A DNA stretch of 64,000 bases from Flavimaribacter sediminis (GTDB lineage: Bacteria; Pseudomonadota; Alphaproteobacteria; Rhizobiales; Rhizobiaceae): the NCBI RefSeq assembly GCF_019492055.1, contig NZ_JAICBX010000002.1, positions 806,001-870,000 of the forward strand, in the 5' to 3' direction. The translations under genes and the position numbers were made by a program. The notes beneath the pieces were generated by a model that worked only from the letters and a program-made list of their open reading frames with translations, was not told where the DNA came from and ran no database searches. Every line of letters begins with the position of its first letter. The first letter of the stretch is position 1. Positions 1 to 64,000 of the stretch are shown here, in pieces.

Positions 1-215
1 AACGGACGCGTGAAGACGCCCGTTCACTAGACGCTAGGTATTCTTGTCTCTTCCGGGCAAACCTTTGAATGGCGCTGTCTTCCGCCCGTATGACGGGACA
101 AAAGGCGGCCGCCGGACGCGTCCGGATTTGTGACGTAGCCGTGTTCTGGCCGCCTTTGTCGGGATATCCTTCCCTGAGAATGAATGCACCTTTCCTGGCG
201 TCTGGCCGTTCGTTG

Positions 216-767
216 CTATCCATCATGCATACTCCTATTTTTGTAAGGAAATTCGATATGCATGTCCTTTGGATCACGAGCGATATAGATCAGCGGCGCC
301 TCAAACATATTGTCTTCATAATACATGGCAACATCTCGCAGAACCAACTGCCTTAATTGCCCCGTTTCCGAGAATGTATTGACCCATTCTGCGTAAACCA
401 CATTCTTTTCCCAATCTCTTACGCGAACATACTCGACCGCGACCCGGGACGAATTGAATATGAAATCCCAGACATCCTCGCCTCCATATCTCTTCGTGGC
501 TCCGATCATCTGCAACATTCGGGTCAGCCATTTTCGGTTTGCAGAGTAGATCCACAAGACCGCCAATACGAATGCAATCGGTATTGACCACAGGATTTCA
601 TCGATAAAAACATCCGTGAGAATTGCAGTTCCGTCTGCGTTCTCTAACTTCAGCTCGGAAAAATTGTCGTTGGTTGACTTGTAGATCAGGTAATCGAAGG
701 CGTACGTCGTCAACCCGTGCATCAATGCGCGAACAATTAACTCGGTCTGACTGGGCTTCTCCTTCAT
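216..767 (-). CDS. small membrane protein, DUF6338-like, function unknown
   Basis: A 183-residue protein with one clear membrane segment at about residues 56-78 (ILWSIPIAFVLAVLWIY) and a soluble C-terminal part of about 100 residues. That part contains the pattern DVWDFIFNS, then YVRVRDWEKNVVYAEW, then FSETGQLRQLVLRDV and IHIEFPY-like ends (here MHIEFPY). This layout (membrane anchor plus a small beta-rich domain) resembles the uncharacterised DUF6338 family, from memory only; no function can be given. Base composition is visibly more AT-rich than the core genes of the window. Its start codon lies 16 bp from the left inverted repeat of the neighbouring element, so any promoter would have to lie inside or beyond that repeat. 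Whether it is still expressed is unclear. Confidence 0.6.
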   Translation of the reverse strand: MKEKPSQTELIVRALMHGLTTYAFDYLIYKSTNDNFSELKLENADGTAILTDVFIDEILWSIPIAFVLAVLWIYSANRKWLTRMLQMIGATKRYGGEDVWDFIFNSSRVAVEYVRVRDWEKNVVYAEWVNTFSETGQLRQLVLRDVAMYYEDNMFEAPLIYIARDPKDMHIEFPYKNRSMHDG

Positions 768-782
768 GGCGTAGCGTGGGTC

Positions 783-812
783 TTATGCCGTAAGCGGGAT
801 TATGCCGCATGA
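783..812. repeat. left 30-bp terminal inverted repeat
   Basis: Begins TTATGCCGTAAGCGGGATTA and ends with TGCCGCATGA. It matches the reverse complement of 3646-3675 at 27 of 30 positions. The unit is built of two direct copies of TTATGCCG whose starts are 17 bp apart (783 and 800), a typical layout for tyrosine recombinase binding arms. Confidence 0.8.
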
Positions 813-1018
813 ACGGGATGGCCGGCTATTGTGCCTAAATTCGATGGTGCTTCAGATCGACAAAATCAGCTATCGGTGTTGGGGCGGTATTCTGACTAAC
901 AGGACGGAAAGCCGCCAGCAGTTACGAAAGCGTCCCGATACATGGACTACAATTCGCGACCAGGTTTTTGCGGCGAATTTTTCCCACGGCATCAGTGTCG
1001 CCAGCTTTGTCGCGAAAC

Positions 1019-2188
1019 TTAGGATTTGCGCGACAACAGCAGTGCCAATGCGGCCGAGATTGCCCCGAAAGCGCACGTGCCGGTCCAGCCCCACACAGCA
1101 TAGGCAGAGCCACCAATGCCAGCACCGACGGCACCCCCGGCGAGCATGGTTGCCATGAACACGGTGTTGAGCCGGCTTCGGGCGGCCGGATCGAGCGCAT
1201 AGATGCGCGCCTGATTGGCGACTTGCGAGGACTGCACCGCAAGGTCCATTACCACAATGCCGACAATCAGGCCGATGAGGGAACCTTGCCAAAGCCAGAA
1301 GATGAGGAAGGCGAGCACCACAAGGCCTGCGCCGATCGACACGACCATGGCCGGCCCGCGCCGGTCTGCTAAACCTCCGGCGACTGGCGCAGCGAGCGCG
1401 CCTGCAACCCCGACAAGTGCCAGAAGACCAACCGCAGTACCACCAAGCTGATAGGTTGGTTCAGCCAACAACAGCGCGAGATTCGACCAAAAACCGATGA
1501 AGGCTGCGAAGATCAGGAATTGCACCGCGACCGCTCGCCGGAGAACGCCATACGTCCGCACCAGCGTCCCGAGCGAGCCAAGCAGACGCGGATAGCTCAG
1601 ATCAGTTGTCGGCGGCACGCGGGGCAACCAGAGCGCCAACGCCACACCGATCGCAATCATCACGGCCGCCGCGAACCAGAACACGAAAGGCCAACCCCAA
1701 AGGTCCGAGATTGTGCCGCTGACGGTGCGTGCAACGAGGATGCCGATCAGGATGCCGCCTGTCACCTTGCCGAGAATGCGTCCGCGCTCCATTGGCGGGG
1801 CCAGATGCACGGCGAGCGGCACAATCTGCTGCGCAACTGTGGCGAACAGGCCGACCGCGAGGCTGGCTGCGGCAAGCCACACGAACCCCGGCGAGACAGC
1901 CGCGCCGATTAGCGCGGCCACAAGGACGGCGATGGTCGCGAGGATGAGGGATTTGCGTTCGAGTCGGTCCCCAAGTGGGGCGAGAAACAGCACGCCGAGC
2001 GCATTACCGGCCTGGGTCAGCACCGGCACGATCGCGGCGATCCCCGCTGCCAGCCCGAAATCTGTGGTCAGATGGCCGAGAAATGCCTGATTGTAGTAGC
2101 TGTTGGCGACGGCCGCGCCGGCGCCGATCGCCAGGAGACGGACCAGGGCGGCTGACAAGCGTTCGGTTGAGGAATGTTCTGTCTGCAT
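1019..2188 (-). CDS. MFS transporter (12 TM drug/metabolite exporter type)
   Basis: A 389-residue integral inner-membrane protein, the usual length for a 12-helix major facilitator. The conserved loop between helices 2 and 3 is present as APLGDRLERKSLI (family pattern GxLaDRxGRkxxl), and a second copy of the pattern occurs in the C-terminal half as GGLADRRGPAMV, reflecting the 6+6 repeat. Substrate cannot be read from the sequence; proton-driven efflux is the likeliest role. It is divergent from a LysR-type regulator with 81 bp between the two start codons, the standard layout for a regulator controlling its neighbour. Both lie inside the inverted-repeat element, so the pair is probably cargo. 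Confidence 0.85.
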   Translation of the reverse strand: MQTEHSSTERLSAALVRLLAIGAGAAVANSYYNQAFLGHLTTDFGLAAGIAAIVPVLTQAGNALGVLFLAPLGDRLERKSLILATIAVLVAALIGAAVSPGFVWLAAASLAVGLFATVAQQIVPLAVHLAPPMERGRILGKVTGGILIGILVARTVSGTISDLWGWPFVFWFAAAVMIAIGVALALWLPRVPPTTDLSYPRLLGSLGTLVRTYGVLRRAVAVQFLIFAAFIGFWSNLALLLAEPTYQLGGTAVGLLALVGVAGALAAPVAGGLADRRGPAMVVSIGAGLVVLAFLIFWLWQGSLIGLIVGIVVMDLAVQSSQVANQARIYALDPAARSRLNTVFMATMLAGGAVGAGIGGSAYAVWGWTGTCAFGAISAALALLLSRKS

Positions 2189-2245
2189 GTGGGCCAGACA
2201 TACATTTTGGCCTTACTAGTACAAACCATTTCTATTGCCTAATGA

Positions 2246-2260
2246 TTTAGTTTGTCTAAA
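2246..2260. promoter_or_regulatory. LysR-type operator palindrome TTTAG-N5-CTAAA
   Basis: A perfect 15-bp interrupted palindrome TTTAGTTTGTCTAAA between the divergent MFS and LysR genes. It fits the T-N11-A plus dyad rule for LysR-type sites and is the only clear palindrome in the spacer. It overlaps an upstream in-frame TTG at 2252, which argues that the regulator starts at the ATG at 2270 rather than there. Confidence 0.5.
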
Positions 2261-2269
2261 CTCTTCGAC

Positions 2270-3169
2270 ATGACATCACCCGTTTCCTTTGGTGCGTTGC
2301 GCACTTTTGTCGAGATCGGTCGGCAGGGCAGCATCAAGCGCGCTGCGCAGGAACTGAATGTGACTCCGGGGGCCGTGAGCCAGCAGATCAAGGCGCTGGA
2401 GGCGCGCTTCGGCGTCCAACTCCTGGAACGTGGAAACCGCGAGGTGAAGTTATCGGCGCATGGCTTGCGCCTGTTTGGCGAAGTCGCGCCGGCCTTCACG
2501 CAGATCGACGCAGCCGTACAACTCTTAGACGATCGAAGGCCAGGGCCGCGTTCTCTGGTCGTCAGCACAACGCCATCCCTCGCGGCGTGCTGGCTAGCGC
2601 CACGCATCGGCCGCTTCACCGCGCAACATCCCGATATCGAGATTCAAATTGAAACGTCGGTGCAACTCGCGGACATGACAGGCGGCGCGGTGGATGTGGC
2701 GATCAGGCACGGCTCTGGCAACTATCCCGGCCTCAACGCCGCCTTACTTTTTATACCCCAGCTTGTGGCGGTCGCAAGCCCGTCGCTTCTGATCGACGGT
2801 CCCTTGAGTCATCCCGCCGATTGTCTACGCTATCCGCTTCTACAGGACCGCGACCGGGCCGATTGGCCGACATGGTTTGAATTGCACGGCGTCAAGCCGA
2901 CCCGCAATGCAAGAAAGGGGCCGAGCTACGCCGACGACGCCCTGTTAATTCAAGGCGTCATTGCCGGCCAAGGTCTCGCTATCGTGCGAGATGTGTACGC
3001 GGCCCTCGCTCTGGACGCGGGCAGCATCGTGCTCGCGCTCGATGCGCCCGTTCCGACGTCGGCGGGGTACTTCGTCGTCGTGCAGCCGGGCAGGATGACT
3101 GTGCCAAAGATCGCTGCCTTCCGCCGATGGATCCTAAGTGAGGCCAGCGTCGGAATAAAACCCACTTAA
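2270..3169 (+). CDS. LysR family transcriptional regulator (GcvA-like)
   Basis: A 299-residue LysR-type regulator. Residues about 3-62 form the winged helix-turn-helix (ALRTFVEIGRQGSIKRAAQE, then VTPGAVSQQIKALEARFG), followed by the effector-binding domain. Phrases such as DVAIRHGSGNYPGL and GQGLAIVRD are typical of the GcvA/AmpR branch. The ATG at 2270 was chosen over an in-frame TTG at 2252 because the latter lies in the presumed operator. No strong ribosome-binding site is visible before it. It probably controls the divergent MFS gene and itself, responding to an unknown ligand. Downstream follows a recombinase relic, so the gene sits inside a mobile segment. Confidence 0.85.
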   Translation: MTSPVSFGALRTFVEIGRQGSIKRAAQELNVTPGAVSQQIKALEARFGVQLLERGNREVKLSAHGLRLFGEVAPAFTQIDAAVQLLDDRRPGPRSLVVSTTPSLAACWLAPRIGRFTAQHPDIEIQIETSVQLADMTGGAVDVAIRHGSGNYPGLNAALLFIPQLVAVASPSLLIDGPLSHPADCLRYPLLQDRDRADWPTWFELHGVKPTRNARKGPSYADDALLIQGVIAGQGLAIVRDVYAALALDAGSIVLALDAPVPTSAGYFVVVQPGRMTVPKIAAFRRWILSEASVGIKPT

Positions 3170-3198
3170 AACAGAAAAACGAGGCTCCACCACGGGGA

Positions 3199-3592
3199 TT
3201 GGCGCCGGGCCGCTTTCTGCATTCTCACCCCTATATCTACAGCGATGTCGAAATCGTTGCGATCATCGAGCATGCGCGAATGCTGCCTTCTTTCTACGGC
3301 CCTTCGCGGCCTGACCTGCTCGATGCCGAATCCGGCGTGCTTCACATCCAACAGGGCAAGTTCGGCAAAGAACGGCTTCTGCTGCTGGACCCGAGTGTTG
3401 TGCAGCGGCCGGGTTGACCAATCGGTGATCGCATTGTGGCTGAGGCATGAATCCGTGGAAACGAGCCAGATCTATATCCACGCCGATATGCGGCTGAAGG
3501 AAAAGGCGCTCGTTCAGATCGTCAGCCCGGAAACACATGCGGGGCGGTATCGTCTCAACGATGAACGACTCGCGTATATCGAAGCACTCTGA
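3199..3592 (+). pseudogene. tyrosine recombinase/integrase relic with internal deletions and a frameshift
   Basis: Fragments of one tyrosine recombinase are readable in two frames. From 3199: HPYIYSDVEIVAIIEHARML, then LPSFYG, then ESGVLHIQQGKFGKERLLLL; this frame stops at 3417. In the other frame, up to 3592: DQSVIALWLRHESVETSQIY, then IHADMRLKEKALVQIV, ending DERLAYIEAL. The region that should hold the first catalytic Arg is lost between LPSFYG and ESGVLHI, and the stretch with the HxxR motif is lost between the two halves. The LWLxHES box and the nucleophile Tyr of SQIYIHAD remain. Family members are roughly 330-400 residues; about 130 codons are left, so it cannot be active. It lies next to the right inverted repeat. 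Confidence 0.85.
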
Positions 3593-3645
3593 TTATGCCG
3601 AACCGTCGCATGGCCGAATGCCGGCTCAACAGCCACGACGCTCGG

Positions 3646-3675
3646 TCATGCGGCATAACCCGGTTTACGGCATAA
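3646..3675. repeat. right 30-bp terminal inverted repeat
   Basis: Reads TCATGCGGCATAACCCGGTT then TACGGCATAA; inverted copy of 783-812 with three mismatches. It contains two copies of CGGCATAA. A further TTATGCCG in the opposite orientation sits at 3593-3600, directly after the recombinase stop codon. Confidence 0.8.
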
Positions 3676-3808
3676 CGAGTCCAAACGCGCCCAGATAAGA
3701 CCAGGTAGAAAAATGATCGCAATCTGGATGATCAAAACATCAATTTTTTATTGTATCGCACGAATATTCAACTCAAGTTTGCGTATCTCTGCTTTCTTTC
3801 AAACGCAA

Positions 3809-3838
3809 TAAAAAAGCCCGTCGGTTTCCCGGCGGGCC
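3809..3838 (-). terminator. rho-independent terminator of pnp
   Basis: Read on the reverse strand: stem GCCCGCCGG, loop GAAA, stem CCGACGGGC with one mismatch, then TTTTTTATTG. It starts about 25 bp past the pnp stop codon. Confidence 0.85.
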
Positions 3839-3861
3839 AATGATTTCTGGATGTGTCAGGC

Positions 3862-6003
<2,142 letters not shown>

Positions 6004-6166
6004 GTCCTGTCCTTTTTGGCGGAGCGGCTCCGATCATCGGATTCCACGCCCCGTTTGTTGCAATCAGGCGCCCTCGGGCGCCGTTCTTCCGATTGCCACG
6101 GGCAAGACAACGGGTGGCTCGTAAACTTTGCAAGCAACCTGCAATCCTGCCCCGTGACAGTCCCTC

Positions 6167-6184
6167 CGGACGCCGCAGCGTCCG
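6167..6184 (-). promoter_or_regulatory. pnp: hairpin in the pnp upstream region
   Basis: Palindrome CGGACGC-CGCA-GCGTCCG immediately after the T-run of the rpsO terminator. In enterobacteria the pnp leader has a hairpin cut by RNase III as part of PNPase self-control; whether this one plays that part is inference. Confidence 0.3.
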
Positions 6185-6185
6185 A

Positions 6186-6216
6186 ATAAAAACGGCGGCG
6201 CGTTTCCGCGCCGCCG
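6186..6216 (-). terminator. rho-independent terminator of rpsO
   Basis: On the reverse strand: perfect 10-bp stem CGGCGGCGCG, loop GAAA, CGCGCCGCCG, then TTTTTATT, 7 bp past the rpsO stop codon. Confidence 0.9.
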
Positions 6217-6222
6217 AACAAG

Positions 6223-6492
6223 CTAACGGCGAATACCGAGACTCGCGATAAGCTTCTTGTACCGTTCCTCGTCCTTCTTTTTCAGATAGTCGAGCAGAGA
6301 ACGGCGATTGGAAACCATCTTCAGGAGGCCACGGCGGGAGTGGTTGTCCTTCTTGTGACCCTTGAAGTGTTCCGTAAGATTTGTGATGCGTTCGGTCAGC
6401 AGCGCGACCTGGACTTCCGGCGAACCCGTGTCGCCATCCTTCGTCGCATATTCTTTCAGAATCTCAGCCTTGCGCTCAGCAGTGATCGACAT
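6223..6492 (-). CDS. rpsO: 30S ribosomal protein S15
   Basis: An 89-residue protein, the exact family length. It contains the S15 landmarks [35 protein letters not shown] and [14 protein letters not shown], which bind 16S rRNA in the central domain of the small subunit. It starts at ATG 6490-6492 with AAAGGAT ahead of it. In most relatives truB lies directly upstream; here 9.3 kb of transport and polyol genes intervene. The region upstream folds into two stem-loops that may be an S15 self-control leader. A strong terminator follows directly. Confidence 0.98.
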
Positions 6493-6504
6493 CGTACATC
6501 CTTT

Positions 6505-6580
6505 CGGTTTTTCAAGATGGAAGTCGCCCTGTGCCGGGATGTCGTCCAGCAGGGGCCGTTATTGACGGCTCAAAAGCCGT
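6505..6580 (-). promoter_or_regulatory. rpsO: candidate rpsO leader structure
   Basis: Upstream of rpsO the reverse strand can form ACGGCT-TTTG-AGCCGT (6565-6580) and a second stem CCCTG/CAGGG (6527-6554). The ribosome-binding site follows. S15 controls its own mRNA through leader structures that differ between phyla, including alphaproteobacteria. The pairing is seen; the function is inference. Confidence 0.35.
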
Positions 6581-6647
6581 ATGGCGCTGCATATAGGCCA
6601 CGCCGGGGCAAAATACCAGCCCTATTTTCAACCGCCGGTATCCGCCT

Positions 6648-7556
6648 TCAGGTCTCCGGCGGCACCAGGCGCGCATTGGCGCGTTCGCGATAGACGACGT
6701 AAAGGCCGGAGGCCACGGTGATGCAGATGCCGACCGCCGCCATCCCGTTCGGCAAGTCCTTGAAGATCATCCAGCCGATGAGGGTCGCGAACGGTATTTC
6801 GAGATATTGCATGGGCGCGAGCGACGAGGCGGGCGCATAGCGCAGCGACCAGGTCATCAACAGATGCGCCACCGTGCCAAGAACGCCGATCGACAAAAGC
6901 AGCAGCGTTTCACGGGTATCGGGGAAGACCATGGTGAAGACCGAGTTTTCGCGCCCCGCCGTCAGCAGATAAGCCGCCCCCAGGCCTATCGACACGTAAA
7001 TTCCATTCGCCGCCTGCAGCGTGATGGGGTCGCATTGCTTGGCGATCATCCGCGTCACCAGCATGAACAAGGCAAAGATGACCGCGACCACCAGTGGCAG
7101 CAAGGCGTAAACGCCGACATCGGCGAAACGCGGCTGGATGACCAGAAGCGTGCCGATGAAACCGACGACGCAGGCAGCCAGACGGCGCGGCCCGATTTCC
7201 TCGTCAAGCACCATGCGGCCAAGAAGCAGCATGATGAAGGGCATGACGAAAGCGATCGCGACCGCATCGGCAAGCGGCATGTAGCGCAGTGACGTGAACA
7301 TGGCCGCGACGCCGATGACGTGAAGAAAGGCGCGGAGGATCGCGAGTTTGAGGACCCGGCCGCGCAGGCGCAGTTCCCTGCCCGTCCACAGGACGATCGG
7401 GATCAGCAGGAACGCCTGCATGAGAAACCGGAAGAACAGGAGCTGAGCGAGCGGCACCGTGTCTCCGAGCAGCTTGGCGATGGAGTCGCCGAGCGGCGCC
7501 AACACGCAAAAGCCGAGCATCAAAGCAATGCCGAGAAGCGGCCGGTCCGCATTCAT
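6648..7556 (-). CDS. DMT family permease (two EamA domains)
   Basis: A 302-residue, ten-helix inner-membrane protein of the drug/metabolite transporter family. Two EamA repeats are visible, about residues 8-140 and 150-290. Typical marks are SLRYMPLADAVAIAFVMPFI in the first and SLRYAPASSLAPMQYLEIPF in the second, each a helix with a conserved Pro-rich turn. Substrate is unknown; relatives export amino acids or metabolites. It is divergent from the thioesterase gene (175-bp spacer) and lies between rpsO and the polyol operon, where it has no obvious functional partner. Confidence 0.85.
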   Translation of the reverse strand: MNADRPLLGIALMLGFCVLAPLGDSIAKLLGDTVPLAQLLFFRFLMQAFLLIPIVLWTGRELRLRGRVLKLAILRAFLHVIGVAAMFTSLRYMPLADAVAIAFVMPFIMLLLGRMVLDEEIGPRRLAACVVGFIGTLLVIQPRFADVGVYALLPLVVAVIFALFMLVTRMIAKQCDPITLQAANGIYVSIGLGAAYLLTAGRENSVFTMVFPDTRETLLLLSIGVLGTVAHLLMTWSLRYAPASSLAPMQYLEIPFATLIGWMIFKDLPNGMAAVGICITVASGLYVVYRERANARLVPPET

Positions 7557-7731
7557 TGCTTGCGCCTGACACTCTTATCGGCCGAATTATCCAGAATTTC
7601 TCTCCCGAGACCACGAATCATGTCGTAGATGATGGTCCGGCAATACAGCATGCGTGGCCGATGGGCGAGACGCTTCATCGCAGCTTCAATTTTATCTATT
7701 GTGACCGGACTTCGAACCGGGAGCCAAACCG

Positions 7732-8127
7732 ATGCAAGACACCCCGTCCGACGCCAATCCGATTATCCGGACCATCGCCATGCCCGCGGACACCAATTCG
7801 TCCGGGGATATCTTTGGCGGCTGGCTTATGTCGCAGATGGATCTTGCGGCCGGCAGCGTCGCGGCCCGCATTTCGAAGGGACGCTGCGCAACCGTCGCCG
7901 TCGAGGGCATGAAATTCCTGCGTCCGGTTCATGTCGGCGACGAGGTCACTCTGTACGCCACCCTTGGCCGAGTGGGGCGCACGTCGATGACCATCCATGT
8001 CGAGGCCTGGCGACGCCAAAGACACGCCGAGGAAACCGAAATGGTGACCAGCGCCGAATTCACCTTCGTGGCGCTGGACGACAAGGGCCGGTCGCGGCCG
8101 GTCTACCCCGATCAGCCGGACAAATAG
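7732..8127 (+). CDS. acyl-CoA thioesterase, YciA-like hotdog protein
   Basis: A 131-residue hotdog-fold thioesterase. The active-site helix region is clear: MPADTNSSGDIFGGWLMSQM, in which the Asp of GDIFGG is the family's catalytic residue. The second conserved strand is GMKFLRPVHVGDEV. It hydrolyses short- to medium-chain acyl-CoA in the cytoplasm as a hexamer in known relatives. The start ATG has GGGAG eight bases upstream. Its last 16 bases overlap, tail to tail, the end of mtlK on the other strand, so the two transcripts must be complementary at their 3' ends. Confidence 0.85.
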   Translation: MQDTPSDANPIIRTIAMPADTNSSGDIFGGWLMSQMDLAAGSVAARISKGRCATVAVEGMKFLRPVHVGDEVTLYATLGRVGRTSMTIHVEAWRRQRHAEETEMVTSAEFTFVALDDKGRSRPVYPDQPDK

Positions 8128-9578
8128 GTTTCCAGCGTTTTGCGCGTTCCGGATTTCCAAAGTGAATTCAGGGCTTTGGCGAAGGCCTCGGCAAAGGGCG
8201 TCCGATCCTTAAGGAGACCGAAAATGTCGCCCATGGCAAGCCAGGCGGACGGATTGCTCCGCGCTTCAAGCGCGGTCTTGTTGAGCCTTTCGGCATTCAC
8301 ATCGTCGATGACGATCGGCGCGCCGTCGTCAGTTTCGCCCGCGCAATAGCGGCACCACAGGGCGACCTCCAAGGCGAGACCGTCAACAGGTTGTCCGGCG
8401 TCGAGCCTGTCGGCGACCGTGGGCAGGATGAATTTCGGCTGCCGGTTGGACCCGTCGAGGCAAAGCCGCGCGATCGTGTCGCCAACCTTTGGATTGGAGA
8501 AACGCTCGGCCACCTTTCGGAAATAGCTGTCGAGATCGACGCCCGGAACCGGCGGCACTGTGGGGATGATCTCGCTGTGCTCCAGTTTTTCGAGAAAGCC
8601 GCGCACGAGCGGCTCTTCCATGGCGTCGTGGGCGAAGCGCAGGCCCATCAGGCCCGAAGGATAGGCGATCGCGGCGTGACCGCCGTTGAGGATCCTGAGC
8701 TTCATCAGTTCGAACGGGCCGACATCGGGGACGAATTCCACCCCGACTTTCTCGAGCGCCGGGCGGCCAAGCGGGAAATGATCTTCCAGAACCCATTGCC
8801 GGAACGGCTCGCAGACGACGGGCGAAGCGTCCTCGATATCGAAGGTGTCCTGCAGCAGCTTCCGTTCGCGATCGCCGGTGGCGGGCGTGATGCAATCGAC
8901 CATGCCGCTGGGAAACGCGACGTTCCCGGTGATCCAGTCGCCCAGCTCCGGCGAAATCAGACTGGCAAGACCGGTGACGGCGTCTCTGCAGACCTTGCCA
9001 TTGTCCGGAAGATTGTCGCAGCTCATGACTGTGAACGGGGCAAGCCCTGCTTCACGGCGGCGGACGAGCCCGGCGATCAGCATGCCGAACACCGTGGACG
9101 GCGCATCGCGATTGCGACTGTCGGCGACGATGTCCGGATGATCGGCCTGAAACCCGCCGCGCTTTGCGTCGAGATAGTAGCCGCCTTCCGTAATGGTGAG
9201 CGAGACGATGCGGGTTTCCGGCCGCGCCATCGCCGCGATGATCGCCCCGGCGTCGATTTCCGCGAAGTCGATCATTGCGCCGCAGATGCGCGCCGTATAG
9301 CCGGCCGGGTCAAGCTCCAGAACCGTCGTCAGCCAGTCTTGCTTTTCCAGGGTCGCTCGCATTTTCGCGTCGTACGGTTTGACGCCTGCGCCGGTGATCG
9401 CCCAGTCGTGATCGTCTCCCATGGAGAAGAGACGGTCGAGATACACCTGCTGGTGGGCGCGATGAAAATTGCCGACCCCGACATGAACAATCCCGGACGT
9501 CAGGGCGGAACGGTCATATGCGGGTGCGCTCACACCCTTGGGAGGGTGTTCCAGGAGGCGGCGGTCAAGTCTGGGCAT
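8112..9578 (-). CDS. mtlK: mannitol 2-dehydrogenase (polyol-specific long-chain dehydrogenase)
   Basis: A 488-residue member of the polyol-specific long-chain dehydrogenases. It oxidises D-mannitol (often also D-arabitol and D-sorbitol) to the ketose with NAD. The nucleotide-binding segment is IVHVGVGNFHRAHQQVYLD at about residues 29-47. The catalytic set Lys, Asn and His is present in the right spacing in KLRILNGGHAAIAY. It is the last gene of the polyol operon, right after a broken SDR gene. Because the SDR partner is lost, this enzyme is probably the operon's only working dehydrogenase. Confidence 0.9.
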   Translation of the reverse strand: MPRLDRRLLEHPPKGVSAPAYDRSALTSGIVHVGVGNFHRAHQQVYLDRLFSMGDDHDWAITGAGVKPYDAKMRATLEKQDWLTTVLELDPAGYTARICGAMIDFAEIDAGAIIAAMARPETRIVSLTITEGGYYLDAKRGGFQADHPDIVADSRNRDAPSTVFGMLIAGLVRRREAGLAPFTVMSCDNLPDNGKVCRDAVTGLASLISPELGDWITGNVAFPSGMVDCITPATGDRERKLLQDTFDIEDASPVVCEPFRQWVLEDHFPLGRPALEKVGVEFVPDVGPFELMKLRILNGGHAAIAYPSGLMGLRFAHDAMEEPLVRGFLEKLEHSEIIPTVPPVPGVDLDSYFRKVAERFSNPKVGDTIARLCLDGSNRQPKFILPTVADRLDAGQPVDGLALEVALWCRYCAGETDDGAPIVIDDVNAERLNKTALEARSNPSAWLAMGDIFGLLKDRTPFAEAFAKALNSLWKSGTRKTLETYLSG

Positions 9579-9584
9579 ATCAAT

Positions 9585-9839
9585 TCATCCGGTTTGCGCC
9601 GTCGCCATCGCCGGCCGTGTCAACAAGACTGTGGTTCCTCCCGTGCGTTCGAACGCAGCTGCCGCCCGAACAGCAAGGGCGCCATCGCCTATTCCGACAG
9701 CCGCCCCAGCGGCTCTCGCCCGGTCGAAACCGGCGATGGCGGCCCTTGCGCCTTCGCGTGCATGGGCGCCGGCACAAGCTTTGCCGACGCCGACAGCCGC
9801 GCCGGTGATCATCGCAAGCCTATTTGCAAGGCGGCGCAT
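9585..9839 (-). pseudogene. smoS: truncated sorbitol dehydrogenase (SDR) relic, smoS position
   Basis: An 84-codon reading frame that begins as a short-chain dehydrogenase: RLANRLAMITGAAVGVGKAC has the intact TGxxxGxG cofactor motif, followed by AREGARAAIAGFDRARA. After about residue 58 the similarity breaks up (ERTGGTTVLL recalls the strand before the NNAG motif) and the frame ends. The catalytic Ser, Tyr and Lys are absent. Full-length SmoS-type enzymes are about 256 residues, so roughly 500 bp are missing between smoK and mtlK, exactly where smoS lies in related operons. It should not be functional. The flanking genes and their spacing are intact, which points to a clean internal deletion. 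Confidence 0.7.
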
Positions 9840-9848
9840 GCGAACTCC

Positions 9849-10865
9849 TTACCTCTGTGACGCAACCGTCTTCCCGTTGGCGTCAAACCGGTGGATGCGG
9901 GACTGATCCGGGGTCACATAGACCTTGTCGCCGTGCTTGAGTCCAAGTTCCCCGACCGAACGGATCGTCAGCCGCTCCCCGATACCGGAATGCAGATGGA
10001 AGAAGGTGTCGGACCCGAGATGCTCCGACACATCCACCGTCGCCTCCCAGGCGCCGTCGGATGGCTCCGTCGCGATTGCGAAATGCTCGGGCCGCACGCC
10101 GATCGTGTCAGCGCCGAAGGTCGAGGCCGTCTCGCCGCCGATGAAGTTCATCTTGGGCGATCCGATAAAGCCGGCGACGAACATGTTCGCCGGGTTGTTG
10201 TAGAGCTCCAGCGGCGAGCCGACCTGCTCGATATGGCCGGCGTGTAGCACCACGATCTTGTCGGCCATGGTCATTGCCTCGACCTGGTCGTGGGTGACGT
10301 AGATCATGGTCGTCGCGAGATCCTGGTGGAGCTGCGAGATTTCCAGCCGCATGTTGACCCGCAGCGCGGCGTCGAGATTGGACAGCGGCTCGTCGAACAG
10401 GAAGGCTTCCGGCTCGCGCACGATCGCGCGGCCGATGGCGACGCGTTGCCGCTGGCCGCCGGACAGCTGCCCCGGCCGGCGCTCCAGATAATCCGTCAGA
10501 TTGAGCACCTTTGCGGCCGCCGCCACCTTCTCGTCGGCGACCTTCTTGTCCACGCCCGTCATCTTCAGCGGAAAGGCGATGTTTTTCGCTACCGACATAT
10601 GCGGATAGAGCGCATAGGACTGGAACACCATGGCGAGACCGCGTCTGGCCGGCGGAATGCGGGTGGCGTCGCGGCCATCGATCTCGATGACGCCGCTACT
10701 TACGTCCTCAAGCCCGGCGATCAGGCGGAGAAGCGTCGATTTTCCGCAGCCGGACGGGCCGACGAACACCACAAACTCGCCGTCGTTGATTTCCAGATCC
10801 AGCGGCGGAATGACCTCCGTCGAACCGAAAGACTTTGTTACTTTGGATAAAGTTATCGTTCCCAT
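9849..10865 (-). CDS. smoK: polyol ABC transporter ATP-binding protein (MalK/UgpC type)
   Basis: A 338-residue CUT1-family ATPase. Walker A is GPSGCGKST (about residue 36), the Q-loop region [13 protein letters not shown], the signature [15 protein letters not shown], Walker [13 protein letters not shown] and the switch His in YVTHDQ. The C-terminal third is the regulatory OB-fold domain of the MalK subfamily (FIGSPKMNF, then GVRPEHFAI). It powers import through the two permeases encoded directly upstream (11-bp gap to smoG). The start ATG is at 10865. Specificity for hexitols is inferred from the operon context, in particular mtlK and the SorC-type regulator. Confidence 0.92.
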
Positions 10866-10876
10866 GATCGCGCCCC

Positions 10877-11707
10877 CTATTTAACAGCGCCGAAGGTCAG
10901 GCCGCGCACCAGCTGCTTCTGGCTGAACCAGCCAATGATGAGAATGGGTGCGATCGCCATAGTGGAAGCCGCGGAGAGCTTTGCGTAGAAAAGCCCTTCG
11001 GGACTGGAATAGCTTGCAATGAATGCGGTGAGCGGGGCCGCCTTGGCCGCCGTCAGGTTCAGTGTCCAGAACGCCTCGTTCCAGGCAAGAATGACGTTGA
11101 GCAGCAATGTCGACGCAATGCCCGGGACCGCCATTGGCGTCAGCACATGTACGATCTCCGACCACAGGGTCGCGCCGTCCATGCGCGCGGCTTCGAGGAT
11201 CTCGCCCGGGATCTCCTTGAAATAGGTGTAGAGCATCCAGACGATGATCGGCAGGTTGATGAGCGTCAGCACGATCACCAGGCCGGTCCGCGTGTCGAGC
11301 AGGCCCAGATCCCGGAACATCAGGTAGATCGGGATCAGCACGCCGACCGGCGGAAGCATCTTGGTCGACAGCATCCACATCAGCACGTCCTTGGTGCGCC
11401 TGGCCGGCACGAAGGCCATCGACCAGGCGGCCGGAATGGCGATGAGCAGGCCAAGCAAGGTGGAGCCGAGCGAGATGACGACCGAGTTCATGAAGTGGCG
11501 GAAGTAATCCGAACGCTCCTGAACCTCGCCGTAGTTTTCCAGCGTCCAGTCGAAGAACAGGAAGGAGGGCGGCGATGCGATCGCCTCCGCCTCCGTCTTG
11601 AAGCTGGTCAGCACGGTCCAAAGGATCGGGAAGAAGATCGCCAGGGCGACCACCCAGGCGAGGATGGAAACGGCGACCTGGCGCCTTGTCGAAACAGCAC
11701 GAGCCAT
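10877..11707 (-). CDS. smoG: polyol ABC transporter permease 2
   Basis: A 276-residue, six-helix inner-membrane subunit of a CUT1 importer. The cytoplasmic EAA loop that docks on the ATPase is [20 protein letters not shown], near residue 180. The first helix is preceded by a short basic tail. Length and topology match MalG/SmoG. It lies 3 bp after smoF and 11 bp before smoK, so the subunits are translated from one mRNA. Confidence 0.92.
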
Positions 11708-11710
11708 CGG

Positions 11711-12583
11711 TCACACCTCCAGGTTCTTGCCGATCATCCGCATCAGGAAGATCGCAACGATGTTTGCAAGAATGACTGCGACGATGCCGCCCGCCGAACC
11801 GCCTCCGACGTCGTACTGCAGCAGCGACTGGACGTAGACCAGGTAGGTTATGTTGGTCGATGCGTATCCCGGTCCGCCATTGGTGGTGACAAGGATTTCG
11901 GCGAAGACGGACAGCAGGAAGATCGTCTGGATGAGAATGACGACGGTGATCGCGCGCGCCATATGCGGCAGCACGATATAGAAGAACCGGCTGAACGGTC
12001 CCGCGCCGTCGATCTCGGACGCCTCGATCTGCTCGCGATCCAGCGACTGCAGCGCCGTCAGCAGGATGAGCGTGGCGAAGGGAAGCCACTGCCAGGCGAC
12101 CATGATGATGATCGAGAAGAGCGGCGCCTGCGCAAGAAAATCAAAGGGTTCGAGCCCGACCGCCTTCGCCATGTGGGCGAACAGGCCGTTAACCGGGTTC
12201 ATGAACATGTTCTTCCACACCAGCGCGCTGACCGTCGGCATGACGAAGAAGGGCGCGATCACCAGAATGCGCACGACGCCCTGACCCCATACGGGCTGGT
12301 CGAGGAGCAGCGCAAGCAGGGTTCCGCCGATAACAGTGATGAGCAGCACGCCGACCACCAGCACGATCGTATTGACGAGAGCCTCGAAGAAGGCGGGGTC
12401 GGTCAGGAAGAACCGGTAATTGGTGAAGCCGGTGAATTCTTCCATGCCCGGCATCAGGAGATTGTAACGCAGAAACGAGAAATAAATTGTCATCGACAGC
12501 GGGATGATCATCCAACCGAGCAACAGGACTACGGCCGGAGATAACATGAAACGCGCCGCGGTTCTTGAATGAGCGGTGGCCAT
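11711..12583 (-). CDS. smoF: polyol ABC transporter permease 1
   Basis: A 290-residue MalF/SmoF-like permease with six membrane helices, beginning at about residue 15 (MLSPAVVLLLGWMIIPLSM). The EAA loop is EASEIDGAGPFSRFFYIVLP. The ATG at 12583 was chosen because GGAG stands 8 bases upstream and the protein then starts like its relatives (MATAHSRTAARF). A further upstream in-frame start would add 21 residues that run into the attenuator hairpin. It forms the channel together with SmoG. Confidence 0.92.
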   Translation of the reverse strand: MATAHSRTAARFMLSPAVVLLLGWMIIPLSMTIYFSFLRYNLLMPGMEEFTGFTNYRFFLTDPAFFEALVNTIVLVVGVLLITVIGGTLLALLLDQPVWGQGVVRILVIAPFFVMPTVSALVWKNMFMNPVNGLFAHMAKAVGLEPFDFLAQAPLFSIIIMVAWQWLPFATLILLTALQSLDREQIEASEIDGAGPFSRFFYIVLPHMARAITVVILIQTIFLLSVFAEILVTTNGGPGYASTNITYLVYVQSLLQYDVGGGSAGGIVAVILANIVAIFLMRMIGKNLEV

Positions 12584-12612
12584 AACACGTCTCCAGATGA
12601 ATTCCGGATTCT

Positions 12613-12644
12613 GAAAAAAGAGGGCCGATCCGAAGACCGGCCCC
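12613..12644 (-). terminator. intercistronic hairpin after smoE (attenuator)
   Basis: On the reverse strand: GGGCCGGTC-TTCG-GATCGGCCC (one G-T pair, UUCG-type tetraloop), then TCTTTTTT. It lies 12 bp past the smoE stop and before smoF. Such elements are common after binding-protein genes and let the binding protein be made in excess of the membrane subunits. Confidence 0.7.
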
Positions 12645-12655
12645 AAGGGAGGATG

Positions 12656-13969
12656 CTATTTGATGTATCCGGCCTTTTGCATTTCGCGCTCTGTGAGCCG
12701 CTGCGCGTTCTGCAGGGCCTGGTCGGCCGTGATGTTGCCGGCGAGCGCCGCCGAAAACTGCTGTCCGACCGCCGTTCCGAGGCCCTGGAATTCAGGGATT
12801 GCGACGAACTGGACGCCGACATAGGGAACCGGCTCCACGGTCGGATTCTGCGGATCGGCGGAATTGATGCTTTCAAGCGTCATCTTGGCGAAGGGGATCT
12901 TCGCATATTCCGGGTTCTCGTAGAGCGAGGTCCGGGTTCCGGGCGGCACGCTCGCCCATCCTTCCTTCTCGGCGACAAGCGCGAGGTAATCCTTGGACGT
13001 CGCCCAGTCGATGAACTTCTTGGCTGACGCCTCGGAGTCGGTTCCCGCCGGAATTCCGAGCGACCAGGCCCACAGCCAGTTGCCGCGCTTGCCGAGGCCA
13101 TTGTCCGGCGCGAGCGCAAAGCCGACCTTATCGGCGACCGTGCTGTTTTCCGGGTCGGTCACGAAGGACGCGGCGACGGTGGCGTCGATCCACATGCCGC
13201 ACTTGCCGGACTGGAAGAGCGCCAGGTTCTCGTTGAAGCCGTTGGACGACGCTCCGGGAGGACCGGCTTCCTCCATCAGGTCGAGATAGAACGTCAGCGT
13301 GTTCTTCCAGGCGTCCGTGTCGAACTGGGGCTTCCAGTCCATGTCAAACCAGCGCGCGCCGAAGGAATTGGAAGCAGCCGTCAGGAACGCCATGTTCTCG
13401 CCCCAGCCGGCCTTGCCGCGCAGGCAGACGCCGTAGATTTCATTGTCTTTGTCGGTCATGGCCTTTGCGGCCTTGGCGATGAAGTCCCAGGTCGGGGCCT
13501 CGGGCATTTCGAGGCCCGCTTTCTCCATCAGGTCCTTGCGGTACATGACCATGGAGCTCTCTCCGTAGAACGGAGCGGCGTAGAGACTGCCGTCGACCGT
13601 CAGGCCGCCGCGGATCGCCGGAAGAAGGTCGTCGACATCATAGGATGCCGGCAGATCATCAAGCGCGACCAGCCAGCCCTGCTTGCCCCAGATCGGAACT
13701 TCGTAGGTGCCGATCGTCATGATGTCGTACTGACCGCCCTTCGTGGCGATGTCGGTGGTGACGCGCTGGCGCAGAACGTTTTCTTCGAGAACCACCCATT
13801 CCAGGTCGATATCGGGGTTCTTCGACGTGAAATCATCCGCAAGCTTCTGCATGCGAATCATGTCGCCATTGTTGACGGTGGCGATGGTGAGCGTTTCGGC
13901 GAGCGCCGGAGCGGATACGGAAAGCGCAAGCGCGGACGCGCCCGCGAGAGCGGTAATAAGCTTTTTCAT
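12656..13969 (-). CDS. smoE: polyol-binding periplasmic protein (extracellular solute-binding family 1)
   Basis: A 437-residue secreted binding protein. A Sec signal peptide covers about residues 1-25 (MKKLITALAGASALALSVSA, cleavage after PALA). The mature part has the family 1 solute-binding fold, with DFTSKNPDIDLEWV and DIATKGGQYDIMTIGTYE near the N-terminus. It captures the hexitol in the periplasm and hands it to SmoFG. The start at 13969 has GGGAGGAAGTC directly upstream; earlier in-frame codons would put a non-secretory tail before the signal peptide. A sigma-70-like promoter with palindromes lies about 70 bases upstream, and a hairpin with a T-run follows the gene. Confidence 0.92.
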   Translation of the reverse strand: MKKLITALAGASALALSVSAPALAETLTIATVNNGDMIRMQKLADDFTSKNPDIDLEWVVLEENVLRQRVTTDIATKGGQYDIMTIGTYEVPIWGKQGWLVALDDLPASYDVDDLLPAIRGGLTVDGSLYAAPFYGESSMVMYRKDLMEKAGLEMPEAPTWDFIAKAAKAMTDKDNEIYGVCLRGKAGWGENMAFLTAASNSFGARWFDMDWKPQFDTDAWKNTLTFYLDLMEEAGPPGASSNGFNENLALFQSGKCGMWIDATVAASFVTDPENSTVADKVGFALAPDNGLGKRGNWLWAWSLGIPAGTDSEASAKKFIDWATSKDYLALVAEKEGWASVPPGTRTSLYENPEYAKIPFAKMTLESINSADPQNPTVEPVPYVGVQFVAIPEFQGLGTAVGQQFSAALAGNITADQALQNAQRLTEREMQKAGYIK

Positions 13970-13992
13970 GACTTCCTCCCAAAAAGGCATTG

Positions 13993-14016
13993 AGCAATTG
14001 CTATTGCTTCGGGCAA
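13993..14016. promoter_or_regulatory. double palindrome over the smoE start site (likely SmoC operator)
   Basis: Two adjacent dyads: AGCAATTGCT (13993-14002, perfect) and TTGC-TTCGG-GCAA (14004-14016). The second touches the -10 box and the first covers the early transcribed region. The next gene upstream encodes a SorC-type regulator, the natural candidate to bind here. Confidence 0.5.
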
Positions 14017-14044
14017 TTATTCGCTTTCGACGCACATTTGTCAA
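14016..14044 (-). promoter_or_regulatory. sigma-70-type promoter of the smo transport operon
   Basis: Reverse strand: TTGACA (14039-14044), a 17-bp spacer, then AATAAT (14016-14021). Spacing is ideal and 11 of 12 bases match consensus. Transcription would start near 14009. Confidence 0.7.
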
Positions 14045-14120
14045 CCGCCACATCAATCACATTCTTTGACTGACAGTGGAATTTCTGATTTTTCAGTTTT
14101 ATTTCATATTGTTAGGGAAA

Positions 14121-15077
14121 TCAGTTTCGCAAAAGAGCTTCGGCCGTCGCTTCATTGGTGATGAACCCATTGATGAGCCGGCCGGCAAGCGCGGCGCGGA
14201 TCGCCGGGACTTTCTGGTCTCCGGCGGCGATGCCGATCACCGAATTTGCGGGATTGGAGCGGATCGGGGCGCTCGCCACCACCGAATTTGTGTGGTTCTC
14301 GATGAGGCGACCCTGCGCATCGTAGATCCAGCTCACGATCTCGCCCACCGCGCCGGCCCGAATGACGGCGTCCATCTGATCCCGGTCGATAAAGCCGTCG
14401 ACGAAGAGCGGCGAGTTGTCGCCGATATTGCCAATGCCGACGAAGGTGACGTCTGCGCTGGCGCAGAGATCCAGAATATTGCGCACCGGCTTCTGCCCAT
14501 GCAGCAATTCGCGCTCTTCCGGCGAGGTGGCGAAGACCGGCAGCGGCATTGGATAGTGACGGGCCCGGACCTTGTCAGCGAGCTGGATGATGGCGTTGTA
14601 GGCCGACGCCGATCCGTCGGCGGACATGTTGCCGAGCAGCGACACGATGCGGTGTTGCGGACAATCCATCGGCGATAGCTCTTCAACGCAGGCGCGCAGC
14701 GCCCGCCCCGTGCCGAAGGCGATGATCTTGGGATCGGATGATTTGAGCTCGCGCTCCATGAGCCCGGCGCCGGCCTCTGCCAGACCGACGATGGAGCCGG
14801 GCGAATCAGGGTCGCTGGGCACAACGTCGCAATAGTCGAGCCGATAGACGTCCGTCAGCCTGCGCGCCAGTTCCATGCAATGGGCGATGGGATGGTCAAG
14901 GCGGACCTTGATCAGCTTTTCAGTGATGGCGAGAGAGACCAGACGCTGCGCGGATTGCCGGGACACGCCGAGCTTGCGGGCGATCTCGTCCTGGGTGTTG
15001 CCGGCGACATAATAGAGCCATCCGGCGCGGGCCGCGTCGTCCAGCCGGCTTGTCTCATGGTCGGTCCTGCCCGGCAT
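14121..15077 (-). CDS. smoC: SorC/DeoR-type sugar-binding transcriptional regulator
   Basis: A 318-residue regulator. Residues about 12-60 hold a helix-turn-helix: AARAGWLYYVAGNTQDEIAR, then KLGVSRQSAQRLVSLAITEK. The remainder is the SorC sugar-binding domain (phosphosugar-isomerase-like fold), with FGTGRALRACVEEL, VSLLGNMSADGSASAY and VGIGNIGDNSP. It presumably senses a polyol or derivative and controls the transport operon that begins 151 bp downstream. The symbol is by position and family; the true ligand is unknown. Confidence 0.85.
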   Translation of the reverse strand: MPGRTDHETSRLDDAARAGWLYYVAGNTQDEIARKLGVSRQSAQRLVSLAITEKLIKVRLDHPIAHCMELARRLTDVYRLDYCDVVPSDPDSPGSIVGLAEAGAGLMERELKSSDPKIIAFGTGRALRACVEELSPMDCPQHRIVSLLGNMSADGSASAYNAIIQLADKVRARHYPMPLPVFATSPEERELLHGQKPVRNILDLCASADVTFVGIGNIGDNSPLFVDGFIDRDQMDAVIRAGAVGEIVSWIYDAQGRLIENHTNSVVASAPIRSNPANSVIGIAAGDQKVPAIRAALAGRLINGFITNEATAEALLRN

Positions 15078-15086
15078 TGCGTTTTC

Positions 15087-15767
15087 CTAACCGGCTCTTT
15101 TCAGCAAGGGGGCCATATCATAGAAATCGCCCCATTTGTCAAAAGCCGGCACGTCGGCGAGTTCGTCCGGCAGGCTCGACGCCCGGTTCAGCATGTGACC
15201 GGCGCCGGTGAAATGCAGAACCTGCATGCCGGCGGCGCGCGCCGCTTTCAAACCGGGCAGGCTGTCCTCGATGACGAGCGTATTGGCGGGGTTTGCGCCC
15301 ATCCGCTCCGCTGCGTGAAAGAACAGATCCGGAGCCGGCTTGCCGTTCGCAACCTCTGAAGCGGTAAATAACCGATCTCTGAAAAAGCCCGAAAGACCGG
15401 CGAGTTCGAGCGACCGTTTCGCCCGCGGCGGACTGCTTGACGTCGCAACGCAGGAGGCGACGCCGAGGTCGGCCAGAACGGCCTCAATGCCCGCTACCGT
15501 CCGCAATTCCGTTTCGAAAGCGGCCAGCAGGTTCGACCGGTAAAGCGCCTCGAAATCTTCCGGCAGCCGGTAATTGAGGCTGGTGCGGATTTCCTCAGCC
15601 ACCTTTGGAAAGCTTCGGCCAAGAAAATTGCGCTGCACGTAGTCCAGATCGACGTGGACGCCGCGTTCGGCAAGAAGGTCGATCAGGATACGGGCGCTGA
15701 TGATCTCGCTGTCGATCAGCACGCCGTCACAATCGAATATGACCAGTGAAACGCGATCTGACGACAT
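15087..15767 (-). CDS. HAD superfamily hydrolase (beta-phosphoglucomutase-like phosphatase)
   Basis: A 226-residue HAD-IA enzyme. Motif I is FDCDGVLIDSE at residues about 10-20 (nucleophile Asp and acid Asp intact). Motif II is the Ser-rich CVATSSSP, motif III has Lys in NGKPAPDLFF, and motif IV is IEDSLPGLKAA. It probably dephosphorylates a sugar or polyol phosphate; the substrate is not evident. The start at 15767 (MSSDRVSL) was chosen because an earlier in-frame ATG would lie inside truB. It is 9 bp from the SorC-type regulator and may be cotranscribed with it; such genes often accompany rhizobial polyol operons. Confidence 0.85.
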   Translation of the reverse strand: MSSDRVSLVIFDCDGVLIDSEIISARILIDLLAERGVHVDLDYVQRNFLGRSFPKVAEEIRTSLNYRLPEDFEALYRSNLLAAFETELRTVAGIEAVLADLGVASCVATSSSPPRAKRSLELAGLSGFFRDRLFTASEVANGKPAPDLFFHAAERMGANPANTLVIEDSLPGLKAARAAGMQVLHFTGAGHMLNRASSLPDELADVPAFDKWGDFYDMAPLLKRAG

Positions 15768-15795
15768 GGCCTCGAACGATCCGGTTGCGGTTGGC

Positions 15796-16731
15796 TCAGG
15801 TGGCGAAGACCCTTCTCGGGCGGAATTCACCTTCTGCTATTTCACCGATTGCGACAAGTCGGCCGTGGCTGGTCGCATAGGCGGCGTCGGCGGGCAGCGG
15901 CGCATCGCGCCCCCGCAACAGGATAGGATTGCCGCTGAGCAATCGCTGGGCCTGGCCGTCGCTCACGGCGACCTGCGGCAGCATGCTGAGCGCCTCGCCG
16001 GTGTGGACGAGGTAGTCGTCAAGAGCGGCCAGGCGCTCCGCGTCATCTTCGACCTCCTCCAGCGCAATCAGCTCTTCGAGCGGCACCAGATCCTCCTCGT
16101 CGAATGGCGCGACATAGGTGCGCCGCAAATCGGCGACATGTCCGAAGCAGCCGAGATCCCGCCCGAAATCGCGGGCAAGCGATCGCACATAGGTGCCTTT
16201 TCCGCACTCGACCTCGAACACCGCCGTATCGGGCGTGGGAACGGAGACAAGATCGAGGCGGAATATCTCGACCTCGCGCGTGGGCATTTCCACGACCTCG
16301 CCCTCGCGCGCCAGATCGTAGGCGCGGTTTCCGTCAATCTTGATCGCGGAATATTGCGGCGGCGTCTGTTCAATGACGCCCTTGTAACGCGGGAGCAGCG
16401 CTTCGATCTGGCTGCGCTCCGGTCTGTCCTCGCTTGACCGGACGACGTTCCCCTCGCGATCATCCGTCTCGCGCTCTTCGCCCCAGGCAACGGTGAAACG
16501 ATAGATCTTGCTGCCGTCCATGACGTAGGGAACGGTCTTCGTGGCGTCGCCCAGGGCGATCGGCAACATGCCGGAAGCCAGCGGATCAAGCGTGCCCGCA
16601 TGGCCGGCCTTCTGCGCCTTGAAGAGCCACTTGATCTTGGAGACCGCCTCGGTCGAACCGAAATCGACCGGCTTGTCCAGGATCAGCCAGCCCGATATCG
16701 CCCGGCCCTTTTTCTTACCGCGGCGCCCCAT
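15796..16731 (-). CDS. truB: tRNA pseudouridine-55 synthase
   Basis: A 311-residue TruB that makes pseudouridine 55 in the T-loop of tRNAs. The catalytic motif [20 protein letters not shown] is at about residues 43-62, with the nucleophile Asp in GTLDP. Other family blocks are [10 protein letters not shown] and [16 protein letters not shown]. The C-terminal PUA-like part follows. Its start overlaps the rbfA stop by one base (TGATG), showing translational coupling. Usually rpsO comes next; here the smo block does. Confidence 0.97.
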
Positions 16732-17135
16732 CAGTCGTCGTCCTCTTTTCGGTCGAGATCGCGCGCGACTTCGGGCGAGCGCAGCAATTCATCGATCTTG
16801 CGGTAGTTCTCGAAGCTGGTGTCGTCGCGAAAGCGGAGTTCCGGCATGTATTTCATCTGACGGAGCGCCGGCGTTATCTGTTTGCGAATGTACCTGGCGT
16901 TTCGGTTCAGCGCCTCGACGATGGCTGCGTGGTCAGACTGGCCAAGCGGCGTCACATAGGCGGTCGCGATCTTCAGATCCGGGGACATGCTCACCTCGGA
17001 AATGGAGATGACTTCGCTTTCGATCAGCGGATCGCGAATTTCTCCGCGCTGCAGCACGGAGGTGACGGCGGCTCTGACCTGTTCGCCAACGCGCAACTGG
17101 CGCTGGGACGGGCCAGCGGAAGTAAATCTGGACAT
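16731..17135 (-). CDS. rbfA: ribosome-binding factor A
   Basis: A 134-residue 30S maturation factor with a KH-like fold. Landmarks are [20 protein letters not shown] at the N-terminus, [18 protein letters not shown] in the middle and [20 protein letters not shown] near the end. It assists processing of the 16S rRNA 5' end and cold adaptation. It lies between infB (98-bp gap) and truB (overlap), the standard order. Confidence 0.97.
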
Positions 17136-17233
17136 GCAACGTACCTTTTCGACATTGGCTCCGGGTTCGGACCGGACGCGAATGGTTCAAATTCGGGCGA
17201 CCCCGGACGTCCGGGGCCGCAATTTTTCGCAGA

Positions 17234-19831
17234 TCAGAGCGTGCGTGTAATGTGCTCGACCCGGAAACACTCGATGACATCGCCCTGGCGAATATCCTCG
17301 TAGTTTTCGAAGGCCATGCCGCATTCCTGTCCGGCGGCCACTTCGGCGACTTCGTCCTTGAAGCGCTTGAGCGTCTTCAGGTTGCCTTCGTGGATCACGA
17401 CGTTGTCGCGAATGAGGCGCACGCCCACGCCGCGCTCGACCTTGCCTTCCGTCACGCGGCAGCCGGCAACCTTGCCGACCTTGGTGATGTTGAAGACTTC
17501 GAGAATCTCGGCGTTGCCGAGGAAGGTTTCGCGCCGTTCCGGCGACAACATGCCCGACATGGCGGCCTTCACGTCGTCGACCAGATCGTAGATGATGTTG
17601 TAGTAGCGGATTTCGATACCGGCCGCGCTTGCAGCGTCGCGCGCCTGGGCATTCGCGCGGACATTGAAGCCGATCACCGCCGCATTGGACGCTTCCGCCA
17701 GCGAGATATCGGACTCCGTGATGCCTCCGGCGCCCGAATGCACGATACGGGCCTGGACTTCGTCTGTTCCAAGCTTCTCGAGCGCTCCGGCGATCGCCTC
17801 GATCGATCCCTGCACATCGCCCTTGATGACCAGCGGGAATTCCTTTACGCCGGACGCCTGCAACTGCGACATCATCTGTTCCAGCGAACCGCGGGAACCG
17901 GCCTGGTGGGCGACCGCCTTTTCGCGGGCCTTGCGCTGACGATATTCGGAGATTTCGCGAGCGCGCGCCTCGTTCTCGACGACCGCGAAACGGTCGCCGG
18001 CCTGCGGCGTGCCCTGAAGTCCGAGGATCTCGACCGGCATGGCCGGTCCGGCTTCCTTGACCTGGTTTCCGTGGTCGTCGACGAGCGCGCGCACACGGCC
18101 CCACTCGTCGCCGGCGACAACGATTTCACCGGTATGAAGCGTACCCGCTTCCACCAGGACGGTGGCGACCGAACCACGACCGCGATCAAGCTGCGCCTCG
18201 ATGACCGTGCCTTCCGCCGTACGATCCGGATTGGCTTTCAGATCGAGCAGTTCCGCCTGCAGGAGGATGGCCTCCAGCAATTTGTCCAGATTGGTCTGCT
18301 TGGTTGCGGAGACCTCGACGTCGAGCACCTCGCCGCCCATGGACTCGACGAAAACCTCGTGCTGAAGCAGCTCGGTGCGAACCTTGTTGGCGTCCGCTTC
18401 CGGCTTGTCGATCTTGTTGATCGCCACGATCAGCGGCACGCCTGCCGCCTTGGCGTGGTTGATGGACTCAATCGTCTGCGGCATCACGCTGTCGTCGGCC
18501 GCCACCACCAGAATGGCGATATCGGTCGCTTCTGCGCCGCGGGCGCGCATCGCAGTAAATGCTGCGTGGCCCGGCGTATCGATGAAGGTGATCTTCTGAC
18601 CGTCCTGCTCGACCTGGTAGGCGCCGATATGCTGGGTTATGCCGCCGGCTTCACCGGAAACAACATTGGCATGCCGGATGGCGTCGAGCAACGAGGTCTT
18701 GCCGTGGTCGACGTGACCCATGATGGTGACGATCGGCGGACGCTGTTTCAGGGCGCCTGCATCGTCCTCGATGTTGAAGATGCCTTCCTCGATGTCGGAT
18801 TCGGCGACGCGCTTGACGGTGTGCCCAAACTCGCCGGCGATCAGTTCGGCCAGATCGGCGTCAATGACGTCGCCGGGCTTCATCATCTGGCCTTCCTTCA
18901 TCAGGTATTTGATGACGTCGACCGAACGCTCCGCCATGCGCTGTGACAGTTCCTGGATGGTGATCGTCTCAGGCAGGGTGACTTCGCGGGAAATCTTCTC
19001 GCGCGCTTCCTGTGTGTGAGCCCGCTTGAGTTTCTCCTGACGACGACGCATCGCCGAAAGCGAGCGCCCTCTCTGGTTGCCGTCGTCGCTCAGAGCCGCG
19101 TTGAGCGTCAGTTTGCCGCGGCGGCGTGAATCGTCGCTGCGCGGACGCGAAGGTCTGGGTGTTTCGGGGCGCGCAGGCTTGCCGCGCTGGGCCGGTCTGT
19201 GTCCGCGATCTTCCTCTTCGTCACTGCCGCGTTGCTGGCGGGCGGTCTTGTCGGGCGCACGCGCCGGCGTCGCCTCGGCAGCTTCCACAACTGCCGGAGT
19301 AACCGGTTGAGGCTCCGGTTCAGCCGCCGCCTCCGCAACCTCTTCCGGTTGCGGCTGCTTTGCTGCTTCCTCGGCCTGGCGGCGGGCTTCTTCTTCGGCG
19401 CGCTGCTTTTCAAGCGCTTCCTGCTCCCGTTGAAGCTTGGCCTGTTCCTCGGCGACCCGGCGCTCCTCGGCGTCGCGCACTTTCGCGTTTTCAAGGGCGC
19501 GCTTGCGCGCATCCATTTCGCTGGCCGAAAGTTCGTTCAGCACGACCGATGGCTTGCGCGCGTCCGCGTCTTCCGTCACACGCTTCGGCGCAGCCGCCGG
19601 CTTGGGCTTCGGGGCAGGGGCGGGCTTGGGCGCCAATCCGGCCGGAGCCGGCGCCGGCTTCTCGTCTTCGGGACGCGAAATACGCCGCTTGCGTGTTTCG
19701 ACCACGACAGCCTTGGTGCGGCCACGACCCATATCCTGGCGCACAGTTCCGTGCTCGACACCCGATCGCTTCAGGGTCAGGGTCTTCTTACCGGCGACAC
19801 TGAGAGTCTTGTCGTCCTTCGTTTCGCTCAT
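17234..19831 (-). CDS. infB: translation initiation factor IF-2
   Basis: An 865-residue IF-2. The N-terminal 280 residues are low-complexity: a Lys-Pro-Ala stretch ([15 protein letters not shown]) and a charged coiled coil rich in Glu, Arg and Ala. The GTPase core has G1 [15 protein letters not shown]2 [13 protein letters not shown]3 [15 protein letters not shown] and G4 NKID. C-terminal beta-barrels and the fMet-tRNA-binding domain complete it. The start overlaps the stop of the ylxR-like gene (ATGA). The protein brings initiator tRNA to the 30S subunit. Confidence 0.98.
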
Positions 19832-20463
19832 TCCGTATCCGTTTCCTTTGCGGGATCACCCGCCATCCGACCGCCTTTCGCAGGATTGCGATAGCGGTCC
19901 AACATCTTTGCGCGCTTCACTACACCTTCACCGGCCTGCCCTGCAAGCACCGCAAGGTGAATTAGGTTGCGGTCGCCCGAAATCGCGGTCATTTCTTCCG
20001 CCGGCAGCAGCCGGAAGGATAAAATTTCATCGCTTCCCGCAGCAACCGCCGCAAACCGCGCCTGATCAAGCTTGCGCACCCCGTCCGCCGCCGCGTCCAC
20101 GGCGTGGAAAACGGCGACCGCCTTGCCTGAACGGATCGCCGCGTCGACCTTCGCGCCGCCCATCACAATCTGACCGGCCTTGCGGGCCATGTTGATCATG
20201 CCGACAAGCGCCGCGACCATCTGCGCCTCGATGGAATCGGCAAGATCGGCCGGCGCCTTCACATCAGCCTTGAGCGCGCGGGCGAAAGCCTTCTTTGCGA
20301 TCGCCTTTTCAATACACTCGCGGCTGGCCGTAACCCAGCAACCGCGACCCGGCAGCCGACCCTTGAGATCGGGAACCACCGTTCCGTCAGGCGCAGCCAC
20401 GAAACGGATCATCTGATCCGCGGTCAGACATTGCCGTGTGACGATGCAGGTCCGGTCGTTCAT
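19828..20463 (-). CDS. YlxR-L7Ae fusion RNA-binding protein
   Basis: A 211-residue fusion. Residues about 1-85 are the YlxR (DUF448) domain: [20 protein letters not shown], then [20 protein letters not shown]. Residues about 95-190 look like an L7Ae/L30e-type RNA-binding domain ([20 protein letters not shown], then [12 protein letters not shown]-like later). The two halves are separate genes in many Firmicutes but one gene in alphaproteobacteria. Role in RNA binding is known only in outline. It sits between nusA (29-bp gap) and infB (4-base overlap), its usual place. Confidence 0.9.
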
Positions 20464-20492
20464 GCCACAACCTCCGGCCGAGCCGGCAGGGT

Positions 20493-22124
20493 TCAGGCGG
20501 ACGCTCCCGCTTCCTGCTCCTCAGCGACGGCCTCGCCTTCGCCTTCCACTTCTTCCGCTTCAGGCTCGGCGAGATCTTCTTCCGTGATCCAGCCAAGAGC
20601 CAGCCGGGCCGCGACGATCATCTGCTCCGCGTCGGCGCGCGACACATCCATGCTGGAGAAAGTTCCGTCGAACTTCTTGGTCTCGCCATCCTTGCGCTCG
20701 ACCCAGCCGACCAGATCGTCCGCGGCGCAACCAGCGAAGTCGTCCATCGTCTTCATGCCTTCCTCGCCGAGCGCCACGAGCATCCCCGTGGTCATGCCGG
20801 GAATGGTTCTCAGATCGTCTTCGACGCCCAGTTCGATGCGCTTTTCCTCAAGCTCGGCTTCGAGGGCGTCCAGATATTCCCGGGCGCGGCTCTGGATTTC
20901 TTCCGCCGTTTCCTCATCGAAACCTTCGATGGAGGCGATTTCGTCCTGATCGACATAGGCGACTTCCTCAACCTGGGAGAAGCCTTCCGACGCCAGAACC
21001 TGGCCGACCATCTCGTCAACATTGAGAGCGTTCATGAAGAGTTCGGTGCGGTCATTGAATTCCTTCTGACGACGTTCCGATTCTTCCTGCTCGGTCAGAA
21101 TGTCGATATCCCAGCCGGTCAACTGCGAAGCGAGGCGCACATTCTGACCACGACGTCCGATCGCGAGCGAGAGCTGATCGTCAGGCACGACGACCTCGAT
21201 GCGCTCTGCATCCTCGTCGAGAACGACCTTTGCGACTTCCGCCGGCTGCAGCGCGTTAACGATGAACGACGCCGGATCGTAGGACCACGGAATGATGTCG
21301 ATCTTCTCGCCCTGCAATTCACCGACGACCGCCTGAACGCGGCTGCCGCGCATGCCGACGCAGGCGCCGACCGGATCGATCGAACTGTCGTTGGAGATCA
21401 CCGCGATCTTTGCGCGGGAGCCCGGATCGCGGGCGACCGACTTGATCTCGATGATGCCGTCATAAATTTCCGGCACTTCCATGGTGAACAGCTTGACCAT
21501 GAATTGCGGATGCGTCCGCGACAGGAAAATCTGCGGTCCACGCTGTTCGCGGCGCACGTCGTAGACAAAGGCGCGAACGCGGTCGCCATATCGGAAGCTT
21601 TCACGCGGGATCAGTTCGTCCCTGCGGATGATGGCTTCGCCGCGGCCGAGATCGACGATGACATTGCCGTATTCGACGCGTTTGACCGTGCCGTTGATAA
21701 TCTCGCCAACGCGATCCTTGAATTCCTCGTACTGCCGGTCGCGTTCGGCTTCACGCACCTTCTGGACGATGACCTGCTTGGCCGACTGGGCGGCGATGCG
21801 ACCGAAATCCATCGGTGGAAGCGGCTCGGCGATAAAATCTCCGAACTGGGCGTCCGGATTGCGGTCGCGGGCCAGTTCGATGGCGATCTGCGTGGAATAA
21901 TCGTCAACCTGCTCAACGACCTCAAGCAGGCGCTGCAGTTTGATCTCTCCGGTTTTCGGATTGATGTCAGCGCGGATGTTCGATTCCGAGCCGTAGCGCG
22001 AACGCGCCGCCTTCTGTATGGCGTCGGCCATTGCGGTGATGACGATCTCACGATCGATGGCCTTTTCGCGCGCCACCGCATCGGCGATTTGAAGAAGCTC
22101 CAGCCTGTTAGCACTGACTGCCAT
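20493..22124 (-). CDS. nusA: transcription termination/antitermination factor NusA
   Basis: A 543-residue NusA. The N-terminal RNA polymerase-binding domain covers about 1-130. S1 follows (GTVKRVEYGNVIVDLGRGEA), then two KH domains with DPVGACVGMRGSRVQAV and LAIGRRGQNVRLASQLTGWD. The alphaproteobacterial C-terminal extension contains helix-hairpin-helix repeats and ends in an acidic tail (Glu/Ala-rich, about the last 30 residues). It binds RNA polymerase and modulates pausing. GGAG precedes the ATG at 22124. The operon rimP-nusA-ylxR-infB-rbfA-truB is intact here. Confidence 0.98.
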   Translation of the reverse strand: MAVSANRLELLQIADAVAREKAIDREIVITAMADAIQKAARSRYGSESNIRADINPKTGEIKLQRLLEVVEQVDDYSTQIAIELARDRNPDAQFGDFIAEPLPPMDFGRIAAQSAKQVIVQKVREAERDRQYEEFKDRVGEIINGTVKRVEYGNVIVDLGRGEAIIRRDELIPRESFRYGDRVRAFVYDVRREQRGPQIFLSRTHPQFMVKLFTMEVPEIYDGIIEIKSVARDPGSRAKIAVISNDSSIDPVGACVGMRGSRVQAVVGELQGEKIDIIPWSYDPASFIVNALQPAEVAKVVLDEDAERIEVVVPDDQLSLAIGRRGQNVRLASQLTGWDIDILTEQEESERRQKEFNDRTELFMNALNVDEMVGQVLASEGFSQVEEVAYVDQDEIASIEGFDEETAEEIQSRAREYLDALEAELEEKRIELGVEDDLRTIPGMTTGMLVALGEEGMKTMDDFAGCAADDLVGWVERKDGETKKFDGTFSSMDVSRADAEQMIVAARLALGWITEEDLAEPEAEEVEGEGEAVAEEQEAGASA

Positions 22125-22176
22125 TTTTGATCTCCGTTACTGTCTCCGATGCGGCTTGGCCGCAATCAGACCGAAT

Positions 22177-22788
22177 TCAATGGGTATTCCCGGTTTCTTC
22201 CCGTTTCGCTCGCGCAGCCTTCGCCGCCTTGTCCGCAGCCAGCGCGTCCCGGATCAGATCATCGGTCAGGATCAGCCTGGCCTCGGTCAACGCCTCGAAC
22301 GGGATACGCACGGTCAGGGCTTCGCCGTAACCCGGCTGATTACGTTCCAGCATGAACGCGTCGTCTTCGGCGGCGGCGATACGCCCCTTGAAACGCCTGC
22401 GATCCTCAACGGGAACCGACGTCTCGCATTTCATCAGATGGCCCTGCCAGCGGGTGAAATCGGACCGCCTGACCATCGGCCGGTCGATGCCCGGGGACGA
22501 CACTTCAAGATGATAGGCGCGATCGATCGGATCCTCAACATCCAGCACCGGCGACAGGGCGCGCGACACAGCCTCGCAATCCTCGACGGTCATGGCTCCG
22601 TCGTTGCGCTCGGCCATGATCTGTAGCGTCAGGCCATTCTGGCCGGATAATCGCACCCGCACGAGACGGAAGTCGATCGACTGCAGCACCGGCTCGACAA
22701 TTGCGGCAATACGCGCTTCAACGCCGGTCTCGGTCACCAGACGCGGTTCTTCCGACTCGTTATCCAGCGGCTTGGTCTGTTCGTTCAA
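22177..22788 (-). CDS. rimP: ribosome maturation factor RimP, TTG start
   Basis: A 203-residue RimP for 30S assembly. Landmarks are [38 protein letters not shown], and [20 protein letters not shown], then the C-terminal SH3-like part. The start is set at TTG 22788 because GGAGAG stands 6-9 bases upstream and the protein then begins close to its relatives. In-frame ATGs at 22863-22855 lie in and beyond a terminator-like hairpin and have no ribosome-binding site. It is the first gene of the nusA-infB operon. Confidence 0.9.
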
Positions 22789-22811
22789 ACGGCTCTCTCC
22801 GACAGATCCCG

Positions 22812-22848
22812 ACAAACAAAAAGAGCGGGTCCGGTGGGGCCCACTCTT
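22812..22848 (-). terminator. terminator/attenuator in the rimP leader
   Basis: Reverse strand: AAGAGTGGG, a 10-base loop, CCCGCTCTT (one G-T pair), then TTTTTGTTTG. It lies between trmB and rimP. It can end the metK-trmB transcript, but a promoter-like pair stands just upstream at 22875-22903, so transcripts from there would carry it in the rimP leader as an attenuator. Confidence 0.75.
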
Positions 22849-22874
22849 GCTCATCATGATCAAGATTTGTCTCT

Positions 22875-22903
22875 CATATAACGGCGGGAGCGCGCAATTG
22901 CAA
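22875..22903 (-). promoter_or_regulatory. candidate rimP-nusA operon promoter
   Basis: Reverse strand: TTGCAA (22898-22903), 17-bp spacer, TATATG (22875-22880). It starts just after the trmB stop codon and upstream of the terminator-like hairpin. Confidence 0.45.
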
Positions 22904-22923
22904 GGGCGTTTCGCCCTCGACCC

Positions 22924-23616
22924 TCACACCCGGCGAAAGGTGAGATAGGCCGGCGTCCGGTCTTCCCTGACGGCCTTTGCCTCGTAGCGCGTGCCGGGCC
23001 AGCCCGGATAGGGCCGACGCCAATCCTGCGCGGTTTCGGCCCGCCACGCGAAGGCCGGGTGGCTGCGGCAATGCAAAAGCGTCCAGTTGACATAGGTGTC
23101 GATGTCGGAGGCGAAACAGAACACGCCGCCGGGTTTGAGAACGCGCGCCAGGCGGTCGAGGCTTTCCTCGTTCACGAACCGTCGCTTCCAGTGTCGTTTC
23201 TTGGGCCATGGATCGGGATAGAGAAGGTCGACGTGATCGACCGAATTTTCAGGCAGCCAGTCCAGAAGCAAGGCGGCTTCTTCATCGAACAGACGGACGT
23301 TGCGAAGCGGCTCTTCGGCCAGCGCCGCTGCGCATTTCGCCATGCCGTTGACAAAGGGCTCCACGCCGATGAAGCCGGTTTCCGGCTGCTCCGCCGCCCG
23401 GTGGAGAAAGTGCTCGCCGCCTCCGAAGCCGATTTCCAGGCGCATGCGATCGACATCGGCCTCGAAAAGGCCGGCGGCGTCCGCGGGGGATGGACCGGAA
23501 ATATCAATCCGGTAGAGCGGCAGTACGTCGTCTACCGCCTGCCGCTGCTTCGGACGCAGGGTTTTGCCCTTGCGACGCCCGAAGAAGGATCTCTGGTTGT
23601 CACGCCCGGTGGCCAT
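22924..23616 (-). CDS. trmB: tRNA (guanine-N7)-methyltransferase
   Basis: A 230-residue TrmB that methylates G46 in the tRNA variable loop using S-adenosylmethionine. The SAM motif is [15 protein letters not shown] at about residues 60-74. The family signature [19 protein letters not shown] and the C-terminal end [19 protein letters not shown] are intact. It follows metK by 24 bp, so the SAM-making enzyme and a SAM user share an mRNA. Confidence 0.97.
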
Positions 23617-23640
23617 CAGAACAGAGCAGAGCGACGTCCT

Positions 23641-24882
<1,242 letters not shown>

Positions 24883-25040
24883 ATTCTACCCCAACGGAGA
24901 GGCAGTGTGGCGGAATTGACGTTCACAGGAAAGCCAGATCCGCAAACCACCCCGGACTCATTATCTTGACAGTGCCCGTTCCCGGACACGCGCTGGCAGT
25001 GGTGTTATTGAAGAAGGCGCCCAAAAACAAGCGCAGAACG

Positions 25041-25060
25041 ACATAAATATATCTTGATAT
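25041..25060. promoter_or_regulatory. SamR/SahR-like palindrome upstream of metK
   Basis: Imperfect 20-bp palindrome ACATAAATATATCTTGATAT, 7 of 10 half-site positions paired. Motifs of this shape (ATATnAAGATAT type) belong to ArsR-family SahR/SamR regulators of SAM-cycle genes in proteobacteria. The match is from memory and not scored. Confidence 0.4.
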
Positions 25061-25119
25061 GATTTTTTCGCGACCTGAAGGCGGCGAAGACCAACGCAAA
25101 TTGCGCACAGACATCACAA

Positions 25120-25149
25120 GAAATGACAGCCTCGAAAGGCCGTCATTTC
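25120..25149 (-). terminator. strong hairpin downstream of praR
   Basis: Reverse strand: GAAATGACGGCC-TTTC-GAGGCTGTCATTTC, a 12-bp stem with one G-T pair. The following bases (TTGTGATG) are only weakly T-rich, so it may be a 3'-end protector or a weak terminator. Confidence 0.5.
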
Positions 25150-25184
25150 ATCGAATCCGATTTCTTGGGAGGGAATCCGTCTGG

Positions 25185-25607
25185 TCAGTCGGCTTCCGCC
25201 GCGGCGAGCGACTTTACGAGATCGACGATCTTGCGGCGAACCTTGGGGTCCTCGATCTTGACGAACGCACGATTGAGCTGAAGACCTTCCGAAGAAGAAA
25301 GAAAATCGACCACGTAGTTGGAGCTGGAAGCTTCCGAGCTGCCGCCACGTCCGGTTGACGGGTCGCCCGGCGCGTCTTCAAAGAAGAAAGACACCGGAAC
25401 GTTAAGTATAGAGGCGATATTCTGCAGACGGCTGGCGCCGACCCGGTTCGTTCCCTTTTCATACTTCTGGATCTGCTGGAACGTGATGCCAAGCGCTTCT
25501 CCGAGCTTTTCCTGGCTCATTCCGAGCATTGTCCGTCTCAGACGGATGCGGCTTCCGACATGGATGTCGATAGGATTGGGCTTTTTCTTGTTTACGATCA
25601 TATTCAT
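25185..25607 (-). CDS. praR: XRE-family transcriptional regulator, PraR-like
   Basis: A 140-residue regulator with one Cro/C1-type helix-turn-helix at about residues 16-75 (GSRIRLRRTMLGMSQEKLGE, then ALGITFQQIQKYEKGTNRVG). The C-terminal half is short, with a Gly/Ser linker and a helical tail. Sequence and position next to metK match PraR of rhizobia, which represses biofilm and attachment genes and quorum-sensing functions in Rhizobium and reb genes in Azorhizobium. The ATG at 25607 was chosen (GGAAA upstream); an ATG two codons later is the alternative. It has its own promoter-like sequence at 25740-25768. Confidence 0.8.
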   Translation of the reverse strand: MNMIVNKKKPNPIDIHVGSRIRLRRTMLGMSQEKLGEALGITFQQIQKYEKGTNRVGASRLQNIASILNVPVSFFFEDAPGDPSTGRGGSSEASSSNYVVDFLSSSEGLQLNRAFVKIEDPKVRRKIVDLVKSLAAAEAD

Positions 25608-25739
25608 TTCAAGTTTTCCCGCGGGTACTAAACAAATCCCGCCGTTTGATTGACGATTTAGATGCCGACTGCCAGATTCCCTCGCCCCTGAAACGAACCT
25701 TAAACAACACAAACATCAAGCGTAGGTGTAGTACGGCCG

Positions 25740-25768
25740 AATATGCAATTTTGGATCTTTGACGTCAA
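25740..25768 (-). promoter_or_regulatory. candidate praR promoter
   Basis: Reverse strand: TTGACG (25763-25768), 17-bp spacer, CATATT (25740-25745). It overlaps the lnt stop codon, giving a praR leader of about 125 bases. Confidence 0.5.
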
Positions 25769-27345
25769 TTGCTGCGCGAGAGAAAACCGAAACGACAACT
25801 GAGCGCCCACGCCAAAAGTACTGCGATTATCACCAAAAATAGCAAAGACCTGCCTATACTACCCACAATTAAATGGCGTTTGTACGGAATATTTAAATCC
25901 ACAGATGCAATCACGTTTTGTAAAAGTCCATCTAATACTTGGCCTCGTGCATTAATTCCTGCAGATATTCCATTGTTTGCTGCACGAATCATTGGCAGGC
26001 CGGTTTCAACCGCTCGCACTTGCGCCTGCCGGAAATGCTGCCAGGGGCCGGGCGTTACACCGTACCAGGCGTCATTGGTCACGTTGACGATGAAGTCGGC
26101 CGCCGGGCCTGCTGCGTCAACGCCGTCCGGAAAGATCACCTCGTAACAAATCAGCGGAAGAAAGTGGCGACCATCGGGCAATGGCGCCGTGGCGCGACTG
26201 CTTGCCGCGCTGAAGGCGCCCGGCATGGTGGCGATGGCCTGAAGGCCGATGCTTTCCATCAATTCCTGGAACGGCAGGTATTCGCCGAAGGGAACAAGGT
26301 GGACCTTGTCGGCCGCGGTGACGATTTCACCGGCGTCGTCGATGACGAGAATGGAATTGTAGTAGCGCGTCGCGCCGCCGCTGTTTTCTTGCCTGACCGC
26401 GCCCGTCAGGAGCACCTGCCCTTCCTGCAGCATGTCGGCGATGCGGCCGAGCGCATCGGGATTTTCGGTCAGGAGGAAAGGCAGAGCCGTTTCCGGCCAG
26501 ACGATCAATCCCGGACGCGCCCCGCTTCCCGCATTTGCGCTGCTCAGACGCAGCAGGGTGCTGAAGATCTCCTCGCGCTCTTCGACATCCCATTTGCTCG
26601 ATTGAGGGACAGAAGGCTGCACAATGCGCACGACCGCGCCACTATCCGCCTCATCGCCCGGCTGCGCCAGCGACCAGAAGCCGAAACCGATATGGGCTGC
26701 GACAAGCAGCGCCGCAACGAGCAAAGCGGCGCGCAGACCGTCGCGCGTGACAAGCAACGCAGGAACGCTCGCGACGAACACCGTGAGCGCCGACACGCCG
26801 TAAATCCCGACAATCATGCTCGACTGCATCAAAAGCGGCGTCGGCATCGCGCCATAGCCGATCGTATTCCAGGGAAACCCGGTGAATACGAACCCGCGCA
26901 GCCATTCGGCCAGCCCGAAAGCGAGCGCCAGGGCTGCGAGACGTCCCGCGCCGTCGCACCACATGGCGCGGGCGAGCGCGGCGGCCAGCCCGTAAAACAC
27001 GGCGAGCATGGCGGGAAGTCCGAAAACAGCAAAGGGCAGCGCCCAGACAAAGGCGTAGCCTTCTGCGAACAGTGCGTTGGCGAGCCACCACAGACCGGCG
27101 ACGAAATATCCGAAACCGAACCACCAGCCGGTCCAGAACGCCGGAGACAGCCGACGCAGGAAGCCTGCGTCGGGATCGCCTGTTGCGCCGTCCAGCAGCC
27201 AGACGAGAAAAGGGAACGAGACGAACAGGACTGCGAAGAAATCGAAGGGGGCCAGCGCCAGCACCGCCAGCGCGCCGGCGCCGAACGCACACGCCCACCG
27301 GCTTGCGCCCCAACTCAGCGTAATCTTTCCGGCAAGTCGCTCCAT
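25765..27345 (-). CDS. lnt: apolipoprotein N-acyltransferase
   Basis: A 526-residue inner-membrane enzyme that adds the third acyl chain to lipoproteins. Six to seven membrane helices fill the first 200 residues; the periplasmic nitrilase-like domain follows. The catalytic triad is visible: Glu in IVWPETALPF, Lys in DKVHLVPFGEYLPF, Cys in PLICYEVIFPDG. A last helix closes the C-terminus. The ATG at 27345 (MERLAGKITL) has GGGGAAG upstream; earlier in-frame codons add a tail without a membrane segment. It works with LspA, encoded at 57.9 kb. Confidence 0.95.
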   Translation of the reverse strand: MERLAGKITLSWGASRWACAFGAGALAVLALAPFDFFAVLFVSFPFLVWLLDGATGDPDAGFLRRLSPAFWTGWWFGFGYFVAGLWWLANALFAEGYAFVWALPFAVFGLPAMLAVFYGLAAALARAMWCDGAGRLAALALAFGLAEWLRGFVFTGFPWNTIGYGAMPTPLLMQSSMIVGIYGVSALTVFVASVPALLVTRDGLRAALLVAALLVAAHIGFGFWSLAQPGDEADSGAVVRIVQPSVPQSSKWDVEEREEIFSTLLRLSSANAGSGARPGLIVWPETALPFLLTENPDALGRIADMLQEGQVLLTGAVRQENSGGATRYYNSILVIDDAGEIVTAADKVHLVPFGEYLPFQELMESIGLQAIATMPGAFSAASSRATAPLPDGRHFLPLICYEVIFPDGVDAAGPAADFIVNVTNDAWYGVTPGPWQHFRQAQVRAVETGLPMIRAANNGISAGINARGQVLDGLLQNVIASVDLNIPYKRHLIVGSIGRSLLFLVIIAVLLAWALSCRFGFLSRSN

Positions 27346-27509
27346 CGCTTCCCCGTTACAGGCGGACCAACTGGCCGCGCCGGCGTGACGCACCAAATCA
27401 ACCGACCCGCTTTGCTGCGCGCCGAACGAACGCGAATCAACTGATTCGGACTGCGATGATGGTGTAGAACAATTCCCGCCGGCGCAAAACTGCGGCAAGA
27501 ATCCAGAGG

Positions 27510-28697
27510 CTACCGGCTGAGTTCGCTTTCCTGCGCCTCGGCGGGGTGTTCGGCAGGTTGCGGCGGAACCGGATCGTTGGAGTTATCGGCCTCGACCTTG
27601 ACCGGAACCGGTCTGCGGCGGCGTTCGGCCACCCTTTGCCTCACGATGCGCACGCGGCGAATGCGGCGCGGATCGGCCTCAAGCACATGGAACTCGAAAT
27701 GTGGCAGCGCCTTGACGACTTCGCCGCGCGCCGGAATGCGCCCGAGGATGGAGAAGATCAAACCGCCGAGCGTGTCGACTTCCTCTCCCTTGTCTCCGAC
27801 GTCGAAATCGCCGCCGATCACCTCCGCGATATCGTCGAGCTCCGCCTTGGCGTCGGCGATGAACACGTCTTCGGATTGCCGCGAGATCATTTCGGCCTCG
27901 TCGTCATGTTCGTCCTCGATGTCGCCGACGACGGTTTCCACGATGTCTTCCAGCGAAACGAGACCGTCGGTCCCGCCATATTCGTCAATGACCAGCGCCA
28001 TCTGCGTCCGCGTAGCCTGCATCTTCTGCATGAGGTCCGACGCAAGCATGGACGGGGGCACAAACAGGACGTCGCGGACAAGGCCGGCCTCGTGAACCGT
28101 CTTGTTGAGGTCAACCCGCGCGAGATCGAATTTTTCAACCTTGCGCGGCCGCTCGCGCGTGCTCGCTGCGCCGCCATTGTCCGCCTTGGCTGCGGCTCCG
28201 TTACTGGCGGGCGACCGTCGTCGCCCACGCGCCTGTTTGGTGATATGCGCGAGAAAATCGCGAATGTGAACCATGCCGCGGGGATCGTCGAGCGAATCGC
28301 CGTAAACGGGCATACGCGAATGGCCTGACTCCTCGAAGATTTCAAGCAGCTCGCCAAGCGTCACCGATTGGTCGACCGAACGGATATCGGCGCGCGGCAC
28401 CATCACGTCCTCGACGCGAAGCACCCGGAGCTTCAGAATATTGTCGAGCATCGCGCGCTCTTCCGGGCGGAAGGTCGCGCCGGCGCCGCTTGCGCCAAGG
28501 GCTTCGTTGAGCTCCTCGTCGGGGTGCTGCGTCATGCCGCCCCTGATCAGCCGGACAAGACGGCTCCAAAGCGAGGGCTGCAACTGCGGTTTCAGGTTTA
28601 GCGGTACGAGCGCCCGACTACTCCCCGGCTCGTCGCCGGATCCATCGCCCGTTTCGGCGGCTACGGAAGGAGCGGCCGTCGTTTTATTCTGGTTCAT
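27510..28697 (-). CDS. CorC/HlyC-type hemolysin family protein with CBS domains
   Basis: A 395-residue cytoplasmic protein: two CBS domains (MVPRADIRSVDQSVTLGELL, then RDVLFVPPSMLASDLMQKMQ) and the C-terminal CorC_HlyC transporter-associated domain (FIADAKAELDDIAEVIGGDF). The CBS pair is split by a low-complexity insert of about 40 residues (RGRRRSPASNGAAAKADNGG) that differs between species. It lacks the membrane DUF21 domain, like E. coli CorC/YbeX. Role is linked to Mg/Co efflux or envelope integrity. It lies 6 bp after ybeY, the conserved order phoH-ybeY-corC-lnt. Confidence 0.9.
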   Translation of the reverse strand: MNQNKTTAAPSVAAETGDGSGDEPGSSRALVPLNLKPQLQPSLWSRLVRLIRGGMTQHPDEELNEALGASGAGATFRPEERAMLDNILKLRVLRVEDVMVPRADIRSVDQSVTLGELLEIFEESGHSRMPVYGDSLDDPRGMVHIRDFLAHITKQARGRRRSPASNGAAAKADNGGAASTRERPRKVEKFDLARVDLNKTVHEAGLVRDVLFVPPSMLASDLMQKMQATRTQMALVIDEYGGTDGLVSLEDIVETVVGDIEDEHDDEAEMISRQSEDVFIADAKAELDDIAEVIGGDFDVGDKGEEVDTLGGLIFSILGRIPARGEVVKALPHFEFHVLEADPRRIRRVRIVRQRVAERRRRPVPVKVEADNSNDPVPPQPAEHPAEAQESELSR

Positions 28698-28703
28698 CTA
28701 TCC

Positions 28704-29225
28704 TCAAACCGGATCGGTGTCCTCATAGGGGTCAGATAGGTTGAGTTTCGCCAAAATGCGAGTCTCGAGATTTTCCATCACACGCGCTTGCCCGTCATGT
28801 ATGTGATCATACCCTAGCAGATGAAGCAGTCCATGCACCAGCAAATGCGTCAGATGGTTATCAAAAGGGATCTCCAGGCTTTCCGCCTCGCGCGCGATCG
28901 TATCATACGCCAGAACGATATCGCCCAGGAACACGCCCGGAATATGGCCGGGTTCGAGCGGCGCGGACGGAAACGACAGAACGTTGGTCGGCGCATCCTT
29001 CGAGCGCCAGCGGCCATTGATGAGCCGCATCTCCTCGTCCTCGGTAAAAAGCATCGACACCTCCGTCCCGTTTTCGGGAAACGGCTGGCCATGCTCTGCC
29101 AAATAGTCAGCGGCGCAGCCCAGCACACGCTCGCACATCGCCGACAGGACGCCTTCCGGCTCCCATTGCCCGCCTTCGACCGAAACTTCGATCAGGAGTT
29201 TCTTCGATTGTGCGGGCGAGTTCAT
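28704..29225 (-). CDS. ybeY: endoribonuclease YbeY
   Basis: A 173-residue metalloprotein for 16S rRNA 3'-end maturation and 70S quality control. The zinc-binding motif H-x3-H-x5-H is intact in HLLVHGLLHLLGYDH near residue 130. The preceding conserved strand is TNVLSFP. Its ATG overlaps the phoH stop (ATGA), so the two are translationally coupled. Confidence 0.96.
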   Translation of the reverse strand: MNSPAQSKKLLIEVSVEGGQWEPEGVLSAMCERVLGCAADYLAEHGQPFPENGTEVSMLFTEDEEMRLINGRWRSKDAPTNVLSFPSAPLEPGHIPGVFLGDIVLAYDTIAREAESLEIPFDNHLTHLLVHGLLHLLGYDHIHDGQARVMENLETRILAKLNLSDPYEDTDPV

Positions 29226-30277
29226 TCGGTGTCCGGCTTGCCGCTTTCATCGACCATGCGCTGCTCCGAATCGTAGGCCGCGACGATGCGCGCAACGAGC
29301 GGATGACGGACAACGTCGGTCTCCGTGAAGCGCACGGTGACGACGCCTTCGACGCCCCGAAGGATGTGCAGCGCCTCGACGAGGCCGGAGCGCTGACCGC
29401 GCGGAAGGTCGATCTGGCTCGGATCGCCGGTGACGATCATCCGGGCATTTTCGCCAAGCCGCGTCAGGAACATCTTCATCTGCATCGACGTGGTGTTCTG
29501 CGCCTCGTCGAGTATCACCGCGGCGTTGGCGAGCGTGCGCCCGCGCATGAAGGCCAGCGGCGCAATCTCGATAACGCCGGCGGTGATCGCCCGTTCGACC
29601 TTGTCGCCGGGCATCATGTCGTAAAGGGCGTCATAAAGCGGACGCAGATAGGGATCGACCTTCTCCTTCATATCGCCGGGCAGATAGCCAAGCCGTTCGC
29701 CGGCCTCGACCGCCGGGCGCGACAGGATGATCTTCTCGATCTCGCCGCGTTCCAGAAGCTGCGCCGCGTGGGCGACGGCGAGATAGGTCTTGCCGGTGCC
29801 CGCAGGCCCGACGCCGAAAACCAGTTCCGCGCGATCCATGGCGCGGATATAGGCGTCCTGGGTCGGCGTGCGTGCGGCGATCGTCTTCTTGCGGGTGGCG
29901 ATCTGGGCAAAGGACATGCGGCCCTTGCGCTCCATGGTCGGCAAGGTGAGCTGGTCGTCGGCCGCGACCGACATGCGGATCGCGCCCTCGACGTCGGACG
30001 ATTGCACCTCGGCGCCTTCCTGCAGCCTCTCATAGAGATAATCGAGGGCGCGGCGCGCCTGGTTCGTCGCCTCCTCGGCGCCGTGCAGCGACACCTGGTT
30101 GCCGCGGGCCCGCGCATCGACGCCCAGCTTCTGCTCGATCAGCGCAAGGTTCTGGTCGAACTGGCCGAAAAGCTCTGAGGCGAGACGATTGTTCTCGAAA
30201 GTCAGGACTATGTGGGTGGCGTCTGAAGCGCCGGCGGGATTTCTGTTCGGTCTGCTGCTCGTCTGACTCGTGCTCAA
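29222..30277 (-). CDS. PhoH-like protein (PhoL type), TTG start
   Basis: A 351-residue ATPase. An N-terminal KH-like segment (LTFENNRLASELFGQFDQNL) precedes the P-loop domain: Walker A FGVGPAGTGKTYLAVA, Walker B VILDEAQNTT and a sensor-like IVTGDPSQIDLP. It probably acts in RNA metabolism with YbeY, encoded just downstream with overlapping codons. The start is set at TTG 30277 because AGGAG lies 7 bases upstream; another TTG at 30310 lacks a ribosome-binding site and overlaps miaB. No ATG is available before the conserved region. Confidence 0.93.
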   Translation of the reverse strand: MSTSQTSSRPNRNPAGASDATHIVLTFENNRLASELFGQFDQNLALIEQKLGVDARARGNQVSLHGAEEATNQARRALDYLYERLQEGAEVQSSDVEGAIRMSVAADDQLTLPTMERKGRMSFAQIATRKKTIAARTPTQDAYIRAMDRAELVFGVGPAGTGKTYLAVAHAAQLLERGEIEKIILSRPAVEAGERLGYLPGDMKEKVDPYLRPLYDALYDMMPGDKVERAITAGVIEIAPLAFMRGRTLANAAVILDEAQNTTSMQMKMFLTRLGENARMIVTGDPSQIDLPRGQRSGLVEALHILRGVEGVVTVRFTETDVVRHPLVARIVAAYDSEQRMVDESGKPDTE

Positions 30278-30293
30278 CAGCGGGCTCCTGGCC

Positions 30294-31685
30294 TCAAATC
30301 CGGTCGGCAAACAGCGAGTTTGCCCCGGTCCGGGTGATTCTCACCCTGATAATGTCACCTATTTGCGACGACATTGCATCAACAATTACCGGCTGCAGCC
30401 ATGGAGACCGGCCGACGAGTTGTCCGGGCAGCCTGCCCGGCTTTTCCAGCAGCAGGTCGATATCGCGGCCGACGCAGGATTCGGCGAACTCCGACTGATG
30501 CTGCGACAACAGCGCCTGAAGCCGCTGCAGGCGTTCCGATTTGACTTCTTCGGCAACATGGTCAGTGCGTTCGGCGCCGGGCGTGCCCGGTCGGGGCGAA
30601 TACTTGAACGAGAAGGCCTGCGCGTAACGAACCTTCTCGACAAGCGCCAGCGTGTCTTCGAAATCACCTTCGGTTTCACCCGGAAACCCGACGATGAAAT
30701 CTCCCGAAAGGGCGAGACCGGGCTGCGCGGCGCGGATGCGGTCGATCAGTCCGAGATAGTCGTTGGCGGTGTGACGGCGGTTCATCGCCTTCAGGATCCG
30801 GTCGGAACCGGCCTGCACCGGAAGATGCAGATAGGGCATCAGCTTGTCGAGATCGCGATGCGCCTCGATCAACGCATCGTCCATGTCGCGCGGATGGCTG
30901 GTCGTGTAGCGCAGACGCGCCAGGCCGTCGACGCCGGCCAGATGGCGAAGCAATTCGCCGAGCCCCCATTCGCGGCCGTCATCGCCTTCGCCATGCCAGG
31001 CGTTGACGTTCTGGCCAAGCAGCGTGATTTCCCTGACGCCGCCAGCAACAAGCCTGCGCGCCTCCGAAACGATCTGCGACACTGGCCGCGACATTTCCGA
31101 TCCGCGCGTATAGGGAACGACGCAGAAGGTGCAGAACTTGTCGCACCCCTCCTGAACGGTGAGGAAGGCTGTGACGCCGCGCGCTGCGATCGCCTTTTTC
31201 TCAGGCTCCGGCAGGTTTTCGAACTTGTCCTCGATCGCATAGTCGGTCTCGACGACCTTCTCGCCGTCGCGCACCCTGGCGATCGCGTCCGGAAGTCGAT
31301 GATAGGTCTGCGGCCCGATCACCAGATCGACGATCGGGGCGCGGCGCAGGATCTCTTCGCCTTCGGCCTGAGCGACGCAACCGGCAACGCCGATCAGCAT
31401 TTCCCGCCCCTGGCCCGCGCGCTCCTCCTTGAGGCGGCGAATGCGGCCCAGTTCGGAATAGACCTTTTCAGCCGCCTTTTCGCGAATATGACAGGTATTG
31501 AGAAGCAACAGGTCGGCGTCCTCCGGACTGTCCGTGCGCTCATATCCCTCCCGCCCCAGCGCATCGGCCATGCGCTGGGAATCATAGGCGTTCATCTGGC
31601 AGCCATAGGTCTTGACGAAAACCTTGCGGGTATTGTCTCCTGCAGATTTCGTCGACGTCTCGTCTGTAAGGGCTTCCAACTGCAT
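30294..31685 (-). CDS. miaB: tRNA-2-methylthio-N6-dimethylallyladenosine synthase
   Basis: A 463-residue radical-SAM methylthiotransferase acting on A37 of tRNAs. The N-terminal UPF0004 domain supplies three cluster cysteines ([23 protein letters not shown]). The radical-SAM motif is [20 protein letters not shown] domain closes the protein (about the last 65 residues). The ATG at 31685 was taken; an upstream in-frame TTG would add 41 residues lacking family resemblance. It is followed after 16 bp by the phoH-like gene. Confidence 0.97.
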
Positions 31686-31826
31686 GCTCGCTTCTACCGA
31701 CTTTGCGAATCCGCTCAACTGATCCGCGTCCTTCCTAGCATCTTTGGGGATTTCGGGCACGCAATTGCGGCTCTGGGGCGAAGAGTCAAGACAAATCCGG
31801 CGTTTCAACGCCTCGCACAGGCCAAA

Positions 31827-32636
31827 TCACGCCGATTCCCTGCCTGCTTCGTAACCGTAAAGCCGCTTCTGCAGCATTCTGCGCACCTGCTGTTCGGCGC
31901 TGCGACTGACAAGCTTGCGATTGGCTGAACTGTCGAAGATCACGGTTTCTCCGAAACAGACGTGAACATCGACGCTGCCTTCCTTCAAAATGGCCAAAAG
32001 ATGCGGCGGCAGTTCGACGTCGCCAGGCCAGGCGGCCATCGGCCTGCCGTAGCGGCCAAGCGGCAATCCGTTGGCGTGGGTGTAGGCAAGCGCGACAGGC
32101 TGGATCGCGACGCGTCCTTCAGGCGATGCGTCGAGCGCCGACGCGGCGGCGCCGAAAAGCGAACTCTTGAACGGCAACACCCTATTTCCATCCGACGTCG
32201 TGCCTTCGGCGAAGAGCACGACGATTTCACCATCGGCCAGGCGACGCCCGACTTCGGAAACCTGATTGCCCGTATCGCGACGACGCTCCCGCTCGACGAA
32301 GACTGTCCTCTGCCAGACAGCCAGCCAACCGAAGACCGGCCAGTCCTTGACTTCGGACTTGGCGATAAAGACCACATCGGCCACGGCGGCGAGCACAATG
32401 ATGTCCATCCATGAGCTGTGATTGGCGACAAGCAGCGCCGGACGCCGCTTCTCAAGCTGGCCATGTCGTATGATCTTGAGACCAAGAACCCGGCGCGCAA
32501 TCCTGTGCCAGTAGCGCGGTAGATACCAGGACAGCTTCCAGCCGAAACGGTTGCCGATCAGTTGTACCGGCAACAACACAATGGTCACCAGCACAACCAG
32601 CGCAAGACCCGAAACGATGCGGATCCATGCTATCAT
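31827..32636 (-). CDS. olsA: PlsC-family acyltransferase, probable lyso-ornithine lipid O-acyltransferase
   Basis: A 269-residue membrane-bound acyltransferase. One or two N-terminal helices (IVSGLALVVLVTIVLLPVQL) precede the active-site motif NHSSWMD (HxxxxD) and the glycerolipid-binding block FAEGTTSDGNRVLPFKSSLF. By family it could acylate lysophosphatidate. In Sinorhizobium the PlsC-type gene in this neighbourhood (with miaB, tsaB, glnD) is, as I recall, olsA, which adds the second acyl chain to lyso-ornithine lipid. The olsB gene for the first step is at 59.5 kb, which supports that reading. The family is sure; the substrate is inferred. Confidence 0.75.
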   Translation of the reverse strand: MIAWIRIVSGLALVVLVTIVLLPVQLIGNRFGWKLSWYLPRYWHRIARRVLGLKIIRHGQLEKRRPALLVANHSSWMDIIVLAAVADVVFIAKSEVKDWPVFGWLAVWQRTVFVERERRRDTGNQVSEVGRRLADGEIVVLFAEGTTSDGNRVLPFKSSLFGAAASALDASPEGRVAIQPVALAYTHANGLPLGRYGRPMAAWPGDVELPPHLLAILKEGSVDVHVCFGETVIFDSSANRKLVSRSAEQQVRRMLQKRLYGYEAGRESA

Positions 32637-32700
32637 CGGCGGCGTTTCTCGGTCATGCGAGAAGACCATATGTGCGGAATGTCGAAGGCATCATCGGCCT

Positions 32701-33198
32701 TTATCCAAGATCGAGGCGCATGACAAGCGCCGCGCTTTTCGCAGCGTTCCTGTCACCATAATAGCGGTCGCGCCGCGCCACTTCGCCGAAACCCAGCTTG
32801 CGATAGAGCGCGATCGCCGCGGCGTTGGTTTCGTCGACTTCGAGAAACAGCGCCTCCGCTCCCTCGGCGCGCAGATGTCGGATCACCGCGCCCATCAGCC
32901 GCCATCCCATACCCTGGCGTCGCCCATCCGGCGCAACCGCGATCGTCAGGATTTCCGCTTCGCCAGCGGCAAGCTGCGCCAGCACGAAGCCCATGGCGGT
33001 CCCCGCTTCCCTGCCGCCTTCCGGGCGCGCAATGAAGCCGAAGACCGTCGACTTGTTCATGAGCGTATTGATTTCCCCGTCGCTCCAGGGGCGAGTGAAA
33101 CCCGTGGCGTGCAGCCGCGATGCTTCCTGGCAGTCCTGAGATGTCATGACGGCGATATCGAATTCGACCTGCCGCCGGAACGGAAACCTATGTCTCAT
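32701..33198 (-). CDS. rimI: ribosomal-protein-alanine N-acetyltransferase RimI
   Basis: A 165-residue GNAT enzyme. The acetyl-CoA loop is VAPDGRRQGMGWRLMGAVI (pattern RxxGxG/A, here RRQGMG), and the C-terminal signature EVDETNAAAIALYRKLGFGE is typical of RimI. It N-terminally acetylates ribosomal protein S18 or similar targets. Its start overlaps the end of tsaB by 11 bases; the tsaB-rimI pair is conserved in the order. Confidence 0.92.
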   Translation of the reverse strand: MRHRFPFRRQVEFDIAVMTSQDCQEASRLHATGFTRPWSDGEINTLMNKSTVFGFIARPEGGREAGTAMGFVLAQLAAGEAEILTIAVAPDGRRQGMGWRLMGAVIRHLRAEGAEALFLEVDETNAAAIALYRKLGFGEVARRDRYYGDRNAAKSAALVMRLDLG

Positions 33199-33877
33199 GC
33201 CCTGTCATACGCCTTGCAACTGCAAATCCCTGCTGTGGCTTCGCATCGGGAGATCTCAAATAGAGCGGACCTGGCGACGCCGCGTCAGGCGCGCGCTGTG
33301 CGCCAAGCCTGGCGATGGTTTCAATGTCCGGCGTCGCTGCCGTCTTAGCGATGGTCAGGCCGGACACATCGAATCCCGGCTGTGCAGCTATGATGTCGGC
33401 GCCCGAGCCGACAAGAACCGCGCTGTTGTCGGCCGCCAGAGCCATCGCCTCCCTGGGAAGCATGGCGCGAGCCTCCGACGGTTTACCTTCTGATGGAAAC
33501 AGCTGGGCGTAGACTTCGCCGCGTCTTGCATCAAGCACGGCCATAACAGCGCGTTCATCTTCCACCTCGGCGGCAAGCGCCTCGAGGGCGGTGACGCCGA
33601 CCAGCGGTATGTCGAGCGATAACGCCATGCCGCGCATGGCCGCAACGCCCACGCGGATCCCGGTAAAGGATCCGGGTCCGACGCAAACGCACAACCGGTC
33701 AACGGATTGATAATCGAGGTCGGACAGATCGAGCGCCTTTTCGATGACCGCGAGCAGTCTTTCGGCGTGACCCCGGCCAATGTCTTCGACAGCGCGCCCG
33801 GCTACGCGCCGCGTTTGCGAATCGTAGAGGCAGGCGGCGCAGAGATGCGCGGCGGTGTCGACGGCAAGCAGTTTCAT
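33188..33877 (-). CDS. tsaB: tRNA threonylcarbamoyladenosine biosynthesis protein TsaB
   Basis: A 229-residue ASKHA-fold protein, partner of TsaD and TsaE in making t6A at position 37 of ANN-decoding tRNAs. N-terminal LLAVDTAAHLCAACLYD is the phosphate-1-like motif; VDRLCVCVGPGSFTGIRVGV is the best-known TsaB block. The start ATG is at 33877. It is upstream of and coupled to rimI. Confidence 0.95.
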   Translation of the reverse strand: MKLLAVDTAAHLCAACLYDSQTRRVAGRAVEDIGRGHAERLLAVIEKALDLSDLDYQSVDRLCVCVGPGSFTGIRVGVAAMRGMALSLDIPLVGVTALEALAAEVEDERAVMAVLDARRGEVYAQLFPSEGKPSEARAMLPREAMALAADNSAVLVGSGADIIAAQPGFDVSGLTIAKTAATPDIETIARLGAQRAPDAASPGPLYLRSPDAKPQQGFAVARRMTGHET

Positions 33878-33933
33878 CGGATGTCCGGTTTCCGACAGTT
33901 GAAAATGCGCAGCTTATAGAGCCGCGGCCGCAA

Positions 33934-33972
33934 AGAGAAAAGGCCCGGTCGATTGCGAAATCAAACGGGCCA
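33934..33972 (-). terminator. rho-independent terminator of nfu
   Basis: Reverse strand: GGCCCG, inner stem GATT-TCGC-AATC, CGGGCC, then TTTTCTCTTTG. It lies 51 bp past the nfu stop. Confidence 0.75.
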
Positions 33973-34022
33973 GCAAGCTTTTCTCCGTCTCACCGGAATT
34001 CAACCTGAAATCAGGCCAGACC

Positions 34023-34589
34023 TCAGACCGCTTCGACTTCCTGCACTTCAGGAATGAAATGACGCAGCAGGTTCTGAATGCCGTGCTTGAGAGTCGCCGT
34101 CGAAGAGGGGCAACCGGCGCAGGCGCCCTTCATGTTGAGGAAAACCCTGCCGTCGCGATATCCCTTGAAGGTGATGTCGCCGCCATCCTGGGCAACGGCC
34201 GGCCGAACACGGGTTTCAAGCAATTCCTTGATGGTGGCGACGATCGGCTCGTCATCCGCATCGAAGAATTCGCCATCGGCTCCGGCTTCGTCTGTGGAGG
34301 CGTCGCTGGCCATCACCGGATCGCCGGACATGTAATGTTCCATGATCGTGCCGAGAATAGCCGGCTTGAGGTGCTGCCATTCGGCGTCGTCCTTTGTAAC
34401 GGTTATGAAGTCATAGCCGTAGAAAACGCCGGTGACGCCCGGAATCGAGAACAGTTTTGCAGCAAGCGGCGATGATTCCGCAGCCGCGTCGGCATCCCGG
34501 AAATCGGCCGTACCGTCCTCCAGGACGACCTTGCCCGGCAGGAATTTGAGCGTCGCCGGATTTGGGGTTGCTTCTGTTTGAATGAACAT
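34023..34589 (-). CDS. Nfu/NifU-like Fe-S cluster scaffold or carrier protein
   Basis: A 188-residue protein with an N-terminal Nfu-N domain (MFIQTEATPNPATLKFLPGK) and a C-terminal NifU-like domain with the cluster-binding CxxC in GACAGCPSSTATLKHGI, preceded by RPAVAQDGGDI. The two are joined by an acidic linker. It passes Fe-S clusters to target enzymes. It stands alone between its own promoter (34635-34663) and a terminator. A 13-bp palindrome covers the transcription start, suggesting iron- or Fe-S-linked control. A small hairpin (34602-34616) sits next to the ribosome-binding site. Confidence 0.92.
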   Translation of the reverse strand: MFIQTEATPNPATLKFLPGKVVLEDGTADFRDADAAAESSPLAAKLFSIPGVTGVFYGYDFITVTKDDAEWQHLKPAILGTIMEHYMSGDPVMASDASTDEAGADGEFFDADDEPIVATIKELLETRVRPAVAQDGGDITFKGYRDGRVFLNMKGACAGCPSSTATLKHGIQNLLRHFIPEVQEVEAV

Positions 34590-34618
34590 GCTTCGTCTCC
34601 GGGCGGAAATTCCGCCTT

Positions 34619-34635
34619 TTTGGAATTATTCCAGA
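34619..34635. promoter_or_regulatory. palindromic operator at the nfu start site (ICE-box-like)
   Basis: TTTGGAATTATTCCAGA contains the perfect palindrome TGGAATTATTCCA (34621-34633). Against the Irr iron-control element TTTAGAAnnnTTCTAAA it agrees at 11 of 14 fixed positions by eye. It starts within two bases of the -10 box. Confidence 0.45.
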
Positions 34636-34663
34636 TTATAGGCTTCGGACCATGCGTCTTCAA
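34635..34663 (-). promoter_or_regulatory. sigma-70-type promoter of nfu
   Basis: Reverse strand: TTGAAG (34658-34663), 17-bp spacer, TATAAT (34635-34640). It is one of the best consensus promoters in the window. Confidence 0.75.
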
Positions 34664-34738
34664 GACGTCGAGGCCTGTCCTGGCGTCTATATAGAGTTTA
34701 ACACTCAGGATTGAAACAGCGGTCGGAATTTCGAAGAA

Positions 34739-35230
34739 TCAGCAGAGCGCCTCGATATCCTCGTCGCCCAGGCTCGCCGGAATGACCGTGACGGGAATCG
34801 GAAACGCCGCGCCGCGGCCGGCTATTGTCGAGACCAGCGGTCCGGGGCCTTCCTTGGCTAACCCAGCGGCAAGAACCAGAATGGCGATATCCTGGTCTTC
34901 CTCGATAAGGGAGTGGATCTCTTCGGCTGTATCGCCTTCGCGAATTTGGGTTTCCGGCTCGATGCCGACGCGCTCGCGCACCATGGCTGCGAATTTGGCG
35001 ACTGCTGTTTCGGCTTCCTCGTGCGCTTCTGCCTTCATGATCTCCTCGACGCCGAGCCAGTGCTGGAAATCACCAGGCTCGATGACATAGATCATGACAA
35101 GCGTGCCGTTGGTCCGCTTCGCCCTGTTCGCCGCATAATAGACGGCGCGCTCGCACTCAGGCGTCTCGTCGATGACGGCAAGAAACTTGCGTTTGTGGCC
35201 TTCGACCCTGGAAAGTCTTTTCGAAACCAT
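34739..35230 (-). CDS. universal stress protein (UspA family)
   Basis: A 163-residue single Usp domain. It starts KFLAVIDETPECERAVYYAA (the nucleotide-contacting Asp after VI) and ends with the strand PIPVTVIPASL. The ATP-binding loop that would read GxxGx9GS is weak here (VSTIAGRGAAFPIP), so ATP binding is uncertain. It has its own transcription unit upstream of nfu and is a known neighbour of trpS in relatives. Confidence 0.85.
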   Translation of the reverse strand: MVSKRLSRVEGHKRKFLAVIDETPECERAVYYAANRAKRTNGTLVMIYVIEPGDFQHWLGVEEIMKAEAHEEAETAVAKFAAMVRERVGIEPETQIREGDTAEEIHSLIEEDQDIAILVLAAGLAKEGPGPLVSTIAGRGAAFPIPVTVIPASLGDEDIEALC

Positions 35231-35308
35231 GAACGGACTCTGCCATTTCCCCGGACGTCGACAACCGCGACAACTGAATCATAGCGGTTCGCCGATGATT
35301 TGGGAAGC

Positions 35309-36373
35309 TCAGTCGATGAGGCCGATGATCGACTTGACGTCGCGCATCGTCTGTTCGGCTATGGCCGAGGCCCGCTCGCCGCCGTCCTTCAACACGGCGT
35401 CGATATGTCCCGGGTCATCAAGCAGACGCCGCATTTCCACGCTGACAGGCGACAGCACCTCGATCGCAAGATCCGCGAGCGCCGGTTTGAAGGCCGAGAA
35501 CTGCTGGCCGCCGAATTCGTCGATGATGTCCTGTTTGCTTCGATCGGAAAGAGCCGCGTAGATACCGACGAGATTGTCGGCTTCCGGCCGCTCGGCAAGC
35601 CCGGCCACATCGCCCGGGAGCGGTTCCGGATCGGTCTTCGCCTTGCGGATCTTCTTCGAAATGGTGTCGGCGTCGTCAGTGAGATTAATCCGCGACAGGT
35701 CCGAGACGTCCGATTTGGACATTTTTTTCGTTCCGTCCCGCAGACTCATGACGCGCGGCGCCGGCCCGTCGATCAGCGGCTCCGTCAGCGGGAAATATCC
35801 CTTTATCTTTTCCTCGCCCACTGTCATCGCAACGTCCAGTCCGCATTGCTGAATGCGGTTCGAAAAATCGATGTTGAATTTCTGGGCGATGTCGCGCGTG
35901 AGTTCCAGATGCTGCTTCTGGTCGTCGCCGACCGGGACATGGGTGGCGCGATAAACGAGGATATCGGCGGCCATCAAGCTCGGATAGGCGAGCAACCCCA
36001 GCGACGCGTTCTCGCGATCCTTGCCGGCCTTGTCCTTGAACTGCGTCATGCGGTTCATCCAGCCGATGCGCGCAACGCAATTGAACACCCAGGCCAGTTC
36101 GGCGTGCTGCGGCACCCGGCTCTGGTTGAACACGATATGCGACTTCGGATCGATGCCGGAGGCGAGAAACGCAGCGGTGATCGATCGCGTCTGGTGCTTG
36201 AGATCCTCGTGCACCAGCTGGGCGGTGATCGCATGAAGGTCCACCACGCAGTAGATGCAGTCGTGGCTGTCCTGCAGCGCGACGAATTTGCGGATTGCGC
36301 CGAGATAATTGCCGAGATGCAGATTGCCGGTCGGCTGAACCCCGGAAAAGACGAGCGGTTTGAATTCAGACAT
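35309..36373 (-). CDS. trpS: tryptophanyl-tRNA synthetase
   Basis: A 354-residue class I synthetase. The HIGH-type motif is [13 protein letters not shown] at about residues 15-27; the KMSKS loop is literally [10 protein letters not shown]. The specificity region [19 protein letters not shown] is also present. It charges tRNA-Trp. It follows the VOC gene by 79 bp. Confidence 0.97.
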
Positions 36374-36452
36374 GGATCGTTACGCGATAACTTTTTCGGT
36401 TGGACAAGTCGCGGCGGGTTATGCACGGGGCGCCGGCCAGGATCAAGGAAAA

Positions 36453-36857
36453 TCAGGTATGGGCAGGTTCGATCAGATCCCAACTGTTGCCGAAGGGATC
36501 GCGGAAGACAGCGACTGTTCCATAGGCTTCAAAGCGCGGCTCCTCGATGAATTCGACGCCCCGATCCAGCATTTGCCGGTGATCGCGAGCGAAATCGTCG
36601 GTGTGCAGAAAGAACCCGACGCGACCGCCCGTCTGCCGTCCGATCGCCGCTCGCTGCGCATCATCGGTCGCTTCGGCGACAAGCAACGACGCCCCGTTTC
36701 CGCCCGAGGGGCGGACGAGAACCCAGCGTTTGCCTCCGCCGAGCGGCGTATCCTCCACGAGATCGAAACCGAGCGTTTCGGTGAAGAAGGCGATGCCTTC
36801 ATCATAGCTTGGCACGAGAAACGTCACATGGGCGATGGCGCGCATTGGGCCGTTCAT
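36453..36857 (-). CDS. VOC family protein (glyoxalase/bleomycin-resistance fold)
   Basis: A 134-residue vicinal-oxygen-chelate protein with the two beta-alpha-beta-beta-beta halves. The N-terminal metal-site His is in AIAHVTFLVPSYDEGIAFFT and the C-terminal Glu-containing strand is VAVFRDPFGNSWDLIEP. Substrate is unknown. Its start overlaps the murJ stop by four bases, so it is coupled to a lipid II flippase without an obvious functional link; this trio murJ-VOC-trpS occurs in related genomes. Confidence 0.85.
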   Translation of the reverse strand: MNGPMRAIAHVTFLVPSYDEGIAFFTETLGFDLVEDTPLGGGKRWVLVRPSGGNGASLLVAEATDDAQRAAIGRQTGGRVGFFLHTDDFARDHRQMLDRGVEFIEEPRFEAYGTVAVFRDPFGNSWDLIEPAHT

Positions 36858-38464
36858 TCCTCTTTGGCCGGATTGGCCGGTTCGTCTGAATCGGCGCTGG
36901 ACGTTTTCCGGCCCCGTCGCATCAGCTTCCTGAGCTGCGACAGTTCAAACACGCCCGTCAGGATCGCGAAGGACAGATAGAACCCGCCTGCAACAGCAAT
37001 GACCAGCGCCATCAGGCCAATCCTGACAAGAATATTGCCGTCAAGCAGCACCGGCCCGATCCATCCGGACAGTACAAAAAGCAGGCCGCCCATCATCGCG
37101 GATCCGACGATGATCAGAAGAATGCGCCGGCCTGTCAGCGCGGAGGGCCTGAACGTATTGTAGCGGAACAGCGCGCCGGCGAGCAGCAGCGCATTGACCC
37201 AGCCGGCAAGCGACGTCGCGATGGCGATGCCGAGCACGCCGATTTGTGGAAACAGGATCAGACTTCCGGCGATGTTGACCGCGGCGTTGGCGCCTGCGAA
37301 GACCATTGGCGTGCGCATGTTCTCCCGGGCGTAGTAGGCCGGTGTGAATATCTTGTTGAGAACGAAGGCCGGAAGTCCGGCGGCGAAGCCCGCGAGCACC
37401 GAGGCCGTCAGCAGCGTCGTCTCGCGACCGAACGCGCCCCGCTCGAACAGCAGGGCGACGAGTTCCGCCGGAATGACGATCAACGCCACGGCCGCCGGAA
37501 CAGTCAGCGCAAGGCCGAATTCGAGACTGCGGTTTTGCAGGTATATCGCTTCCTTTATGTCCTGCGCCTTGAGCGCGCGGGACAATTCCGGAAGCAGCAC
37601 TACGCCCACGGCGATGCCGATGACGCCAAGCGGAAGCTGTTCGATGCGGTCCGCGTAGTTGAGCACCGATATGGCGCCGTCCTGACCCGAGGCGATGACC
37701 TGACCGACCAGCAGATTGAGTTGCGTGATGCCGCCGGTTATGGCCGCAGGCAGCGCCAGCCAGAGCAGCCGCCGGACGGGCTTCGACAGGCGCGGCCTGG
37801 CGATCTGAAGACCGAAGCCTGTGCGCCTGACGGCAGCGTACAGCAAGGCAAATTGCAGGAGACCCGAAATGGTGACGCCGGCGGCGAGCGCGATACCGAC
37901 AGTGTCAGGCGCGAAATCATTGTAGAGAGCGACGAGCAGCACCAGCACGAGCACGATATTGAGCAGGGTGGGCGCGAGCGCGGCCAAAAAGTACCGCCGG
38001 TAGGAATTGAGAACGCCGGACAGCATGGCGACCAGCGACATGGCTGCGAGATAGGGAAACATGACGCGTGTCAGCAGCACCGTCAGATCGAACTTGTCCG
38101 GCGTGTCGGCGAATTTCGGCGCGATCACCGTGCCGACGAGGAACGGCATGAAGATCATCGCCAGCGCCGAGAGCGCAATCAGGATGACCAGCAGCACCGA
38201 AAGTACCTGTCGCGCGAACACCTCGGCCGCCGCCTGCCCGCCACCCTCCAGTTCCTTTGCGAAGAGCGGAATGAAGGCTGAGTTGAAGGCTCCCTCGCCA
38301 AGCAGGCGCCGAAACAGGTTCGGAAAGCGAAAAGCCGCGTAGAACGCGTCGGCCACCGGACCGGCCGCCAGCAAGGCCGCAATCAGCGCCTCGCGGACGA
38401 AGCCGAGAACGCGGCTCGCCATGGTGGCGGAGCCGACACTGGCGAACTTGCCGACGAGGCTCAT
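36854..38464 (-). CDS. murJ: lipid II flippase MurJ (MviN)
   Basis: A 536-residue MOP-superfamily protein with about 14 membrane helices. N-terminal [20 protein letters not shown] and the following [20 protein letters not shown] are the family hallmarks, including the conserved Arg residues of the central cavity. It moves lipid II across the inner membrane for peptidoglycan synthesis. Start overlaps the glnD stop (ATGA). The short Ser/Asp/Glu tail is unremarkable. Confidence 0.97.
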
Positions 38465-41295
38465 GACCGACCGCCGCGGCGCATCACCGGCGCGGGCGGC
38501 GCGATGATGCCGGCCGGCATCTTTTCGCGCATGTCGTCCTCGACGCCGGCGACGGCCGCTCTCAGACGCGCGATGATGTTGGCCTGCTTGTTTTCGTTGA
38601 CGATCTTGTGACCGACGAGATCGCGCACATAAAAGGTGTCGATCACCCGCTCGCCGAAGGTGGTGATGTGGGCCGAGCCGATATCGAGAGACAGATCCGA
38701 AAGCACAGCGGTCACATCCGACAGCAATCCGACGCGGTCGAGTCCCTCGATCTCGATAACCGTAAAATGATCGGACAGCGTGTTGCTGATCGAGACCTTG
38801 GGCGTGACTTTGAACGGCCGCGTCCGGCGCCTCCTGGTCTTTTTGGTCGCGATGACTTCGGGCAGGTACTTGCGGCCTGTGAGCACATCCTCGATGACCT
38901 TGCCGATGCGTTCGCCGCGACGCAATTCATCGCTGTCATCGTCGAATTCCCGGTTGATCATGATGGTGTCCAGGGCGCGTCCGTCGGTGGTCGTGAAGAC
39001 CTGAGCGTCGGCGATGTTCGCTCCGGCGGCCGCGCAGGCGCCGGCCACGACGGACAACAGCCGCGGATGGTCGGGCGCATAGATGGTGATCTCTGTGATG
39101 GCGTGAAAACAATAGGTGCGAACCATGGTCGCCAGCACCTTGTCTTCCTTCCGGGTTTCGCGGATGAACTCGGCGTGCCGGACCTGATCCTCCGTCGAAA
39201 CCGACAGGAGGTAGGGTTGATAATGCAGCTTGACGTAGTCGTCGCGTTCTTTCTTCGTCCAGCCGTCGAGTTCTTTTGCAAGCGCCGCGCGCGCATCCGC
39301 GGCGCGCTGACGGGCCGAAGCGGCGGTGAAGCCGCCTGTGAGCGTCAGTTCCGTTTCGCCATAAAGCGTGCGCAGGAGTTGGCCTTTCCAGCCGTTCCAG
39401 ACGCCCGGCCCGACGGCCCGGATATCGCATACCGTAAGGCACAAAAGCATTCGCAGGCGGTCGAGCGACTGCACCGTGTCCGCGAAATCGACAATCGTGC
39501 GACGATCGTGCAGGTCCCGGGTCTGTGCGACCAGCGACATGACCAGATGCTGTTCGATCAGCCAGGCCAGAAGATCGGTCTGTCCGCTGCTGAAGCCGAA
39601 GCGAGGCCCGAGCTTGCGCGCAATCCTGGCGCCTTCGACGGAATGATCTTCCGGACGGCCCTTGGCCACATCGTGCAGCAGGACGGCCGCATAGAGGACC
39701 TCTCGGTCCTTGATGTCCGGCATGATGCGAGCCACCAACGGATGCGAGCCTTCCTCCTCGCCGCGATCCAGCCGCGCAAGAATGCCCACCGCGCGGATGA
39801 GATGCTCGTCGACGGTGTAGTGGTGGTACATGTTGAACTGCATCATCGACACGATCTTGCCGAATTCGCGGATGAAGCGGCCGAGCACGCCGGCCTCGTT
39901 CATCCGCCGCAGGATCAGTTCCGGATCGCGGCGCGAGGTGAGGATGGAGAGGAACAGCCGGTTGGCCTCCTCGTTCTCCCGCAGCTCGGTCTTGATAAGC
40001 CCGTGCGAGCGGGTCACCAGCCTGAGCGCTTCCGGATGGAACTTGAGCTCGTGGATATCGGCCAGGTGAAACAGCCGGATCAGGTTGACCGGATCGCGCC
40101 GAAACACCTCGTCGTCCAGGACATTGATGCGGCCATGATCCTCGATGAAATCGGTCGTGCCGGGAATCTTCTTGGGCCGCTGCGAAAAGCGCCGCAGCAC
40201 GCGCCTGAGCGACGGGCTTTCCTTGGCTTGTTCGGCTTCCAGCGTGGAGCAGAAAATGCGCGTCAGGTCGCCAACGTCCTTGGCGACAAGGAAATAGTGC
40301 TTCATGAATCGCTCGACGGCCGAAAGGCCCGGGTGGTCTTGATAGCCGAGGCTCGCCGCGATTTCGCGCTGGATGTCGAATGTCAGCCTTTCCTCCGCCT
40401 TGCCGGTGAGAAAATGCATGTGGCAGCGCACCGCCCACAGAAAATCGCCCGACTTGTCGAACAGGTTCGCCTCGCGGCGCGACAGCACGCCGAGCTTGAC
40501 GAGGTCGCGCGACGCTGCGGCGTCATAGTGATACTTGGCAAGCCAGAACAGGGTCTGAAGGTCGCGCAGGCCGCCCTTGCCCTCCTTGATGTTCGGCTCG
40601 ACCAGATAGCGGCTGTCGCCGGCCTTGCGGTGGCGCGCATTGCGCTCGTCCAGCTTGGCGGCGATGAATTCACGCGTCGTGTTCTTCATCACGCTGCCTT
40701 CGAAGCGCTGCGCCATTTCGCTGTGCAGCTCCGGCGATCCGCAGATCAGCCGATGATCCAGAATGGCCGTGCGAATCGTCATGTCGGAGCGGGACAGACG
40801 GACGCATTCATCGATGTTGCGGGTGGCGTGGCCGACTTTGAAACCGAGATCCCACAACATGTAGAGAATGAATTCGACGACGCTCTCCGTCCAAGGCGTT
40901 TCCTTGTAGGGCAGCAGGAACAGGAGATCGATGTCGGAACCCGGCGCAAGCGTTGCGCGACCGTATCCGCCAACTGCGACGACCGACAGGTGTTCCGCGG
41001 TCGACGGATTGTCGACGCGAAATGCGTGCTTGACCGCGTAGTCGAATATGCCTGCGATGACGACGTCCTGGAACGCCGAAAGCCGCTGTGCGCACAGGAT
41101 CCCGCCGCCATCCTCGTCGAGCATGGCGCGGATCGTCTGGCGGCCTTCCCTGATCGTTTCCTTGACAAAGAGGAACAGCGCATTGCGGGCCGCCGGAGAG
41201 GCCGGATCGGGATGATCCTGCGCAATGGCCGTCAGCGCGCGCGCAAATCTTTCCGTCTCGATAATACGGTCTAGCTGAAGGTCTTTCGATGCCAT
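38461..41295 (-). CDS. glnD: [protein-PII] uridylyltransferase/uridylyl-removing enzyme
   Basis: A 944-residue bifunctional nitrogen sensor. The nucleotidyltransferase motif is [20 protein letters not shown] (about residues 108-127), the HD hydrolase domain has [17 protein letters not shown] (about 530), and two ACT domains at the C-terminus bind glutamine ([20 protein letters not shown], then [20 protein letters not shown]). It modifies PII proteins according to glutamine level and so controls GlnA and NtrBC. Its mRNA includes murJ, VOC and perhaps trpS downstream. In related genomes mutS usually lies beside it, but here mutS is 22 kb away. Confidence 0.98.
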
Positions 41296-41532
41296 GGGCG
41301 ACCGGTTTCACTTTCCTACTGCTGCGGGGGAATTGCTGTATACCGTTTTGCGACCGAGGGCCACCGGCAATCCGGATCAACAATCACCGCAGGGTTGCTA
41401 TAGATATTTTCGATGGATTGGCGGCAAGTATGTGTTTCCTATCGTGATTTGACGTTGTAAATCAGCCTGAATCGACAGATCGAAGGCTTGCCCGGTTACG
41501 CCGGCCCTTCGCTGCACCAGGAAAAGGCGTTC

Positions 41533-42447
41533 ATGATTACAGTACTCGGCTCGATCAATATGGACCTCATCGCCAAGGTCGAGCGGTTTCCGAAACCGGG
41601 GGAAACGGTAGGTGGAAAGGCCTTCTCGACCTCGGCCGGCGGCAAGGGCGCCAACCAGGCGCTGGCGGCGCGGCGCGCCGGAGCAGGCGTTGTGCTATAC
41701 GGCGCGGTCGGCAAGGATTCCTTCGCCGAACAGTCGCTGGAACTGCTGAGGGCCGAGAAGGTCAATCTCGAAGCCGTCCGCTCGGTCGACGATGTGACTG
41801 GCATCGCCATGATCCTCGTCAACGCCGAAGGAGAAAACCAGATCACCGTCGTGCCGGGGGCCAATGGCCGGCTTGACCGGATCGACGCGGCCTATGCGGT
41901 GCAGCAAATGAATCCTGGAGATCATCTGCTTTTGCAGATGGAAATCCCCGCCGATGCGCTGAGAACCGCGCTCACCAACGCCCGCAAGGCCGGTGTCTCC
42001 ACGTTGCTCAATCTTGCGCCCTTCACCGCCGAAGCTGCGGAGTTGGCCAAGCTCGCGGATATCCTCATCACCAACGAGACGGAATTCGCCGAATTGTGCG
42101 GCAAGTCCGAGCTTGCGACCGAAGAGCGCGACGCGGAACTTGCCAGGATGCACGAAGAGTCGGGCCAGACGATCGTCATCACGCTTGGCGCGGAGGGGGC
42201 CCTTGCCGCCCGGCACGGCCAGATCAGCCGCGTCGCGGCGATGGATGTCGAAACCATCGACACGGTGGGCGCCGGCGACACGTTCTGCGGCTATCTGGCC
42301 GCTGCGCTCGACAACGGCATGGAGATCGGCTCGGCCCTGCAGCGCGCGACCATCGCCGGGAGCCTCGCCTGCATGCACGAAGGCGCGCAGCCGGCTATCC
42401 CCGCCGCCAGCGATGTCGACGCCGCGCTCGAGATTTTCGTTCTGTAA
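41533..42447 (+). CDS. rbsK: ribokinase
   Basis: A 304-residue PfkB-family sugar kinase. The N-terminal sugar-binding motif is GSINMDLIAKVERFPKPGET and GGKGANQALAARRAG; the C-terminal ATP/anion-hole motif is DTVGAGDTFCGYLAAAL with the catalytic Asp. It phosphorylates ribose at C5. The ATG at 41533 has AGGAAAAGG upstream; an earlier in-frame ATG adds 15 residues ahead of the kinase fold. It converges with the nucleoside hydrolase (9 bp apart), whose ribose product it could use. Confidence 0.92.
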   Translation: MITVLGSINMDLIAKVERFPKPGETVGGKAFSTSAGGKGANQALAARRAGAGVVLYGAVGKDSFAEQSLELLRAEKVNLEAVRSVDDVTGIAMILVNAEGENQITVVPGANGRLDRIDAAYAVQQMNPGDHLLLQMEIPADALRTALTNARKAGVSTLLNLAPFTAEAAELAKLADILITNETEFAELCGKSELATEERDAELARMHEESGQTIVITLGAEGALAARHGQISRVAAMDVETIDTVGAGDTFCGYLAAALDNGMEIGSALQRATIAGSLACMHEGAQPAIPAASDVDAALEIFVL

Positions 42448-42456
42448 CGGTTTCGC

Positions 42457-43401
42457 CTAAAGCCGCGCGAGATGCTCGGTCAGGAGGGCGTAAAAGCCGT
42501 CCGCGTCGACATCACGGATGACCAGCGCATTGTGCCGACGGTCGGTGACCTGCCACCAGTCGACGACCGTCATGCCCTCCGTCAGCGGTGACGCGGTCTC
42601 GATCTCGACATTGCACTGGCGCCCGGAAAACAACTCCGGCTTCAGGAGCCAGGCGATCACTGTCGGGTCATGCAGCGGACCGCCGTCCGTGCCGTATTTG
42701 GCCTCGTCGTAGCGCTCGAAGAATTCCAGCAGTTCGACGGCCGCCTTCGAAACCGGCGTGCCGAGCCTGTGGATCGCCTGCAGGCGCGAACGGGTCGTCA
42801 GGCACTGATGAGTGACGTCGAGCGGCATCATGGTGATCGGCGCGCGTGAGGCGAAGACGGCGGCCGCGGCCATCGGATCGACATAGATGTTGAACTCGGC
42901 CGCCGGCGTAATGTTGCCGCCCTCGAAGAAGCCGCCGCCCATCATAACGATACGGCCGATCCTGTCGGCTATTTCCGGCGCGCGCTGCAGCGCCATGGCG
43001 ATATTCGTGAGCGGGCCGAGCGTGCAGAGCGTCACCTCTCCCGGCGGATGCGCAAGCAGCGTTTCGATAATGAAATCGACGGCGTGGCCCGGCTGCAACG
43101 GCATCGTCGGCTCAGGGAGATCCGGCCCGTCCAGGCCCGTCTTGCCGTGGACATTCTCAGCCGTGACCAGCGGCCGGTCTGTCGGTTCGCTGGCGCCGGC
43201 GAATACCCGTATGTCGGTTCGTCCGGCAAGTTCGCAGACCTTGCGGGCGTTGACGCTGGTGAGCGCCAGCGGCACGTTGCCGGCCACCGCCGTGACGCCC
43301 AGCACCTCCAGCCTGTCGCTGGCGAATGCCAGAAGCATGGCCAGCGCGTCGTCCTGTCCGGGATCGGTGTCGATGATGATTTTCTGAACGGTATCCTGCA
43401 T
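42457..43401 (-). CDS. nucleoside hydrolase (inosine/uridine-preferring type)
   Basis: A 314-residue calcium-dependent N-ribohydrolase. The metal site is IIIDTDPGQDDALAMLLA near the N-terminus, and the central block VTLCTLGPLTNIAMAL and the later AEFNIYVDPMAAAAVF are typical of the IunH family. It cleaves ribonucleosides to base and ribose. The ATG at 43401 has GGGGAG upstream. The neighbouring ribokinase gene faces it. Confidence 0.92.
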   Translation of the reverse strand: MQDTVQKIIIDTDPGQDDALAMLLAFASDRLEVLGVTAVAGNVPLALTSVNARKVCELAGRTDIRVFAGASEPTDRPLVTAENVHGKTGLDGPDLPEPTMPLQPGHAVDFIIETLLAHPPGEVTLCTLGPLTNIAMALQRAPEIADRIGRIVMMGGGFFEGGNITPAAEFNIYVDPMAAAAVFASRAPITMMPLDVTHQCLTTRSRLQAIHRLGTPVSKAAVELLEFFERYDEAKYGTDGGPLHDPTVIAWLLKPELFSGRQCNVEIETASPLTEGMTVVDWWQVTDRRHNALVIRDVDADGFYALLTEHLARL

Positions 43402-43575
43402 GCGGCTCCCCAAAATATCGCGCGACTATGGGCCCGGGCCGACCCGAAAGGCAAGCGCGGCCTGGCGGAAATTCAGCTGATCCCGCGCAGTTGCGCAACG
43501 CGCACTGATTGGATTTGGAGCACCGTCGCTATATTGTGGCTTTTGGCGTATTCGCCAAAGGAAACGGGGAGGCCA

Positions 43576-44973
43576 ATGACAGAAGATGAAGTGATCGCGA
43601 CTTTCAAGCGGCAGCACGCGCTCTCGCGCGTTGAAGCAGCGCCCGACGCAAAGGCGCGCCGCCGGGCGCTGACGACGCTAGAAAAGCTGCTGCTGGATAA
43701 TGGCGAGGTCATCGCAACGGCGATTTCCGAGGATTTTCGCGGACGCGCCCGCGCGGAAACCGAGATGCTGGAGATTGTTCCAACGGCGCGCGGCATCCGC
43801 CATGCGCGGCGCAAGGTGGCCCGATGGATGCGGCCGGAACGCCGCTCCGTCGATCTCGCCCTGCATCCGGCGCGCGCGTGGGTGCGCTATGAACCGGTCG
43901 GCGTGGTCGGGATCATCTCGCCCTGGAACTATCCCCTGTTCCTGGCCCTCGGGCCGCTTTGCAATGCGCTTGCAGCCGGAAACAGGGCCATGATCAAGCC
44001 CTCGGAACTGACGCCCGCATTCTCCGAACTTCTGAAACGCCTTATCGCCGAGCATTTTGCGCCGGAGCAGGTCGCGGTCGTGACCGGCGGCGTGGAAACC
44101 GCGCAAATCTTTTCAGGTCTCGCCTTCGATCACCTTCTCTTCACCGGATCGACGAATGTCGGACGTCAGGTGATGCAGGCGGCTGCAAAGAACCTGACGC
44201 CGGTCACTCTCGAGCTCGGCGGCAAATCGCCGGCGATCGTCGCGCCGGGCTATCCGATCGACAAGGCGGCGCGCTCGATCGCCTTGGGAAAATTCGCCAA
44301 TGCCGGGCAGACCTGCATTGCGCCAGACTATGCGCTGGCGCCCGCCGGATCCGTCGAGGATCTGGCGAAGGCCGTGCTTGCGCGAGCGAAGAAATCCTAT
44401 CCGGGCATCGCCGACAACGAGCAATACACGTCCATCGTCTCGGACCGGCATCGCCAAAGGCTGGTCTCGGCGCTCGACGAAGCCGCGGCCGCCGGCGCCA
44501 CTGTGAAGAGCCATGAACCGCAGGGCGACAACTCCCCTAAGATCGCGCCGACGGTCGTCATCGGCGCGCCCGCCGACGGCGTGCTGATGAGCGAAGAGAT
44601 CTTCGGCCCGATCCTGCCGATCGTTCCCTACGAGACGCTGGACGAGGCGATCGCCTTTGTGACGGCGCGTGACCGGCCTCTGGCGCTGTACCTGTTCTCC
44701 GACGACCGGGCGGAACAGGAGAAAGTTCTGTCGGGCGCAATTTCGGGAGGCGTGACGCTGAACGGAACGCTGCTGCACGCAGCGCAGGATTCCCTGCCGT
44801 TCGGCGGCATAGGTCCGAGCGGCGTCGGCGCCTATCATGGCCTGGAGGGCTTTCGCCGCTTCAGCCATGTGCGCGGCGTCCACAAGGTGGGCTTCATCAA
44901 CATGTTCGAACGCGTGGGACCGCCATGGGGCTGGCTCAGTTCGGCCATGGGACGGTTTCTCGCGCGCTACTGA
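43576..44973 (+). CDS. aldehyde dehydrogenase, coniferyl-aldehyde-dehydrogenase-like
   Basis: A 465-residue ALDH. The catalytic Cys is in FANAGQTCIAPDYAL, the general-base Glu in VTLELGGKSPAIV, and the cofactor loop is FTGSTNVGRQVM. The C-terminal region ending near the membrane-like LSSAMGRFLARY, and the APDYAL variant after the Cys, are typical of the coniferyl aldehyde dehydrogenase (CalB) branch. Substrate remains a guess: aromatic or fatty aldehydes. GGGGAGG lies 4-5 bases before the ATG. The divergent nucleoside hydrolase is unrelated in function. Confidence 0.88.
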   Translation: MTEDEVIATFKRQHALSRVEAAPDAKARRRALTTLEKLLLDNGEVIATAISEDFRGRARAETEMLEIVPTARGIRHARRKVARWMRPERRSVDLALHPARAWVRYEPVGVVGIISPWNYPLFLALGPLCNALAAGNRAMIKPSELTPAFSELLKRLIAEHFAPEQVAVVTGGVETAQIFSGLAFDHLLFTGSTNVGRQVMQAAAKNLTPVTLELGGKSPAIVAPGYPIDKAARSIALGKFANAGQTCIAPDYALAPAGSVEDLAKAVLARAKKSYPGIADNEQYTSIVSDRHRQRLVSALDEAAAAGATVKSHEPQGDNSPKIAPTVVIGAPADGVLMSEEIFGPILPIVPYETLDEAIAFVTARDRPLALYLFSDDRAEQEKVLSGAISGGVTLNGTLLHAAQDSLPFGGIGPSGVGAYHGLEGFRRFSHVRGVHKVGFINMFERVGPPWGWLSSAMGRFLARY

Positions 44974-45032
44974 ACGGGCGCCCCGCAACCACTGCGCTTG
45001 CCTGCGCGGAACACGACTGATATGGGGCGGAC

Positions 45033-45953
45033 ATGACCGTTCGGCCCGCCGTATCTTCTTCTTCGACCGGAACCCTTCTTGCAACGTTCGGCGTCATCGT
45101 CGCGGCGATCGGCTTCGGGACGGTGCCGTTCTTCGCGCGTTCGCTGACCGACGAGGGCATGGCCCCGCACGCGGTCGCCTTCTACCGCTTCGCCTTTACT
45201 GCGATAGCGCTTCTGCCAACGCTTATCCTGCCCCGCGTCCTGTGGCGGACGATCGCCTGGGGCATCGGCGCGGGCATTGTGATGGGCGTCGGCTGGGTCG
45301 GCTATGTCCGGGCGATCGAAGTGGCGCCGGTTTCGACGGCCGGCGTTCTCTACATGACCTATCCGGTCTTCACCCTGGTGATCGCCAGGGTCATGTTCGG
45401 CGACGTCCCTACCCGTCGCGCAATCCTGGCCGCGCTTCTCATCATTGCGGCGGCGGTGATCGCGACGTCGCCGGGGGCGATCGCCAAAGAGCATATTCCG
45501 GCGCTGATCATCTCGCTCGCCGCTCCGTTCGGCTTCGGTTTCGGCATCAATGTTCTCGTTCACAAATTGACGCCGCTGCCGACGCTGCCGCGGATCGCCT
45601 GCATCACGCTCGGATCGGTGATCGGTCTGACCCCGCTGATGCTCGCCACTCCCGTGTCGGAGATATTGCCCGCCAACGAAACCGGCTGGCTGCTGGTCGC
45701 CGCCATCACCGCCGTCACGGCGTTTATCCCGCAGCTCCTCTACACGGTCTGCGCGCCTGTGATCGGCACCGCCCGCACCGCCGTCGCCGGCAGCGTCGAG
45801 TTGCCGACCATGTTTCTCGTCGGATGGTTCACGCTCGCCGAACCGGTCGGGCCGATGCAGTGGGCGGCCTGCGGCCTGGTGATTGCCGCCATTATCCTGA
45901 CGCCGAGCAGGATCACCCGCAACGTCTCGGTCAATATCGCCGCGCGCTCCTAG
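45033..45953 (+). CDS. DMT family permease (two EamA domains)
   Basis: A 306-residue ten-helix permease, second of its type in the window and not a close copy of the one at 6.6 kb. EamA repeat 1 has AIEVAPVSTAGVLYMTYPVF; repeat 2 has GTARTAVAGSVELPTMFLVG. It starts 59 bp after the aldehyde dehydrogenase stop and may share its transcript. Substrate is unknown. Confidence 0.85.
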   Translation: MTVRPAVSSSSTGTLLATFGVIVAAIGFGTVPFFARSLTDEGMAPHAVAFYRFAFTAIALLPTLILPRVLWRTIAWGIGAGIVMGVGWVGYVRAIEVAPVSTAGVLYMTYPVFTLVIARVMFGDVPTRRAILAALLIIAAAVIATSPGAIAKEHIPALIISLAAPFGFGFGINVLVHKLTPLPTLPRIACITLGSVIGLTPLMLATPVSEILPANETGWLLVAAITAVTAFIPQLLYTVCAPVIGTARTAVAGSVELPTMFLVGWFTLAEPVGPMQWAACGLVIAAIILTPSRITRNVSVNIAARS

Positions 45954-45987
45954 ACAATCGGACCGATGGAGGCGTTTCGGCTTTCAT

Positions 45988-46016
45988 GTTGGCAAAGCCG
46001 GATGGCGACCCCATAT
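45988..46016 (+). promoter_or_regulatory. RpoH (sigma-32)-type promoter of hsp20
   Basis: GTTG (45988-45991), 18-bp spacer, CCCATAT (46010-46016), then TAG. This agrees with the alphaproteobacterial heat-shock pattern CTTG-N17/18-CYTATNTnnG except for two bases. Transcription would begin near 46021-46024, just before the two leader hairpins. Confidence 0.6.
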
Positions 46017-46025
46017 TAGGGCAAG

Positions 46026-46081
46026 CGAAACGCTGCGAGCAGGTTTCGTCTTACAAGTCGCTTGAAGCAAGGACCGAAATG
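46026..46081 (+). promoter_or_regulatory. ROSE-type RNA thermometer in the hsp20 leader
   Basis: Two hairpins fill the short leader. The first (46026-46048) pairs CGAAAC with GTTTCG and CTG with CAG around a CGAG loop, leaving one bulged G. The second (46057-46074) pairs GTC-(G)-CTTG with CAAG-GAC around AAG; its 3' arm contains the ribosome-binding site AAGGA. The 5' arm contains TCGCT, matching the ROSE consensus U(U/C)GCU opposite the Shine-Dalgarno sequence, again with a bulged G. This is the known design of rhizobial ROSE elements, which open on heating. Pairing is seen; the function is inferred from that family. Confidence 0.75.
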
Positions 46082-46510
46082 ACAATGTCTCGAATGACGC
46101 CGTTTTCAAGCCCGCTGATGCTTGGCTTCGACACGATGGAAAAGACCCTTGAGCGGATCGCCAAGGGCAGCGACGGCTACCCGCCATACAACATAGAACG
46201 GTTGATGGAGGATGGTTCCCCCACCCAGAAGCTGCGAATTACGCTTGCAGTCGCAGGGTTTTCGCGCGACGAGCTCGACGTGAGCCTGCAGGAGAACCAG
46301 CTTGTCATTCGCGGCCAGCAGGTCGATTCCCAGGAGCGGGACTATCTCTACCGGGGAATAGCGGCGCGGCAGTTCCAGAAAAGCTTCATGCTCGCCGACG
46401 GAATGCAGGTGTTGAGCGCCGAACTGAAAAACGGACTTCTGGCCATCGATCTGGCGAAGCCGGAACCGGAACGTTACGTCAAGAAAATCGATATCTCCGT
46501 CACGGATTGA
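46079..46510 (+). CDS. Hsp20/IbpA-type small heat-shock protein
   Basis: A 143-residue alpha-crystallin protein. The domain runs from about residue 38 to 130, with KLRITLAVAGFSRDELDVSL, then VIRGQQ, YRGIAARQFQKSFMLADGMQ and the closing GLLAIDL. The C-terminal IxI-like end is KKIDISV. It holds unfolding proteins for refolding by DnaK. The ATG at 46079 follows AAGGA by five bases inside a thermometer-like hairpin, under an RpoH-type promoter. A DUF1150 gene follows and is probably cotranscribed. Confidence 0.93.
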   Translation: MTMSRMTPFSSPLMLGFDTMEKTLERIAKGSDGYPPYNIERLMEDGSPTQKLRITLAVAGFSRDELDVSLQENQLVIRGQQVDSQERDYLYRGIAARQFQKSFMLADGMQVLSAELKNGLLAIDLAKPEPERYVKKIDISVTD

Positions 46511-46593
46511 TCCGTCTATGGAGCATCGCAAACGGAACCTTTGCGCCGGGCCGTCAGGCAGGAGCGAATGTCGCCGAACAAGGAGTTAGAGTG

Positions 46594-46851
46594 ATGTTGG
46601 AAGAAAAGAACACAATCCGGATCAGCAAGGACGAACTGGCGCATCTTGGCGAAGGCCAGGTCGGCTATGTGCGCAAGATGACATCCGATGAACTGATCGA
46701 GCGCTTTCCGGGCGCTGCAGATCTGCAGGCGGGCCTCAATCTCTGGGCCCTGTTCGCCGCAAACGGCACCCCGATCATGCTGAGCGACGATGCGTCGACG
46801 CCCTATGTGACGGCGGCTGAAAACCAGCTGAACACCGTCAGCGTTCACTAA
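46594..46851 (+). CDS. DUF1150 family protein
   Basis: An 85-residue protein of the alphaproteobacterial DUF1150 family: IRISKDELAHLGEGQVGYVR, then KMTSDELIERFP and GLNLWALFAANGTPIMLSDD. No function is known; relatives typically follow an hsp20 gene, as here (83-bp gap). The ATG at 46594 has AAGGAG eight bases upstream. It is soluble and shows no signal or membrane segment. Confidence 0.88.
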   Translation: MLEEKNTIRISKDELAHLGEGQVGYVRKMTSDELIERFPGAADLQAGLNLWALFAANGTPIMLSDDASTPYVTAAENQLNTVSVH

Positions 46852-46852
46852 A

Positions 46853-46873
46853 GGCCGGCAATCTGCGCCGGCC
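46853..46873. terminator. hairpin between the convergent DUF1150 and ptsN genes
   Basis: GGCCGGC-AATCTGC-GCCGGCC, a perfect 7-bp stem filling most of the 28-bp gap. There is no T-run on either side, so it may stop or protect transcripts from both directions only weakly. Confidence 0.4.
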
Positions 46874-46879
46874 GCGCCG

Positions 46880-47344
46880 TCAGGCCGCGTGCGACGCCGG
46901 AGTGTCGGTCAGGAACGTGTAAATCGCAGTCGCGGAATCCGTTGCGCGCAGCTTGGCGACCGTCTCTCCGTCGCGCAGCAGGCGCGCGATGCGCGACAGC
47001 GCCTTCAGATGGTCTGCGCCAGCGCCTTCCGGCGCGAGCAGAAGGAAAACCAGATCGACGGGCTGATCGTCAAGCGCCTCGAACTCCACCGGAGCGTTGA
47101 GGCGCGCAAAAACGCCGATGATCTTGTTGATCGACGTCAGCTTGCCGTGCGGGATGGCGACGCCATTGCCGACGCCGGTGGAGCCAAGCCGTTCGCGCTG
47201 CAAAATCACGTCGAAGATCTCGCGTTCGGACAGACCCGTCACCTCGGCCGCCTTGGCGGCCAGTTCCTGCAGCAATTGTTTTTTCGAATTCACCTTGAGC
47301 GCGGGGATAACAGCTTCCTGTACAATCAAATCCGCAAGCGACAT
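46880..47344 (-). CDS. ptsN: nitrogen-regulatory phosphotransferase protein EIIA-Ntr
   Basis: A 154-residue EIIA of the nitrogen PTS. The phosphorylated His is in GVAIPHGKLTSINK at about residue 66. It receives phosphate from PtsP/NPr and regulates potassium transport and stress responses rather than sugar uptake. It lies downstream of hpf, the classic rpoN-hpf-ptsN order, separated by a terminator-like hairpin. Confidence 0.95.
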   Translation of the reverse strand: MSLADLIVQEAVIPALKVNSKKQLLQELAAKAAEVTGLSEREIFDVILQRERLGSTGVGNGVAIPHGKLTSINKIIGVFARLNAPVEFEALDDQPVDLVFLLLAPEGAGADHLKALSRIARLLRDGETVAKLRATDSATAIYTFLTDTPASHAA

Positions 47345-47367
47345 CTCGTGTTCCTCGAATGTCTTTC

Positions 47368-47396
47368 AAACAAAGGGGCCTGCCGCCGCAGGCCCG
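47368..47396 (-). terminator. hairpin after hpf
   Basis: Reverse strand: GGGCCTGC-GGCG-GCAGGCCC, then CTTTGTTTG. The stem is perfect and the T-run moderate. It lies between hpf and ptsN and probably lowers read-through. Confidence 0.65.
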
Positions 47397-47409
47397 GCGC
47401 AATTACGCA

Positions 47410-47979
47410 TCAACCGTTGTCAGCGGTGTCGACCCAACCAATATTGCCATCTGCCCTGCGATAGACCACGCTGATGCCGTCATTGGCGGCATTGCGGAAA
47501 ACAAGCACCGGGCTGTCCGTCATGTCGAGGGCCATAACGGCGCCGGCGACGGTCATGGTTTTCAGGACCTTTGAGGATTCAGCCACAATGGCGGGCGCAT
47601 AGTCTTCAGGGACTTCGTTGTCATCGTCAGGCACCGAATCCATGATCCGGTAGGCGATTTCGAAACCGTTCTGCTGATTGCCGGCGTGATGGTCCTTCAG
47701 ACGCCGCTTGTAGCGGCGGAGCCGCTTCTCGAGACGTTCGGCCGCCGCGTCGAAACTTGCCTGGGGTTCCAGCGCCTGACCCGTCGCCTGCAGGGACGTC
47801 CCGGTATCGAGATGGATGAGACAATCGGCCGAAAACCGCGATCCCGACTTTTCAATGGTCACCTGGCTTGAGTAGCCGCCATCAAAATATTTCGAAACGG
47901 CGTCGCCGATACGATCTTCTATCCGGGTACGGAAGGCGTCACCGACTTCCATATGTTTGCCCGATACTCGAACTGTCAT
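47410..47979 (-). CDS. hpf: ribosome hibernation promoting factor, long form
   Basis: A 189-residue long-type HPF (RaiA family). Residues about 1-105 are the S30AE domain (MTVRVSGKHMEVGDAFRTRI, then YFDGGYSSQVTIEKSG). A linker leads to the C-terminal dimerisation domain (about 130-185; ALDMTDSPVLVFRNAANDGI). Long forms pair 70S ribosomes into 100S dimers in stationary phase. The ATG at 47979 was chosen over a TTG three codons earlier because it gives the family's usual N-terminus. Confidence 0.94.
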   Translation of the reverse strand: MTVRVSGKHMEVGDAFRTRIEDRIGDAVSKYFDGGYSSQVTIEKSGSRFSADCLIHLDTGTSLQATGQALEPQASFDAAAERLEKRLRRYKRRLKDHHAGNQQNGFEIAYRIMDSVPDDDNEVPEDYAPAIVAESSKVLKTMTVAGAVMALDMTDSPVLVFRNAANDGISVVYRRADGNIGWVDTADNG

Positions 47980-48189
47980 TCCATGCAACCCTTCTTTGTT
48001 CAGGCGGTGTCAGCTTATAAGAGTCTGCGATGCCATCCAAGACGGTTGGCGATCAAATTCGATCTTACAGGAATTGGCTGTGCAAAACGTCGACACCCTT
48101 ACCGGCCGTTTTAACCCTCGACCGGACGACGCGGCGGATGTATTCCCTGCCGGATCAAATGTCAATGGCGCGGGCGGAAACGGCCGAGT

Positions 48190-49728
48190 TCACTGCGCCA
48201 GCCGGGCGAGCGCGCGCTTCTCGCGGCGTCGCTGGACCGAAGACGCGATGTTCATCGCCTCTCGGTATTTGGCGACTGTCCTGCGCGCAATTTCGATACC
48301 GTCGCCTTTCAGTATTCTGACGATAACGTCATCGGACAGCACTTGGCCGGCGTCCTCGTTGTCGACCATCTGCCGGATGCGATGACGCACGGCTTCCGAG
48401 GAATGGCTGTCGCCGCCGCCCGACGCGGCGATTGACGCGGAGAAGAAGAACTTGAGTTCGAAAATGCCCCGCGGCGTCAGCATGTACTTGTTGGACGTGA
48501 CCCGGGACACCGTCGATTCATGCATATCGATGGCGTCAGCCACGGATTTCAGAGTCAGCGGGCGCAAGGCCGTTACGCCGTTGGTCAGGAAATCGGATTG
48601 CTGCCGCACGATCTCCGTCGAGACCTTCATGATTGTTCGGGCGCGCTGATCGAGACTGCGGGTCAGCCAGTTCGCGTTGCGCATGCACTCGTTCAGGAAG
48701 TCCTGCTCCTCCCGCTTCAGGCCGTGTCGCGCCGAAACCGAGGCGCAATATTCCTGATCGACCAGGACCCGGGGCAGCGTGTCCGGATTGAGCTCCACAT
48801 TCCACAGGCCGTCGCTGCGCAGCCGCACGATAACGTCGGGCTGGATGGCCTGAATGACGGTCGTGTCGTAGCGATGACCCGGTTTTGGATCGAGCCTGCG
48901 GATCTCACCCAGCATATCGATGAGGTCGGCCTCGTCGACGCCGCAGAGCCGCCGGAGCGCCGCAAAATCACGTCGCGCGAGGAGTTCCAGGTTTCCAATC
49001 AGGGCCTGCATGGCCGGATCGAAGCGGTTCTTTCGCCTGAGCTGGATGGCAAGGCACTCGCCAAGATCGCGCGCAAACACGCCGGCCGGATCGAATTCCT
49101 GCAGGGAGGCAAGCACGGTTTCGAGCCGGTCTGCGCCGACATTGAGGCGCATCGCCGTTTCCTCAAGGTCGCTGCGCAGATAGCCGGACTCGTCAAGCTG
49201 GTCGGCAAGATCAGCGGCGATGGCCCGGTCGATCGGGTCTGCGAACGCGAATACGATTTGCTCGGCGATGATCTGCCTCAGGCTGTCGGGCGTGACGGCG
49301 AAACCGTCGAGGTCCTGGTATCCGTCGCCGGCGAGCGAAGACGAGCCGGGCATGGATTTCCATTGGGACGCAAGTTCCGGAGCGTCCGGTCGGACCGCGC
49401 CGCTGTCTTCGGGAAACACATCTTCAGGCGAGGCGTCGAGCCTTTCCGAGATCGAGACGCTGTCATTGTCGAGATTGGCGTCAAACCAGTCTTCTCGGTC
49501 GCCGGAATCCGGGTCGCGGTCGCCCAGTCGATCGTCCTCCGCAGACGCCGCCACCGGCCCGTGCTCGGATGGCGCGTGCTCCAGAAGCGGGTTCTTCTCG
49601 ATCTCCTGGTCGACATACTGGACAAGCTCCGCATGGGTAAGCTGCAGCAGCCGGATTGACTGCATAAGCTGCGGAGTCATCACCAGCGACTGGTTCTGAC
49701 GAAGCTGCAAAGTGGCCGAAAGAGCCAT
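48190..49728 (-). CDS. rpoN: RNA polymerase sigma-54 factor
   Basis: A 512-residue sigma-54. Region I is Gln/Leu-rich (LQLRQNQSLVMTPQLMQSIR). The acidic region II follows, then the core-binding domain, the helix-turn-helix (SVADAIDMHESTVSRVTSNK) and the RpoN box ARRTVAKYRE near the C-terminus, all intact. It directs transcription of nitrogen and other enhancer-dependent genes. It sits with ptsN and hpf downstream and the lpt genes upstream, the standard proteobacterial cluster. Confidence 0.98.
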   Translation of the reverse strand: MALSATLQLRQNQSLVMTPQLMQSIRLLQLTHAELVQYVDQEIEKNPLLEHAPSEHGPVAASAEDDRLGDRDPDSGDREDWFDANLDNDSVSISERLDASPEDVFPEDSGAVRPDAPELASQWKSMPGSSSLAGDGYQDLDGFAVTPDSLRQIIAEQIVFAFADPIDRAIAADLADQLDESGYLRSDLEETAMRLNVGADRLETVLASLQEFDPAGVFARDLGECLAIQLRRKNRFDPAMQALIGNLELLARRDFAALRRLCGVDEADLIDMLGEIRRLDPKPGHRYDTTVIQAIQPDVIVRLRSDGLWNVELNPDTLPRVLVDQEYCASVSARHGLKREEQDFLNECMRNANWLTRSLDQRARTIMKVSTEIVRQQSDFLTNGVTALRPLTLKSVADAIDMHESTVSRVTSNKYMLTPRGIFELKFFFSASIAASGGGDSHSSEAVRHRIRQMVDNEDAGQVLSDDVIVRILKGDGIEIARRTVAKYREAMNIASSVQRRREKRALARLAQ

Positions 49729-50101
49729 GGCTACACCAAATCCCCCTGCCCGGCCTCCGACGCCGGGTACTCACGCACACGCCGCCATCCGCGCGCGCTT
49801 GACCGACATTGCATCCCGCCGCCCTCGTTACAGGCGCTCGCCAATGCGACGCGCAGACTTCCATTGTTGTCTGGAGTAACTGCTTAACGCCTTGCGGGAT
49901 AACTATTCGTCGAAAATATCGGCCCAATTATCAAAACTGGCCCGAAAATTGCTTCTTTTCGTATTCAGAGTCAAGCGGGAAGTGGATTTGCGGCTGTCGA
50001 AACGCAGTCGCGGGAGGGGTCAAACAAGCCCGTGAGCTCTGTTTTTAATACAAATAACCGATATTGACCAGAAAAATATTGCGGCGCACCATTCGCTGGA
50101 A
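49729..50101. other. lptB-rpoN intergenic region, 373 bp, no gene
   Basis: No coding region is supported. The part nearest lptB is AT-rich. It must carry the rpoN promoter, but I found no pair close to consensus; a TTGACT on the reverse strand near 49970 has only a weak partner. No strong terminator after lptB was seen. Confidence 0.4.
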
Positions 50102-50923
50102 CTAAAGCGAAAACCCCTCACCCAGATAGAGTCGCCGCACATCGGCGTCGGCGACGATTTCCTGCGGCAGGCCGTGCGTCAGCACCTTTCCCCCATGGAT
50201 GATATAGGCGCGGTCGATCAGCTTGAGGGTCTCGCGCACATTGTGATCGGTGATCAGCACACCGATTCCGCGACTGGTGAGATGGCGCACGAGGGCCTGG
50301 ATGTCCGACACGGCGATCGGATCAACGCCTGCGAACGGCTCGTCGAGCAGCATGAAGGTCGGATCCGAAGCAAGCGACCGCGCAATTTCGAGACGCCGGC
50401 GCTCGCCGCCCGACAACGAGATCGAGGGGGCGCTGCGCAAATGGTCGATACCGAACTCTTCGAGAAGATCGTCAAGCTTGCGCTTGCGCGCCTGTTTGTC
50501 GGGCTCGACGATCTCGAGAACGGCGCGAATGTTTTCCTCCACGCTCAGTCCACGGAAAATCGAGGCCTCCTGCGGCAGGTAGCCCAGTCCCAGCCGGGCG
50601 CGGCGATACATGGGCATTGACGTCACGTCGTAACCGTCGATCCTGATCTCGCCCTCATCGACCGGCACCAGTCCGGTGATCATGTAGAAACAGGTGGTCT
50701 TGCCTGCGCCGTTGGGGCCAAGCAGCCCGACGGCCTCGCCCCGCCTCAACCCGAGCGAAACGCCATCGACGACGCGCCGTTTCTTGTACGCTTTGGTGAG
50801 GCCCCGGGCGACCAGGGTGCCCTCATATCGACCATTTCCGGATTTGGCGGTCGATCCGGCCGGCTCGCGGTTCTCGCCTTCAGGGCCGGCCGTTGCGCCG
50901 TCATCAGTGGTTACAAATGCCAA
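50102..50923 (-). CDS. lptB: lipopolysaccharide export ATP-binding protein LptB, TTG start
   Basis: A 273-residue ABC ATPase that powers LPS extraction with LptFG. Walker A is GLLGPNGAGKTTCFYMITGL, signature SLSGGERRRLEIARSLA, Walker B FMLLDEPFAGVDP and the switch His in ITDHNVRET. A variable 35-residue N-terminal extension precedes the core. The only usable start before the core is TTG at 50923 (a stop lies two codons upstream), with GAGG nearby. It follows lptA by 33 bp. Confidence 0.96.
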   Translation of the reverse strand: MAFVTTDDGATAGPEGENREPAGSTAKSGNGRYEGTLVARGLTKAYKKRRVVDGVSLGLRRGEAVGLLGPNGAGKTTCFYMITGLVPVDEGEIRIDGYDVTSMPMYRRARLGLGYLPQEASIFRGLSVEENIRAVLEIVEPDKQARKRKLDDLLEEFGIDHLRSAPSISLSGGERRRLEIARSLASDPTFMLLDEPFAGVDPIAVSDIQALVRHLTSRGIGVLITDHNVRETLKLIDRAYIIHGGKVLTHGLPQEIVADADVRRLYLGEGFSL

Positions 50924-50956
50924 TATCTAAGCCTCGTCCGTCCACGGGGACGAAAT

Positions 50957-51637
50957 TCAGTTCGTTTTGCGCCGCCGCTCGCCGCCCTCGGGCCGGCTGC
51001 TGTCTTTCGCCTTGGGGTCAAGCTGCATCTTCACGCGACCATTGCCCCCGCCGCAACCGTCCAGCTTGGCCTCGCCGCTCTTCATGAAAACGGTCAGCTT
51101 GCAGCCGACAAGGACATTGTTGCCTTCGGTGAGAACAACCCTTTCGCCGGTCAACTCAAGCACCTCGGTCTTCATGTTGAAGATACCCCGATCGGCTGTC
51201 GCGGTCTGCTCGCCGGACTGGATATAGACCGTGTCGGCGACGTCGATACGTTCGATGTTGGAGCCAAGACCCGAGGTCGGGCTCGCCGGAGCCTGTCCAC
51301 CGCCCTCAGCCGACTGCTGGCCTTGAGCGCCGTCGCCGGAACGCTGGCCTTGGGCCGGTTCTTGCTTCTCGTAGTAAACGGTCATGACGCCGGACTGCAA
51401 CAAGGTCTCGCCCTGAACGACCTTCACGTTGCCGGTGAAGATCGCGGTGCCGTCCTGATCCTTGACCTGAAGCTGATCGCTCTCGATCTGGATCGGCTTG
51501 TCGCCGGAGATCGCGAGACCGTCCATCCTGCTCGACGTCGCCTGCTGCGCAGCCGCGGAACCAAGAACCCCGCCAACCAGCGCCGCCGCCAGCAACCCGC
51601 ATGCGGCCGTCAGGACGTTGCGTTTCATTGAAGTCAT
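50957..51637 (-). CDS. lptA: lipopolysaccharide transport periplasmic protein LptA
   Basis: A 226-residue OstA-like periplasmic bridge protein. Signal peptide about 1-30 (VLTAACGLLAAALVGGVLGS, cleaved after AAA-type site). The jellyroll strands include GDKPIQIESDQLQVKDQDGT and AIFTGNVKVVQGETLLQSGV. An unusual Gln/Gly/Ala/Pro-rich insertion of about 35 residues follows EKQEP and precedes SNIERIDV, explaining the extra length over the usual 170-190. The C-terminal tail is basic (GGERRRKTN). AGGAA precedes the ATG at 51637. Confidence 0.93.
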   Translation of the reverse strand: MTSMKRNVLTAACGLLAAALVGGVLGSAAAQQATSSRMDGLAISGDKPIQIESDQLQVKDQDGTAIFTGNVKVVQGETLLQSGVMTVYYEKQEPAQGQRSGDGAQGQQSAEGGGQAPASPTSGLGSNIERIDVADTVYIQSGEQTATADRGIFNMKTEVLELTGERVVLTEGNNVLVGCKLTVFMKSGEAKLDGCGGGNGRVKMQLDPKAKDSSRPEGGERRRKTN

Positions 51638-51657
51638 GTCCGTTCCTGTTCCACTCG

Positions 51658-52341
51658 CTAGTCACCGGACCTGCCGGTCTTGCGGTTCTTCTTTTCCTGC
51701 GGCTTGATCGTCATGTCGACATTGTCTTTGAACGTGATCAACGAGCCGTTATCCGAAATGACAAGTTTTTCCGCAGAGATCAATGCCTGATCCGTGTCAA
51801 TTCGGACACGCCCCTCGGATTTCAACTCGCTCGTTTCGATATTGATGTCGGCCTGGCGTAAATTGGCCTTCATCCCGGAGCGGGTGACAACCGTGAATGG
51901 CTGATCGAGCGTCAGCATGTTCTCGACACGGTTGTAAATTCCGCTAACCGCCTCCAGCGTCGCGCTGTCGTCTTTTCCGAACTCGATCTCGGCCGAAATA
52001 TCCTCAAGCCGGACGACGTCCTGCGCCGACAGGTCCTGCACGGCGCGAGACGCCACCACCGAGTACATTTTGTCGCCGCCCGCGCGCCCCGTCATATGCG
52101 GATTGGCCATCACCAGCTTGCCGCCGGAAATGGAGGCGCCGGCAAAGCCGACGTCCGGAGGCAGGGCTCGCGCCAGCATCGTTACTCCGATGAACATCGC
52201 TATCGCCAAAAGCGCCGCGATCGGGAACGCGATCTTCAGAAAACGAACCAGTCTGGAATGCTTCCTGGCTTTCGCATAGCCCTTGGGAAGGCCGCCTTTC
52301 GGTAAATTTTCCGTGGCGGGATATGGAGTGACATTTGCCAT
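51658..52341 (-). CDS. lptC: LPS export system protein LptC
   Basis: A 227-residue bitopic inner-membrane protein: one membrane segment at about residues 37-60 (FLKIAFPIAALLAIAMFIGV) and a periplasmic jellyroll (LTLDQPFTVVTRSGMKANLR, then SEGRVRIDTDQALISAEKLV). It takes LPS from LptBFG and passes it to LptA. The ATG at 52341 was taken; an in-frame TTG 27 codons upstream is possible. The gene is followed after 20 bp by lptA. Confidence 0.92.
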   Translation of the reverse strand: MANVTPYPATENLPKGGLPKGYAKARKHSRLVRFLKIAFPIAALLAIAMFIGVTMLARALPPDVGFAGASISGGKLVMANPHMTGRAGGDKMYSVVASRAVQDLSAQDVVRLEDISAEIEFGKDDSATLEAVSGIYNRVENMLTLDQPFTVVTRSGMKANLRQADINIETSELKSEGRVRIDTDQALISAEKLVISDNGSLITFKDNVDMTIKPQEKKNRKTGRSGD

Positions 52342-52584
52342 GGCTGACGTTTCAGGATCTTCCGAGAATGCTGCAATGCGATCCGCCGAACCGCTCCTTC
52401 GATTGACGCATTCTGACAGCAATTAACATATCGTGGTCGTTGCTTACAGAACCAAAGTGGCGAATCTGTGCATTTGCGCAATGTATTCGAAAACGGCCCG
52501 GCTGACCCGCAGTTGCGCGACGCACAATAACGGGTTACCCAGTGAGGACGCTACGACACAGGTTGAAACGCACGGGACACGGCC

Positions 52585-53553
52585 ATGGATCACAGCAGCA
52601 TAACGGATCGTCGCCGGCTGAGGAGGAAGCTGACTTTCTGGCGTATCGCGACGCTTGTCGCGATACTCGCAGTCGTCGCCGGTCTTTTCTTCGGATTAGG
52701 CGAAGGCGAGACCATCGGCGGCAAGGCGTCGCCGCATATTGCCCGCGTGACCATATCCGGCGTCATCACCGACAACCAGGAACTGCAAAAACGCCTCGAT
52801 ACGATCGTCAAGAACGACAATGTCCAGGCGGTCATCCTGCGACTCAATTCACCCGGCGGGACCTCCTATGGCGGAGAGGTTTTGTACAAGTCCGTGCTCA
52901 AGCTCGGAGAAACCAAGCCGGTCGTTGCGGACGTGCGCACGCTGGCGGCGTCGGCGGCCTACATGATCGCCTGCGGCACGGATTACATCGTCGCCGGCGA
53001 CACGTCCATTGTCGGATCGATCGGCGTCATCTTCCAGTACGCACAGGTCCAGGAGCTGCTCGACAAGATCGGCGTCAAGGTCGAGGAAATCAAATCGGCG
53101 CCGCTGAAAGCCGAACCTTCGCCGTTCCACGAGGCGAGCGCCGAAGCCAAGCAGATGATCGATTCCATGATCACCGATTCCTACGACTGGTTCGTGACCC
53201 TGGTGTCGGAAAGGCGCAAGCTGCCGATGTCCGAGACGCGCAAGCTTGCAGACGGCAGCATCTTCACCGGCCGGCAGGCGGCGGACAACGGCCTCATCGA
53301 CATTGTCGGCGGCGAGGAGGACATCCGCAAATATCTGGCGGAACAGGATATCGACGACACGCTCGACATCATCGACTGGGAGCCCCGCAAGTCGCGAACG
53401 GAGCTGATACTGGGCGACGCGATGGCCAAAATCTTCAATGCCTTCGGGCAGAACAGCTTTCCTTTCGCGGAGGAGCTGAAGGCGCTCGCCGACCGCAAGT
53501 TGTTCCTTGACGGCCTCGTGTCCGTTTGGCACTTTGGCGAGGCAGACAAATAG
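52585..53553 (+). CDS. sppA: signal peptide peptidase SppA (short form)
   Basis: A 322-residue S49 peptidase with one N-terminal membrane helix ([19 protein letters not shown]). The nucleophile Ser is in [20 protein letters not shown] with the partner Lys in [14 protein letters not shown], and the block [11 protein letters not shown] is typical. It degrades cleaved signal peptides in the inner membrane. It is followed after 19 bp by ihfB, a pair often seen in rhizobia. Confidence 0.94.
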
Positions 53554-53572
53554 CACGGACGGGGGAAAAGCC

Positions 53573-53863
53573 GTGATCAAATCGGAACTTGTGCAAATAA
53601 TTGCATCTCAGAACCCGCACCTTTACCACCGGGACGTGGAAAACATCGTCAACGCCGTGCTCGACGAGATCACCGACGCGCTGGCCGAGGGCAATCGCGT
53701 CGAATTGCGCGGCTTCGGCGCGTTTTCCGTCAAAAACAGGCCTTCGCGTTCCGGACGCAATCCGCGGACCGGCGAAACCGTGCATGTTGAAGAGAAATGG
53801 GTGCCGTTTTTCAAGACCGGCAAGGAATTGCGGGAACGTCTCAATCCGCAGGACGCCGGCTGA
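53573..53863 (+). CDS. ihfB: integration host factor subunit beta, GTG start
   Basis: A 96-residue HU/IHF-family protein. The DNA-bending beta arm is [20 protein letters not shown] followed by [11 protein letters not shown]; the N-terminal helices are [23 protein letters not shown] at 53573 follows GGGGGAAAAG by a few bases and matches the family's start. It pairs with IHF-alpha (encoded elsewhere) to bend DNA at promoters, including sigma-54 promoters. Confidence 0.96.
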
Positions 53864-54011
53864 CCGGGCTCAGCCGGTCGACGGCATGAGGCGGCGCGAT
53901 GGATTGTCCTGCGGACAAGTTGATGCATTTGTTCTATAGAGACAGGAAACGGGCGCGGCGACAGAGCTGATAGCAACGTCCCGGGCCGCAGCAATTTGAG
54001 CGAATGACGCG

Positions 54012-54350
54012 ATGACACGCAAGCTTATCAACATACTCATACTCCTTCCGATCGGCATCGTGCTGATTGTGCTTTCGGTGGCCAATCGCAATGAAGTGAC
54101 GCTGGCGCTCAATCCTTTCCGCCCCTCGGACACGCTGCTGTCCGTATCGGCGCCGCTTTTCGTGTTCCTGTTCGGAGCGCTGATTCTCGGGATGATCATC
54201 GGTTCTCTGGCGACCTGGTTCAATCAGGGCAAGCACCGCAAGAAGGCCCGCCAGGAAGCAAAAGAGGCCGTCAAGTGGCATACAGAGGCGGACCGGCAGC
54301 GCGAGCGCGCCGAAACCGTCGCCGGCCAGCGGTCACTGCCGACCGCGTAA
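54012..54350 (+). CDS. LapA-domain (DUF1049) membrane protein
   Basis: A 112-residue protein with two membrane helices (LINILILLPIGIVLIVLSVA and LFVFLFGALILGMIIGSLAT) joined by a short loop with NRNEVTLALNPF, and a charged cytoplasmic helix at the end (KKARQEAKEAVKWHTEADRQ). This is the LapA/YciS layout. In E. coli LapA acts with LapB in control of LPS synthesis; the role here is by analogy. It lies 148 bp after ihfB. Confidence 0.88.
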   Translation: MTRKLINILILLPIGIVLIVLSVANRNEVTLALNPFRPSDTLLSVSAPLFVFLFGALILGMIIGSLATWFNQGKHRKKARQEAKEAVKWHTEADRQRERAETVAGQRSLPTA

Positions 54351-54395
54351 AGGCGGCGTCAGACTTCGTCCATTTCGAAAAGAGCCGACAGCGCC

Positions 54396-55361
54396 ATGCA
54401 ACTTATCTCAGCCGAGGCGGTTGACCGGATCCTCGACCATCACAGCCTTGCCGATGCTCTCGCCGACGCCTTTCGGGGCGGCGTTGCCGCGCCGGTGCGC
54501 CACCACCACACGATCGAGCGCGCAAGCGGATCTGACAGCACGCTGCTTTTGATGCCGGCGTGGAGCGACTTCTCCCAGCCCGTTTCCGGCAACGGGTACA
54601 TGGGCGTCAAGATCGCAACGGTCAGTCCCGACAATAACAGCATCGGCAAACCGGCGGTCATGGCGGTCTATCTGCTGTCGGACGGAACGACCGGCGAACC
54701 GCTTGCGCTCATCGACGGCCAGTCGCTGACCCTTTGGCGCACCGCGACCGCATCGGCGCTGGCAGGGCGCTATCTGGCGCGCAAGGGCGCAAGCCGGATG
54801 GCGATGATCGGCGCAGGCAAGCTCTCGGGCCATCTGATCCGAGCGCATGCGGCGATGCATCCCGTTGAGCACGTCACGATCTGGAATCGCAGCAAAGCCA
54901 ACGCGGAGAAGCTTGCGGAAGAGCTGGCGGCCGAACCTTTTGCGGTGGACGTAACGGAAGATCGCAAAGCGGCGATCGCCGACGCCGACATCATCAGCGC
55001 CGCCACCATATCCGCGACGCCGCTGATCGAGGGCGCATGGCTGAAACCCGGCGCCCATGTCGATCTCGTCGGCGCCTTCACGCCGGACTTGCGCGAAAGC
55101 GACGACGAGGCTGTGCGCAGGGCGACGCTGTTCGTCGACACGTTCGACGGCGCGCTGAAGGAGGCAGGCGATCTCGTACAGCCTATCGAGGCGGGGGTCA
55201 TCAGCCGCTCCGACGTTGCGGCCGAACTGGCGATGCTGTGTCGCGGCGACCATCCGGGCCGTCGGGACGACACGGAGATCACGCTGTTCAAATCCACCGG
55301 GGCGTCACTGGAGGATTTCGCCGCCGGTTGCCTGGTGTGGGAAAAATTTCAGGCGGTCTGA
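54396..55361 (+). CDS. ornithine cyclodeaminase/mu-crystallin family protein
   Basis: A 321-residue OCD-family oxidoreductase. The substrate segment is YMGVKIATVSPDNNSIGKPA, followed by LALIDGQSLTLWRTATASAL. The NAD(P) fold begins with MAMIGAGKLSGHLIRAHAAM (GxGxxS). Members include ornithine cyclodeaminase, alanine dehydrogenase and ketimine reductases, so the reaction cannot be named. It converges with the CoxG-like gene (6-bp gap). Confidence 0.85.
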   Translation: MQLISAEAVDRILDHHSLADALADAFRGGVAAPVRHHHTIERASGSDSTLLLMPAWSDFSQPVSGNGYMGVKIATVSPDNNSIGKPAVMAVYLLSDGTTGEPLALIDGQSLTLWRTATASALAGRYLARKGASRMAMIGAGKLSGHLIRAHAAMHPVEHVTIWNRSKANAEKLAEELAAEPFAVDVTEDRKAAIADADIISAATISATPLIEGAWLKPGAHVDLVGAFTPDLRESDDEAVRRATLFVDTFDGALKEAGDLVQPIEAGVISRSDVAAELAMLCRGDHPGRRDDTEITLFKSTGASLEDFAAGCLVWEKFQAV

Positions 55362-55367
55362 CCGCGT

Positions 55368-55814
55368 TCAGGCGTCGCCTTCGACGATAGTCTTGAAATT
55401 CTCGAAAAACTGGCCGGCGAGCTTTTTCGACGTGGAGTCGATCAGGCGCGAGCCGAGCTGGGCGATCTTGCCGCCGACCTGGGCCTTCACCTCATAGGAC
55501 AAAACAGTTTCGTCGCCTTCTTCCTCAAGACTGACATCCGCTCCGCCCTTGGCGAAGCCGGCAACGCCGCCCTTGCCCTCTCCGGAAATTGTGTAGCTTT
55601 CCGGCGCATTGATGTTCTCGAGCGTCACGGCGCCGTTGAATTTCGCGGAAACCGGTCCGATCTTCAACTTGACGGTGGCCGCCATCTCGTTCTCGCCGGT
55701 CTGTTCCAGGGATTCGCAGCCCGGGATGCACTGCTTGAGCACTTCCGGATTGTTCAGCGCCTCCCACACGACTTCGCGTGACGCTGCTATGCGTTCCTCG
55801 CCCTTCATTTCCAT
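55368..55814 (-). CDS. CoxG-like SRPBCC family protein
   Basis: A 148-residue START/SRPBCC-fold protein: MKGEERIAASREVVWEALNN, PEVLKQCIPGCESLEQTGEN and KIGPVSAKFNGAVTLENINA are the CoxG (carbon monoxide dehydrogenase subunit G) pattern. The C-terminal membrane anchor found in some CoxG proteins is missing. No CO dehydrogenase genes lie nearby, so a role in CO oxidation is unlikely; hydrophobic ligand binding is the safe statement. GGAGGAAAT lies before the ATG at 55814. Confidence 0.87.
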   Translation of the reverse strand: MEMKGEERIAASREVVWEALNNPEVLKQCIPGCESLEQTGENEMAATVKLKIGPVSAKFNGAVTLENINAPESYTISGEGKGGVAGFAKGGADVSLEEEGDETVLSYEVKAQVGGKIAQLGSRLIDSTSKKLAGQFFENFKTIVEGDA

Positions 55815-55937
55815 GAGATTTCCTCCCGTTGGATGTTACTTTACAGGCGCCGGCGGAAAGGATCCGGCAAATCACCGGGACTATGCTTTGATAATTGCGC
55901 TTTGCCAAGACTCCGGCACAATGTTAGAGCCGTCATC

Positions 55938-57017
55938 ATGAGAAACAGACCTGTGGATTTGAAGGCAAGCCCCCGGAAACAAGCCGGAAAACGGCGCGGG
56001 CGGCCGTCCGAAACGCATTCAAAGAAAAAGCCGCACAATTCGTCCGGGACCAGGGGACCGACCAGGGCCGAACAATCCGTGCGGAAGGACAGGAAGCCGA
56101 TCGCGCGGCGCGCAGGCGACCGTCCGTCAGAACGCGCTCCTTTGATTCTCGAGACGCCGGCCCATGAAGGCTATGCGCTGCTGGATACGGGCGACGGGGA
56201 GAAGATGGAGCGCTACGGACCTTTCCGGATCGTGCGACCGGAAGCCCAGGCGCTTTGGCCGCGCAGCCAACCGCCGGCGGAATGGGAAACGGCCGACGCC
56301 GTGTTTACCGGCGATACGGACGAGGACGGCGTTGGCCGCTGGCATTTCCCGGGCAAACCCACGGGCGAGTCCTGGCCGATGCGGCTCGCCGGCGTCGACT
56401 TTCTGGCGCGGCTGACCTCGTTTCGCCATGTCGGCGTTTTTCCGGAACAGACTGCGCACTGGCAATGGATGCGCGAACGGATCGAGGAAAGCCGGCGGCC
56501 GGTCAAGGTTCTCAATCTCTTCGGCTATACCGGCGTCGCCTCGCTGGTGGCGGCCGACGCCTGCGCGGAAGTCACGCATGTGGACGCCTCAAAGAAAGCG
56601 ATTGGCTGGGCGCGCGAAAACCAGGCGCTGGCCGGTCTTGCAGACAGGCCGGTGCGCTGGATCTGCGACGATGCGACGAAATTCATCAATCGCGAAATCC
56701 GGCGCGGCAACCGCTATGACGTCATCCTGACCGATCCGCCGAAGTTCGGCCGGGGTCCGGACGGTGAGGTGTGGCAGCTCTTCGACGACCTGCCGCATAT
56801 GCTGGACGCCTGCCGAACCCTGTTGTCGGCGGACCCGATCGGCCTGGTGCTGACCGCTTACTCGATCCGCGCCTCCTTCTATTCGATCCACGAACTGATG
56901 CGCGAGACGATGCGCGGCGCAGGCGGCTGCGTCGAATCCGGAGAACTCATTATTCGCGAGGAAGCGCGCGACATCAAACTTTCGACGTCCCTGTTCAGCC
57001 GTTGGGTTCCCGCATGA
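55938..57017 (+). CDS. class I SAM-dependent rRNA methyltransferase (RlmI-like)
   Basis: A 359-residue methyltransferase. SAM motif I is VLNLFGYTGVASLVAADA, and the catalytic motif IV is DVILTDPPKFGRGPDG. The first 70 residues are strongly basic and disordered-looking (KQAGKRRGRPSETHSKKKPH), probably RNA-binding. By family it methylates cytosine or another base in rRNA. It overlaps the next gene by four bases (ATGA), making a two-enzyme RNA-modification unit with lspA downstream. Confidence 0.87.
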   Translation: MRNRPVDLKASPRKQAGKRRGRPSETHSKKKPHNSSGTRGPTRAEQSVRKDRKPIARRAGDRPSERAPLILETPAHEGYALLDTGDGEKMERYGPFRIVRPEAQALWPRSQPPAEWETADAVFTGDTDEDGVGRWHFPGKPTGESWPMRLAGVDFLARLTSFRHVGVFPEQTAHWQWMRERIEESRRPVKVLNLFGYTGVASLVAADACAEVTHVDASKKAIGWARENQALAGLADRPVRWICDDATKFINREIRRGNRYDVILTDPPKFGRGPDGEVWQLFDDLPHMLDACRTLLSADPIGLVLTAYSIRASFYSIHELMRETMRGAGGCVESGELIIREEARDIKLSTSLFSRWVPA

Positions 57018-57862
57018 TCGGCTCCGGAGAACCGCTCGGCCGCGTGGGCCAGGTGAAAGAGGTCACGAGCCTCGCGAACCCGATCATCAAGGATATCCGC
57101 GCGCTCAGCCAGAAAAAGAACCGGGACCGGTCGAACCAGTTCCTGGCCGAGGGCCTGAAACTCGTCATTGACGGGTTGGAGCTCGGCTGGACGATCCGGA
57201 CGCTGATCTATTCCAAGGCGGCCAAAGGCAAGTCCGCGGTGGAGCGGGTGGCGGCGCGCACCGTGGCCTCCGGCGGGCTGGTTCTGGAGGTGAGCGAAAA
57301 GGTGCTCTCCGCCATCACCCGCCGCGACAACCCGCAAATGGTCTGCGCCGTTTTCGAGCAACGCTACGCGCCGCTGGAAAGCCTGCAGCCAAAGGACAAC
57401 GAAACCTGGATCGCGCTCGACCGCATCCGGGATCCCGGCAATCTCGGCACGATCATCCGCACCGCGGACGCCGCCGGAGCAAGCGGCGTCATACTCGTCG
57501 GAGAAACGACCGACCCCTTTTCACTGGAAACGATCCGCGCGACAATGGGATCGGTCTTCGCAGTTTCCGTCGCCCGGTGCGGCGTGGAGGCGTTTTTGAA
57601 ATGGAGATCGAAGAATCCGCTGCTGCTGATTGGAACCCACCTCGCCGGCGCCATTGATTATCGCGCGGTGGACTATACAGTAAAGCCGACTGTCATCCTG
57701 ATGGGAAACGAACAGGCAGGGCTGCCCGACGAGCTGTCCGCGGCGTGCGACCATCTGGTAAGAATACCACAGGCCGGCCGGGCCGATTCGCTGAACCTGG
57801 CCGTGGCCACCGGCGTCATGATATTCGAGGCGAGACGCCATATGTTGAAGGTCGAACCATGA
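57014..57862 (+). CDS. TrmH/SpoU-family RNA 2'-O-methyltransferase
   Basis: A 282-residue SPOUT enzyme. The N-terminal substrate-binding domain starts with TSLANPIIKDIRALSQKKNR and NQFLAEGLKLVIDGLELGW. The knot motifs are all present: LDRIRDPGNLGTIIRTADAA, LMGNEQAGLPDEL and IPQAGRADSLNLAVATGVMI. It methylates a ribose in rRNA or tRNA; the exact nucleotide cannot be told. Its start and stop overlap both neighbours (ATGA each), so MTase-TrmH-lspA are coupled. Confidence 0.9.
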   Translation: MIGSGEPLGRVGQVKEVTSLANPIIKDIRALSQKKNRDRSNQFLAEGLKLVIDGLELGWTIRTLIYSKAAKGKSAVERVAARTVASGGLVLEVSEKVLSAITRRDNPQMVCAVFEQRYAPLESLQPKDNETWIALDRIRDPGNLGTIIRTADAAGASGVILVGETTDPFSLETIRATMGSVFAVSVARCGVEAFLKWRSKNPLLLIGTHLAGAIDYRAVDYTVKPTVILMGNEQAGLPDELSAACDHLVRIPQAGRADSLNLAVATGVMIFEARRHMLKVEP

Positions 57863-58359
57863 AAGCGGTCCGTTCCGTTTTTTCCAAACAGCGCCATGCC
57901 ATGGCCCTGATCGCCGCGCTTGTCGCCCTGGACCAGATCGTCAAATGGCTGGTCGAACGCGCCCTTCCCATGCATGAAAAGGTGGACCTGCTGCCGTTTC
58001 TGGCGCTGTTTCGGACCCATAATGAAGGCATCGCCTTCTCACTCTTGAGTGGACTGGGCGAGAACTGGCTGATCGTGATCACGCTGGTCATCATCGCCGT
58101 TGTGGGGATCATCTGGGCCCGATCTTCACCGACGCGGTGGCTTAGCCAGATCGGCTTCGCCTTCGTGATCGCGGGCGCGATCGGCAATCTTATCGACCGC
58201 GCCATGTATGGCTATGTGGTCGACTACGTGCTGTTCTCCATCAATACCTGGTCATTCGCCGTCTTCAATCTCGCCGACGCGTTCATTACGGTGGGCGCCG
58301 CGGCCATAATCATCGACGAAGTGTTTGGCAAATGGCTTTATCCCGCAGAAGCCATCTGA
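57859..58359 (+). CDS. lspA: lipoprotein signal peptidase
   Basis: A 166-residue, four-helix aspartyl protease that removes lipoprotein signal peptides after lipidation. The two catalytic Asp are in GAIGNLIDRAMYGYVVDYV and FAVFNLADAFITVG; the N-terminal DQIVKWLVE and the FRTHNEGIAFSLLSG loop are also typical. The start overlaps the preceding methyltransferase. It acts upstream of Lnt in the same pathway. Confidence 0.97.
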   Translation: MKAVRSVFSKQRHAMALIAALVALDQIVKWLVERALPMHEKVDLLPFLALFRTHNEGIAFSLLSGLGENWLIVITLVIIAVVGIIWARSSPTRWLSQIGFAFVIAGAIGNLIDRAMYGYVVDYVLFSINTWSFAVFNLADAFITVGAAAIIIDEVFGKWLYPAEAI

Positions 58360-58402
58360 TCCGACAGACACGCTACACACAAGCAATGGGAGGCAATTTG
58401 CC

Positions 58403-59407
58403 ATGACCGACGTCCCGACAGGCCCGTTCCGGGCCATTCTGGTTTCGCGCGACGAGAACAAGAACCAGTCGGTCGACACGACCGAACTCACTCTTGACGA
58501 CCTGATGGAGGGCGATGTCGTCGTCCGGGTGGAAGCGACTACCGTCAACTACAAGGACGGGCTGGCGATCACCGGGAAATCTCCGGTCGTGCGCCGCTGG
58601 CCGATGGTTCCGGGCATCGACTGCGCGGGCACGGTGGTCAGCTCCGACCACGCCGGCTTCGCGGCGGGGGATGCGGTTATCCTGAACGGGTGGGGCGTCG
58701 GCGAGACGCATCTCGGCGCCTATGCGCAATATATGCGGGTGAACGGCGACTGGCTGATCCGGCGTCCTGACGCCTTCAGCGCCACGGACGCCATGGCGAT
58801 CGGCACGGCGGGCTATACCGCCATGCTTTGCGTAATGGCGCTTGAGCGATATGGGCTTACGCCTCAGAGCGGGCCAATCGTCGTGTCAGGCGCCAATGGC
58901 GGCGTCGGAACGGTGGCGATTTCTCTTCTCTCGGGCCTCGGCTACACGGTCATCGCATCCACAGGCCGTCCACAGGAGGCCGATTTCCTGAAAGAACTCG
59001 GCGCCGACGAAATCATCGAGCGTAGCGAATTGTCCGACCCCGGCCGTCCGCTCGGCAAGGAACGCTGGGCCGGCGGTGTCGATGTAGCGGGGTCACATAC
59101 GCTTGCCAACATGCTGGCCATGACCAGCTACGGCGGGGCGGTCGCGGCCTGCGGCCTGGCGCAGGGCATGGATCTGCCAACCACCGTCGCTCCTTTCATC
59201 CTGCGCGGCGTGAGCCTGCTGGGCGTTGATTCGGTGATGGCCGCAAAGCCCACGCGCGAGGAAGCCTGGCGACGCCTGGCGCAGGAGCTCGACATCAAAA
59301 AACTGCATTCCCTATCGCAAACGATCGGTTTTGCGGATATTGTGCCCACGGCCCATGCCATTATTGAAGGGGATATCCGGGGGCGCGTTGTCGTGGATAT
59401 GGGCTGA
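58403..59407 (+). CDS. acuI: NADPH-dependent acrylyl-CoA reductase type MDR enzyme (AcuI/YhdH)
   Basis: A 334-residue zinc-free medium-chain reductase. N-terminal VNYKDGLAITGKSPVVRRWP and PGIDCAGTVVSSDH, the cofactor motif VVSGANGGVGTVAISLLSGL and ASTGRPQEADFLKELGADEI are the YhdH/AcuI pattern. Known members reduce acryloyl-CoA to propionyl-CoA, with a role in DMSP breakdown or acrylate detoxification. No dmd or ddd genes are seen here, so detoxification is the likelier job. GGGAGG precedes the ATG at 58403. Confidence 0.88.
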   Translation: MTDVPTGPFRAILVSRDENKNQSVDTTELTLDDLMEGDVVVRVEATTVNYKDGLAITGKSPVVRRWPMVPGIDCAGTVVSSDHAGFAAGDAVILNGWGVGETHLGAYAQYMRVNGDWLIRRPDAFSATDAMAIGTAGYTAMLCVMALERYGLTPQSGPIVVSGANGGVGTVAISLLSGLGYTVIASTGRPQEADFLKELGADEIIERSELSDPGRPLGKERWAGGVDVAGSHTLANMLAMTSYGGAVAACGLAQGMDLPTTVAPFILRGVSLLGVDSVMAAKPTREEAWRRLAQELDIKKLHSLSQTIGFADIVPTAHAIIEGDIRGRVVVDMG

Positions 59408-59464
59408 ACGGTGGGGCGAACCGAATATTCATCATGCGCAGTTGCTCCCGGACATCGAATTACG

Positions 59465-59482
59465 GTGTCACCGCGTTGTCGT
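59465..59482 (+). promoter_or_regulatory. PHO-box-like repeat upstream of olsB
   Basis: GTGTCAC-CGCG-TTGTCGT shows the 7-4-7 direct-repeat spacing of PhoB sites (CTGTCAT-N4-CTGTCAC), with most core TGTCA positions kept. It lies 48 bp before the olsB ATG. Ornithine-lipid formation rises on phosphate limitation through PhoB in Sinorhizobium. Confidence 0.45.
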
Positions 59483-59530
59483 ACTATTCTGATTAATGGG
59501 CCTAATTCGAATCGACGGGAATGAATTGCC

Positions 59531-60409
59531 ATGGCGACAAATGTACGCGAAACGCCAGTGACGAACCGCACTGCTCCGGGACCGGCGCTTAAGATGACGG
59601 AAGCCCACGGATCGGTGTTCGGCCGTATCGGCAATCTGGAAACGCGCCTTGCATTGACGCCTTCCGAAATCGACGCGGCCCAGGCGGTGCGCTACGAGGT
59701 TTTCGCCAGGGAGATGGGCGCAACACTCACGCCGGAATCGGTCCGGCGCGGCCGCGACATCGACATCTATGACGAATTCTGCGACCATCTGCTTGTCCTT
59801 GATCGCAGCCTGCCGGGCGACAGCGAAGAACAAATCGTGGGCACATACCGGATTCTCCGGCAGGACGTGGCCCGCGCCAATACCGGCTTCTATTCGACCT
59901 CGGAATTCGCCGTCAGCGACATGCTGGCGAGACATCCGGAAAAACGCTTCATGGAGCTCGGCCGGTCCTGCGTGCTTCCAAAGTACCGCACCCGCCGGAC
60001 CGTCGAACTGCTGTGGCAGGGCAACTGGGCCTATGCGCTCGAACACGGCATGGACGTGATGTTCGGCTGCGCCTCGATCCCCGGCGTGCGGCCGGAGGCG
60101 ATGGCGCTTCCCCTGTCGTTCCTCTACCACAACTGCCTGGCGGCCGGAGAATGGTCGGTCAGCGCCCGTCCAGAGCTGTTCCAGAACATGGACCTGATGC
60201 CGAAGGAAGCGGTCGACACGCGCAGCGCCGTCAACGCGCTGCCGCCGCTCCTCAAGGGCTATCTGAGGCTCGGCGCAGTGATCGGCGACGGCGCCGTGGT
60301 GGACTACGCCTTCGGCACGACCGACGTGATGGTGGTTTTGCCGATTTCCCGTATCAGCGACCGCTATCTGAACTACTACAAGGCGGACGCCAGCCGCTTC
60401 GCCTCCTGA
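59531..60409 (+). CDS. olsB: L-ornithine N-alpha-acyltransferase
   Basis: A 292-residue acyl-ACP-dependent GNAT-like enzyme, the first step of ornithine-lipid synthesis (lyso-ornithine lipid from ornithine and 3-hydroxyacyl-ACP). Landmarks are LETRLALTPSEIDAAQAVRY, EVFAREMGATLTPESV, YDEFCDHLLVLDRS, FMELGRSCVLPKYRTRRTVE and the later MFGCASIPG. Length and blocks match rhizobial OlsB. The ATG at 59531 is preceded by GGGAATGAATTGCC (weak ribosome-binding site). A PHO-box-like repeat precedes it. The second-step enzyme is probably encoded at 31.8 kb. maeB and mutS follow, as in Sinorhizobium. Confidence 0.93.
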   Translation: MATNVRETPVTNRTAPGPALKMTEAHGSVFGRIGNLETRLALTPSEIDAAQAVRYEVFAREMGATLTPESVRRGRDIDIYDEFCDHLLVLDRSLPGDSEEQIVGTYRILRQDVARANTGFYSTSEFAVSDMLARHPEKRFMELGRSCVLPKYRTRRTVELLWQGNWAYALEHGMDVMFGCASIPGVRPEAMALPLSFLYHNCLAAGEWSVSARPELFQNMDLMPKEAVDTRSAVNALPPLLKGYLRLGAVIGDGAVVDYAFGTTDVMVVLPISRISDRYLNYYKADASRFAS

Positions 60410-61036
60410 GTTGATTTCACTCAAAATATTGTTTTAATTATCTTTTTACTGATTCTGGCTTTGTTTCGGGAATTCTGGATCCAACCTCGTCACCCCGATT
60501 TCCAGCCGCCGCGACAGTCTCTTTAACAGACGGCACCATAGCACAAATTGCGCGGGAATGCAGCAAGTCGTTCTGTTCCTGTTCCTCCAGTTGCCAATGC
60601 CTGTTCCAATAAGCCTTCGCCCGGTTTTAAGCCAAGTATGCGTCGAGGCCTGAAGGCAGGCTGAGCCGGAGGATACGCCACCTTGTCCAATAGAATCGTC
60701 AAGTCCAGGAAGGCTAACGATAGTCAGCATACCTCCCATAAGAGACACTTTTACCTTAATAGATTCTTATTTAAGACATTTTCTAATTTTGGGCGCATCC
60801 GATTTTATAACCCATTGTTTTAAATGCCTTTTTAGAATTTCTGTATAATATGTTTATTTTTACTTGCCTATTCTTCGTTACATGTCAGAATAGTTTTCAC
60901 GACATATTTCGTAAATATATAAGCAAGTGATGTTACAAATGCGCAAGCTTCTCATTGTCAGATATATTGTCGAATCAGAAATGGCCCGAGTTGTTTTGGA
61001 AGGCCATTCCTCTTCTGCCCCAAGATATCCATTCGT
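60410..61036. other. AT-rich spacer, 627 bp, no supported gene
   Basis: The first 300 bp have mixed composition; from about 60730 to 60950 the sequence is strikingly AT-rich for this chromosome (runs such as TTTAAATGCCTTTTTAGAAT and a TATAAT near 60843). A short stem TGAGT/ACTCA at 60407-60423 followed by T-rich sequence may terminate olsB. No RNA gene was recognised. A reverse frame at 60446-60748 has no family features. Confidence 0.5.
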
Positions 61037-61375
61037 TTGCTCCAGCTTGTCTGGAGATCGCTGATTTTGTTCTCAGCCATTACAAACGAACTGGATTTTG
61101 GCGCCACCCTGTTGGGGGCGCCATTGATCCTGATGCTTGCAACCGGGGGCATTGTCGGATGGCTGATTCACCTGTTGGAAGCAACTCCGGACCAAAGTCT
61201 TTTCAGAGATGTCCTTTTAGGCGTATCGGGCGCATTCATTGCATTTTTGGCGTTCACGGCTCCAGGTCACAACGAGGCTGTCGGCCTGTTTGACGGCATG
61301 CTTTCTGCAGCAATGGGTTCTCTGACCATTCTGTTTATCGCGGATTTTTTTACGACCGACAGCACGCAATCGTAG
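61037..61375 (+). CDS. small membrane protein, GlsB/YeaQ/YmgE-like
   Basis: About 112 residues with three hydrophobic segments: LILMLATGGIVGWLIHLLEA, DVLLGVSGAFIAFLAFTAPG and GMLSAAMGSLTILFIADFF. The order GIVGWLI - polar turn with DQSLFRDVLLG - glycine-rich helices recalls the GlsB/YeaQ/YmgE (transglycosylase-associated) family of about 85-110 residues. Function is unknown; relatives respond to stress. The first possible start is TTG at 61037 with no clear ribosome-binding site; a shorter product is possible. It lies in AT-rich accessory-looking DNA between olsB and maeB, where Sinorhizobium has no such gene as far as I recall. Confidence 0.5.
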   Translation: MLQLVWRSLILFSAITNELDFGATLLGAPLILMLATGGIVGWLIHLLEATPDQSLFRDVLLGVSGAFIAFLAFTAPGHNEAVGLFDGMLSAAMGSLTILFIADFFTTDSTQS

Positions 61376-61471
61376 CTGTCGGCTATCCGTCCTATTTCTT
61401 GCCCGAATCACGAAACCGCCGCGGCTTCGCCCGAAGGCCTTTTGGTCTGAACGCCCGGCGGAAGGTCCGCC

Positions 61472-63757
61472 TCACCCACCGACATTGTAGGCGGCGATGG
61501 CCGCCAAGTTGACCAGATCGGAATCGCGCGCGCCCATGGAGGCGATCTGGACCGACTTGTCGAGGCCGACGAGCAGCGGTCCGATGACCGTGGAACCGCC
61601 GAGTTCCTGCAGCATCTTGGTCGATATCGAGGCCGAGTGGAACGCCGGCATGACCAGCACATTGGCCGGTCCCGACAGGCGGCAGAAGGGATATTGCGCC
61701 ATGCGGTCGGGATTGAGCGCGACGTCCGCCGCCATTTCCCCGTCATACTCGAAATCGACGCGGCGCCGGTCGAGGATCTGGACCGCCTCGCGCACCCGTT
61801 CGGAGCGTTCGCCCGACGGATGCCCGAAGGTGGAGTAGGCAAGCATCGCGACCCGCGGCTCGTAGCCCATGCGTCGCGCCATGCCGGCGGCTTCCTCTGC
61901 GATGTCGGCGAGTTCTTCCGAGTTCGGCATGTCGATCACCGCAGTGTCCGCAACGATGACGGTATGGCCGCGGCAGAGCGCCAGCGAGACGCCGATGACC
62001 CGATGACCGGGCTTGACGTCGATGCAGCGGCGCACGTCCTCGAGCGCGGTCGAATAATTGCGCGTGGTGCCCGTGACCATCGCGTCGGCGTCGCCGAGCG
62101 CGACCATGCAGGATGCAAAATGGTTGCGGTCCGTGTTGATCAGCCTCTGGCAGTCCCGGTAGAGGTAACCGTTCCGCTGCAGGCGGCCGTAGAGATATTC
62201 CGTATAGGCGTCGCGCCGGCGCGACAGGCGGGCGTTGATCACCTCGATGCCCGGCCGGTTGAGATCGATGCCGGCCTGTTTGGCTGTTTCCTCGAGCTGC
62301 TCGCTGCGACCGAGCAGGATCGCCGTGCCGAGCCGCTGGTTGGCGTAGGAAATGGCGGCGCGCATGACGTGGGCCTCCTCGCCCTCGGCGAACACCACGC
62401 GGCGCATGTTTCGGCGGACGCGCTGATAGATTCGCTGCAGGGTGGAGGCGATCGGGTCGCGGCGGGCCGACAGTTCCCGGCGGTAGGCCTCAAGATCGAC
62501 GATCGGTCGTCCGGCGACGCCGGAATCCATCGCGGCCTGGGCGACCGCCGCGGGCACGTCGGAAATCAGGCGCGGATCGAAAGGAACAGGAATGATGTAG
62601 GACGGACCGAAGCGCGGCCGATTGCCCTGATAGGCGGCTGCGACATCGTCCGGCACGTCTTCGCGCGCCAGGTTCGCCAGCGCCTCGGCGGCGGCGATCT
62701 TCATGGAGTCATTGATCGTCGAGGCGCGCACGTCGAGGGCGCCGCGAAAGATGTAGGGAAAGCCGAGCACGTTGTTGACCTGGTTCGGATAGTCTGACCG
62801 GCCGGTCGCCATGATGGCGTCGCCGCGAATCGCCGCGACTTCCTCCGGAGTGATCTCCGGGTCGGGATTGGCCATGGCGAAAATCACAGGGCGATCGGCC
62901 ATCGACCGCACCATGTCCTGGGTGAGCGCGCCCTTGACCGACAAGCCGAAAAACACGTCGGCGCCGGCGACGGCGTCTTCCAGGCTGCGCGCGTCCGTCT
63001 TGATGGCGTGCGCGGACTTCCACTGGTTCATGCCTTCTTCGCGACCCTGGTAGATGACGCCCTTTGTGTCGCAAAGGGTGATGTTCTCCGGAGCGAAGCC
63101 CATCGACTTGATCAGTTCGATACAGGCGATCGCCGCGGCGCCCGCTCCGTTGCAAACCAGTTTCGTGGTCTTGAGATCGCGCCCTGTCAGGTGCATCGCA
63201 TTGATGAGGCCCGCCGTGGCGATGATCGCCGTTCCATGCTGGTCGTCATGGAAGACCGGGATGTCCATAACCTCGCGCAGCCGCTGCTCGATGATGAAGC
63301 AGTCGGGCGCTTTGATGTCCTCCAGGTTGATGCCGCCGAAGGTGGGTCCGAGAAACCGCACGCAATTGACGAACTCGTCGATGTCCTCCGTGCCCACTTC
63401 CAGATCGATGGAATCGACGTCGGCGAAGCGCTTGAACAGCACCGCCTTGCCTTCCATCACGGGCTTCGACGCCAGCGCGCCCAGATTGCCGAGGCCGAGA
63501 ATGGCGGTGCCGTTGGAAATGACCGCCACCAGATTGCCGCGCACCGTGTAGTCGAAGGCGCGCGAGGGATCTTCGGCGATCGCCTTCACCGGAACCGCGA
63601 CGCCCGGCGAATAAGCAAGCGACAGATCGCGTTGCGTCGCCATCGGCTTGGTCGCATTGATCTCGATCTTGCCGGGCCGTCCCCGGACGTGGAATTCCAG
63701 CGCTTCCTGTTCGGTCACGGAAGACGCGGTCTGCGAACCTTTTGGTGAATCGGGCAT
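61472..63757 (-). CDS. maeB: NADP-dependent malic enzyme, malic enzyme-phosphotransacetylase chimera
   Basis: A 761-residue two-part protein. Residues about 1-430 are malic enzyme: YSPGVAVPVKAIAEDPSRAF, DDQHGTAIIATAGLINAM and the cofactor fold KLVCNGAGAAAIACIELIKS. Residues about 440-761 are a phosphotransacetylase-like domain (VFAEGEEAHVMRAAISYANQ, then PGHRVIGVSLALCRGHTV), which is regulatory rather than catalytic in rhizobial relatives. It makes pyruvate from malate for gluconeogenesis or NADPH. In Sinorhizobium the NADP form (tme) lies between olsB and mutS, as here; the cofactor choice is inferred from that. Confidence 0.93.
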   Translation of the reverse strand: MPDSPKGSQTASSVTEQEALEFHVRGRPGKIEINATKPMATQRDLSLAYSPGVAVPVKAIAEDPSRAFDYTVRGNLVAVISNGTAILGLGNLGALASKPVMEGKAVLFKRFADVDSIDLEVGTEDIDEFVNCVRFLGPTFGGINLEDIKAPDCFIIEQRLREVMDIPVFHDDQHGTAIIATAGLINAMHLTGRDLKTTKLVCNGAGAAAIACIELIKSMGFAPENITLCDTKGVIYQGREEGMNQWKSAHAIKTDARSLEDAVAGADVFFGLSVKGALTQDMVRSMADRPVIFAMANPDPEITPEEVAAIRGDAIMATGRSDYPNQVNNVLGFPYIFRGALDVRASTINDSMKIAAAEALANLAREDVPDDVAAAYQGNRPRFGPSYIIPVPFDPRLISDVPAAVAQAAMDSGVAGRPIVDLEAYRRELSARRDPIASTLQRIYQRVRRNMRRVVFAEGEEAHVMRAAISYANQRLGTAILLGRSEQLEETAKQAGIDLNRPGIEVINARLSRRRDAYTEYLYGRLQRNGYLYRDCQRLINTDRNHFASCMVALGDADAMVTGTTRNYSTALEDVRRCIDVKPGHRVIGVSLALCRGHTVIVADTAVIDMPNSEELADIAEEAAGMARRMGYEPRVAMLAYSTFGHPSGERSERVREAVQILDRRRVDFEYDGEMAADVALNPDRMAQYPFCRLSGPANVLVMPAFHSASISTKMLQELGGSTVIGPLLVGLDKSVQIASMGARDSDLVNLAAIAAYNVGG

Positions 63758-63957
63758 GTTTCCAAACCTGTTGTGGGCGAGCGGCTGCTTACGCCCTTAT
63801 TCTGTTGTTTTTCATTGTGTCCCGCCTTTAGGGTGGGTCCCACACCTTGATAGAGGTTTTGAACAATCATGCAACGTGTTGTCGCGGCATTTCGCGCGTC
63901 GCGAGGGTCCGCAAGGCAAACCGCCATTGACGACATTTTGCGCCAGGAACGCAGATC

Positions 63958-64000
63958 ATGCTGACGACAGCAACGCTGGCCTCCCCTGAAAGCCGCGCCG
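63958..64000 (+). CDS. mutS: DNA mismatch repair protein MutS (N-terminal 14 codons only)
   Basis: The window ends inside this gene. The visible start MLTTATLASPESRA carries the SPESRA stretch that, as I recall, precedes the conserved TPMMEQY of rhizobial MutS. AGGAA lies about ten bases before the ATG. Its place beside the chimeric malic enzyme matches Sinorhizobium. The remaining coding sequence is outside the window, so the call rests on a short match and context. Confidence 0.6.
   Translation, partial: MLTTATLASPESRA

Follow-up and report, generated by a model that had tools for sequence, protein, structure and literature searches.

The 64,000-nucleotide stretch of Flavimaribacter sediminis DNA that we analysed (the window) carries, on its forward strand, a gene for an Hsp20 small heat-shock protein followed by a DUF1150 gene, and the short interval in front of the former holds a promoter region and two potential RNA hairpins, the second of which takes in the Shine–Dalgarno sequence. 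The features are as follows.

45988..45994, + strand: degenerate −35 region, GTTGGC in the RpoH register and TTGGCA in a sigma-70-like register.
46011..46016, + strand: −10 element CCATAT, RpoH type, lying in CCCCATAT, which begins at 46009; CCATAT or a close variant occurs in 96 of 99 distinct leaders.
46026..46048, + strand: hairpin 1, stable, with bulged G 46032 in a C[G]C/GG context, from fold, conservation and covariation; a possible extension covers 46023–46052.
46057..46074, + strand: hairpin 2, the putative thermosensing hairpin, with bulged G 46060, GUC[G]CUUG being paired with CAAGGAC, from fold, conservation, covariation and model.
46069..46073, + strand: Shine–Dalgarno sequence AAGGA, within the 3′ arm of hairpin 2, from sequence and conservation.
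46079..46510, + strand: Hsp20 small heat-shock protein gene (PF00011, E value 2.6e-18).
46594..46851, + strand: DUF1150 gene downstream of the Hsp20 gene; related loci also have one close to this Hsp20.

Transcription is predicted to start at approximately 46022–46024, which gives hsp20 a leader of approximately 55–57 nt before the ATG at 46079. Counted from the promoter, 62 nt separate the CCATAT −10 element from this ATG, and approximately 55 of these would be transcribed if the start lies 6–8 nt past the −10. The start codons of relatives line up with a second ATG in the same frame, at 46085; the distance from the −10 to this aligned ATG is 68 nt in the window, and the relatives have a median of 66 nt and a range of 55–89 nt (n=96). 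Hairpin 1 reads CGAAAC[G]CUG-CGAG-CAGGUUUCG and hairpin 2 reads GUC[G]CUUG-AAG-CAAGGAC, with the Shine–Dalgarno sequence hidden opposite the bulged G. Each of the two leader hairpins has a single bulged G on its 5′ side, and both bulges are present in the minimum-free-energy folds. The original prediction had described an hsp20 leader of approximately 55 bases in two stems, with AAGGA held against TCGCTTG and a bulged G, and on these points the sequence and the folds agree with it.

The folding energy of the leader is close to that of shuffled sequence (z score of −0.06 against 200 shuffles, 88 of which fold at least as well), and the case for structure is therefore decided by comparison with related leaders. 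The computed opening of the Shine–Dalgarno sequence rises from 0.4% at 20°C to 8–9% at 42°C for starts at 46022–46023, and from 3.5 to 17% over the same interval for a start at 46020, although some opening with heat is to be expected of any hairpin. At 37°C hairpin 2 has a computed stability of −4.8 kcal/mol with its bulge compared with −8.6 kcal/mol without it, i.e. the bulge costs the stem approximately 4 kcal/mol. In the energy model hairpin 2 is still largely closed at 42–45°C, and complete melting at 42°C is not predicted.

Of 297 genomes sampled from the family (Rhizobiaceae), 263 encode a relative of the Hsp20 protein at an E value of 1e-45 or better, and Pararhizobium sp. ih9 is a close relative of the window genome, with 99% protein identity. 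The comparison drew on 122 loci (L004–L125), among them the window's own copy and some repeats; 60 of the 122 were chosen among the matches listed, mostly one per genus, with five repeats, and the other 62 came from earlier searches in sets of 32 and 30. The N-terminus was too divergent in 13 loci, which left 109 loci and 99 distinct leaders. Within these 99, GTYGCT lies 15–45 nt before the start codon in 96, and an [AG]AGG[AG] site is present in every one. Our main alignment (A1) comprises 88 of these leaders, the 11 excluded being L018, L020 and L081, in which no −10 was found, the divergent L015, L016, L017, L019 and L021, the near duplicate L052, and L057 and L062, which have long inserts. 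The anti-Shine–Dalgarno motif U[C/T]GCU, represented in the window by UCGCU at 46058–46062 facing AAGGAC, is kept in 88/88 aligned leaders, and the bulged nucleotide of hairpin 2 is likewise a G in all 88.

When run unaided on the 88 leaders, RNAalifold returned the bulged form of hairpin 2 and, for hairpin 1, its four outer pairs. Single folds supplied two further, inner pairs of hairpin 1, which we added by hand and by which its G becomes a bulge; these are present in 81 and 87 of the 88 rows, and the C-G pair beside the bulge is absent, as aligned, in seven. In the resulting two-hairpin structure 95.0% of the cells pair compared with 85.7% in shuffles. The cells changed on both sides number 144 compared with 57.4 in the shuffles, and the covariation score is 0.396 compared with 0.217. 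Sliding the structure by one to three columns reduces this score to at most 0.173, and every slid version falls below the true structure in both paired percentage and covariation score. Two coarser counts do not set the structure apart: pairs showing at least one two-sided change number six, compared with 5.9 in shuffles, and single slid versions reach up to seven such pairs (compared with six) or 22 further pair types (compared with 21). Outer pairs of hairpin 1 covary across the 88 leaders; the Shine–Dalgarno/anti-Shine–Dalgarno pairs are nearly invariant, with the upper pair alternating between U-A and C-G.

The same leaders bear on the idea that the RNA is a two-state switch, in which CAAGCGA (46022–46028) would pair with UCGCUUG (46058–46064) and so free the ribosome site. 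All three genomes of the genus examined allow seven perfect pairs of this kind, but an exact complement of at least 6 nt is found in six of the 88 leaders, three of them from this genus and the other three with 6 nt. In addition, the computed probability of the pairing is below 0.03 up to 45°C and at most 0.08 at 50°C, and a transcription start at 46023 or later would remove part of CAAGCGA. Given the low computed probability and the rarity of the complement, we rejected this switch, which we consider highly improbable.

A covariance model was made from 68 of the 88 leaders (A2), three members of the genus and 17 rows that looked poorly aligned having been dropped by eye, a choice by which the paired percentage of A2 is flattered. 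This genus-free model scores the window at 41.9 bits, with an E value of 7.9e-8 in the whole 5.7-Mb genome, and the window is its only significant match there, the next place having an E value of 0.33. A model match of 14.2 bits at 8927–8997 on the minus strand is weak and was taken as chance. Beyond the genome itself, the model matches L142, one of two loci over the ROSE_3 threshold, with 27.9 bits (E value 9.5e-6), and the other, L143, weakly (E value 0.0076). It also matches the hsp20 leaders of two Uliginosibacterium (L030 and L033) and of an unclassified proteobacterium (L032), with E values of 3.8e-5 to 7.6e-4, and gives no significant match to L027 (Massilia, E value 0.32), L145, L146 or L147. 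Across 190 genomes of the class, searched with stricter filters, ten were matched, including its own; a pattern check found an Hsp20-like open frame in four of the other nine, and in a fifth, G510, the match lies directly before an Hsp20 gene.

Searched against Rfam itself, the window has no match, either at the gathering threshold or at E values up to 10. The window element does not reach the 43-bit cut-off of RF02523 (ROSE_3), a family that has eight matches in the window's own genome (best E value 0.228), none of them at the window place. Nor does it reach the 45-bit cut-off of RF00435 (ROSE), for which the only place listed in this genome is the leader of a paralogue, at 23.5 bits. When 20 sources were tested for ROSE families, L042 was the only one matched, with 32.3 bits compared with a cut-off of 43, and RF02523 exceeds its cut-off in none of 61 genomes of the window's family and in two of 150 genomes of the phylum (stricter filters). 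RF02523 is a 69-nt model of two hairpins with a consensus bulged G in both hairpin 1 and the sensing hairpin, and this layout is present in the window when the ROSE_3 alignment is set against our folds and counts, but the window clade scores below the curated cut-off. Because the window lies below the Rfam thresholds and none of the 61 family genomes passes, we do not file the element as a member of RF02523.

The paralogue is the second hsp20 of the genome (L003, approximately 1510–1620, minus strand), whose leader is longer and is the source of the weak RF00435 match. A 110-nt fold of this leader contains three hairpins, which are not seen in shorter folds; each has one 5′-side bulged G, and the middle hairpin has further mismatches. 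As to the neighbouring gene, a DUF1150-like protein (score of at least 100, anywhere on the locus and on either strand) is found in 44 of 59 loci, some genomes being counted twice. The 15 loci that have none are L023–L035 (beta- and gammaproteobacteria, sphingomonads and unclassified) and the borderline L018 and L020. The Hsp20–DUF1150 pair looks like a conserved unit in the nearer relatives.

The RpoH-type −10, CCCCATNT, is matched perfectly by CCCCATAT at 46009–46016. A CTTG −35 is found at 17 nt in 74, and at 16 nt in four, of the 86 relatives outside the genus that have CCATAT, the remaining eight having neither; in all three genomes of the genus examined a CTTG-type −35 at approximately 17 nt is absent and GTTGGC is present instead. 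On a matrix made from the 74 relatives the −35 of the window scores −9.4, their own minimum being 5.7. The sole sigma-70-like match of the region is TTGGCA-17-CATATT, with 9/12 (shuffled mean of 0.4 matches). The missing CTTG at 45988–45994, despite the perfect −10, may point to a change towards a housekeeping promoter or one of mixed type. With a perfect −10 but a poor −35, the RpoH promoter of the original prediction is half supported, its −10 standing and its −35 not. Since the −35 is degenerate, we only infer double heat control of hsp20, i.e. of both transcription and translation.

Control of small heat-shock protein genes by RpoH is well known. This knowledge, together with the perfect RpoH-type −10, would suit an explanation in which heat acts through RpoH-driven transcription alone, the hairpins of the leader being no more than a common, weak structure that sequesters the site. 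However, the bulge and the anti-Shine–Dalgarno motif are conserved and hairpin 1 covaries across the family, and it is in precisely this genus that the −35 is poor; we therefore regard control by RpoH only as unlikely.

The leader shares with ROSE-like elements a U(U/C)GCU motif whose pairing with the Shine–Dalgarno sequence in the 3′-proximal hairpin is imperfect, a bulged G opposite that sequence (G46060, unpaired in the folds), a position in the 5′ leader of a small heat-shock gene and a further 5′ hairpin, in this case hairpin 1, with its covarying pairs and computed stability. ROSE elements have been reported for small heat-shock protein genes of M. loti, S. meliloti and R. leguminosarum (PMC3989490, PMC2873474, PMC11784457). 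The classic rhizobial ROSE (RF00435) has the same sensing hairpin, but the window leader has two hairpins compared with the three to four of classic elements (PMC3669281); ROSE elements elsewhere are described with two to four (PMC10474464, PMC9450479). A closely similar build is that of the short ROSE of Pseudomonas ibpA (Krajewski et al. 2013, PMC3669281), in which a leader of 61–62 nt contains two hairpins, U(U/C)GCU lies opposite the Shine–Dalgarno sequence in hairpin 2, the promoter is of RpoH type and the gene encodes a small heat-shock protein. The window differs from it in belonging to another bacterial class, in having a DUF1150-linked Hsp20 and a degenerate −35, and in being known here from sequence alone. 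The two-hairpin elements of 61–62 nt are reported to be functional in Pseudomonas, melting being confined to hairpin 2; disrupting pairs of hairpin 1 led to derepression there and deleting hairpin 1 left control in place, and the same report describes the role of upstream ROSE hairpins as not fully understood (PMC3669281). The suggestion that the window carries a ‘minimal’ ROSE is thus correct as regards its short length, but this length is not unusual, given the Pseudomonas elements and a spacing that is ordinary for the relatives.

Taken together, these data indicate that the leader is very probably a cis-acting RNA thermometer of the ROSE type, in a compact two-hairpin form, placed before hsp20, and the anti-Shine–Dalgarno motif, the bulged G and their conservation uphold what had been predicted in this respect. 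The sequence has two conserved, covarying hairpins, a sequestered Shine–Dalgarno sequence and the bulge; melting, translational control and heat-dependent transcription would be expected by analogy with the ROSE family. At growth temperature hairpin 2 would pair the Shine–Dalgarno sequence with the anti-Shine–Dalgarno GUC[G]CU, a pairing weakened by the bulged G. On heating, hairpin 2 would open, the 30S subunit would bind and Hsp20 would be made, and hairpin 1, which would remain folded, may support or protect the leader.

Hairpin 1 has a further property, in that neither its bulged G nor the C that follows varies in any of the 88 leaders, and in the window its C[G]C/GG core is letter-identical to the core of the sensing hairpin. 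Of 96 compact leaders, 85 have a hairpin of the Y[G]C/GG type ahead of the sensing hairpin, compared with a mean of 4.5 and a maximum of 11 in shuffles, and the other 11 have none. Such hairpins also occur in 40 of 56 other, longer small heat-shock leaders (shuffled mean 7.6, maximum 12), 14 of which have two, and are absent in 16. These longer leaders, taken from 60 loci that gave 57 distinct leaders, one being too short, are putative ROSE elements and come mostly from other families or classes, with about six from the window's family. Controls with a bulged A, C or T gave 2, 1 and 2 of the 96 compact and 4, 8 and 7 of the 56 longer leaders, all within the shuffle range. Shuffling takes no account of relatedness among the leaders, for which these controls, drawn from the same sequences, partly compensate. 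A looser scan found the bulged G in 70/96 compact and 52/56 longer leaders (shuffled maxima of 14 and 19 respectively), and the bulged A in 15/56 longer leaders, slightly above the shuffled maximum of 13. The ibpA leader of E. coli K-12, folded from L164 upstream of 7423 on the minus strand, forms three hairpins in folds of 100–110 nt, each with one 5′-side bulged G, two in the C[G]C/GG context, as in the window, and one in U[G]U/AA; unlike the window leader, it is longer, has three hairpins and belongs to a gammaproteobacterium. From the Y[G]C/GG repeats across leaders and the E. coli ibpA bulges, ROSE leaders resemble a single hairpin repeated in tandem, with the last copy over the ribosome site. 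In the literature searched, we did not find the bulged G of hairpin 1 described as repeating the sensing motif, although such a description may be in print, an older ROSE paper being outside the scope of the search.

The upstream G might be kept either for a G-G pair in the stem geometry or because it is recognized. On the latter possibility, the bulged-G hairpin would serve not just for melting but as a recognition module through which the Hsp20 oligomer attaches to hairpin 1 (together with hairpin 2), so that Hsp20 represses its own synthesis until clients titrate it and the leader senses both heat and aggregation. The invariance of the G and C of hairpin 1, which hides no ribosome site, is consistent with such recognition, as is the excess of Y[G]C/GG hairpins in both sets of leaders over controls that stay within the shuffle range. 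In E. coli, IbpA is reported to bind and repress its own mRNA via the leader, for which R93 and Y34 are needed, and conservation of this self-repression in alphaproteobacteria has been suggested (PMC10474464). The window Hsp20 keeps the arginine (GIAAR) and the tyrosine (GYPPYN) at the aligned places. However, R97 is replaced by lysine, a change tolerated in E. coli (PMC10474464), and K98 by serine, and in this clade Hsp20 is only a candidate for binding. The G may be invariant merely for a G-G pair, as in the sensing hairpin of B. japonicum (PMC11342760), hairpin 2 of Pseudomonas alone retained heat control (PMC3669281), and the bulged A also rose slightly above the shuffles in the looser scan. 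We therefore hold self-repression by Hsp20 to be doubtful. Equally tentative is the wider idea that ROSE elements are tandem Y[G]C/GG arrays whose upstream copies are bound by the very small heat-shock protein that the mRNA encodes; the leader would then sense heat and the supply of free chaperone, and the element in the window would be the smallest array, with two copies.

Returning to the ROSE-type thermometer, the element is a well-supported addition to the short ROSE thermometers, ordinary in kind and below the Rfam cut-off. It extends the short two-hairpin ROSE to family-wide rhizobial leaders missed by that cut-off, and the alignment of 88 leaders and the covariance model provide a resource for compact rhizobial ROSE elements. 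If the tandem-module reading is true, only the last copy would overlap the ribosome site. The invariant bulged G of hairpin 1, a repeat of the sensing module, opens the role of the upstream ROSE hairpins to direct test.
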